Below, piece after piece: positions 1 through 31,718 of a DNA stretch of 31,718 nt. This DNA is from a virus, in IMG/VR virus record IMGVR_UViG_3300037861_000049, positions 1 to 31,718 of that record; one strand, given 5' to 3'. Numbering within the stretch: the stretch's first letter is position 1; every line of letters starts with the position of its first letter. The notes under the pieces were generated by a model, which worked only from the letters and a program-made list of their open reading frames with translations, was not told where the DNA came from and ran no database searches. The position numbers were made by a program, and so were the translations under genes.

Positions 1-127
1 TAGCGGAATGCACGGGCTGACGTGCGAGTGCCTGCAAAACCGTGGAGCAACGGCTTGACCGCCGCCACATGCCGGGATCAGCTCCGGCCCGCTACCCGAT
101 GGCATGACCAGCGCCCGCAGCAGGGTT
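1..127. repeat. Terminal direct repeat, left copy
   Basis: These 127 bases are identical to 31592-31718. An exact 127-base overlap is what k-mer assemblers leave when a circular or circularly permuted genome is linearised, so this is probably an assembly overlap and not a biological terminal repeat. The genome closes here, inside the region read as a large structured RNA. Confidence 0.95.
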
Positions 128-250
128 CACCCTCGTGGCGCTGGCTGCTGGGTGCCGCGTGGGACTACGGGCTTGACAGCGGGCGGTTGTCCGACGCGCC
201 GAAATGGTGGAGGCTGGTCATGCGCGGGCGGCTCAAAAGCAAAGCCCAGC
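1..250 (+). ncRNA. Candidate large structured RNA, 3' part
   Basis: Continues 31261-31591 across the circle junction. Hairpins: GCACG/CGUGC (10-14 with 21-25), CCGU/ACGG (40-43 with 50-53), CAUGCC/GGCAUG (68-73 with 101-106) and CCAGCGCC/GGCGCUGG (108-115 with 137-144) enclosing AGGG-UUCA-CCCU (122-133). ACGGGCTTGAC at 167-177 is perfectly complementary to 31514-31524, and GGCTTGACC at 52-60 to 31513-31521, so the two halves may fold together. A GCCCAGC/GCUGGGGC hairpin (244-268, one bulge) may mark the 3' end; it has no U-tract. The alternative is coding: a GTG-started frame at 22-261 encodes 79 residues, and my hand count gives GC of about 66, 61 and 78 percent at codon positions 1-3, a coding-like bias, although it has many Trp, no clear ribosome site and no recognised family. 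Confidence 0.45.
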
Positions 251-271
251 GGGTTGAGTAGCTGGGGCGGC

Positions 272-595
272 TTAGTCAGGCGCTGGGATAACGGCCTTAG
301 CCTCTAACTCAGTCACTCTATTTTTTAGCGCCGCAGAGTAGGCCGATGCATCCTGCCAAACTTCATCGGCGGCAATGCATCTATTAGCCACTATGGTGAC
401 GTTTTGCGTCCTGCATTCCCCGATCTCCCTGCCGCATTCCCAGCACTGAACAGCCCACCATCTGTACGTTGAGCCAGGCCAGAGTCTGTAGCCTTTCTCG
501 CTTCCGCAAATCGGGCACGGAGAGAGCATTCTCGATTCTTTCACGCCACCACCCGACCTTTCCGCCTGAATGTTTGTTTTTTCAGTGTTGCTCAC
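272..595 (-). CDS. Lar-like zinc-ribbon protein
   Basis: A 107-residue protein with a zinc ribbon: C27-P-I-C30-G and C51-W-E-C54-G, followed by an acidic stretch with A-D-E-V-W. This is the layout of the Lar (restriction alleviation) family of small phage and prophage proteins; Rac Lar modulates host type I restriction. Whether this one does so is inference, since many relatives are annotated only by the zinc ribbon. The start is GTG at 593-595, overlapping the stop of the upstream gene by 4 nt (GTGA), which makes translational coupling likely. It is the last gene of the leftward operon and converges on the candidate structured RNA; no terminator is obvious between them. Confidence 0.7.
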   Translation of the reverse strand: MSNTEKTNIQAERSGGGVKESRMLSPCPICGSEKGYRLWPGSTYRWWAVQCWECGREIGECRTQNVTIVANRCIAADEVWQDASAYSAALKNRVTELEAKAVIPAPD

Positions 596-795
596 GATTG
601 ATCCTCTTTTGAAAATGTGGGCAGGGGTGACCAGTGGGTCCAGTGGTCGCAGTTGCGGTAAATGCTGTACGTCGCTACGCCTGATGGCCGGTGAATCAGT
701 TGCAGCTTGACGCCGCGTGGGGTGTTTGCGTCGATTGCGATCCAGTGGTAGCCGCGGTCCACCGCTGCGGTGCGGGTGCTGTTAATGGAGGTCAT
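592..795 (-). CDS. Conserved small phage protein
   Basis: A 67-residue protein without recognisable catalytic motifs. The central string T-P-R-G-V-K-L-Q-L, then S-G-V-A-T-Y, and the ending T-H-W-S-P-L-P-T-F are characteristic of a small protein common in early regions of betaproteobacterial phages, whose function is not known to me. It is probably one compact beta-rich domain. The ATG at 793-795 overlaps the stop of the 58-residue gene upstream (ATGA), and its own stop overlaps the GTG of the Lar-like gene. Confidence 0.7.
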   Translation of the reverse strand: MTSINSTRTAAVDRGYHWIAIDANTPRGVKLQLIHRPSGVATYSIYRNCDHWTHWSPLPTFSKEDQS

Positions 796-968
796 GGTGT
801 TTTAACAATTGGTATGTAATGGCAGCTCACGCTGCGCACCACGGCTGTATTTGCTGGGGTGCGCTCGCCCCAAGTCTGATCGGGGCGGCCTACCCAGCGG
901 GCGCAATCGCGGCACAGGTCATCGTGGGCTACCGGGTGGCAGCGGCTTATGTCGTGTGGCAGCGTCAT
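792..968 (-). CDS. Small Cys/His-rich phage protein
   Basis: A 58-residue frame filling the space between two clear genes with ATGA overlaps at both ends, which is strong support for a frame this short. It carries C10-H11, C19-x2-C22 and C50-H51, a probable zinc-binding set. The pattern D-I-x-R-C followed by a CxxC and a conserved Trp occurs in small zinc proteins of temperate proteobacterial phages. Function unknown. Neighbours on both sides are also small conserved phage proteins of the leftward operon. Confidence 0.62.
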   Translation of the reverse strand: MTLPHDISRCHPVAHDDLCRDCARWVGRPDQTWGERTPANTAVVRSVSCHYIPIVKTP

Positions 969-1237
969 GTTGATGTGCTCAGGTGTTTGTCACAAATAGC
1001 GCTGATTTGCTCCACAGTAGTGCAGGCAACAAAATCATCATCTAAGTGGGTGTGGTCGCCAGCCATGTAGCACGCAAACTGCTGATACCGCTCAGCATCC
1101 CGTAGCTTGTCGGCAAGCTTTGCCAGCACTGCGGCTTCAATAGCATTAGCCACTGATAGTCCGTTGCGATTCCAGTCGCCTACGTTTAGTCGAAGATTGC
1201 TGACAATCCGTTTCTTTTCTTGCTCAGTCAATATCAT
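965..1237 (-). CDS. Small phage protein with DAERYQ motif
   Basis: A 90-residue, mainly alpha-helical protein. A longer frame runs upstream, but the ATG at 1235-1237 gives the 4-nt overlap with the previous stop used throughout this operon, and the residues upstream of it look like read-through of the neighbouring gene. The middle holds a helix with A-V-L-A-K-L-A-D-K-L followed by D-A-E-R-Y-Q-Q, a short motif shared by many small phage proteins of unknown role. No signal peptide or membrane segment is visible. Confidence 0.68.
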   Translation of the reverse strand: MILTEQEKKRIVSNLRLNVGDWNRNGLSVANAIEAAVLAKLADKLRDAERYQQFACYMAGDHTHLDDDFVACTTVEQISAICDKHLSTST

Positions 1238-1776
1238 GGCTTTTCCTTTGCAAAAGCCCGCTCCCACTCGCGGGCTGAACAAATCATTAGCGCCCGCTTG
1301 TTTGCATCCATCAAGCCAAAACTGTGATCGCGGGAAAGGCAAGCGCTGTTGATCTGAGCATCACTCAGCGGCTGCTGTGCTGGTGCTGGGTGCAAATAGA
1401 GCGGAGTGCCACGCGGCACATCCACAGTGTCGCTATAGCGCAGACGAACGCCGTCTTCATTCCACCAAGCCACCGGCTCTTGCCCGCTGGCAAGCTGCGC
1501 CCACCCTTCGCGCTGCTGTTGCTTGAGCACAATCACTGCGCTGCTGGCTGTCTCAAGCGATTCGGTGAGCTGGGCGATCTGCGCCTCAAGCTCGGAAATT
1601 CGCTGTTGCAGCGGAACCATTGCTGCATAGGCGTCCTCAAAAGTGCAACATTCTTCGCCTTCGAGGCTGAATTCGGCACGGCGAAGGGTTGGGTATTTTT
1701 TGTTCACATCAATTCTCCTATTTAGTTCTGCGGCGGGGATGAATTCCCCGCTGTCAAGGCAAAGGCCTGGGGTCAT
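1234..1776 (-). CDS. Phage protein with coiled coil and EPVAWW motif
   Basis: A 180-residue protein. Residues around 55-90 form a likely coiled coil (Q-Q-R-I-S-E-L-E-A-Q-I-A-Q-L). The second half carries E-P-V-A-W-W, then G-T-P-L-Y-L-H-P-A-P and P-L-S-D-A-Q-I, a modular arrangement very common in early proteins of Burkholderiales and enterobacterial phages, whose function is not established. The start overlaps the stop of the Gp157-like gene (ATGA). The C-terminal part contains A-R-E-W-E-R-A-F-A, typical of the end of this family. Confidence 0.75.
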   Translation of the reverse strand: MTPGLCLDSGEFIPAAELNRRIDVNKKYPTLRRAEFSLEGEECCTFEDAYAAMVPLQQRISELEAQIAQLTESLETASSAVIVLKQQQREGWAQLASGQEPVAWWNEDGVRLRYSDTVDVPRGTPLYLHPAPAQQPLSDAQINSACLSRDHSFGLMDANKRALMICSAREWERAFAKEKP

Positions 1777-2267
1777 TTGATCGTCAATCTGTCACGTCGC
1801 ACAATGCGCGCACCAGCCACGGGCTCGCCTGCCAGGATGGCGGCTTTGATCTTGGTCTTGGACGGCAGTGGTGGCTTGGGATCTGCGCAAAGCTCGGGCG
1901 GGAATTCGGCGCCAGCTTCTAGCTCGATGCTTTCATCGCGGTCAATGTAGAGCGTGGCCGTCGCCAGGCCATCGGCTGACACCTTTGTGATGCCGGTCGC
2001 CTTCATGCAGTCGGCCAAGTAGGTGTGGAAGCGCTCTAGGCGGGCTTCATCGCGGGCGACCACCTCGCCCATCGCTTTGACCATTGCTTTGCGTGCTGCG
2101 ATGGTGTGCGCCTGCTCCACTGCGTAGGCCACACAGGCCCCGCCCTTACTTGCGAACAGCTCGCGGCTGCTGGTGTAGGCGTCGGTGTATTCGCCGGTCT
2201 CGGGGTCAACGGTGGCGAGGGCTTCGCGCACCGCTTGCGCGGCATCAAAGAGGGTAATGCTTGTCAT
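1773..2267 (-). CDS. Gp157-like phage protein
   Basis: A 164-residue protein resembling the siphovirus Gp157 family: a helical first half with a repeated A-A-R-K-A-M-V-K-A-M-G-E pattern, then a central M-K-A-T-G-I-T-K-V stretch and a beta-rich end that includes an acidic segment (D-R-D-E-S-I-E-L-E) and a basic tail. Gp157 proteins occur beside SSB and recombination genes in many phages and have been linked to phage resistance in Streptococcus; the biochemical role is unclear. Here it sits directly after ssb with a 12-nt gap, consistent with a recombination or replication role. Confidence 0.7.
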   Translation of the reverse strand: MTSITLFDAAQAVREALATVDPETGEYTDAYTSSRELFASKGGACVAYAVEQAHTIAARKAMVKAMGEVVARDEARLERFHTYLADCMKATGITKVSADGLATATLYIDRDESIELEAGAEFPPELCADPKPPLPSKTKIKAAILAGEPVAGARIVRRDRLTIK

Positions 2268-2279
2268 GGTGTTGGCCGA

Positions 2280-2678
2280 TCAGAAAGGGATTGAGTCGTC
2301 GAGGTCATCGAATGCGCCCGGCGTTGATGCACCGCCCTGTGCTGGCGCTGCTGGCCTGCTGGGCTCGGACTGCTGCGGCTTCCCGCCCTGCAAAGCAACA
2401 TCACCAACACGCACATCCATGCTCTTGCGCTTTGCGCCGTCTTTGTCGGTCCACTCGCGTTCGGTGACATTACCCACCACGGTGACTTGCTGGCCTTTTG
2501 TCAGATACTGAGCCAGTGCATCAGCCCGTTTGCCGAACAGAGCGCAATTCCACCAGATTGAGGGCTTGTCCTTGCCTTGGTTGTCGGCCACGCTGAAAGA
2601 CAAAACTGAGGTGCCATCGGGCAAGCTGCGCATCTCTGCGTCTTTGCCAAGGTTGCCGGTAATGGTGAGCGAGTTCAT
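2280..2678 (-). CDS. ssb: Single-stranded DNA-binding protein
   Basis: A 132-residue SSB. It opens with M-N-S-L-T-I-T-G-N-L-G-K-D-A-E, contains the W-W-N-C and G-x-R-A-D-A-L segments and the V-V-G-N-V-T-E-R-E strand of the OB fold (residues 1-105), then a Pro/Gln/Gly-rich linker and the acidic tip D-D-L-D-D-S-I-P-F that recruits partner proteins. It binds ssDNA as a homotetramer and would support Erf annealing and replication. The start overlaps the preceding gene by 4 nt. Its ribosome site and start lie in a 16-bp sequence repeated exactly at the upstream gene start (2856-2871). Confidence 0.95.
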   Translation of the reverse strand: MNSLTITGNLGKDAEMRSLPDGTSVLSFSVADNQGKDKPSIWWNCALFGKRADALAQYLTKGQQVTVVGNVTEREWTDKDGAKRKSMDVRVGDVALQGGKPQQSEPSRPAAPAQGGASTPGAFDDLDDSIPF

Positions 2679-2860
2679 GCTGTTTCCTTTTTGTTCTTCA
2701 AATTAAATCGGCGCTGGCTTCGATTCGGTGTGTATTGATTCGGGCTTGCTTTCACATTTTCAGCCGTTTTAATCGCCCCGGATAGCCCTGCCTTTTTAGA
2801 CATTCCTATCCCGGAAATTCTGGCTTGAGCCATGTTTCGTCCAAGCGCGTTGCTTTTCAT
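2675..2860 (-). CDS. Small basic protein between Erf and SSB genes
   Basis: A 61-residue, strongly basic protein rich in Asn, Lys and Arg (R-S-Q-R-R-F-N-L-K-N-K-K), without recognised domains. It overlaps the genes on both sides by 4 nt. Both of its junctions carry the same 16 bases (2674-2689 and 2856-2871), which encode K-E-T-A-stop plus ribosome site and start, so the gene is a unit bounded by direct repeats. That suggests gain or loss by recombination between the repeats. The charge suggests nucleic-acid binding, but this is inference. Confidence 0.58.
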   Translation of the reverse strand: MKSNALGRNMAQARISGIGMSKKAGLSGAIKTAENVKASPNQYTPNRSQRRFNLKNKKETA

Positions 2861-3402
2861 GCTGTTTCCTTCGGGGTGAGTTCTGCCTTGCGGGCGTTGG
2901 TTGCTTTTTTGATTGCGGCTTGGTGCGACGGGTCAAGCATCTGCATCGCGGCTTCATAGTTGGACTTGAGGATGTCCAGCGTCTGAGCGTTGGTGATTCC
3001 GCGCAGGATGGCCGCAACATCGGGGCCGCGCCTGCTGCTGGCGTTCCCATCGTCATCTTCTGGAGCGATGCCACAAGCTGCCATGAGGCTGTAGCGCCGG
3101 GCGTAGGTCAAAGCCGATCCGAAGCCCTGCGGGTCTTGCTTGGCTGCTGGGACGTGCAATTTGCCGCCTGACAGCATCTCTCCCGACTCATGCAGAAAAA
3201 TGGTTTCAACGGTCACGCCCTTGTCGTCAAGGTGCGTTGGCTGCATCAGTGCAATACCGTTGCTGTTGAGCGCATCAATCACGGCCTCGATGCAGCCGTC
3301 CAGCGATACGTATTTGCTTCTGAATGCCGGGTTGGTGTTGGTCTTGAGCGCCGGGGCAAACTCTTTTTGTGCCTTGACAAAGGCGGCTGCGATGTTCTTC
3401 AT
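2857..3402 (-). CDS. erf: Erf-family ssDNA annealing recombinase
   Basis: A 181-residue protein of the ERF family, which pairs complementary single strands and in P22 circularises the infecting genome. Signatures: the N-terminal N-P-A-F-R-S-K-Y-V-S-L-D, the D-P-Q-G-F-G-S-A-L-T-Y-A-R-R-Y-S-L block (residues 90-106) and D-D-D-G-N (116-120). The C-terminal helical part is variable. A longer upstream frame exists, but the ATG at 3400-3402 gives the operon's 4-nt overlap with the 53-residue gene and begins exactly where family similarity starts. It is grouped with ssb, making an annealase/SSB pair suited to producing concatemers for headful packaging. Confidence 0.9.
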   Translation of the reverse strand: MKNIAAAFVKAQKEFAPALKTNTNPAFRSKYVSLDGCIEAVIDALNSNGIALMQPTHLDDKGVTVETIFLHESGEMLSGGKLHVPAAKQDPQGFGSALTYARRYSLMAACGIAPEDDDGNASSRRGPDVAAILRGITNAQTLDILKSNYEAAMQMLDPSHQAAIKKATNARKAELTPKETA

Positions 3403-3560
3403 TTCGTCTCTCCAAATGGATCGGCCATGCGCTTGACGCGCTGCTGCTGCTTCAATTCGCGCCAGAAAGCGCGCCATGCTGCCCGAAGTGCCTTCCTGAT
3501 GGGCGCTGGTGGGCGGGGTGTGCGGCCTTCGTCTGGCCAGTACGCGTCTTTTGCTCTCAT
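3399..3560 (-). CDS. Small basic Trp-rich protein
   Basis: A 53-residue frame filling the space between the APVI-repeat membrane protein and erf. Its TGA overlaps the erf ATG (ATGA), and its ATG follows a GAG ribosome-site element 7 nt after the upstream stop. The protein begins M-R-A-K-D-A-Y-W-P-D-E-G-R-T and continues with a basic amphipathic helix (R-K-A-L-R-A-A-W-R-A-F-W-R-E-L-K). The N-terminus is typical of a small conserved phage protein of unknown role. The basic, aromatic helix could bind nucleic acid or a membrane surface. Confidence 0.58.
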   Translation of the reverse strand: MRAKDAYWPDEGRTPRPPAPIRKALRAAWRAFWRELKQQQRVKRMADPFGETK

Positions 3561-3567
3561 GTTGTTC

Positions 3568-3903
3568 TCAGGGTTGATTAAAAATGGCTATGGTTACAGC
3601 CAGCGTCACAGCCACGCCGGTCAGCGCGAGCGCCACAAACGCATAGGCCAGCATCCGCATCGCGCTCATTGCGTCGTCCGACTCCTGCTCGTCATACATG
3701 CGGCTGACAAAGGCATCGGGCAGCATGTTGTCGGTATTGACCAGCTCAATCACCGGAGCAGCCGCCTGAATCACCGGAGCAACCTGCTCAATCACCGGAG
3801 CGTGTGCCTTGCGCACTGCGCTCATGTGCTGGCCAGCGCTGCGGTTGATGGACTCGTTCATGCGGTGCATGGCGCGCTCGCACGCCCTTTCGATTGGCGT
3901 CAT
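3568..3903 (-). CDS. Membrane protein with APVI repeats
   Basis: A 111-residue protein. Residues 1-35 are helical and charged; residues 36-55 hold three A-P-V-I units at 7-8 residue spacing, encoded by three near-identical copies of AATCACCGGAGC in the plus-strand sequence (about 3749-3805); residues 84-108 form one transmembrane helix close to the C-terminus. There is no signal peptide, so a tail-anchored topology with a cytoplasmic N-terminus is likely. The next gene also encodes a small C-terminally anchored membrane protein, so the two may act together. Function unknown. Confidence 0.7.
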   Translation of the reverse strand: MTPIERACERAMHRMNESINRSAGQHMSAVRKAHAPVIEQVAPVIQAAAPVIELVNTDNMLPDAFVSRMYDEQESDDAMSAMRMLAYAFVALALTGVAVTLAVTIAIFNQP

Positions 3904-4112
3904 GGCAGATACCCCCATGCGATCAGGCCGACCAGCACCAGCGCAGCAATGACGCATCCGATTACGACGATGCGGTCGGTGGGGTGCATCGGCTCGGGCA
4001 AGCCTTCTACCGGGCCTCGGGCGTAGGCGTTGCCTGTGGCCTCGGTCAATGTGCGCGGGAAGCGGCGCACGGTGGTGTTGCCGTCGAACACGATGCGGGT
4101 TTTGGCGCTCAT
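3900..4112 (-). CDS. Small tail-anchored membrane protein
   Basis: A 70-residue protein whose first 45 residues are polar and basic and whose residues 47-67 form a single hydrophobic helix (I-V-V-I-G-C-V-I-A-A-L-V-L-V-G-L-I-A-W), ending G-Y-L-P. The start at 4110-4112 overlaps the preceding stop (ATGA), and its stop overlaps the next start. It is too short and too early in the genome for a conventional holin; superinfection exclusion or membrane recruitment is possible, but nothing in the sequence proves this. Confidence 0.65.
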   Translation of the reverse strand: MSAKTRIVFDGNTTVRRFPRTLTEATGNAYARGPVEGLPEPMHPTDRIVVIGCVIAALVLVGLIAWGYLP

Positions 4113-4411
4113 GGCTGCACTCCCGTAGCTTTGGCAATGGCTGCGCGGGCCGCAATCACCGCGCTGTTCGGGTGATCGGTTGCGACGTGATCGAAATACC
4201 CACTCTCGACTTGCTGGACCAGCTTTTCCAGTGCTGCCAACATATCGGGCGCGGCTGCGATCAGTCGGGCGTTGGCGCATGCTTCTTTGTCGCTGCGACC
4301 ATCCTGCCCAAAGTCTTCTGGAGCGCAGGAGCAGACGTCTGGCCGCTTGTCGCTTGTGTGCTCAACCCGGCGACCCACTGCAATCCAGCCTCCCGGCGTG
4401 TGCGCGCTCAT
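4109..4411 (-). CDS. Phage protein with NARLIAAAPDML motif
   Basis: A 100-residue protein beginning M-S-A-H-T-P-G-G-W and containing A-N-A-R-L-I-A-A-A-P-D-M-L-A-A-L-E, a helix seen in a very widespread set of small phage proteins of unknown function, followed by a second helix with S-A-V-I-A-A-R-A-A-I-A-K-A. The first half includes D-V-C-S-C-A-P-E-D-F-G, whose cysteines lie in a loop. The ATG at 4409-4411 overlaps the upstream stop; the frame continues further upstream but only antisense to coding sequence of the previous gene. Confidence 0.75.
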   Translation of the reverse strand: MSAHTPGGWIAVGRRVEHTSDKRPDVCSCAPEDFGQDGRSDKEACANARLIAAAPDMLAALEKLVQQVESGYFDHVATDHPNSAVIAARAAIAKATGVQP

Positions 4412-4638
4412 GCTGCCACCCGCTGAATCTGCGGCTGCGGCGCACCGTGCCCACGCGCACCAGGCGTGCCCAGCCACATCACGCCATCGGGGTCGATAAC
4501 CCGCTGCATCTTGTGCAGCTTGCGCAGGGCTTCTTCGCCACGCTGGTAAACAGCGTAGTCGTCGCTGAACTGGTACTGCCAGTCCATCGCCTTGAGCGCC
4601 TGTCCGTAGGCGGCCAGCTTGCTGATGGGGTTGCTCAT
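4408..4638 (-). CDS. First gene of leftward operon, unknown
   Basis: A 76-residue protein beginning M-S-N-P-I-S-K-L-A-A-Y-G-Q-A-L. I do not recognise the family. The first 55 residues look helical with a Trp/Tyr-rich turn (M-D-W-Q-Y-Q-F), and the tail is Gly/Pro/Gln-rich. The ATG at 4638 has TGGAG about 8 nt upstream. It is the first gene behind the leftward promoter, where temperate phages often keep a repressor or antiterminator, but it shows no helix-turn-helix and is not clearly either. The leader between promoter and start is about 40 nt. Confidence 0.7.
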   Translation of the reverse strand: MSNPISKLAAYGQALKAMDWQYQFSDDYAVYQRGEEALRKLHKMQRVIDPDGVMWLGTPGARGHGAPQPQIQRVAA

Positions 4639-4772
4639 GTTGCTGCTCCAGTTGTTGCTGCTGAGAAATTCAGCGGCATGGAAGTAATGTAGCACGGCCT
4701 GTATCACAGGCGCAAAGAATATTTGATAAATATTTTTCTACAGCGGCTCATATACCGTGCTACAGTCACGGC
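4639..4772. promoter_or_regulatory. Divergent early promoter region
   Basis: Separates the two early operons. Rightward: a TG-C-TACAGT extended -10 (4758-4766) with a weak TCTACA -35 (4737-4742); transcription would begin at or next to the ATG at 4773, giving a leaderless message, in keeping with the lack of a ribosome site. Leftward: TG-C-TACATT on the minus strand (4694-4686) with TTGCGC (4715-4710). The two promoters are mirror images around base 4726. The -10 elements overlap the arms of the outer inverted repeat, and the -35 elements flank the central palindrome, so one bound protein could control both. Confidence 0.6.
4688..4764. repeat. Concentric inverted repeats (probable operator)
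   Basis: TGTAGCACGG at 4688-4697 is the exact reverse complement of CCGTGCTACA at 4755-4764. Inside lies a second inverted repeat, AATATTT-GAT-AAATATT (4718-4734). Both are centred on base 4726. Two independent palindromes sharing one centre between divergent genes strongly suggest a symmetric protein-binding site, either an operator or a site bound by two dimers. Confidence 0.7.
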
Positions 4773-4922
4773 ATGACAAAAAAAGACACTCCAACGAAAC
4801 CGGGATCCGTTCGCTTGCCGAACGCGCACTGGACCATGCTGCGCGCACTTATGCAGCTTCAAGGAAGGGGGTGGCTTGAGCGGTGCGTAGAGCGAGAGCA
4901 CAAGCTGCGCTTCCCTAAATGA
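4773..4922 (+). CDS. Ribbon-helix-helix-like small regulator
   Basis: A 49-residue frame, the first behind the rightward promoter, whose TGA overlaps the next ATG (ATGA). Residues 10-20 form a short strand (P-G-S-V-R-L-P-N-A-H-W), followed by a helix (T-M-L-R-A-L-M-Q-L-Q-G) and a second helix (G-W-L-E-R-C-V-E-R-E-H-K). This strand-helix-helix arrangement with a proline after the strand matches Arc/MetJ-type repressors. Such proteins act as dimers on symmetric operators, so autoregulation through the concentric repeats just upstream is an attractive inference. No ribosome site is visible; the message may be leaderless. Confidence 0.55.
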   Translation: MTKKDTPTKPGSVRLPNAHWTMLRALMQLQGRGWLERCVEREHKLRFPK

Positions 4923-5326
4923 GCAGCCTTGCCCAAGCCCACCCGGGCAATCCACGCAGCAACGAAGTGATGCCTGGCCTGTCAGCGCGCGCAAAGGCAT
5001 TGCTCGCACCACGCCACCACCCGCAGTTCACGCGCGCTGTGCCCACGGTTGACGCCGCGCTGTGCTGGCCCGGTACGCAGATCAAGCGCAGCACCGACAA
5101 CGGCTTCACGCGCCCGGCTGGGCCTTCGGTGATGGCGCCGACACGCACAGCCCGCGAGCTTGCTGCCGACGAGTCCAAGCGCAGCGTCTACCTAGCTGAC
5201 GAAAAAAAGCCGCGCAAGCCACGCAAGACGGTTGCGCAGCTGCTGGCCCCCGCGCGCAACCCGATCCGCATCGACGGCCCAGCAGAAGCTGCGAAGCAGT
5301 TCCGCATCAAGCGGCCGACCAAATAA
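4919..5326 (+). CDS. Unknown basic early protein
   Basis: A 135-residue protein that I do not recognise. It is rich in Ala, Arg, Lys and Pro, with a basic stretch (D-E-K-K-P-R-K-P-R-K-T) near residue 95 and a basic end (K-Q-F-R-I-K-R-P-T-K); no membrane segment or catalytic motif is apparent. The ATG overlaps the stop of the ribbon-helix-helix-like gene, indicating coupled translation. Low complexity and charge suggest a disordered nucleic-acid-associated protein. About 93 nt without a gene follow, holding a hairpin. Confidence 0.6.
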   Translation: MSSLAQAHPGNPRSNEVMPGLSARAKALLAPRHHPQFTRAVPTVDAALCWPGTQIKRSTDNGFTRPAGPSVMAPTRTARELAADESKRSVYLADEKKPRKPRKTVAQLLAPARNPIRIDGPAEAAKQFRIKRPTK

Positions 5327-5362
5327 CGGTGGTTTGGCTGCGCCTGTTCAGCCACAAAAAGA

Positions 5363-5402
5363 AACCCACCTGTCAACGCTGCGCAAACAGCTCGGGTGGG
5401 TT
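5363..5402 (+). promoter_or_regulatory. Hairpin before the methyltransferase gene
   Basis: AACCCACC (5363-5370) pairs perfectly with GGTGGGTT (5395-5402); inside, GCTG (5378-5381) pairs with CAGC (5388-5391). No U-tract follows, so it is not a typical terminator. It ends 17 nt before the ATG at 5420 and covers a possible GTG start at 5396, so a role in translation control or attenuation is possible. Confidence 0.35.
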
Positions 5403-5419
5403 GTTCAAAACCTAGACGA

Positions 5420-6529
5420 ATGAACCCAGAAATTATGCACCCGACTTACGAATTTCACCCACTCGCCAACATTTTTCCTCTCATTGAGGGCAAGGCTTTC
5501 GAGGATCTGACAGCCGACATTGCCGTCAATGGCGTGATGGAGCCGGTGTGGCTCTATCAAGGCCAGATTCTTGACGGTCGCAACCGCTACCGCGCTGCTG
5601 CCGCTGCTGGTGTGGCTTTCCCTGTGCGCCAGTACGAAGGCGACAACCCAACCGCCTTTGTTGTCAGCCTGAATTTGCACCGCCGCCACCTTAACGAGTC
5701 GCAGCGTGCAATGGTGGCCGCGAAGCTGGCGAATTTAGAAAACGGACAGCACACAAGCTCTGCAAATTTGCAGAGCACAGCAGTAAGCCAATCCGACGCA
5801 GCAGAAATGCTGAACGTCAGCACGCGCTCGGTGGCATCGGCTGCAAAGCTGCTGGGCGACAACCAAACACCAAAGGAAGTCGCTCGTTTTGTAGAGGCTG
5901 GTTCCGTCTCAATCAACCTGGCCACGCAGTTTGCCGAGTTGCCGCAAGAGGTACAGCAAGCGGCCCTTGCAGCAGTTGCTGAAAGCAGCGAGCCCGCCAA
6001 AGAGGTGATGCGCGAGGCGGTGAAGGCTCACGTTGCCAACAACAGCGGCAATAACGAGTGGTACACGCCCAGCAAGTACGTTGAGCTGGCGCGTGAAGTC
6101 ATGGGCGGCATCGACACGGACCCGGCTACGTCTGAGGTTGCTAACCGGACGGTACAAGCCGCTCAGATTTACACCGCAGACGATGACGGCAGAACGAAGG
6201 TGTGGGCGGGCCGCGTGTGGATGAACCCCCCTTATGCGCAGCCGCTTATGGGCGACTTTGCCGAGGCGGTGGCCAGCAAGTTTGAGTCTGGCGAGATTGA
6301 GCAGGCCTGCATTCTCGTGAACAACGCGACAGAAACGCAGTGGTTTCAGCGGATGCTGGTTTCTGCAACTGCCGTCTGCTTTCCAAAAAGCCGAATCAAG
6401 TTCATCGACCCGGACGGGAAGCCATCAGGCGCGCCGCTGCAAGGCCAGGCCATCCTGTACATGGGCAGCAGCGTTGAAGCCTTTAAGCAGGCATTCAGCG
6501 CAGAAGGCCGGGTGCTTTCCAATGTTTGA
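5420..6529 (+). CDS. ParB-like / Dam DNA adenine methyltransferase fusion
   Basis: A 369-residue two-domain protein. Residues 1-145 are ParB/Sulfiredoxin-like, with I-L-D-G-R-N-R-Y-R-A (50-59) and a following helix-turn-helix (S-Q-S-D-A-A-E-M-L-N-V-S-T-R-S-V). Residues 210-369 match the phage Dam N6-adenine methyltransferase family: E-W-Y-T-P (213-217), D-T-D-P (232-235) and catalytic N-P-P-Y (269-272). It should methylate adenine in phage DNA, with the ParB-like part giving DNA binding or site choice. Start is uncertain: ATG 5420, GTG 5396 and ATG 5438 all lack a good ribosome site. A perfect 20-bp palindrome lies within the gene (5757-5776). The next gene, a probable nuclease, overlaps its end by 8 nt. 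Confidence 0.85.
   Translation: MNPEIMHPTYEFHPLANIFPLIEGKAFEDLTADIAVNGVMEPVWLYQGQILDGRNRYRAAAAAGVAFPVRQYEGDNPTAFVVSLNLHRRHLNESQRAMVAAKLANLENGQHTSSANLQSTAVSQSDAAEMLNVSTRSVASAAKLLGDNQTPKEVARFVEAGSVSINLATQFAELPQEVQQAALAAVAESSEPAKEVMREAVKAHVANNSGNNEWYTPSKYVELAREVMGGIDTDPATSEVANRTVQAAQIYTADDDGRTKVWAGRVWMNPPYAQPLMGDFAEAVASKFESGEIEQACILVNNATETQWFQRMLVSATAVCFPKSRIKFIDPDGKPSGAPLQGQAILYMGSSVEAFKQAFSAEGRVLSNV
5757..5776. repeat. Perfect 20-bp palindrome inside the ParB-Dam gene
   Basis: GCTCTGCAAATTTGCAGAGC is its own reverse complement over all 20 bases. It encodes part of the linker around residues 113-119 (S-S-A-N-L-Q-S), between the ParB motif and its helix-turn-helix. A ParB-type protein binding a palindrome in its own gene, as with parS, is possible; it could also be coincidence, since S-A-N-L-Q is a recurring stretch in this protein family. 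Confidence 0.5.
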
Positions 6530-6965
6530 CCAGCCCGCAGTGCGGGGGCAGATACAGCACCGGGAGCGGGCGCGTCAGATAGCTGAATTCAAGGGCCTGA
6601 CGTACAACAAGATCACGCCGACTGACTTGGACGGCTTCCTGGATTTTGGCGACAAGCTCTTCATTTTCATTGAAAGCAAATTCATCGCCACGCCCATATT
6701 GAGAGGGCAGGAGCTGGCTATCGAGCGGCTTTGTGACGGCACCCACTGCCCGCCGCGCCGCTATGCCTTTGCCATCGTTGCCGACCACTGCCACCCGGTG
6801 ACAGAGGACATCGAGTTCTCAGACATGACGGTGCGCAGCATCCGGCAAAACGGCGCATGGAATGCCCCCATGAATCGGGCCTTGACAGTGCGCGATGCCA
6901 TCGACCGCATGGTTGCCACCGTCGAAAACCGGCTCAAGCAAAAAATCTATCGGAGGGCAGCATGA
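6522..6965 (+). CDS. PD-(D/E)XK-like nuclease candidate
   Basis: A 147-residue protein starting inside the end of the methyltransferase gene (ATGTTTGA overlap). It has the active-site layout of the PD-(D/E)XK superfamily: T-D-L-D37-G-F-L-D, a beta strand K-L-F-I-F-I, then E51-S-K53, followed by a helix with G-Q-E-L-A-I-E-R. It would bind a metal with D37, E51 and K53. Physical coupling to a DNA methyltransferase resembles a restriction-modification pair, but a recombination or DNA-degradation nuclease is equally possible. Assignment rests on motif spacing only. Confidence 0.6.
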   Translation: MFDQPAVRGQIQHRERARQIAEFKGLTYNKITPTDLDGFLDFGDKLFIFIESKFIATPILRGQELAIERLCDGTHCPPRRYAFAIVADHCHPVTEDIEFSDMTVRSIRQNGAWNAPMNRALTVRDAIDRMVATVENRLKQKIYRRAA

Positions 6966-7729
6966 TTACCCGCGCGCCACGTCCGAAATCTAATTTCTAC
7001 ATTCTGGACAAGCGGATCAGCGAGGACGCGAACCTGTCATGGGCATCGCGCGGCCTGCTGGTGTACCTGTTGGGCAAGCCGGATCACTGGCAAGTCTCGG
7101 TGCAGGCGCTTATCAACGAAACATCGGCATCGTCGCACCCGCTGGGCCGGGACGGTGTTCGCGGGCTTATCACCGAGCTGATGTCGGCTGGCTATGTGCA
7201 GCGCACAGCAGCGCGCGGTGAAGGCGGGAAGCTGGCTGGTTACGACTACATCGTGGCCGAGACGTGTACCGCACCGAAGGCTGTTTTGCCGTCGCCGGTT
7301 TCACCGGGGCCGGATAAGCCGGGGCCGGTTGAACCGGGGCCGGTGAATCCCCCACTAGTAAGTATTGAAGAAGAAACAAGGATTGAGAAGAAAGCAAGGA
7401 TTGAAGGGGAGAAGCCCGCGCAAGCGCTGGCCATCCCCCCCGCTTTGCTTGCTGACTTTCTCGCTGTTCGCAAAGCCAAACGCGCCGGGCCACTGACGGC
7501 AACCGCGATCGCTGGACTACAGCGCGAAGCCGACAAAGCCGGGATCAGCCTGGAAGCCGCTGTGACCGCCTGCTGTGAATTTGGATGGCAGGGGTTCAAC
7601 GCCGGTTGGTACGCCGACCGCGCACCGAAGCCCGCCGCCATGACGGCAAACCGCCAAGCCCACAAGCACGCTGGCGCCGCCGCTGCGATCTGGGGCAATT
7701 CAACACCCAAGGAGTTCATTGATGTTTAA
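6962..7729 (+). CDS. Helix-turn-helix replication initiator-like protein
   Basis: A 255-residue protein preceded by GGAGG and overlapping the previous stop (ATGA). Residues 8-85 form a winged helix with the signature N-F-Y-I-L-D-K, S-W-A-S-R-G-L-L-V-Y-L-L and W-x-V-S, as in phage O-like and DnaD-type replication proteins. Residues 115-129 are a proline-rich linker made of P-G-P units, and residues 190-235 form a second helical domain. Followed immediately by a P-like gene, it probably binds the phage origin; such origins often lie within the O gene, and the GC-rich 15-bp repeats encoding the linker (about 7302-7352) are a candidate, though the match is weak. Confidence 0.7.
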   Translation: MITRAPRPKSNFYILDKRISEDANLSWASRGLLVYLLGKPDHWQVSVQALINETSASSHPLGRDGVRGLITELMSAGYVQRTAARGEGGKLAGYDYIVAETCTAPKAVLPSPVSPGPDKPGPVEPGPVNPPLVSIEEETRIEKKARIEGEKPAQALAIPPALLADFLAVRKAKRAGPLTATAIAGLQREADKAGISLEAAVTACCEFGWQGFNAGWYADRAPKPAAMTANRQAHKHAGAAAAIWGNSTPKEFIDV

Positions 7730-8273
7730 GCCGATCACCATTTCCGCCGACGCTGTGCGCGCCGGGTCAACCGGATCAGCCGAGCCGGACTCAGCCGTCA
7801 GCAACGTCTTCCGGGTGCTCCACGGGTTTTACGGCAATCTGTTTTTGGGCAAGTTTTCCAACGGGCAGACGAACGCCCAAGGCGAAGACACGGGTGTTTT
7901 GGGCGCCAAAGGCATTTGGACGCACGGCCTGCGCGCCTTTGACGTGGGCGTCATCAAAGCCGCGCTGGCTCGCGTGATCGACGATCACCCGGAGTTCCCG
8001 CCGAACCTGCCGCAGTTCGTTGCGATCTGCAAAGCCATCCAGCCGCGAAAGGTCGCGCCGGAAAGCCAGCCGCGCCTGGGGATGGACAGCGCATTGCAGG
8101 CCGATTACAGCGCCCGTGCGCGCGCCGAAGCGATGGCGGCATACCAGCGCCGCATCGACGCCGAAAAACGCGCTACAGACGGTTTGCCGATGTTGCAGCA
8201 ACTGGTGGCGCAAGCGGTGGCGCTGGCCGGTGGCGACGAGGTGGCGACGCTGCGCCGATTGGAGACATCATGA
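7722..8273 (+). CDS. Replication protein P-like helicase loader
   Basis: A 183-residue protein similar in layout to lambda P: residues 28-55 hold V-F-R-V-L-H-G-F-Y-G-N-L-F, then K-G-I-W-T-H-G-L and a helix leading to N-L-P-Q-F-V-A-I-C-K, with a charged C-terminal region. P-type proteins deliver the host DnaB helicase to the initiator complex. The preferred ATG (7722) follows AAGGAG at 7709-7714 and overlaps the end of the initiator gene by 8 nt; an in-frame TTG lies one codon earlier. Confidence 0.75.
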   Translation: MFKPITISADAVRAGSTGSAEPDSAVSNVFRVLHGFYGNLFLGKFSNGQTNAQGEDTGVLGAKGIWTHGLRAFDVGVIKAALARVIDDHPEFPPNLPQFVAICKAIQPRKVAPESQPRLGMDSALQADYSARARAEAMAAYQRRIDAEKRATDGLPMLQQLVAQAVALAGGDEVATLRRLETS

Positions 8274-8555
8274 ATGTGCATCGACTGCCACAGAGCCAGC
8301 ATCGGGCCGGGCTACCCGCTGCACTGCCCCACCTGTCTTTGGTGCGGAGCCCGGCTGCTGAAAACCATTGGACGGATGCAGATCACAGCCGAGCAATCGG
8401 TTGCCCGGCGGCGCAAGGTGCTGGCCGACTGGGTAGCGCATGGGCACAGCGAGCAGGACTTGCGACGGCTGGCGAAGGGGCCGACACCGCTCGCACCGAC
8501 TGGCCAGGACGCGCCAGCGGCATCAGAGAGCCCGAGCAAGACGAAACGCCGTTGA
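8274..8555 (+). CDS. Small zinc-finger phage protein
   Basis: A 93-residue protein beginning M-C2-I-D-C5-H-R-A, with C18-x2-C21-x2-C24-G, a probable four-Cys zinc site. The remainder is a helix with R-R-R-K-V-L-A-D-W-V and a Ser/Pro/Lys tail. This arrangement occurs in small phage proteins next to RusA genes. A second frame starts at 8270 and overlaps it entirely, but that frame lacks domain features over this stretch. The ribosome site is GGAGA about 9 nt upstream, inside the P-like gene. Confidence 0.68.
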   Translation: MCIDCHRASIGPGYPLHCPTCLWCGARLLKTIGRMQITAEQSVARRRKVLADWVAHGHSEQDLRRLAKGPTPLAPTGQDAPAASESPSKTKRR

Positions 8556-8713
8556 GCGCAGCCGAAGTTACCCACGCCGCGCGCATCGGCCTGTGCAGCA
8601 GCTCCCGCGCAACAACGCCGCCGCAGCGCGTTTTCGTTGCGCGAGGCGACTGGGCTATTGATTCGGCTGGCGCGCGGCGTGCGCGTTGGTTTGACGTGGT
8701 GGTGACGGCATGA
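8552..8713 (+). CDS. Small phage protein, TTG start proposed
   Basis: A 53-residue frame ending in an ATGA overlap with rusA and beginning, on my reading, at TTG 8552, which overlaps the TGA of the zinc-finger gene. The sequence A-A-R-I-G-L-C-S-S-S and A-R-G-D-W-A-I-D-S-A-G-A-R-R-A-R-W-F-D looks like real protein, whereas the same frame upstream of 8552 does not. No clear ribosome site; translation would depend on coupling. Function unknown. Confidence 0.5.
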   Translation: MSAAEVTHAARIGLCSSSRATTPPQRVFVARGDWAIDSAGARRARWFDVVVTA

Positions 8714-9048
8714 ACATCATCCTCGCATGGCCGCAGCCCGACCTATCACCCAACGCCAGGATCCACTGGACGAAGCTGGCCCGCGCCAAAAAAGCGTACC
8801 GGGCTGACTGCGCATGGCAAGCGCTGGCCCAAGGTGCCAAGCGCATCGAAGCCGAGCGCATTGCGGTGTCGTTCACGTTCTACCCGCCCAGCAAACGCCG
8901 GATCGATCTGGACAACTGCATCAGCCGCCTTAAAAGCGGAATTGACGGATTGGCCGATGTGCTGGGCGTTGACGACAGCAAGTGGGTGATGACGTTTGCG
9001 ATGGCAGACACCGTGGGCGGCATGGTGAGAGTCGAGGTGACGGCATGA
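8710..9048 (+). CDS. rusA: RusA-family Holliday junction resolvase
   Basis: A 112-residue protein with the RusA signature: L-S-P-N-A-R-I-H-W near the N-terminus, then R-R-I-D66-L-D68-N69 and D-V-L-G-V-D88-D89-S-K-W. The conserved aspartates bind the metal ions that cleave four-way junctions symmetrically. Length equals the usual family size of about 110-120. It would resolve branched intermediates made by Erf-driven recombination before packaging. The start overlaps the preceding gene by 4 nt, and its own stop overlaps the next start. Confidence 0.9.
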   Translation: MNIILAWPQPDLSPNARIHWTKLARAKKAYRADCAWQALAQGAKRIEAERIAVSFTFYPPSKRRIDLDNCISRLKSGIDGLADVLGVDDSKWVMTFAMADTVGGMVRVEVTA

Positions 9049-9368
9049 AAGACCCAAACACCGCCGTCGATTTCATCATCGACAAATCTGCCGAGTTCGC
9101 CAAAGCCAAGGCCGAGCGGGTCTACCTTGAGGAATTCCGCAAGAGCAAAAAGGCCATGTTGATGTACGAATGCGTTGAAAAAGCCGTTAACGCCCGCGAG
9201 CAATACGCCTACGCCCACCCGGATTACTTGGAGCTGCTGGAGGGCATCAAGGCCGCCATCGAAGCCGAGGAAACACTGGTGTGGCAACTCAGGGCCGCGC
9301 AGGCGAGGGTGGAAATCTGGCGCTCAATGGAAGCTAGCAACCGAAACCAAGATCGGGCGATGCGGTGA
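9045..9368 (+). CDS. Conserved helical phage protein
   Basis: A 107-residue, almost entirely alpha-helical protein with E-E-F-R-K-S-K-K-A-M-L-M, Y-A-H-P-D-Y-L-E-L-L-E-G-I and A-A-Q-A-R-V-E-I-W-R-S, a pattern conserved in early regions of many proteobacterial phages, usually beside RusA or Ref genes. No catalytic motif stands out and its role is unknown. The ATG at 9045 overlaps the rusA stop (ATGA). A 31-nt gap with a strong GGAGG follows. Confidence 0.75.
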   Translation: MKDPNTAVDFIIDKSAEFAKAKAERVYLEEFRKSKKAMLMYECVEKAVNAREQYAYAHPDYLELLEGIKAAIEAEETLVWQLRAAQARVEIWRSMEASNRNQDRAMR

Positions 9369-9399
9369 ACCGAAGCAGCAAGCGCCCGGAGGTGGCCGC

Positions 9400-9852
9400 A
9401 TGAACCGCAGCAGCTTCAAGCGCGCCACCTACGCGACCGCGCGCACGGTACACAAGCCGATCCCGCCCGAGCAGCGCAGAAATGCAAGCATGGTTGCACT
9501 ATCCGGCGCTTTTTGTGCCCCGATTGCGAACCTCAAGACCAAAACGCTAGGACGAGGCGCCGCCGAGGGCCAGCACAAGGCCCGACTGGTGCTTATGGGT
9601 TGCATGGTCTGCCGCAGGGTGTTTGGCCCACACGACCCCGGCCCAGTTGAGCTTCACCACTTGCGCAGTGGTGGCTGGGGCAAAGGAAATTGGATGACGC
9701 TTATTCCATTGTGCCCCGAGCACCACCGAGGCCCGTCTGGTGTGCATGGATTGGGGACCAAAGGATTCGCAAAGCACTACGGGTTTAACCAAGCTGATTT
9801 GTTGGCAGATGTGCATCAATCAACCAAAGGAAATAGTTATGAAGCGAATTGA
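9400..9852 (+). CDS. Ref-like RecA-dependent HNH nuclease
   Basis: A 150-residue protein with zinc ligands C68-x2-C71 and C105-x2-H108-H109, the HNH-type pair E-L-H86-H87, and the C-terminal block G-V-H116-G-L-G-T-K-G-F-A-K-H-Y-G. This matches the recombination-enhancing Ref family of phage P1, a nuclease targeted by RecA filaments. The basic N-terminal 60 residues resemble the Ref arm that contacts DNA. A good ribosome site (GGAGG) precedes the ATG. The gene overlaps the following HNH-like gene by 14 nt, so the two are probably co-translated. Confidence 0.75.
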   Translation: MNRSSFKRATYATARTVHKPIPPEQRRNASMVALSGAFCAPIANLKTKTLGRGAAEGQHKARLVLMGCMVCRRVFGPHDPGPVELHHLRSGGWGKGNWMTLIPLCPEHHRGPSGVHGLGTKGFAKHYGFNQADLLADVHQSTKGNSYEAN

Positions 9853-10486
9853 TTTAACAGGTCAACGATTTGGTCGACTAGTCGTTCTGGAAATGGTTTA
9901 TGGGGGCAAGAAGCCTAAAGTGCGATGTGGTTGTGTTTGTGGGGGAGAGGTCGAAGCCATGGCGTACAACGTGCGAAACGGGAACACCGCTTCCTGCGGG
10001 TGTCTTTTGCGCGAAACTCGCATTGAGACTGGCCGAAAGGTTGGGCCGCGTACTGGGCGGCTTAACGCAACGCATGGCATGTCTAAAACCCGAACCTATG
10101 TTGCGTGGCAAGAAGCGCGCAAGCGGTGCCACTCGCCGCAAAACAGCCGTTTCTCGTATTACGGCGCGCGCGGCATTGCCGTTTGTGATGCCTGGCGCGA
10201 GTCATTTGAGGCGTTTCTGGCTGATATGGGCGAGTGCCCGCCTGGGTTGACGTTGGAGCGCCTGGACAACGAGCGAGGCTACGAGCCCAGCAATTGCGTT
10301 TGGGCCAGCAAGATACAACAGGTTCGCAACCGCCGTTGCAACAGAGCAAATCCGGAGATAGTCCGGGAGATTAGGAGCCGCGTTGCTGCTGGCGAGTCTC
10401 GAAAGGCAATGGCAAGCGAGTACGGTATGTGCTTATCTAACGTCGAGTCCATCGTGACGCGTCGGACCTGGTCGGATGTCGAATGA
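9839..10486 (+). CDS. Homing-endonuclease-like zinc/HNH protein
   Basis: A 215-residue protein in three parts. Residues 1-60 begin D-L-T-G-Q-R-F-G-R-L and hold a zinc-finger-like C30-x-C32-x-C34 with C53-x-C55. Residues 80-168 have H-G-M-S-K-T-R-T-Y, W-Q-E-A-R-K-R-C, Y-Y-G-A-R-G-I-A-V-C and L-T-L-E-R-L-D-N-E-R-G-Y-E-P-S-N-C-V-W-A, the core of a free-standing HNH-like phage endonuclease family. Residues 170-215 form a helix-turn-helix-like end. Such genes spread as homing elements between phage genes. Its position between Ref-like and a 23-codon remnant fits insertion. Ribosome site AAAGGAA is present. Base composition looks less GC-rich than its neighbours, by eye. Confidence 0.72.
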   Translation: MKRIDLTGQRFGRLVVLEMVYGGKKPKVRCGCVCGGEVEAMAYNVRNGNTASCGCLLRETRIETGRKVGPRTGRLNATHGMSKTRTYVAWQEARKRCHSPQNSRFSYYGARGIAVCDAWRESFEAFLADMGECPPGLTLERLDNERGYEPSNCVWASKIQQVRNRRCNRANPEIVREIRSRVAAGESRKAMASEYGMCLSNVESIVTRRTWSDVE

Positions 10487-10554
10487 CGCGGGCGCAGATC
10501 ACAGCAATGGGCCAGTGGCCCGCAAATCTTGAACAACTTGGAGACACGGAATGA
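10483..10554 (+). CDS. 23-residue micro-ORF, possible gene remnant
   Basis: A 23-residue frame (M-T-R-A-Q-I-T-A-M-G-Q-W) with ATGA overlaps both upstream and downstream. Double overlap argues that ribosomes may pass through it. It could be a true micropeptide, a coupling device carrying the ribosome site for the next gene, or the end of a gene displaced by arrival of the homing-endonuclease-like gene. Confidence 0.4.
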   Translation: MTRAQITAMGQWPANLEQLGDTE

Positions 10555-10823
10555 AAATGGAAAAGCGCATCCGCGCCCTGCTGCGCGACGCGGCAAACGA
10601 GGACGGCCTGACCATCCCCGAAATTGCCCAAGCAATGGGCCTGCACCCGGTGCCGGGCACGATAAGCGCGGCTCTCAAAACGGCGATGGTTGACGCATAC
10701 ATCGACCGCTACAAGCGGCCCGAAGGCGGCGGGCAATTTTCGGCGGTGTGGTGCGTGGTGGTGCCGCCCGAGGACTGCCCCAAGCCTGACAAGAGCGCAA
10801 AGCAGGCGAAGGTGGCTGCATGA
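10551..10823 (+). CDS. Small winged-helix protein
   Basis: A 90-residue protein with a helix-turn-helix: R-I-R-A-L-L-R-D-A, then L-T-I-P-E-I-A-Q-A-M-G-L, a turn (H-P-V-P-G-T) and a recognition helix (S-A-A-L-K-T-A-M), followed by a wing-like Y-I-D-R-Y-K-R segment and a basic tail. It may be a regulator or a replication accessory protein; the family is not known to me by name. The start overlaps the 23-residue frame and is preceded by GGAGA; its stop overlaps the next gene. Confidence 0.68.
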   Translation: MKMEKRIRALLRDAANEDGLTIPEIAQAMGLHPVPGTISAALKTAMVDAYIDRYKRPEGGGQFSAVWCVVVPPEDCPKPDKSAKQAKVAA

Positions 10824-11305
10824 AAAAGCGCTGTGTCAGAAAAGTCTGGGCGCTGGTTGACCCGGTGCGCCACGCGATTGAAGGCGCCAGCATCACGCCA
10901 AGGCCGATGCTTGATCACCTGCTGGTGCGCGAGCTGTCAAGCATTGAAGCGTTCGCCCGAGGTGGTGCTGGCTTGCAAGAGTGGCACGACATGGCATCGG
11001 TCAACAACCTGACCCAGACGCTGGCCAGCTTGCACATCGGCGCCGAGGCCCTGCCGGACTGTGAAAAAGCCGAGGCCGCGTTGATCGAAGCAGCCGCGCG
11101 CTACCAGGCCACCGGGCGCATGGGACTGAGTGGGCCGGGCCTGCAAGCACTGCGCGAAGTGATCGGCTGGCATGACGCACAGCGCAGCAGCATTGCGCGC
11201 AGCAAGTACGAGCGCGCAATCAGGCTGACTGAGGCGAGAACCCGCAGCGGGCACGCGACTGTGGACCTGGACAAGATTTTGAGCAACCAAAAGGAGAACG
11301 CATGA
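10820..11305 (+). CDS. Conserved helical phage protein (161 aa)
   Basis: A 161-residue helical protein opening K-K-R-C-V-R-K-V-W-A-L-V-D-P-V-R-H-A-I-E-G-A and containing R-E-L-S-S-I-E-A-F, then G-R-M-G-L-S-G-P-G-L-Q-A-L-R-E and W-H-D-A-Q-R-S-S-I-A-R-S-K-Y-E-R-A-I. This combination is conserved across Burkholderiales phages, usually upstream of the terminase, but has no established function. The overlap with both neighbours is 4 nt. No membrane segment or metal site is evident. Confidence 0.75.
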   Translation: MKKRCVRKVWALVDPVRHAIEGASITPRPMLDHLLVRELSSIEAFARGGAGLQEWHDMASVNNLTQTLASLHIGAEALPDCEKAEAALIEAAARYQATGRMGLSGPGLQALREVIGWHDAQRSSIARSKYERAIRLTEARTRSGHATVDLDKILSNQKENA

Positions 11306-11649
11306 GCACGTTTGAACAGATCGAATCGAAGGCGATTCAGTGGGCGCGCGAGCGCAAGATCATCGAGAACAGCACACCGCTGGCTCAGGCCCGCAAGACG
11401 CTCGAAGAAGTGGGTGAGCTACTGGAAGCGGCTGCCGCAGTGAATGCGCTGGATTGCGGCGATATGCGGGCCTTGGCTTACCGCGACGACTACATCGATG
11501 CTGTGGGAGACATCATCGTCACATTGATTGTTGGCACGGCTTGCGCTGGTGTCACTGTCACCGAATGCTTGGAGGCCGCTTTTGAGCAGATAAAGGACAG
11601 GAAGGGCCACCTACGCGCCGATGGGGTGTTTGTCAAAGAAGCCGGATGA
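11302..11649 (+). CDS. MazG-like nucleotide pyrophosphohydrolase
   Basis: A 115-residue all-alpha protein with the MazG-like motif: K-T-L-E35-E36-V-G-E39-L-L-E-A in helix 2, then D-D-Y-I-D66-A-V-G-D70-I-I-V-T-L in helix 3. These acidic residues hold the magnesium ions used to hydrolyse NTPs or dNTPs to monophosphates. In phages, MazG-type enzymes may adjust nucleotide pools or alarmone signals during infection. The second acidic pair is D-x3-D where many MazG proteins have E-x2-D, so substrate preference is uncertain. It is the last gene of a run of coupled genes; an 85-nt gap follows. Confidence 0.8.
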   Translation: MSTFEQIESKAIQWARERKIIENSTPLAQARKTLEEVGELLEAAAAVNALDCGDMRALAYRDDYIDAVGDIIVTLIVGTACAGVTVTECLEAAFEQIKDRKGHLRADGVFVKEAG

Positions 11650-11734
11650 TCCGACAAACGGTAAGTTGTATGCGGTGTTAGCGCAGTAACAGTGATACAC
11701 TACGTTCACACCAACCAACCACCCGGAGAGCAAC
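11650..11734 (+). promoter_or_regulatory. Probable promoter in 85-nt gap
   Basis: TG-A-TACACT at 11693-11701 is an extended -10 of the same TGN-TACANT form found in both divergent early promoters. It lies inside a short palindrome, AGTG-ATA-CACT (11691-11701). No good -35 is present. The ribosome site CGGAGAG at 11724-11730 precedes the ATG at 11735. Confidence 0.45.
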
Positions 11735-11947
11735 ATGAACACCATCAACATCAAGGGCCAACAGTTCCCCACTGTAAAAGCTAGCAAGCTGGAAAGCGGC
11801 ATGTTTTACTGGGATGGCAGCGAAATAGACGCTGTTGTGGTTGGAGAAAAAACCGTTCGTTTTGTTTTGGCCGGCAACGTGCCGCGCACTGTTCGCGCAA
11901 GCAGCTTGATTGCCTTGGCCCATCAGCAAGTTGCGGTGATGCTGTGA
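11735..11947 (+). CDS. Small beta-rich protein, unknown
   Basis: A 70-residue protein that looks like a small beta-barrel: alternating strands Q-F-P-T-V-K-A, M-F-Y-W-D, E-I-D-A-V-V-V, V-R-F-V-L-A and R-T-V-R-A-S. No cysteines, membrane segment or catalytic motif. I do not recognise a family. It has a strong ribosome site and is the first gene behind the putative promoter in the preceding gap. Its TGA overlaps a GTG that starts the next gene. Confidence 0.65.
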   Translation: MNTINIKGQQFPTVKASKLESGMFYWDGSEIDAVVVGEKTVRFVLAGNVPRTVRASSLIALAHQQVAVML

Positions 11948-12162
11948 TCCATAAAAGCTACAGAGCGCGTTTGCGCTTATGCATAGACGTGAGTGGCTCT
12001 CGATATGACTCAAAAATCGGAGAAGAGAGAAGCATCACTTGGCGCATGGAAACCCCGCGCGTTGTTTCTCAGGCTCGGTCAAAAGAGCCGATTGATTGGG
12101 GTGGCGCAATGGTCCGATTCGGAGACTATGAAGTTATTCAAGACGATGGGACTGCGCCATGA
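11944..12162 (+). CDS. Small unknown protein, GTG start
   Basis: A 72-residue frame from GTG 11944, overlapping the preceding stop (GTGA) and ending in an ATGA overlap with the next gene. It is mixed alpha/beta with R-A-R-L-R-L-C-I-D-V-S-G and an end D-W-G-G-A-M-V-R-F-G-D-Y-E-V-I-Q-D-D-G. Base composition is close to its neighbours but less GC-rich than the early genes. No function can be suggested. Confidence 0.58.
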   Translation: MIHKSYRARLRLCIDVSGSRYDSKIGEERSITWRMETPRVVSQARSKEPIDWGGAMVRFGDYEVIQDDGTAP

Positions 12163-12332
12163 CCGCCAAGACCCCCGCCCAACGCCAAGCCAAGCACAAA
12201 GCCGAGCAGGCCGCGCTGGGCATCAAAGAGGTGCGCGGCATCATGGCGCATGTGGACTACCATGTTTGCATTAGACGTGACGCAAGGGACACGGTAAAAT
12301 CATTTGACAGGATTGACAAGGAAAAATCATGA
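12159..12332 (+). CDS. Small basic phage protein
   Basis: A 57-residue frame joined by ATGA overlaps to both neighbours. It opens M-T-A-K-T-P-A-Q-R-Q-A-K-H-K-A-E-Q-A-A-L-G-I-K-E-V-R-G-I, an N-terminus typical of small, possibly DNA-binding phage proteins in which a basic helix precedes a short strand. The expected second helix is shortened here (R-R-D-A-R-D-T-V-K-S-F-D). Function unknown. Confidence 0.58.
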   Translation: MTAKTPAQRQAKHKAEQAALGIKEVRGIMAHVDYHVCIRRDARDTVKSFDRIDKEKS

Positions 12333-12709
12333 CCGACGACGCCATCGAACAAGAAATCCGAGCTAAGGGCAAGACAGCGCCGCGCGTGACCCCTGCTGAC
12401 ATCGAGGCGAATATTGCCAGCGAGCACTTCTTTACAGCTTGGGATGGAGCACAGCTGGCTTACTGGCGCGTTTATGAAACAGGCAAACTAGAAAATCAGC
12501 CTGATAACAGTGGGCCACTTTCTTTGTTAATCTTCTGCGTCCTAGTCTTGCGTAATGGCTTTACCGTCACGGGTGAGAGCGCATGCGCCAGCCCAGAGAA
12601 CTTCGACGCCGAGATTGGCCGCAAGATCGCCCGCGCCAACGCCGTGGCGAAAGTATGGCCGCTTATGGGATACGCACTGAAAACACAGCTTTATAACGGC
12701 GAGGTCTGA
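12329..12709 (+). CDS. Gp49-like phage protein
   Basis: A 126-residue protein of the phage Gp49 type, widespread in Burkholderia and Pseudomonas phages. Signatures: R-V-T-P-A-D-I-E-A-N-I-A-S-E-H-F-F-T-A, the central L-L-I-F-C-V-L-V-L-R-N-G-F-T-V-T-G-E-S-A, and A-R-A-N-A-V-A-K-V-W-P-L-M-G-Y-A-L-K. The role is unknown; it is nearly always next to regulatory or terminase genes, as here, just before the small terminase. The ATG overlaps the previous stop; a 2-nt gap follows. Confidence 0.8.
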   Translation: MTDDAIEQEIRAKGKTAPRVTPADIEANIASEHFFTAWDGAQLAYWRVYETGKLENQPDNSGPLSLLIFCVLVLRNGFTVTGESACASPENFDAEIGRKIARANAVAKVWPLMGYALKTQLYNGEV

Positions 12710-12711
12710 CA

Positions 12712-13005
12712 ATGAATGACACAGTGCGGAAGAGTGGGAAACCTAAGGGATCACCAAAATCGGGCGGCGGAAGTCGTAAAGGCATCCTGAACAAGACAAG
12801 CGCCAACCTTAAAAACATGATCCTAGGCGCGCTGGACGAGTCCGGCGGGGTTGACTACCTTGTAGAGCGTGCGAACGATCCTAGGACCGCTAGCGCGTTC
12901 ATGGCGCTGGTTGGTAAAGTTTTGCCAATGACGGTGCAAGGGACTGGCGTAGATGGTGAGCATGTCATTACAGTCATTGAGCGCAGGATCGTGAAGGCAA
13001 AGTGA
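12712..13005 (+). CDS. Probable terminase small subunit
   Basis: A 97-residue protein with a Gly/Ser/Lys-rich N-terminus (K-P-K-G-S-P-K-S-G-G-G-S-R-K-G) followed by N-K-T-S-A-N-L-K-N-M-I-L-G-A-L-D, S-G-G-V-D-Y-L and A-L-V-G-K-V-L-P-M-T-V. This is the compact small-terminase-like form found immediately before large terminases in many podophages. It would recognise the packaging site and load DNA onto the large subunit. It is shorter than P22 gp3 (162 residues) and shows no clear DNA-binding motif, so position is half the evidence. Its TGA overlaps the GTG start of terL. Confidence 0.7.
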   Translation: MNDTVRKSGKPKGSPKSGGGSRKGILNKTSANLKNMILGALDESGGVDYLVERANDPRTASAFMALVGKVLPMTVQGTGVDGEHVITVIERRIVKAK

Positions 13006-14225
13006 CCCAGCTTGTAATCGACACGCCCGAGGTGTTTGAGCCGCTGCTGGTGCCGTCTCGGTACAAGGGCATCTATGGCGGTCGTGGATCTGGCAAGTCG
13101 CATTTCTTCGCCGAATCGTTGATTGAACTGTGCATCCAGAAAAAGACGGATGCGGTTTGCTTGCGCGAAGTGCAGCGCTCGCTCAAGTTCAGCGTTAAAA
13201 AGCTGCTGGAAAACAAAATCCAGTCGATGAATGCTGGTGCTTACTTTGAAGTGCAAAACGAGCAGATCAAGTCTAGGCACGGCGGCGTCATAATTTTTCA
13301 AGGTATGCAAGATCACACAAGCGACAGCATTAAGTCGCTTGAGGGATTCCAGATTGCATGGTTTGAGGAAGCCCAGTCCGCAAGCCAGCGCAGCTTGGAT
13401 CTGTTGCGTCCTACGATTAGAGCGCCGGGCAGTGAACTATGGTTTAGCTGGAATCCTCGGTATGCTACAGATCCGGTAGATATGCTGCTAAGGGGTGCAA
13501 ACCCACCGCCCGATGGCATCGTGATTGAGGCGAATCACAGTGACAATCCTTGGATGCCTGATGAGCTGGTTAAAGAGCTTGAGTACGACAAGAGGCGTGA
13601 TCCTGACAAGTACGCCCATATCTGGCTCGGCAAGTATCAAAGCAACAGCAGCGCTCGGGTGTTCCACAACTGGCACATCGAAGAGTTTGAGACAGACCCT
13701 ACAGCCTTGATTCGCCAGGGTGCTGACTGGGGCTTTAGCGTTGATCCTACGGTGCTAGTCCAGTGCTACATATCGGGCCGAAGGCTGTATGTGTGCCATG
13801 AAGCGTACCGGGTGGGCTGCGACATTGTGGATACGCCAGAGCTATTCATGAGCGTGCCAGACTCCGAGAAGTGGCCGATGGTCGCCGACTCAGCCAGGCC
13901 AGAAACTATCAGCCATCTTAGAAAGCACGGCTTTCCAAAGATCACGAGTGCGGTGAAAGGCCCAAAGTCCGTAGAGGAAGGTATTGAGTTCCTCAAGAGC
14001 TTCGATATTGTGGTGCATCCAAGGTGCATCCACTTGATCGACGAGTTGGCGCTGTACTCGTTCAAGGTTGACCCGCTAGATGAAAGCCGGGTTCTTCCGA
14101 TTCTTGCCGACAAAGACAACCACGTCATTGACGCATTGCGGTATGCTTGCGAGAGTGCGCGGCGTGCTGTAAGGCCGAACCACGCTTTACATTTTCAGCC
14201 CATCCCGAGCGCAAACCGCTGGTAA
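13002..14225 (+). CDS. terL: Terminase large subunit
   Basis: A 407-residue packaging motor and nuclease, started by GTG within a 4-nt overlap. Walker A is G26-G-R-G-S-G-K32-S33 and Walker B is I-A-W-F-E122-E123; the coupling motif S-W-N-P-R is at 149-153. The RNase H-like nuclease domain has D242 (A-D-W-G-F-S-V-D), D296 (V-A-D-S-A-R-P-E) and D372/D377 (D-N-H-V-I-D-A-L-R-Y-A). The layout is that of the Terminase_3/PBSX-type family used by headful packaging phages. It docks on the portal encoded next and cuts DNA when the head is full. Confidence 0.95.
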   Translation: MTQLVIDTPEVFEPLLVPSRYKGIYGGRGSGKSHFFAESLIELCIQKKTDAVCLREVQRSLKFSVKKLLENKIQSMNAGAYFEVQNEQIKSRHGGVIIFQGMQDHTSDSIKSLEGFQIAWFEEAQSASQRSLDLLRPTIRAPGSELWFSWNPRYATDPVDMLLRGANPPPDGIVIEANHSDNPWMPDELVKELEYDKRRDPDKYAHIWLGKYQSNSSARVFHNWHIEEFETDPTALIRQGADWGFSVDPTVLVQCYISGRRLYVCHEAYRVGCDIVDTPELFMSVPDSEKWPMVADSARPETISHLRKHGFPKITSAVKGPKSVEEGIEFLKSFDIVVHPRCIHLIDELALYSFKVDPLDESRVLPILADKDNHVIDALRYACESARRAVRPNHALHFQPIPSANRW

Positions 14226-14229
14226 AAAC

Positions 14230-16260
14230 ATGGCAACAAAAAAGCAAGATCAAGAACTAGTCGGCATCCACGCAGAGGCGCTGGCTCAGTTCGATGATAT
14301 TCAGACAGCATTGAAGGATGAGCGTCTGCAATGCTTGCAAGACCGACGTTTCTACAGCATCTCAGGCGCTCAATGGGAAGGCCCGCTAGGCGAGATCTAC
14401 GAGAACAAGCCCAAGTTCGAGGTCAACAAAGTTGCACTGTCGGTAATGCGGATCATCAGCGAGTACCGCAACAACCGGGTAACCGTTGACTACACGCCGA
14501 AGGACGGGACAAAAGCAGATGAGCTTGCTGACACCTGCGACGGACTGTACCGCGCAGATGAGCAGGACAGCGTGGCTGACGAAGCGTATGACAATGCGTT
14601 TGAAGAAGCTGTAGGTGGTGGTTTTGGCGCTTGGCGCTTGCGCACAAAGTACGAAGACGAGGAATCAGAAGACGACGACCGGCAGCGGGTGATTATTGAG
14701 CCGATCTTTGATGCCGATAGCTCGGTGTTCTTTGACCTCGACGCAAAGAGGATGGACAAGTCGGACGCCAAGTATTGCTACGTCATATTTTCTATGACGC
14801 GGGAGAGATACATTGAAGAGTTTGGCGACAATCCGACTGATTGGCCTAAGACCATTCATCAGCATGAGTTCGACTGGTCAACGCCTGATATGGTGTTCGT
14901 TGCCGAATACTACAAAGTCGAGATGGTGAGTGAGACCATCCGGGTTTTTCAGGGCATCGACGGTGTGGAGGAAAAGTACCGCACAAAAGATTTTAAAGAC
15001 GACCCGACGCTAGAGGAAACCCTGCTAGCCGTTGGCAAGACTGAGGTTAGAACCAAGCGCGTTAAGACTAAGCGGGTGCACAAATACATCTTGTCGGGCG
15101 GCAGGGTGCTGGAGGACGCGGGCTACATTGCGGGGAAGTGCATCCCAATCGTACCGGTGTACGGTAAGCGTTGGTTCGTGGACAACATAGAGCGTTGCAT
15201 GGGCCATGTCCGGCTTGCCAAAGACGCCCAGCGGCTGAAGAATATGCAGCTATCAAAGCTGGGTGAGATCTCCGCATTGTCCAGCGTGGAGAAGCCAATC
15301 TTGACACCTGAGCAGGTTGCAGGCCATCAAGTGATGTGGAGCGAAGACAACCTTAAGGACTATCCTTACCTTCTCGTTAACCCGATCACAGGACCAGACG
15401 GCAGCCAGAGCATTACTGGGCCGATTGGGTACACCAAGCCGCCTACGATACCGCCTGCGATGGCTGCGCTGCTACAGATAACGGAGACTGACATGCAAGA
15501 CATTCTGGGCAATCAGTCCCAGGGTGACAAGATCGTGTCCAACATTTCAGGCAAAGCTGTGGAGATGATCCAGCAGCGGCTCGATATGCAAACGTTTATC
15601 TACATGAGCAACTTCTCGAAAGCCATGAAGCGCAGCGGCGAGATCTGGCTAAGCATGGCCCGTGATGTTTACGTTGAGGAAGGTAGGCGCATGAAGGTAA
15701 TCGCTGCAAACGATGTGACCGACAGCGTGGAGCTTATGAAGCCCATGATCGACCCTGACACGGGTGAGATCAAGATGCAGAACAACATGGCCGATGCTGC
15801 TTTTGATGTCGCTGTTGATGTTGGTCCATCGTCTAGCAGCAAGCGCAGCGCCACTGTAAGCGCGCTTATGGGCATGATGCAAGTCACGCAAGACCCAGAG
15901 ACGCTGAACGTGCTTGGTTCGATGGCAATGATGAACATGGAAGGCGAGGGCATATCTGATGTGCGAGACTTCTTCCGAAATCGGCTTATCAAAATCGGCG
16001 TCATCAAGCCGACAGAAAAAGAGTCTCAAGAACTCATGGCAGAAATGCAAGGTCAGCCAGAAGATCCGAACTCTGTGTTCCTTAAGGCGGCAGCAGAAGA
16101 GGCGATTGCCAAGGCAGCGAAGGCCAAGGCCGATACGGTGGCAACGGTGGCAGACTCTGAACTTACGCGGGCCAAGACTATCGAGACGATGGCAGGCATT
16201 GAGCTGGACAGCCAAGCCCAGGCCATAGAGCTAGCTCAAGAAATCGGTGTCGGTGTGTAG
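14230..16260 (+). CDS. P22-like portal protein
   Basis: A 676-residue portal in the size range of P22 gp1 (725). The N-terminal part has R-R-F-Y-S-I-S-G-A-Q-W-E-G, N-K-V-A-L-S-V-M-R-I-I-S-E-Y-R-N-N and a Y-T-P-K-D-G segment, characteristic of P22-type portals. The C-terminal 60 residues are a long helical region rich in Ala, Lys and Glu, like the P22 portal barrel but shorter. It forms the dodecameric DNA channel at one head vertex and binds terminase and then the gp4-like adaptor. The start is 4 nt after the terL stop, with a weak ribosome site. Confidence 0.92.
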   Translation: MATKKQDQELVGIHAEALAQFDDIQTALKDERLQCLQDRRFYSISGAQWEGPLGEIYENKPKFEVNKVALSVMRIISEYRNNRVTVDYTPKDGTKADELADTCDGLYRADEQDSVADEAYDNAFEEAVGGGFGAWRLRTKYEDEESEDDDRQRVIIEPIFDADSSVFFDLDAKRMDKSDAKYCYVIFSMTRERYIEEFGDNPTDWPKTIHQHEFDWSTPDMVFVAEYYKVEMVSETIRVFQGIDGVEEKYRTKDFKDDPTLEETLLAVGKTEVRTKRVKTKRVHKYILSGGRVLEDAGYIAGKCIPIVPVYGKRWFVDNIERCMGHVRLAKDAQRLKNMQLSKLGEISALSSVEKPILTPEQVAGHQVMWSEDNLKDYPYLLVNPITGPDGSQSITGPIGYTKPPTIPPAMAALLQITETDMQDILGNQSQGDKIVSNISGKAVEMIQQRLDMQTFIYMSNFSKAMKRSGEIWLSMARDVYVEEGRRMKVIAANDVTDSVELMKPMIDPDTGEIKMQNNMADAAFDVAVDVGPSSSSKRSATVSALMGMMQVTQDPETLNVLGSMAMMNMEGEGISDVRDFFRNRLIKIGVIKPTEKESQELMAEMQGQPEDPNSVFLKAAAEEAIAKAAKAKADTVATVADSELTRAKTIETMAGIELDSQAQAIELAQEIGVGV

Positions 16261-16360
16261 ATGCAAAACCAGCCGCCCGACTTGCTGCCATTTAGTTTAA
16301 AATCACAAAATACGGAACGCCGCCCCGCCGTTTTAAGTGGGCGAGTTAATAGGGTTGAAG
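16261..16360 (+). other. Gap between portal and scaffold genes
   Basis: About 100 nt. An AT-rich stretch (16290-16311) could be part of a promoter, but no spaced -35/-10 pair is convincing. A 46-codon frame (16261-16401) starts directly after the portal stop and runs into the scaffold gene; it has no ribosome site of its own and no recognised features, so I do not call it a gene. Confidence 0.3.
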
Positions 16361-17191
16361 ATGAATCCAAAGGCAGAACAAGACTACAACGAGCCAGATG
16401 AAGTTATCGAGAGCCTAGACAATACCGATTCCGGTGATGTTGTGGCCGACGAGGAAGAATCTTATGATGTTGTTGTGTCTATCGGGGAAGAATCGCCGCT
16501 TCCGGAAGAGCACGCTCCAGCGCCAGCATGGGTTAAGGAGTTGCGTAAGACAAGCCGGGAAAAAGATAAGCGTATCCGTGAACTTGAAGCGCGCGAGGCA
16601 AGCCGTACACCTGAGAAAAAACCGGTTGTACTAAGCGCCAAGCCCACGCTTGAAGGCCACGACTACGACTCTGAAAAGTACGAAGATGCGTTGTCAAATT
16701 GGTTTGAGCAAAAGCGCCAGGTAGAGACTGAGACTGAGAAGTTAAAGTCAGCCGAGCAGACTCAGACTAAAGAATGGCAGGGCAAGCTAGACGGCTACAC
16801 GAAGGCCAAAGCAGAGTTAAAGGTGCGTGACTTTGAAGAAGCCGAGTCGGTGGCGACCGAGCTTTTCAGTATGACGCAGCAGGGTGTGATTCTGCAAGGT
16901 GCAGACAACCCGGCTCTGGTGATTTACGCGATTGGAAAAAGCCCAAAGAAAGCAGCAGAGCTTGCAGCCATTACAGACCCTGTGAAGTTTGCTTTTGCGG
17001 TTGCAAAACTTGAAAAGGAATTGAAAGTGACCAGCCGCAAAGCACCCGAGCCAGAACGCACGATCTCATCTAACGGTCGCACGTCTGGCGCGGTTGACTC
17101 AACACTTGAACGGCTTAGAGCAGACGCAGAGAAGTCTGGTAACTACTCAAAAGTTTATCAGTACCGACAAGCCAAGCGATCAGCCAAATAA
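16361..17191 (+). CDS. Scaffolding protein
   Basis: A 276-residue acidic, helical protein in the position of P22 gp8, between portal and coat. The first 65 residues are very acidic (many D and E), followed by a Pro-rich turn (P-A-P-A-W-V-K-E-L-R-K) and a charged helical body with a likely coiled coil, Y-E-D-A-L-S-N-W-F-E-Q-K-R; the C-terminus ends in a basic helix (Y-Q-Y-R-Q-A-K-R-S-A-K), the kind of coat-binding tail P22 scaffold uses. It would guide procapsid assembly and then leave. A GTG lies 8 codons upstream, but ATG 16361 has the better ribosome site (AGGGTTGAAG). Confidence 0.85.
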   Translation: MNPKAEQDYNEPDEVIESLDNTDSGDVVADEEESYDVVVSIGEESPLPEEHAPAPAWVKELRKTSREKDKRIRELEAREASRTPEKKPVVLSAKPTLEGHDYDSEKYEDALSNWFEQKRQVETETEKLKSAEQTQTKEWQGKLDGYTKAKAELKVRDFEEAESVATELFSMTQQGVILQGADNPALVIYAIGKSPKKAAELAAITDPVKFAFAVAKLEKELKVTSRKAPEPERTISSNGRTSGAVDSTLERLRADAEKSGNYSKVYQYRQAKRSAK

Positions 17192-17211
17192 CTTAACCTA
17201 TTGGACCCATT

Positions 17212-18483
17212 ATGGCTAACGCATTTTCCAAAGAAGAACGAGTGGCATTTGAAGACCTTTTGGAAGGCTTCAATGATGCGCTGGTGTTGTCCCGCAACGT
17301 CTCGATCTATCAGACCGATCAGACGATGATGGAGCGCACCAACAACATCATCTTTCGACCACAGCCCTACATTGCCCAGTCGTTTGACAGCACCCCAGGC
17401 GTGAGCATCTCAGGCTCTTACAACGACTTTACACAGCTTTCTGTGCCTGCCACTATCGGCTTTAGCAAGACGGTTGCTTTTGAGCTTAACGCCCTGGAAC
17501 TGCGTGACGCGTTGCAAGAAGGCCGATTGGGCGTTGCTGCAAAGCAGAAGCTGGCAAGCGATATTAACGTGGCAATCATGAACTCTGCTGCTTCGCTTGG
17601 ATCGCTTGTTGTGCCCATCGCTGCCGCTGCTGGCGACTATGACAACATCGCGCTTGCTGACACGATCATGAACGAGCAAGGCGTGAACATGGAAGAGCGC
17701 TACTTGGCTCTTTCCAGCCGCGACTACAACGGCTTGGCTGGCAACCTGTCGCAAGCATCGCGCTCGTTTGGTAATCCAAAGTCGGACAAAGCTTACGAGT
17801 CTAGTTTTGTTGGCCCGGTTGCAGGTTTTGACACCTACAAAATGGACTACGCTAACCGGATTACTGCCGCGGCTGGTGGTGCAACTGCGATTGATACCCG
17901 CACTGCTGCTAACAACTTCTATGTTCCGGTTGCTACATCTACGGCAGTTGGTGGCAAGATCAACGTTGATAACCGCTTCCAAACTGTTGCAGTGGACAAC
18001 ACTGGCGGCATTGTTGCCGGTGACGCATTCACCATCTCAGGCGTCGAAGCGGTGCATCACATCACCAAGCAATCTACTGGCCAGCTTAAGACGTTTCGTG
18101 TTGTGAGCGTGACCAACGGAACTACGATGGTTATCACGCCGCCAGTGATCTCTACCCAAGGCGGCACCGATGCTGAGGCACAATATCAAAACGTTATCGT
18201 TACCCAGGCTTCTGCCGCTGCGATTGTCTTCTTGAACGTCAACGCCACAAGCGTCAACGTTTTCTGGCAGCGCGATTGCTTGGAAATCCTTCCCGGTCGC
18301 TACTCTGTGCCTACCGATGCAGGCGTGGCCATCATGCGAGCCAGCACAGACCAAGGCATTGAGCTGGTGATGCAGAAGTTCTACGACATTGACACGATGA
18401 AAACTAAGTACCGCTTGGATACATTGTTCGGTGTGGTAAACAAGAATCCACAAATGTCTGGCATTTTGTTGTTTAACCAGTAA
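17212..18483 (+). CDS. P22-like major capsid protein
   Basis: A 423-residue coat protein very close in length to P22 gp5 (430). It begins M-A-N-A-F-S-K-E-E-R-V-A-F-E-D-L-L-E-G-F with R-N-V-S-I-Y, then R-P-Q-P-Y-I-A-Q-S-F-D and F-E-L-N-A-L-E-L-R-D, as in the P22 coat family. The middle (residues about 225-345) is beta-rich, matching the position of the inserted I-domain, and the end carries Y-R-L-D-T-L-F-G-V-V. It forms the T=7-type HK97-fold shell. A strong terminator follows, as befits the most abundant product. Confidence 0.93.
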   Translation: MANAFSKEERVAFEDLLEGFNDALVLSRNVSIYQTDQTMMERTNNIIFRPQPYIAQSFDSTPGVSISGSYNDFTQLSVPATIGFSKTVAFELNALELRDALQEGRLGVAAKQKLASDINVAIMNSAASLGSLVVPIAAAAGDYDNIALADTIMNEQGVNMEERYLALSSRDYNGLAGNLSQASRSFGNPKSDKAYESSFVGPVAGFDTYKMDYANRITAAAGGATAIDTRTAANNFYVPVATSTAVGGKINVDNRFQTVAVDNTGGIVAGDAFTISGVEAVHHITKQSTGQLKTFRVVSVTNGTTMVITPPVISTQGGTDAEAQYQNVIVTQASAAAIVFLNVNATSVNVFWQRDCLEILPGRYSVPTDAGVAIMRASTDQGIELVMQKFYDIDTMKTKYRLDTLFGVVNKNPQMSGILLFNQ

Positions 18484-18489
18484 TCACAG

Positions 18490-18510
18490 AAGGGCTTCGG
18501 CCCTTTTCTT
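18490..18510 (+). terminator. Rho-independent terminator after coat gene
   Basis: AAGGGC-TTCG-GCCCTT hairpin (18490-18505) with a UUCG tetraloop, followed by TTTTCTT. It starts 6 nt after the coat stop codon. It is the only textbook terminator I see in the late region, and it probably lowers expression of downstream genes relative to the coat. Confidence 0.9.
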
Positions 18511-18533
18511 ATTGTTAACTTTAAAAGGCTAAT

Positions 18534-18677
18534 ATGAAAAACGGTAAAAACGGTATGGGCATGACTAAAACCAAGTCTGGCATGATGATGTCGCCTATGC
18601 CAGCCAAAAAAGCCATGAGCAGCACCAAGCCTGCCATGAAAAACGCCAAGCCAGCCATGAAAATGAAATCCAAATGA
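18534..18677 (+). CDS. Met- and Lys-rich 47-residue protein
   Basis: A 47-residue frame composed almost wholly of Met, Lys, Ala, Ser, Gly and Pro, with repeated K-P-A-M-K and K-A-M-S units and a net positive charge; roughly one residue in five is Met. It directly follows the coat terminator and ends in an ATGA overlap with the next small basic protein. It could be a virion DNA-associated peptide, a decoration peptide or an assembly aid; I know of no family. No clear ribosome site beyond AAAAGG at 18523-18528. Confidence 0.55.
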   Translation: MKNGKNGMGMTKTKSGMMMSPMPAKKAMSSTKPAMKNAKPAMKMKSK

Positions 18678-18844
18678 AGACGGGCCTTTACGCCAACATC
18701 AATGCAAAGCAAGACCGCATCAAAGCCCAAAAAGCAGCCGGTGGTAAAGTCGAGCGTATGCGCTCTGTTGGCAGTAAAGGTGCCCCAACAGCAGCCGCAT
18801 TTAAGCAGTCTGCCAAAACTGCCAAGCCTGCTAAGAAAAAATGA
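18674..18844 (+). CDS. Small basic protein with GSKGAPTA motif
   Basis: A 56-residue basic protein opening M-K-T-G-L-Y-A-N-I-N-A-K-Q-D-R-I-K-A and containing V-G-S-K-G-A-P-T-A-A-A-F-K-Q-S-A-K-T-A-K. This motif is characteristic of a short protein found after the coat gene in many podophages and related phages; function unknown. It overlaps both neighbours by 4 nt. Its shared basic, Ala/Lys-rich tail with the preceding 47-residue protein suggests related roles. Confidence 0.65.
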   Translation: MKTGLYANINAKQDRIKAQKAAGGKVERMRSVGSKGAPTAAAFKQSAKTAKPAKKK

Positions 18845-19248
18845 CTGATCTTCCCGCGCTGGTTTACAAGTCGCCAGGTACTCACATGCAACCATCGGGC
18901 GGCAGCTATAAATACTCCCAGGCACTGACGCAAGAAGACCTTGATAAGCTCTTGGCGGATGGATGGTACTTGACTAGCTTGGCTGCAATTAAAGCCGCTG
19001 GAGCAGGATCTGTTAGGCCTGTGATCCGTGCGAAATGGCGTGATACCAAGACGAAGAAGAAGCGACCATCTGTGCCGCTTGATGGCATCAACCATCGTCT
19101 TTTGGTAGTGGCGGACAAGCAAGACGATGCACCGCCTACGCGGGTTGAGCTGCTGCAAAAAGCAAGCGAGCTGGGCTTGGTTTTCTCTGAAAAAGCCACA
19201 GATCACAGAATCGCAAAACTTATCACCAGAAAACTTAGCGGGGAATGA
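18841..19248 (+). CDS. Head-region protein, unknown
   Basis: A 135-residue protein between coat and gp4-like genes. The first 55 residues have P-A-L-V-Y-K-S-P-G-T-H, G-G-S-Y-K-Y and a helix with L-L-A-D-G-W-Y-L-T-S. The C-terminal 40 residues resemble a small LEM/SAP-like helical fold (R-V-E-L-L-Q-K-A-S-E-L-G-L-V-F, then D-H-R-I-A-K-L-I), which in phage head proteins often contacts DNA. It overlaps the previous gene (ATGA). A minor head or head-completion role is inferred from position. Confidence 0.68.
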   Translation: MTDLPALVYKSPGTHMQPSGGSYKYSQALTQEDLDKLLADGWYLTSLAAIKAAGAGSVRPVIRAKWRDTKTKKKRPSVPLDGINHRLLVVADKQDDAPPTRVELLQKASELGLVFSEKATDHRIAKLITRKLSGE

Positions 19249-19249
19249 C

Positions 19250-19732
19250 ATGGGATACAGCAAGCGTGAATTTGTCTCTGCTGCTTATGAAGAAATCGGG
19301 CTTGCGAACTACACATTTGATCTACAGCCAGAACAGCTCCAATCAGCTTTGCGCCGCCTTGATGCGATGATGGCCGACTGGAATGGTAAAGGAATCCGCT
19401 TAGGATACCCGCTGCCGGGCAGTCCGTCAGACAGTGAGCTAAGCGAGCCGACACTGATACCAGACAGCGGCAATGAAGCGGTAATCACTAACCTTGCGAT
19501 CCGTCTTGCTCCGAGCATGGGCAGGCAGGTGATGATGGGCACAATGGCGATTGCCAAGGCCAGCTACAACACGCTGCTACAGCGCGCCGCAATGCCGCCA
19601 GAGCAGCAGCTACCATCCACAATGCCAGGTGGCGCAGGCCGCAAGCTTTCAAGACAGTACAACAACCCATTCTTGCCCAAGCCTGTAGATCCGATTCTGG
19701 CAGGACCAGATGGGCCGATAGAATTTTACTGA
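19250..19732 (+). CDS. P22 gp4-like tail accessory adaptor
   Basis: A 160-residue protein matching the first-adaptor position of P22 (gp4, 166 residues). It begins M-G-Y-S-K-R-E-F-V-S-A-A-Y-E-E-I-G-L and contains L-R-R-L-D-A-M-M-A-D-W-N-G-K-G-I and N-L-A-I-R-L-A-P-S-M-G-R, the helical core typical of this family. Gp4 binds beneath the portal after packaging and creates the site for gp10 and the tailspikes. A longer upstream frame is antisense-like read-through of the previous gene; ATG 19250 follows GGGGAA. Confidence 0.85.
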   Translation: MGYSKREFVSAAYEEIGLANYTFDLQPEQLQSALRRLDAMMADWNGKGIRLGYPLPGSPSDSELSEPTLIPDSGNEAVITNLAIRLAPSMGRQVMMGTMAIAKASYNTLLQRAAMPPEQQLPSTMPGGAGRKLSRQYNNPFLPKPVDPILAGPDGPIEFY

Positions 19733-19742
19733 TAGCTAAAAA

Positions 19743-20195
19743 ATGCCATACATCAATCAGCTGCCTGTTCTGAATAATGTCTCGCCAGGCGATCAGATCC
19801 CGGTTTACAGCCCCAACAATGGCGACGCTAGACGGTTGCCTATCAGTCAGCTCATAGCGTTTTTCCAGCAGACATTCGCATCGCCCAGCCTTGCGACTAA
19901 CATCTTCACTCCGGGCACGGGCTTTAATATTGCCGTGCCTACGCCGGTTGACCAGCAGTGGATGCTCATTCAGCCAGTCAGCACGCTGGCACTTGGCACA
20001 ATTACTTTACCGTTAAACACCGGCACGCCAGACGGTTCCGAGGTGCTTGTCACAACAACCCAGCAGATCACTGGTTTCACCCTTGCGCTTAACGGTGCAA
20101 CCCAAGCCTACGGCGTGCCTACTACCTTGGCAGCAGAAGACAACTTCCGGGTGCGCTACGTTGCCGCAACAAACAGTTGGTATCGCATCGCGTAA
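19743..20195 (+). CDS. Structural protein between gp4- and gp10-like genes
   Basis: A 150-residue protein. It begins M-P-Y-I-N-Q-L-P-V-L-N-N-V-S-P-G-D-Q-I-P-V-Y-S-P-N-N-G-D, a short N-terminal anchor seen in several podophage virion proteins, then a predicted beta-rich C-terminal domain with G-T-I-T-L-P-L and a final V-R-Y-V-A-A-T-N-S-W-Y-R-I. The combination looks like a short fibre or decoration protein with an N-terminal attachment sequence. P22 has no gene here, so it is an addition to the standard order. Confidence 0.65.
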   Translation: MPYINQLPVLNNVSPGDQIPVYSPNNGDARRLPISQLIAFFQQTFASPSLATNIFTPGTGFNIAVPTPVDQQWMLIQPVSTLALGTITLPLNTGTPDGSEVLVTTTQQITGFTLALNGATQAYGVPTTLAAEDNFRVRYVAATNSWYRIA

Positions 20196-20200
20196 ACCAA

Positions 20201-21607
20201 ATGCAGATTCCGATTCTCAACGGCATCTATGCCGACAGCTCGCCGCAGCTGCGCACGGCTTACCCGGTAAACCTTGTTCCAGTGCCTAAGAAGTCTGGCA
20301 TCAGTAACGGCTTTCTGCGACCAGGCGATGGTTTGGTGCAAAACGGTACAGGCCCAGGCATCGACCGTGGCGGCATCAACTGGCGCGATGAGCTTTACCG
20401 GGTTATGGGCACAAAGCTTGTTTTGGTAGGCCGTGACGGCACAGTTACCACATTGGGCGATGTTGGCGGCCCAGTTGGTGAAATGGTGACAATGGACTAC
20501 GGCTTCGGTCGCTTGGCCATAGCATCCGGTGGGCGGCTTTACTACTGGGACGAAGTATCTTTGGTGCAAGTCACAGACCCTGATCTAGGGATTGTTTTAG
20601 ACGTGGTATGGATTGACGGCTACTTCATGACTACAGACGGCGATTCTTTGGTTGTGACTGAGCTTTCAGACCCAACACAGATCAACCCTCTAAAGTATGG
20701 AAGCTCAGAGGTAGACCCTGATCCTGTTGTTGCCCTGCTGAAACTTCGCAATGAAGTGTATGCATTGAACCGGAACACAATCGAGGTGTTCGAAAACGTG
20801 GGAGGGGAGTTCTTCCCGTTTGCCAGGATTCCCGGCGCTCAGATCACAAGGGGCGTGGTTGGCACCCAGGCTTGCTGCACATACCTTGATGCGATTGCAT
20901 TCCTTGGAAGTTCACGCAACCAGCCCCCAGGTATTTTCTTGGGCGTCAACGCACGGTCTGACAAGATAAGCACGCAGGAGATTGACAACCTGCTGCTTGA
21001 ATACACCGAAGCCGAGCTGTCTGTTGTAAAGCTTGAGTCTCGCAACGACAGAAGCCACCAATTTCTATACGTTCATCTTCCTGATCGCGCGGTTGTCTAC
21101 GACGCCGCAGCATCCCAGGATCTGGGTGAACCAGTCTGGTTTACGCTCACCAGTAGCCTTACAGAATATTCTCAATACCGTGGAAAAAATATGGTGTGGG
21201 CCTATGACAAATGGCTAATTGGTGACACGCAAAGCCCATCGCTAGGATTCTTTGTTCAAGACATAAGCACCCACTGGGAGCAGATTGTTTACTGGGAGTT
21301 TGGGACTATGATTGTCTACAACGAAGGCAACGGGGTGATATTTAACGAGCTAGAGCTGGTTAGCTTGACTGGCAGTGTGGCGCTTGGTTCAAACCCAACC
21401 ATTACAACCAGCTACAGCACAGATGGCATGTCGTTTAGCCAAGAGCGCGCGGTGAAGGTGGGCACGACGGGCAGCACAAAAAAGCGGTTGGTATGGTTTC
21501 AACAAGGCCACATGCGAAACTTCCGCATCCAGCGTTTTAAGGGCAACAGCCAAGCGCACTTGTCTTTTATGCGCCTAGAGGCTCAGCTAGATCCTCTGGC
21601 TTACTAA
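20201..21607 (+). CDS. P22 gp10-like DNA stabilisation protein
   Basis: A 468-residue protein nearly identical in length to P22 gp10 (472) and in the same place. It opens M-Q-I-P-I-L-N-G-I-Y-A-D-S-S and N-L-V-P-V, with the family hallmarks D-E-L-Y-R-V-M-G and W-I-D-G-Y-F-M-T-T-D-G-D, and ends F-R-I-Q-R. The body is all beta, consistent with the gp10 propeller-like hub. It forms the hexameric tail hub that closes the portal and holds the needle. The start 5 nt after the previous stop is preferred over an upstream GTG. Confidence 0.9.
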   Translation: MQIPILNGIYADSSPQLRTAYPVNLVPVPKKSGISNGFLRPGDGLVQNGTGPGIDRGGINWRDELYRVMGTKLVLVGRDGTVTTLGDVGGPVGEMVTMDYGFGRLAIASGGRLYYWDEVSLVQVTDPDLGIVLDVVWIDGYFMTTDGDSLVVTELSDPTQINPLKYGSSEVDPDPVVALLKLRNEVYALNRNTIEVFENVGGEFFPFARIPGAQITRGVVGTQACCTYLDAIAFLGSSRNQPPGIFLGVNARSDKISTQEIDNLLLEYTEAELSVVKLESRNDRSHQFLYVHLPDRAVVYDAAASQDLGEPVWFTLTSSLTEYSQYRGKNMVWAYDKWLIGDTQSPSLGFFVQDISTHWEQIVYWEFGTMIVYNEGNGVIFNELELVSLTGSVALGSNPTITTSYSTDGMSFSQERAVKVGTTGSTKKRLVWFQQGHMRNFRIQRFKGNSQAHLSFMRLEAQLDPLAY

Positions 21608-21609
21608 AC

Positions 21610-22230
21610 ATGGCCGCATCATTTAGCATTAGCCGGGACCAGCTGGCGACGTTTTTGAAAAACCAAGAGCTGGTGCGTCAATTTGAGCGTCTTTTGGAGT
21701 CGGCAAACTTAACCGCGGTTGCCAACGGCGGCACAGGACAATCCACCTACGAAAATGGTGAACTTCTGATTGGCCTAGCCCCAGGTTTGGCAAAATCAAC
21801 ACTTACGGCTGGCGTCGGCATTGGGGTTGACAATGGGCCCGGATTTATCGGTATCCGCATCACAGATACAGACGTAACGCCAGGATCATTCACTTACGCA
21901 TCAATCACGGTAGATGCACAAGGGCGACTGACTGCCGCCGAGAGTGGCGTTGATCCAGTAACCGAAGTCACAGGCACTGCGCCCATTTCCAGCAGTGGCG
22001 GCTCAACGCCTGCTATCAGCTTGAATGATACGGCAGTAGCGCCTGGAAGCTATGTCTTCACATCAATCACGGTTGACGCACAGGGGCGACTTACAGCGGC
22101 ATCAAGCGGCTCGCCTTTGGCTGGAGGTATAAGCGCAACCATTGACACCGCAAAGCTTACGGCGGGCGGTACAAATGGATCCATGACGTTTACAGACGGC
22201 ATCCTCACATCACAAACACAAGCAACTTAA
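21610..22230 (+). CDS. Tail needle-position fibre protein
   Basis: A 206-residue protein directly after gp10, where P22 encodes the needle gp26 (233 residues). It starts with a helix (Q-L-A-T-F-L-K-N-Q-E-L-V-R-Q-F-E-R-L-L), then G-G-T-G-Q-S-T-Y (40-47) and two copies of a 25-residue unit, residues 89-113 and 143-167, sharing S-I-T-V-D-A-Q-G-R-L-T-A-A. Such units make slender trimeric fibres. By position it may plug the tail and sense the envelope, but a triple-stranded coiled coil like that of gp26 is not obvious, so a short tail fibre is the alternative. Confidence 0.68.
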   Translation: MAASFSISRDQLATFLKNQELVRQFERLLESANLTAVANGGTGQSTYENGELLIGLAPGLAKSTLTAGVGIGVDNGPGFIGIRITDTDVTPGSFTYASITVDAQGRLTAAESGVDPVTEVTGTAPISSSGGSTPAISLNDTAVAPGSYVFTSITVDAQGRLTAASSGSPLAGGISATIDTAKLTAGGTNGSMTFTDGILTSQTQAT

Positions 22231-22239
22231 GGCAAACAT

Positions 22240-22635
22240 ATGACGATGTTTATGCACAGCATGGGCGGCATTCCAGATGCTATGCCGTTTATCACGACGG
22301 CTGAGAACAAGGAAAACACGCGGGTAGCCGTTGAGGAATGGCAGCATGGCCCAGTGGTCCCTTCAAACGATCCTACAGCCAACAAGCCTTATTGGATGGC
22401 CCTTGCGCGTGCGTTTCAGGTAGACGAGCGGGAAGCGCGCCGTCATCGTTGCTCAAACTGCACTCACTATGACAACAGCAGCATGAAGCAGGCTTTGATG
22501 GAGCGCATCCCGCTAAACGCTGGGGATGTTGGGGCAGGTTATCGGGGCTACTGCAAAAAGTTCGACTTTATCTGCCACGACTTGCGATCCTGTCAAGCCC
22601 AACAAGAGCGAGACTTTGATGAGCATCACGGTTGA
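22240..22635 (+). CDS. Cys-rich metal-binding protein
   Basis: A 131-residue soluble protein whose second half carries C71-x2-C74-T-H-Y-D, then G-Y-C105-K-K-F-D-F, C112-H and C118-Q. Four to five conserved cysteines with flanking aromatics resemble phage proteins compared to high-potential iron-sulfur proteins; a zinc site is the alternative. The first half has a helix A-L-A-R-A-F-Q-V-D-E-R-E-A-R-R. It sits between needle and gp14-like genes, an unusual place for a redox or metal protein, so it may be a virion component or ride along with late expression. Confidence 0.68.
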   Translation: MTMFMHSMGGIPDAMPFITTAENKENTRVAVEEWQHGPVVPSNDPTANKPYWMALARAFQVDEREARRHRCSNCTHYDNSSMKQALMERIPLNAGDVGAGYRGYCKKFDFICHDLRSCQAQQERDFDEHHG

Positions 22636-22723
22636 TAAGAAAATGTGCCAAAATACACACGCTGAGCTTAACGAGCCGCCAGCAGCTCACCAGAAATGGG
22701 CCAATGATGCTGCTAGTCACTGA
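22619..22723 (+). CDS. Possible 34-residue bridging ORF
   Basis: A 34-residue frame beginning M-S-I-T-V-D-K-K-M-C-Q-N-T-H overlaps the end of the Cys-rich gene and the start of the gp14-like gene, filling the 68-nt gap. The composition is protein-like, but there is no ribosome site that I can identify and no known relative, so this is tentative. Confidence 0.3.
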   Translation: MSITVDKKMCQNTHAELNEPPAAHQKWANDAASH

Positions 22724-23159
22724 AGGCATAACGCAAGACCATCTAAACGAGGTCTATGCAGACCCATACATTGCTCGCGTGGGCCACGATCATCGTGCGT
22801 TTGCTCCAGTCATACACCCTTGCGCGGTTTACTTGTCTGCATGGGCCGATGGCGTGTTTTGCGGTGCATTCTTGGCTATCAAGAATTCTGAACTGGATCT
22901 AGACCTTCACGCACTGCTAAAAAATTCTGCTGTGATGGTTTCTCGCGAGCTGGGCAGGTCTTTCTTGGCGTGGGCGTTTGCCATGCCGATCCTTCGTGTG
23001 ACTGCGCACGTCATCCAAGGTCTTGACTCTGCAAAAAACTACTGTCTCAAGCTTGGGTTTAAGCATGAGGGAACTAAGCGCCAAGCGTGTATGCAGTCTG
23101 GCGTGATTAAGGACGTTTACTGTCTGGGCATGACCAGGCAAGAATGGGATAACAAATGA
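22704..23159 (+). CDS. P22 gp14-like GNAT-fold assembly protein
   Basis: A 151-residue protein with a GNAT-like fold: C-A-V-Y-L-S-A-W-A-D-G-V-F-C-G-A-F-L strands, a helix S-R-E-L-G-R-S-F-L-A-W-A-F, then V-T-A-H-V-I-Q-G-L-D-S-A-K-N-Y-C-L-K-L-G-F-K-H-E-G-T, the C-terminal GNAT pattern. P22 gp14, a head assembly protein needed for ejection-protein function, belongs to this group (DUF2824) and lies at the same point. The acetyl-CoA P-loop is not clear, so it may have no enzymatic activity. ATG 22704 and 22707 are both possible. Confidence 0.72.
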   Translation: MMLLVTEGITQDHLNEVYADPYIARVGHDHRAFAPVIHPCAVYLSAWADGVFCGAFLAIKNSELDLDLHALLKNSAVMVSRELGRSFLAWAFAMPILRVTAHVIQGLDSAKNYCLKLGFKHEGTKRQACMQSGVIKDVYCLGMTRQEWDNK

Positions 23160-23866
23160 GCTTCATTGGCGATCTTATTGGAGACGTTTTCGGCGGTATT
23201 ACTGGTGCCAAGCAAGCCGGCAAAGCTGCTGAGAAAGCCGGGCAAACACAGGCAGCATCAGCTCAAGCTGGCATTGAAGAGCAGCGTCGGCAGTTTGACG
23301 CTCTTGTTAATCTTATGTCGCCGTTTGTCAATGCTGGAACTGGTGCGCTGGCTGGACAGCAAAACCTGATCGGACTCGGTGGTGCGGATGCACAAAACCA
23401 AGCCATCAGCGGGATTGCAGATTCTCCGCTGTTTATGCAGCTACAGCAGCAAGGCGAAAACGCGCTGCTGCAAAACTCATCTGCTACGGGTGGGCTGCGC
23501 GGTGGCAACGTACAAGCAGCACTGGCGCAGTTTAGGCCGCAGATGCTGCAACAGGCCATCGATCAGCAGTTTAGCCGCCTGGGTGGCATTGCAAGCCAGG
23601 GGCAAGCAGCAGCAGCAGGCCAAGCGCAATCGGGTTTAAATGTTGGCGACAACGTGAGCAACTTACTTGCAAACCAAGGGCGCGCAGTTGCTGGTGGGCA
23701 AATTGCAAGAGGTGGTGTGGTCGGTAGCACGTTTGGAACTCTTTTGGCTCTTGGCGCAGCTGCTGGCTCATTAGGTGCTTCTGGAGGGGCTGGTGCTGCT
23801 GGTGGATCAGGTATTTCTCTGACTGGCGGCTCAAGATCCCCAGGCTTGGGCTTGAAAGCTTTTTAA
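23156..23866 (+). CDS. P22 gp7-like ejection protein
   Basis: A 236-residue protein rich in Ala, Gly and Gln. It begins M-S-F-I-G-D-L-I-G-D-V-F-G-G-I-T-G-A-K-Q-A-G-K-A-A, continues with a helical Gln-rich body (Q-Q-Q-G-E-N-A-L-L-Q-N, F-R-P-Q-M-L-Q-Q-A-I-D-Q-Q-F) and ends in a Gly/Ala-rich segment with a hydrophobic core near residues 190-215. This is the usual form of podophage DNA-transfer proteins in the gp7 position (229 residues in P22). It would leave the virion first and help to build the channel across the periplasm. The start overlaps the previous stop by 4 nt. Confidence 0.78.
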   Translation: MSFIGDLIGDVFGGITGAKQAGKAAEKAGQTQAASAQAGIEEQRRQFDALVNLMSPFVNAGTGALAGQQNLIGLGGADAQNQAISGIADSPLFMQLQQQGENALLQNSSATGGLRGGNVQAALAQFRPQMLQQAIDQQFSRLGGIASQGQAAAAGQAQSGLNVGDNVSNLLANQGRAVAGGQIARGGVVGSTFGTLLALGAAAGSLGASGGAGAAGGSGISLTGGSRSPGLGLKAF

Positions 23867-23875
23867 GAAAAAAAC

Positions 23876-25387
23876 ATGGCAATCAACCCACTACAAGGCC
23901 CGATTGACTATTTGGGCACGATCCCGCAGGTTGACCTGACGCAAAGAATCGCGCAGGGTTTCCAGCTTGGCGCTGGCATCCGGCAAGCGCAGGAACAGCG
24001 TGCCGCGGTAGAGGCGGCAGCAGCTGCCAAGCGGCAGTATGCGACAGACCTGCAAGCCACTTTTGACAATCCAACACAAGCGGCCTTCGCGCGTTTAGCC
24101 GCGACTTACCCGCAGAACGCAGCAGCTTTTAAACAGGCTTCTGAAGGCTTCAGTGCCGATCGTTTGAAGAACGAGTTTAACGGTGGGCTGGAGATCTCAA
24201 ACGCTCTAGAAAACGGAAAGCCGGAAGTTGCGAAGCAGGCATTGGCTGGCATCATCGCTGCAAAAAAGAACAGCGGCGAACCTTTGGGTATTTATCAGCA
24301 GGCGATGGATGCGTTGGACGGTGGAGACGTGCAGAAGGCGCAGGCAGGAATCAACTTGGCCCTGTCTATCGCAGATCCCGACAAATTTATAAAGCTCGCA
24401 CAGGCCAGGACTGCGCCAGCTACAGCAGCTAACGCATCACGCAAAGGCACGGCAGAAGCTGACGCTGCCATTGCTGCGGCAACCATTGCACAAGCAAACG
24501 CAAGCAACGCAACAGAAAGTGCAGCAGCAGGATTGGCCCTTGCTAAGGCAAACGCGGATAAAGCTCAAGTTGACGCAAGGTTTGCAGAGCCACTAGCAAA
24601 GGCTCAGATACAGAACATCAAAAGCCAGGTTTCTGACAGACTAAACCTGTTCGGCTTGAAGAAACAAGAGCTTGCCCTTAGATCTGCTGAAGTAACAGCC
24701 GTGGTTGCCGAAAAAATGGCTTCCATTGGAAATATGGGGCTGGACATTCCGAAGGACGTTAGAGCATCTATAAATGAAGCATCTACCTTGGCCGCAACAA
24801 GCAGCCAATCTGCGTCTCAATTCTTTGCTCTTGCAGCCAAAGTGGAACAAGCAGGCGGTGGAAGCGGTATTTTTACCACTGCTGGCGAGTTTATAAAACG
24901 AGCTACAGGCGGTCAAGGCGACTTCACAATGATTCGCAACGAATACACTCGAGTTCGAAACAGTATTGCGATAAAGAGTCTGCCTCCAGGTGTTGCAACA
25001 GACAAAGACATTCAGCTTGCTCTTAAAGGTCTTCCACCTGAAACAGCCGACGCAAAGTTTCTGGCATCGTTTCTTAAAGGCATGGCGAAGATGCAAAACA
25101 TCGATTCTGCTGTGTCAGAGTCAAAAACCGATTGGCTGCAAAACAACAACGGCCTTTTAACCAAAGCAAGGTCAGATTTTTCCGCTGGCTCTCTTGATGT
25201 AAAAAAGGGAGAGTCTTTTACAGAATTTGCAGAGCGTGTAATTGTTAAGATGGGCAAGAGCTACGAAGAAGTCGCAAAGCCAGATCCATCCTTGCAAATA
25301 CCAGCTGGGCGAGCTGGTGGAGCTGCACCGTCAGCAAGGCCAGCAGCTGCCCCGTCAGCAAACCGCAATGTAGTGGTGGACTACTAA
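23876..25387 (+). CDS. Ejection protein in gp20 position
   Basis: A 503-residue protein, near the length of P22 gp20 (471). It starts with I-N-P-L-Q-G-P-I-D-Y-L and Q-L-G-A-G-I-R-Q-A-Q-E-Q, continues as a long Ala-rich helical region (residues about 175-275, with many A-A-A and A-N-A units), and ends in a Pro/Ala-rich tail (A-A-P-S-A-R-P-A-A-A-P-S-A-N). The layout, a helical rod with low-complexity end, fits an internal virion protein ejected with DNA. Assignment rests on position and composition. Confidence 0.75.
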   Translation: MAINPLQGPIDYLGTIPQVDLTQRIAQGFQLGAGIRQAQEQRAAVEAAAAAKRQYATDLQATFDNPTQAAFARLAATYPQNAAAFKQASEGFSADRLKNEFNGGLEISNALENGKPEVAKQALAGIIAAKKNSGEPLGIYQQAMDALDGGDVQKAQAGINLALSIADPDKFIKLAQARTAPATAANASRKGTAEADAAIAAATIAQANASNATESAAAGLALAKANADKAQVDARFAEPLAKAQIQNIKSQVSDRLNLFGLKKQELALRSAEVTAVVAEKMASIGNMGLDIPKDVRASINEASTLAATSSQSASQFFALAAKVEQAGGGSGIFTTAGEFIKRATGGQGDFTMIRNEYTRVRNSIAIKSLPPGVATDKDIQLALKGLPPETADAKFLASFLKGMAKMQNIDSAVSESKTDWLQNNNGLLTKARSDFSAGSLDVKKGESFTEFAERVIVKMGKSYEEVAKPDPSLQIPAGRAGGAAPSARPAAAPSANRNVVVDY

Positions 25388-25388
25388 G

Positions 25389-27380
25389 ATGCCATATTCA
25401 ATCACCACCAGAGACGGCATCACAATCAACAACATCCCCGATAATGTTGCGCCAGACTCTGAAGAACTAAAGTCTCGCGTTGCCACGATTAGAGCCACGT
25501 CAGCCACAGCAGAGCCAGCAGCACCGCCTGTGCCGGTGCCAGTTGACGCGACCTTAGGTGAGAACATTGTTGGAGTCGGTGAAACTGCCTTGACGCTAGC
25601 GACAGGTGCCACTGGTGGCGCGCTGGGCATGATTGGAGGTACGCTAAAAGGCCTTGCTGAGCAGATTCTGAGCGGACAGTTTGGCACGCAAGAAGCCGTG
25701 CAGATGATCCAAAAATCCGCACAAGACGCAGCCAGCGCGTTGACGTTTGCCCCGCGTACCGAACGCGGACAAGAGATGGCGCAAGCCACGGGCGAGTTTT
25801 TAGGTAACGCGCTTCCTGTCCTGCCAATTCTAGGGCCGCAGGGTGCTTTGTTGCAAAGTGCCGCCCAGTCTGTGCCAGTCGTCAGAAACGCGGCCCAGCA
25901 GGGCGCTGCGTTGGTTGGTCAAGGCGCGCGGGCTACTGGCCAGGCTGCTGCTACTGCTGGCCGCGCTGTTGCTAGGCCTGTTCAAGGCGCAATCAACACT
26001 GGACGCGCGGCTTTAGGCATTCCACCCGCTGTCATTCCTGCAGCTGCTGATGATGCCGCCGCGATAGGCCGGGCTTCCATCGGTGCTGCTGGGTTGAATA
26101 TTGAAAGACAGCGCCTTGCTGAGCTGAACATGGCAAACGATGGTGTTAATGGCGTACCAATACGCATGACAGAAGGAGAGTTCAAAAGAGATCCGACTCT
26201 CTTAGCTTTCGAGAAGGAAACCGCAAAAACCCCAGGCGTTCAAGAATTGTTTGTGCAGCGCCAGCAGCAAAACAACCGCGCAACCCTTGGAAAGATTAAC
26301 CAAATTCTTGACGATACGGGCGCAGTAACTGGAGATTACTCCAACACAGGCATTGCTGTTGTTGATACGCTAATGAAGGGATGGGCTGGCGAGAAAGCGA
26401 AAACCAAGGTTCTTTACGACAAGTTCCGAGACTCAACAGAGGCGGGCACGATTGTTGATCCAACTCCAGTGCTTGAGTTTTTGAACACGCAGGCTCGTGG
26501 CGTGGCCGGTATTACTGGTGTTCCAGACACAGCACGACAGAACGCAGTCAGACTGGGCATCGCACGCGAGCAAGGCGGAGGCGATCTCGTTCCCATTGCT
26601 GGCGTTACGCTTGGTCAGCTAGAAGACTTTCGCCAGTCTGTTTCTAGAATTAGCGCAGCAAACCCCAATGACAAACGACTGTCTTCTATCATCAAAAGAA
26701 GCATTGATGACATTGGAGACCCGATTGGCGGGGGGCTTACAAAAGCCATGCGCGCCCAGCGTAGAAACCAAGCCGCAAAGTATGAAGACCGGGCGATTGT
26801 GTCTAGGCTTCTACTGGAAAAAAAGGGCATGGCAGACCCCAAAACACCAATTGAAGATGTTTTCCGCGCAAGCATTCTAAGCTCTAGAACAAGCGATATT
26901 ACTAGACTAAAGCGAGTCCTTAATACAATACCTGATGAAGAAGGTAAGCAAGCTTTTAAAGAACTGCAAGGCGCCACGGTACGGCACTTTTTGGAAAAGG
27001 CAGAAAGTGGTATTGGTACAGATAACTTGCCTGTAATATCTGGCGCAAAACTAAACCGCGCCATAAAAGCATTCGATCAAAACGGAAAACTGGATGTTGT
27101 TATGGGTGTTGGCGCAGCCGAGCAAATACGCAACCTAAACCAGGTCTTGCAGTACATTCAATCAACGCCACCGCTCACTTCCATCAACAACTCAGGAACC
27201 GCCAGGACCATTGCGGCGCTTATCAGCGAGTCAGCGGTTCAAGGTATGGTTACTGGAATACCGCTTCCAATAGTCCAGAGCTTAAGGATGATAAGGCAGA
27301 ACGTCGCTGACCAGAAGATCAAAGACAAAATAACAAAAGCCTTGAATTACACGCCCGACTCTGGCGACGGCGCACCATAA
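25389..27380 (+). CDS. Ejection protein in gp16 position
   Basis: A 663-residue protein, near the size of P22 gp16 (609), 1 nt after the previous stop. It begins M-P-Y-S-I-T-T-R-D-G-I-T-I-N-N-I-P-D, a leader shared by several phage internal proteins, then holds a Gly/Ala-rich hydrophobic segment (residues about 60-90: V-G-E-T-A-L-T-L-A-T-G-A-T-G-G-A-L-G-M-I-G-G) able to enter a membrane, an Ala/Gly/Arg low-complexity stretch (170-210) and a charged helical C-terminal half. I find no lysozyme or transglycosylase motif. It would cross the cell envelope during DNA entry. Confidence 0.75.
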   Translation: MPYSITTRDGITINNIPDNVAPDSEELKSRVATIRATSATAEPAAPPVPVPVDATLGENIVGVGETALTLATGATGGALGMIGGTLKGLAEQILSGQFGTQEAVQMIQKSAQDAASALTFAPRTERGQEMAQATGEFLGNALPVLPILGPQGALLQSAAQSVPVVRNAAQQGAALVGQGARATGQAAATAGRAVARPVQGAINTGRAALGIPPAVIPAAADDAAAIGRASIGAAGLNIERQRLAELNMANDGVNGVPIRMTEGEFKRDPTLLAFEKETAKTPGVQELFVQRQQQNNRATLGKINQILDDTGAVTGDYSNTGIAVVDTLMKGWAGEKAKTKVLYDKFRDSTEAGTIVDPTPVLEFLNTQARGVAGITGVPDTARQNAVRLGIAREQGGGDLVPIAGVTLGQLEDFRQSVSRISAANPNDKRLSSIIKRSIDDIGDPIGGGLTKAMRAQRRNQAAKYEDRAIVSRLLLEKKGMADPKTPIEDVFRASILSSRTSDITRLKRVLNTIPDEEGKQAFKELQGATVRHFLEKAESGIGTDNLPVISGAKLNRAIKAFDQNGKLDVVMGVGAAEQIRNLNQVLQYIQSTPPLTSINNSGTARTIAALISESAVQGMVTGIPLPIVQSLRMIRQNVADQKIKDKITKALNYTPDSGDGAP

Positions 27381-27391
27381 AGGAATAAACC

Positions 27392-29191
27392 ATGTCTGCA
27401 ATATCAGTACAAACACCCTTCCCGATCTTTAACGATATTGACGGCCAGCCACTAGAGGCTGGGTATATCTTCGTCGGCGTTGCGAACCTAGACCCGCAAG
27501 TGAACCCTGTGGCGGTGTTCTTTGATGAGGCACTGACCCAGCCAGCGGGTCAGCCTATCCGCACGATGGGTGGCTATGCGGTCAATTCAGGCACACCGAC
27601 GAATCTTTACTCTGGCGGTGACTACAGCATACGGGTCACTAACAAAAACGGCTCGGTCGTTTACTCTGCGCCTGTAGCCCAAAATTACTTGGCTTTCCCA
27701 GATGACCTCGCAGCAACTGGCCCTGGCAAAGGTGCCGATTCGGTGGGATTTATTCAAGCTGGCACCGGAGCTGTTGCTCGCACCGTGCAAGCCAAGGCGC
27801 GCGAACAGGTGAGCGTTAAAGACTTTGGTGCGGTGGGTAACGGAATTGCCGATGACACAGATTCCATTCAAAATGCGTTCAACTCTGGCAATGCTATTTA
27901 CATGCCTGCGGGAACGTACAGAATCACCAGCGGCTTAACGAAATCTTCGCCTGGAGCAGTCACGGGTGACGGTGAGGAAAGTACAGTTATAAGGGTGGTC
28001 GGTAGTGGTTACGACGCCATCACTTTTACAGGCAGCTACTCCGGTATAGCTGCTTTAAGTATGGATTCAAGCACCTCTAGAACCGCTGGAGCTTTCGTTC
28101 GGTTTAACTCGACCACACGCGGCAACTTCGCCAAGTATTTTAGAATGCTGAACGCGTTTACTGGAATACATATCAGCGCGGAAACCGTGATAACTTATAT
28201 CGAAAACGGCGAAATACTTGATATTCACCCCGAAACAGGTGTTGGAATTCTGATAGGTGGCGGCAACGATACATTCATCAACAATATTGTTATGGACAAC
28301 AATCCGTCAGCGCAGCCTTTGGCTGGAATTAGGATCACGAAAAGTCAGGCTGTTTTTATAACTGACACAGACTGCATACATTCAGGAACAGCACTTTCTA
28401 TCGCTCCAAATGGAGCTATCGGAGAATTTATTACTTGGTTGTTCTTCAATACGTTTGCTGCAGATTTGGGGTCAGAGGATGGTATCAGTATAACGCCGTC
28501 CAACGGTGGGTCTATCCGTGGATTGTTTTTTGATAATTGCTGGTCGTCATCAAACCGCAGAGGGGTTTTCGTATCTAAAGACACTCCATCATCCGTTATT
28601 GATGGGGTATTCTTTACAGATTCAACTTTTGTCAATAACGACCTTGAGGGCGCTCTCGTTATAACAGGCAACAACACCGAGTTTAACAACTGCCGGGTAT
28701 CGGGAAACTCCCAAGCTGTATCGGCGGCTTCTGCGGGAATTGTGTTTGGAAACAATTTGTCTAATTTCGCAGTCAGGGGCACAAGGTCAGGAGCAGTGAT
28801 GGGTTTTCCCGCGTCTCAGAGTTGTGGTTTGCAACTCGGCACAGGTTGTGATGGTTATGTGCTGACAGACAATAATTTCCTTGGTAATGCGATAACGGCA
28901 GCTATCGATAATTCAGCGATAAGCAGCAGTCAAAGGGAAGTACGGGGTAACCTCGGATATAAAACAGTGTCGCTTGGCGTAGTATTACTTTTAGCGGGGC
29001 AAAACCAAGTCACTGTTCCGCATGGTCTTGCAGGCCAACCAAGTAATGTTCTAGCTACTGCCACAAACTCTAATCTAGGTGGTGTTTCATTTTGGACTGG
29101 CGCATTTGAGGGTACAAATTTCAACCTAAATACATCGGCCAATGTTACAGCAGATTCGGTTTTTTCATGGCAAGCCAGCCTTTACAACTAA
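27392..29191 (+). CDS. Tailspike with beta-helix receptor domain
   Basis: A 599-residue tailspike. Residues 1-115 resemble the P22 head-binding domain (P-F-P-I-F-N-D-I-D-G-Q-P-L-E-A-G-Y-I-F-V-G, Y-S-I-R-V-T-N-K-N-G-S-V-V-Y). After a linker, V-S-V-K-D-F-G-A-V-G-N-G-I-A-D-D-T (140-156) with A-I-Y-M-P-A-G-T-Y marks the start of a pectate-lyase-like right-handed beta-helix, probably trimeric, that binds and may cut surface polysaccharide. A small beta domain closes the protein. By eye the region about 28000-28900 is clearly more AT-rich than either end, which suggests exchange of the receptor module. Ribosome site AAAGGAA precedes the ATG. Confidence 0.9.
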   Translation: MSAISVQTPFPIFNDIDGQPLEAGYIFVGVANLDPQVNPVAVFFDEALTQPAGQPIRTMGGYAVNSGTPTNLYSGGDYSIRVTNKNGSVVYSAPVAQNYLAFPDDLAATGPGKGADSVGFIQAGTGAVARTVQAKAREQVSVKDFGAVGNGIADDTDSIQNAFNSGNAIYMPAGTYRITSGLTKSSPGAVTGDGEESTVIRVVGSGYDAITFTGSYSGIAALSMDSSTSRTAGAFVRFNSTTRGNFAKYFRMLNAFTGIHISAETVITYIENGEILDIHPETGVGILIGGGNDTFINNIVMDNNPSAQPLAGIRITKSQAVFITDTDCIHSGTALSIAPNGAIGEFITWLFFNTFAADLGSEDGISITPSNGGSIRGLFFDNCWSSSNRRGVFVSKDTPSSVIDGVFFTDSTFVNNDLEGALVITGNNTEFNNCRVSGNSQAVSAASAGIVFGNNLSNFAVRGTRSGAVMGFPASQSCGLQLGTGCDGYVLTDNNFLGNAITAAIDNSAISSSQREVRGNLGYKTVSLGVVLLLAGQNQVTVPHGLAGQPSNVLATATNSNLGGVSFWTGAFEGTNFNLNTSANVTADSVFSWQASLYN

Positions 29192-29205
29192 ATAGGTTAT
29201 TGCTT

Positions 29206-29373
29206 ATGTGGCATCATTACTGTCCATGCGAAAGAGTCGTCCTGGGTGTAAATCTAGGGGAGCCATGCAACTGGTGTGATACACCAGAAACACCACGCGA
29301 TCTCGTCCCAGACGATAAAATCCGCGATAAATTTTTAGAATCTGTGCCGACAAATGGACAAAACCCCAATTGA
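29206..29373 (+). CDS. Small zinc-ribbon-like protein after tailspike
   Basis: A 55-residue protein with C6-x-C8 and C20-x2-C23 (Y-C-P-C-E-R-V-V-L-G-V-N-L-G-E-P-C-N-W-C-D), a probable four-Cys zinc site, and a charged tail (R-D-L-V-P-D-D-K-I-R-D-K-F). The frame is open further upstream, but this start begins right after the tailspike stop and fits the zinc domain. It overlaps the next gene by 20 nt. Function unknown. Confidence 0.6.
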   Translation: MWHHYCPCERVVLGVNLGEPCNWCDTPETPRDLVPDDKIRDKFLESVPTNGQNPN

Positions 29374-29656
29374 ACACGCCCTGATCGCAGTCGCCGTTCA
29401 AGCCGCATTCGGCCTGTGGCTTGGTGACTGGATCGCAGGCGCGGCATTGGCTTGTGTCTGGTTTGTTGCCCGCGAGCACACCCAGGCCGAGTACCGCTGG
29501 ATCGCTAAGTTTGGCGGCGGCAAGCGCGCTAACCTCACTGCAATGGGATGGGCTGATAAACGCATCTGGAATATCGGGTCTGTACTTGATTTCGCCGTCC
29601 CGGTCGCGGCCTGTCTAGCTGTGTACTTTCTTAGTCCTCTATATTTGACAATTTAA
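29354..29656 (+). CDS. Conserved phage membrane protein
   Basis: A 100-residue protein with hydrophobic segments at about residues 8-24, 25-40 and 78-98. Between them is A-R-E-H-T-Q-A-E-Y-R-W-I and M-G-W-A-D-K-R-I-W-N, a conserved amphipathic section found in a membrane protein common near the lysis genes of Burkholderiales phages. It may be an extra holin, a holin partner or an exclusion protein; the conserved polar loop argues against a simple pore former. A separate holin candidate follows at 30053. Confidence 0.7.
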   Translation: MDKTPIEHALIAVAVQAAFGLWLGDWIAGAALACVWFVAREHTQAEYRWIAKFGGGKRANLTAMGWADKRIWNIGSVLDFAVPVAACLAVYFLSPLYLTI

Positions 29657-29668
29657 AGTAAGGAAACC

Positions 29669-30022
29669 ATGTCTACAAGTTCACAATATGCATTTACACC
29701 GCTTGGCCTAACAGTTGCTGTTAGCTCATCATCAACACCGCCAGCAGGATCTCAAGCGCCAGTGATAGCTAAGTTTGACCCACAGGCCACAGGTCAATAT
29801 CGATTTGTAAACCAGGGCGCGGCTGTCGTGTTTTTGGGGCACGGGGTAAGTGCTACCGATGCACAGGCAAGCGCTGTTATTCCTATTGCAGGAACGCCAT
29901 CAAGGGCTATCCCGCTGTTGCCTGGGCGCAGTGAAATACTTAGGTTTGGCATTGATACATTTTTCAGCGCCATATCTACCACTGCAATTACTTTGTTTGT
30001 AACACCAGGCAAAGGCATTTGA
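29669..30022 (+). CDS. Small beta-rich phage protein
   Basis: A 117-residue protein with strands F-T-P-L-G-L-T-V-A-V, Q-Y-R-F-V-N-Q-G-A-A-V-V-F-L-G, A-I-P-L-L-P-G-R-S-E-I-L-R-F and I-T-L-F-V-T-P-G-K-G, a single jelly-roll-like domain. The phrases I-P-L-L-P-G and V-T-P-G recur in late-region phage proteins of unknown role, possibly virion decoration or tail-tip pieces. It has a good ribosome site (AAGGA) and lies between tailspike and lysis genes. Confidence 0.65.
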   Translation: MSTSSQYAFTPLGLTVAVSSSSTPPAGSQAPVIAKFDPQATGQYRFVNQGAAVVFLGHGVSATDAQASAVIPIAGTPSRAIPLLPGRSEILRFGIDTFFSAISTTAITLFVTPGKGI

Positions 30023-30052
30023 TTTTCTCGTTATCAAAAAATAATTGTACTG

Positions 30053-30289
30053 ATGAAAAACGAAGCCACAACAAACGCATTAGAGGCTACAGTTGCTAGC
30101 CTTGCAAACAAGGCCACCTATACAGGCGCAGGAGTTGCCATTAGTGGCGGTATTTTGATTTCTGAGATTGCGGTTATTGTCGGTATGGTTATCGGAGTAC
30201 TGGGTCTGTTGGTTAATTGGTACTATCGCGCCAAAGATGATCGACGAGCTGTAATTGAACACAAGCGACGCATGGGAGAGCGCGAATGA
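30053..30289 (+). CDS. Holin
   Basis: A 78-residue protein with a polar N-terminus, a hydrophobic stretch from residue 22 to 57 long enough for two helices (A-I-S-G-G-I-L-I and A-V-I-V-G-M-V-I-G-V-L-G-L-L-V) separated by a short S-E turn, and a strongly basic tail (R-A-K-D-D-R-R-A-V-I-E-H-K-R-R). This is the form of a class II (S21-type) holin; next to a SAR endolysin it would work as a pinholin. Its stop overlaps the endolysin start by 4 nt. The ribosome site is weak. Confidence 0.8.
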   Translation: MKNEATTNALEATVASLANKATYTGAGVAISGGILISEIAVIVGMVIGVLGLLVNWYYRAKDDRRAVIEHKRRMGERE

Positions 30290-30786
30290 AGCACCCACGC
30301 ATGTTTATTGCCGCGTTGTCGCTGAGTGCGGCAGCGTTTGGTGGGCTCGTGCTAAAGGAGGGCTACACCGACCGGGCTGTAATACCTATTCCAGGCGACC
30401 GGCCTACCGTGGGCTTCGGCAGCACGTTTGACGACAAGGGCTTGCCCGTGAAGATGGGCGACACCATTACCGCGCCCCAGGCCGTGCTGCGTTCGCTGGC
30501 CCACATCGCCAAAGACGAGAGCGCGCTGAAGCAGTGTGTGACTGCGCCATTGAACCAAGCAGAGTATGACGGCTTGGTCGAATTTTCATACCAATTCGGC
30601 ACCTCCACCGCCTGCCGCTCAAGTATGGTGCGCCACATCAACGCGGGTCGGTACGCCGAGGCGTGCGCGGCTTATCTGCGCTACCGCTTCGCCACCGGCA
30701 AAGACTGTTCCGACCCAGCCAACCGCTGCCGAGGAGTGTGGCTGCGCACACAGGAGCGGCACCAAAAATGCATGGCGGCGCAATGA
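30286..30786 (+). CDS. SAR endolysin, GH24 lysozyme
   Basis: A 166-residue lysozyme. Residues 7-23 (F-I-A-A-L-S-L-S-A-A-A-F-G-G-L-V-L) are weakly hydrophobic and rich in Ala, Gly and Ser, a signal-anchor-release segment that lets the enzyme be exported by Sec and released later. Catalytic region: L-K-E25-G-Y-T-D-R, then G-D38-R-P-T41-V-G-F-G. Later C84, C110, C142 and C148 may control folding by disulfide exchange. It cleaves peptidoglycan glycan chains after the pinholin depolarises the membrane. Coupled to holin and Rz by 4-nt overlaps. Confidence 0.92.
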   Translation: MKHPRMFIAALSLSAAAFGGLVLKEGYTDRAVIPIPGDRPTVGFGSTFDDKGLPVKMGDTITAPQAVLRSLAHIAKDESALKQCVTAPLNQAEYDGLVEFSYQFGTSTACRSSMVRHINAGRYAEACAAYLRYRFATGKDCSDPANRCRGVWLRTQERHQKCMAAQ

Positions 30787-31259
30787 TATGGACACCCCTG
30801 ATCCGCCCGTTGGTTGCGCCCATAGCTATTGCCATCTCACTTGCTGGGTGTGTCTGGTACGCGCACAGCAGCGGGCATCGATCCGGGATGCAAGCTACCC
30901 AAGCGAAGTGGGACGCAGAGAAAGTGCGGACGCTGGAAGCGCAGGGCGAGCAGATCCTGATTGCGCAGATCCGCGAAGGCGAGCTGACGGCTCAGATGGA
31001 CAAGTTGAAAAGGACGCACCGTGACCAAACGACTCGCATTGCTGCTGCCCATGCTGATCTTGTTGACAGCCTGCGCGACAGGCCCGACCGTCCGAGTGAT
31101 GGAGGTGTGCCCGAAGCCGCCACCGCTGGAGCTGGATGTACCGGCGCGGGACTATTTGGCCCTGATGCGAGATTTCTTGCAGGGCTCGCTGCCGATGCCG
31201 CCAGACTACAGGCTGGATTCGACTCCTGCAAAGCTGCCCTCGATTCGCTGACGCGGTGA
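30783..31259 (+). CDS. Rz: Rz inner-membrane spanin subunit
   Basis: A 158-residue protein beginning with an N-terminal membrane anchor (residues about 8-27: R-P-L-V-A-P-I-A-I-A-I-S-L-A-G-C-V-W-Y) followed by a charged periplasmic helix (G-M-Q-A-T-Q-A-K-W-D-A-E-K-V-R-T-L-E-A-Q) and a Gly/Ala-rich end. It pairs with lipoprotein Rz1 to fuse inner and outer membranes at the last step of lysis, confirming a Gram-negative host. The ATG overlaps the endolysin stop. Rz1 is encoded wholly inside it in another frame. Confidence 0.88.
   Translation: MIWTPLIRPLVAPIAIAISLAGCVWYAHSSGHRSGMQATQAKWDAEKVRTLEAQGEQILIAQIREGELTAQMDKLKRTHRDQTTRIAAAHADLVDSLRDRPDRPSDGGVPEAATAGAGCTGAGLFGPDARFLAGLAADAARLQAGFDSCKAALDSLTR
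31021..31251 (+). CDS. Rz1: Rz1 outer-membrane spanin lipoprotein
   Basis: A 76-residue lipoprotein nested entirely within Rz in another frame. It starts with GTG, has a signal sequence (K-R-L-A-L-L-L-P-M-L-I-L) and lipobox L15-T-A-C18, and the mature part is Pro-rich (C-P-K-P-P-P-L-E-L-D-V-P-A and L-P-M-P-P-D-Y), as usual for Rz1. After lipidation at C18 it stays in the outer membrane and binds Rz across the periplasm. Complete nesting is the lambda-type arrangement. Confidence 0.88.
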   Translation: MTKRLALLLPMLILLTACATGPTVRVMEVCPKPPPLELDVPARDYLALMRDFLQGSLPMPPDYRLDSTPAKLPSIR

Positions 31260-31260
31260 T

Positions 31261-31591
31261 ATGGCATAATGCGCACCAGTGGCGCATGAGTGCCATCACA
31301 AAAGCCGAAGGCGAGAAAAGTCGAAGATCGCAGGCAGCACACTTCGGTGTGTCCAGGGCGCAGCCAGAAATGGAGCAAGCGCCCGCACAGCAGCGAACGC
31401 ACTGCCGGTTTTTGTGATGGTCGGCATGAGTGCTATCAAGAGGGCTCATTGTCTGGCTCGTAGCCAGGACGGGCACGTAGTGTCCGGATGGGATTCAGTG
31501 AGCCACCTTGATGGTCAAGCCCGTAAATAGCCTACCCGGCCCCAAGGAACGGTATCAAAGTCGGTGCAATCCGATGCTGCCATCAACTTTT
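31261..31591 (+). ncRNA. Candidate large structured RNA, 5' part
   Basis: No convincing reading frame lies here, but strong helices do. A 15-bp helix pairs 31293-31307 with 31406-31420, with one G-U pair; inside it are a CACAC-UUCG-GUGUG hairpin (31338-31351), a GGGCGC/GCGCCC stem (31356-31361 with 31379-31384) and a CCA-GAAA-UGG hairpin (31364-31373). A second domain pairs 31433-31440 with 31507-31514 and 31443-31451 with 31496-31504, and holds two hairpins with 3-nt loops (31454-31466 and 31471-31485). A 6-bp hairpin lies at 31269-31287. The wobble pairs become A-C mismatches on the other strand, and the C(UUCG)G tetraloop also fits the plus strand. It continues across the circle junction into 1-250. 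It lies downstream of the lysis genes with no terminator between, so it is probably transcribed late. Giant phage RNAs such as GOLLD and ROOL are possible analogues, but I cannot assign a family. Confidence 0.6.
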
Positions 31592-31718
31592 TAGCGGAAT
31601 GCACGGGCTGACGTGCGAGTGCCTGCAAAACCGTGGAGCAACGGCTTGACCGCCGCCACATGCCGGGATCAGCTCCGGCCCGCTACCCGATGGCATGACC
31701 AGCGCCCGCAGCAGGGTT
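31592..31718. repeat. Terminal direct repeat, right copy
   Basis: Exact copy of bases 1-127. Removing one copy leaves a 31,591-bp circle. The join places the end of the lysis cassette (Rz ends at 31259) about 600 nt before the end of the convergent Lar-like gene (272). Confidence 0.95.

Follow-up and report, generated by a model that had tools for sequence, protein, structure and literature searches.

The window, by which we mean the whole stretch of 31,718 nucleotides analysed in the present study, is a circular phage contig in which positions 1-127 are exactly identical to positions 31592-31718. A 127-base terminal repeat is the usual trace of an assembled circle, and the word length of the assembler was presumably its source. 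Since the two ends are identical, the contig is circular, positions 52-60 are the same DNA as 31643-31651, and 31260-31718 runs straight into 128-271 as one region. A single intergenic region of 603 nt spans the joint of the circle, between the end of the Rz frame (31259) and the frame 272-595. The latter is opposite in orientation to the Rz/lysis side, and the RNA region described below comes after the last lysis gene. The gene content of the phage includes a P22-like portal, a terminase, and a lysozyme. The fold energy of the region was 4.25 SD below that of shuffles. The following features were assigned to the region and its edges.

31293-31420, plus strand: upstream domain A, closed by CCATCACAAAA / TTTTGTGATGG (11 bp)
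31443-31504, plus strand: three-way-junction-like module GGCTCATTG..CAGTGAGCC; L002 has a different module in its place
31508-31586, plus strand: module B, closed by TTGATGG/CCATCAA; holds 31513-31524, the strand singled out in the earlier note; two copies in L001
31592-31685, plus strand: RNA core, 94 nt (cmsearch with model R2, 68.5 bits, E 5.9e-18, this core type having been among the sequences that built R2; covariation on 61 rows, 60 distinct)
1-94, plus strand: duplicate of the RNA core in the terminal repeat of the circular contig (cmsearch)
31592-31597 (TAGCGG) with 31680-31685 (CCGCTA), plus strand: helix P1, the outer helix, followed by J (AAT)
10-25, also 31601-31616, plus strand: hairpin H1, GCACG-GGCTGA-CGTGC; 100% of cells paired, two pairs with double changes
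16-20, plus strand: kissing-loop bases of H1, GCTGA, pairing with the H2 loop at 78-82
26-70, plus strand: variable insert between H1 and H2, including 52-60, a pairing partner in the earlier note
71-88, also 31662-31679, plus strand: hairpin H2, GCCGG-GATCAGCT-CCGGC; four of five stem pairs with double changes; abuts P1'
78-82, plus strand: kissing-loop bases of H2, TCAGC, complementary to 16-20
108-144, plus strand: hairpin after the core, CCAGCGCC..GGCGCTGG; one G-C pair is A-U in L001 and L002
139-255, plus strand: integrase remnant 1, residues 164-202 of the L001 tyrosine integrase (79% identity, tblastn)
244-288, plus strand: integrase remnant 2, C-terminal residues 398-412, with an internal stop (tblastn)

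The close relatives L001 and L002 were obtained by a lysozyme-based search, and a pattern from the most conserved part led to L140 and L142, with which the core was resolved. In the four-sequence core, 98% of cells were paired and 8 pairs carried double changes; none of 500 shuffles was as good. Helix P1 reads TAGCGG/CCGCTA, ATGGTG/CGCCAT, and GGGGCG/CGCCCC in different phages, and the H1/H2 loops read GCTGA/TCAGC in three sequences and GGTGA/TCACC in L142. The insert of the window subtype (GTGCCTGCAAAACCG..ACGGCTTGACCGCCGC) was invariant in the window, L001, L002, L140, and L142, and insert length across the family was 17-144 nt.

In a search of 400 genomes from the Comamonadaceae, the family to which G018 belongs, covariance model R1 detected four strong copies, and matches of approximately 31 bits or less were counted as chance. 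From H1 of these four copies, we derived a pattern that left one loop base free. The number of viral stretches matching it was at least 120, and 79 loci were kept. The core was confirmed by R1 and then by R2 in 50 of the 79 candidate phage loci (E < 1e-8). Since the candidates were picked via H1, their conservation of H1 reflects selection, while that of helix P1, H2, and the loop complement does not. Strong R2 matches (at least 55 bits) were present in 6 of 398 genomes of a phylum sample and 7 of 400 of a family sample.

In alignment A5 (61 rows, 60 distinct), which was fitted to a model containing P1, H1, and H2 and thus favours those helices, 99.2% of pair cells were standard and 13 of 21 pairs showed double changes. 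Double-change cells numbered 150, versus 35 in shuffles, and sliding by 1-3 columns as a control lowered the paired cells to 27-45%. The middle kissing pair, formed by the free H1 loop base and its H2 partner, is absent from R1 and R2. This pair was C-G in 35 rows, G-C in 13, and A-U in 12, without mismatches, and was Watson-Crick in 60 of 60 scorable rows versus 28 expected. It is the strongest comparative evidence for an RNA because H2 lay outside the search pattern. In a second set, A6 (18 matches), the exact 5-base loop complement was missing in four, two of which were weak matches. Comparison across relatives established an architecture in which helix P1 joins H1 and H2, their loops kiss, and the variable insert is held between them, with structured modules upstream.

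The structured-RNA reading of the earlier note was thereby borne out by compensatory changes in helices across relatives, though not in the two helices that it had named. It had proposed that 31513-31524 pairs over a long range with either 52-60 (9 bp) or 167-177 (11 bp), forming an RNA switch or assembly step. As a sequence, the 9-bp pairing exists: 31513-31521 (GGTCAAGCC) and 52-60 (GGCTTGACC) are complementary at every position. However, its strands are approximately 130 nt apart rather than 31 kb, 52-60 being the same DNA as 31643-31651. The second match is also present, but with a size of 12 bp (31514-31525 with 166-177). In dinucleotide shuffles of the 603-nt region, 9-bp matches occurred in 60% and matches of at least 11 bp in 5%; by this measure, nothing sets the 9-bp match apart, and the 12-bp match is only mildly unusual. 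The 9-bp helix is kept in L001 and absent from L002, where that copy of module B is missing. The partner of the 12-bp match lies inside the first integrase remnant, and in the intact L001 integrase gene the sequence at this site is ACGCGCTCGAC, so that complementarity is lost. Neither helix is conserved across both relatives; therefore, the two competing helices were rejected and the proposed switch fails.

Mutually exclusive helices do occur in part of the RNA family, with other strands and not in the window copy. In 20 of 76 cores, the 3' strand of helix P1 also has at least 9 perfect pairs with upstream sequence (0.1-0.2% expected). Since the upstream helix and helix P1 share bases, they are mutually exclusive or share a sliding boundary. 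In approximately one quarter of the members, helix P1 may form by strand exchange during RNA synthesis. The window copy, scored on row L134 with an identical core, has an upstream match of 5 bp only and thus lacks this arrangement.

Among the flanking modules, the stem CCAGCGCC/GGCGCTGG of the hairpin after the core becomes CCAGCACC/GGTGCTGG in both L001 and L002, a compensatory change. Between the window and L002, domain A is 99.4% identical and is thus better conserved than a 735-nt stretch also covering the Rz gene, which is 87.6% identical. A search of viral contigs with a module B pattern (CAAGCCCGTAAATAGCC) returned no more than the copies already known and three matches that arose by chance in unrelated sequence. 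Another module, approximately CAAGCAGGGTA.AGCCTGACAAC..GGGTG.AA..CCC..GCCA, recurs upstream or downstream of the core in L002 (5150-5337), L140, L201, and L251.

The core is distributed among phages and prophages of Pseudomonadota, beyond enterobacterial hosts. Named phages with the core are the Pseudomonas phages D3, PAJU2, Marin, Aurca01, and PS-1, Cronobacter phage ES2, the Escherichia phages P1 (two cores), HK620, and Bas78, and Klebsiella phage Magnus. The core lies in a tRNA array in D3 and phage P1, and in some loci on the same strand as the tRNA genes. The association with tRNAs is partial: of 41 viral cores, 5 have a tRNA within 600 nt, with 1.4 expected. By blastn, the ES2 RNA had matches in 1172 of the 5426 E. 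coli genomes, with 499 places on plasmids, a count that is a rough guide because most matches were short; only two of them (L305 and L306) were checked with the model. When the window RNA or the L001 RNA was searched against phages and plasmids by blastn, only short matches were obtained, among them one to Aurca01 (H27), which is the core on the opposite strand of the record. L141 fitted the core pattern by chance, within a gene, and was rejected. With a T placed in the loop of the pattern (GCGCAGTGTTGATGCGC), none of the sequences that matched gave an RNA match.

No match to the window region was found in Rfam 15, and Rfam searches of 13 further loci returned only tRNAs. At the loci inspected, the core is not annotated as an RNA, and some records have hypothetical frames or misplaced features lying across it. 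In Marin (L295, 2500-2654), annotated tRNA-Asn and tRNA-Thr overlap the core, and real tRNAs lie downstream. In D3 (L297, 2438-2752), orf86 overlaps the core, which is at 2531-2634. A further degenerate unit is apparently present between the two cores of the phage P1 array (L301, 1640-1760), where core sequence was placed at 1511-1639. In PS-1, a Proteo-phage-1 RNA (RF03044, 63.7 bits) was detected at L299 2264-2343, approximately 150 nt upstream of the core. This is also a phage RNA; however, it is a separate 82-nt motif that does not overlap the core. A literature search on the phage P1 region and on Proteo-phage-1 yielded nothing relevant.

We concluded that the region is almost certainly an RNA, as judged from sequence comparison. 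That it is a stand-alone modular non-coding phage RNA, neither a protein nor the proposed switch, has a probability of approximately 0.82, a figure that leans more on the RNA identity than on any scaffold role. We speculate that the RNA is transcribed along with late or tRNA-array transcripts and then excised as a discrete RNA, and that the kissing-loop clamp serves as a scaffold presenting the variable insert to a partner. It would most likely act in trans, as is presumed for the similarly built prophage sRNA STnc100. A trans-acting scaffold role is tentative, and we place it somewhat short of even odds. An RNA that is carried by classical laboratory phages and covaries this strongly is probably useful to the phage. 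Moreover, standard laboratory hosts support the growth of phages P1 and D3, and its role is thus directly testable. The core also provides a structural connection from STnc100 and similar prophage sRNAs to the other RNAs that reside in phage tRNA islands.

On balance, we favour the view that the cores form a phage-wide family outside Rfam, perhaps with STnc100 at one edge, defined by covarying kissing loops that clamp a variable insert, and represented in phages P1, D3, and HK620 and probably in many E. coli genomes, with strand exchange in approximately one quarter of its members. This novelty holds against Rfam 15 and the open-access papers searched.

A possible explanation, though one that we consider unlikely, is that the core is a divergent member of the prophage sRNA family STnc100 (RF02076), which is thought to be a small regulatory RNA. 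STnc100 is expressed and prophage-borne, and its function is unsettled (PMC5331693, PMC12370729, PMC13192938); transcription of one copy was detected on a Northern blot in EHEC (PMC5331693), and a shared origin of PasD and STnc100 has been proposed (PMC13192938). The two RNAs share a prophage location and a layout in which helix P1 (GGUG/CACC type) is followed by AAU and a first hairpin, and a variable part leads to a second hairpin that abuts P1'. This layout was found in A5, and helix P1 of the window itself is TAGCGG/CCGCTA. An STnc100-like unit lies in the same phage P1 array as the two cores, and the ES2 core aligns across the entire STnc100 model. However, the ES2 core scored 23.8 bits, the neighbouring phage P1 unit 33.9, and the Magnus unit 44.9, all below the gathering cut-off of 47 bits; the cores lie far below it, at 23.8 bits or without any match, and the window did not match the STnc100 model even at E 10. 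The loop sequences also differ, and the GNTGA/TCAN'C loop pair was not apparent by eye in the STnc100-like units of phage P1 and Magnus. Furthermore, hosts of the core extend beyond enterobacteria.

The core may instead be a cis-acting leader, namely, an element in the late operon or in a 5' UTR that controls antitermination or the gene that follows. The positions of the HK620 and ES2 cores, between Q and the lysis genes, agree with this, as does that of the L142 core, immediately ahead of a gene that has a Shine-Dalgarno-like sequence. However, the neighbours of the core are very diverse (dmt and tciA in phage P1, ssb, integrase, and tRNAs), and in the window the RNA comes after the last lysis gene, while the frame ahead of it runs in the opposite direction. 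A leader is less probable than a relationship with STnc100.

Large ornate RNAs of the GOLLD/ROOL kind, which assemble into RNA-only particles, share several properties with the core: they are phage or prophage RNAs with kissing loops and a variable linker, are often located by tRNA islands, and have an unknown function (PMC12286853). The core is likewise phage-borne and modular, with kissing loops, and at times lies in tRNA arrays. However, GOLLD and ROOL are much larger and differ in sequence and structure, whereas the core is small (approximately 75-200 nt) and stands almost alone in L142. The Rfam covariance models of GOLLD and ROOL did not match the window or the cores, and no Rfam match to any such family was found. 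The likeness is one of setting, and we regard membership in this class as improbable.

The packaging RNA of phi29 is another phage RNA with loop-loop pairing. Its loops pair between molecules, unlike the H1-H2 pairing of the core.

The other reading in the earlier note, a hidden small gene at 22-261, may be dismissed: the frame is open in the window, as stated there, and its composition appeared coding-like by hand count; however, it is broken in L002 by a 1-nt insertion within a hairpin loop and in L001 by a stop, a Pfam search of it gave no match, and its two halves are accounted for by the conserved RNA core and an integrase remnant. Sequence comparison therefore identifies 22-261 as RNA plus integrase remnant.

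The window retains just two pieces of the integrase gene (139-255 and 244-288). Downstream of the RNA region (4975-5540), L001 has a terminator-like hairpin, then a tRNA-like fragment, and then an intact tyrosine integrase gene (5885-7123) that matches PF00589. The tRNA-like fragment may be the attachment site. A deletion in the window phage took away the last module of the RNA and its terminator, together with the presumed attachment site and the greater part of the integrase gene, leaving the core intact. With its integrase reduced to two fragments and the presumed attachment site lost, the window phage may no longer integrate.

A type I-E-like CRISPR array was observed at L002 5577-5971 and L100 38-615, with a 29-nt repeat (GTGTTCCCCACAGGCGTGGGGATGAACCG) and 32-nt spacers, joined to the phage contig at both ends. 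One boundary spacer matches the phage RNA, with 27 of 32 bases at window positions 31561-31587 and 32 of 32 in the L001 phage; the other matches the integrase, and both matches have a 5' AAG. Since the boundary spacers match the phage RNA and the integrase, a phage-borne array in L002 was rejected; the L002/L100 array looks like a chimeric assembly formed via host spacers that target these phages.
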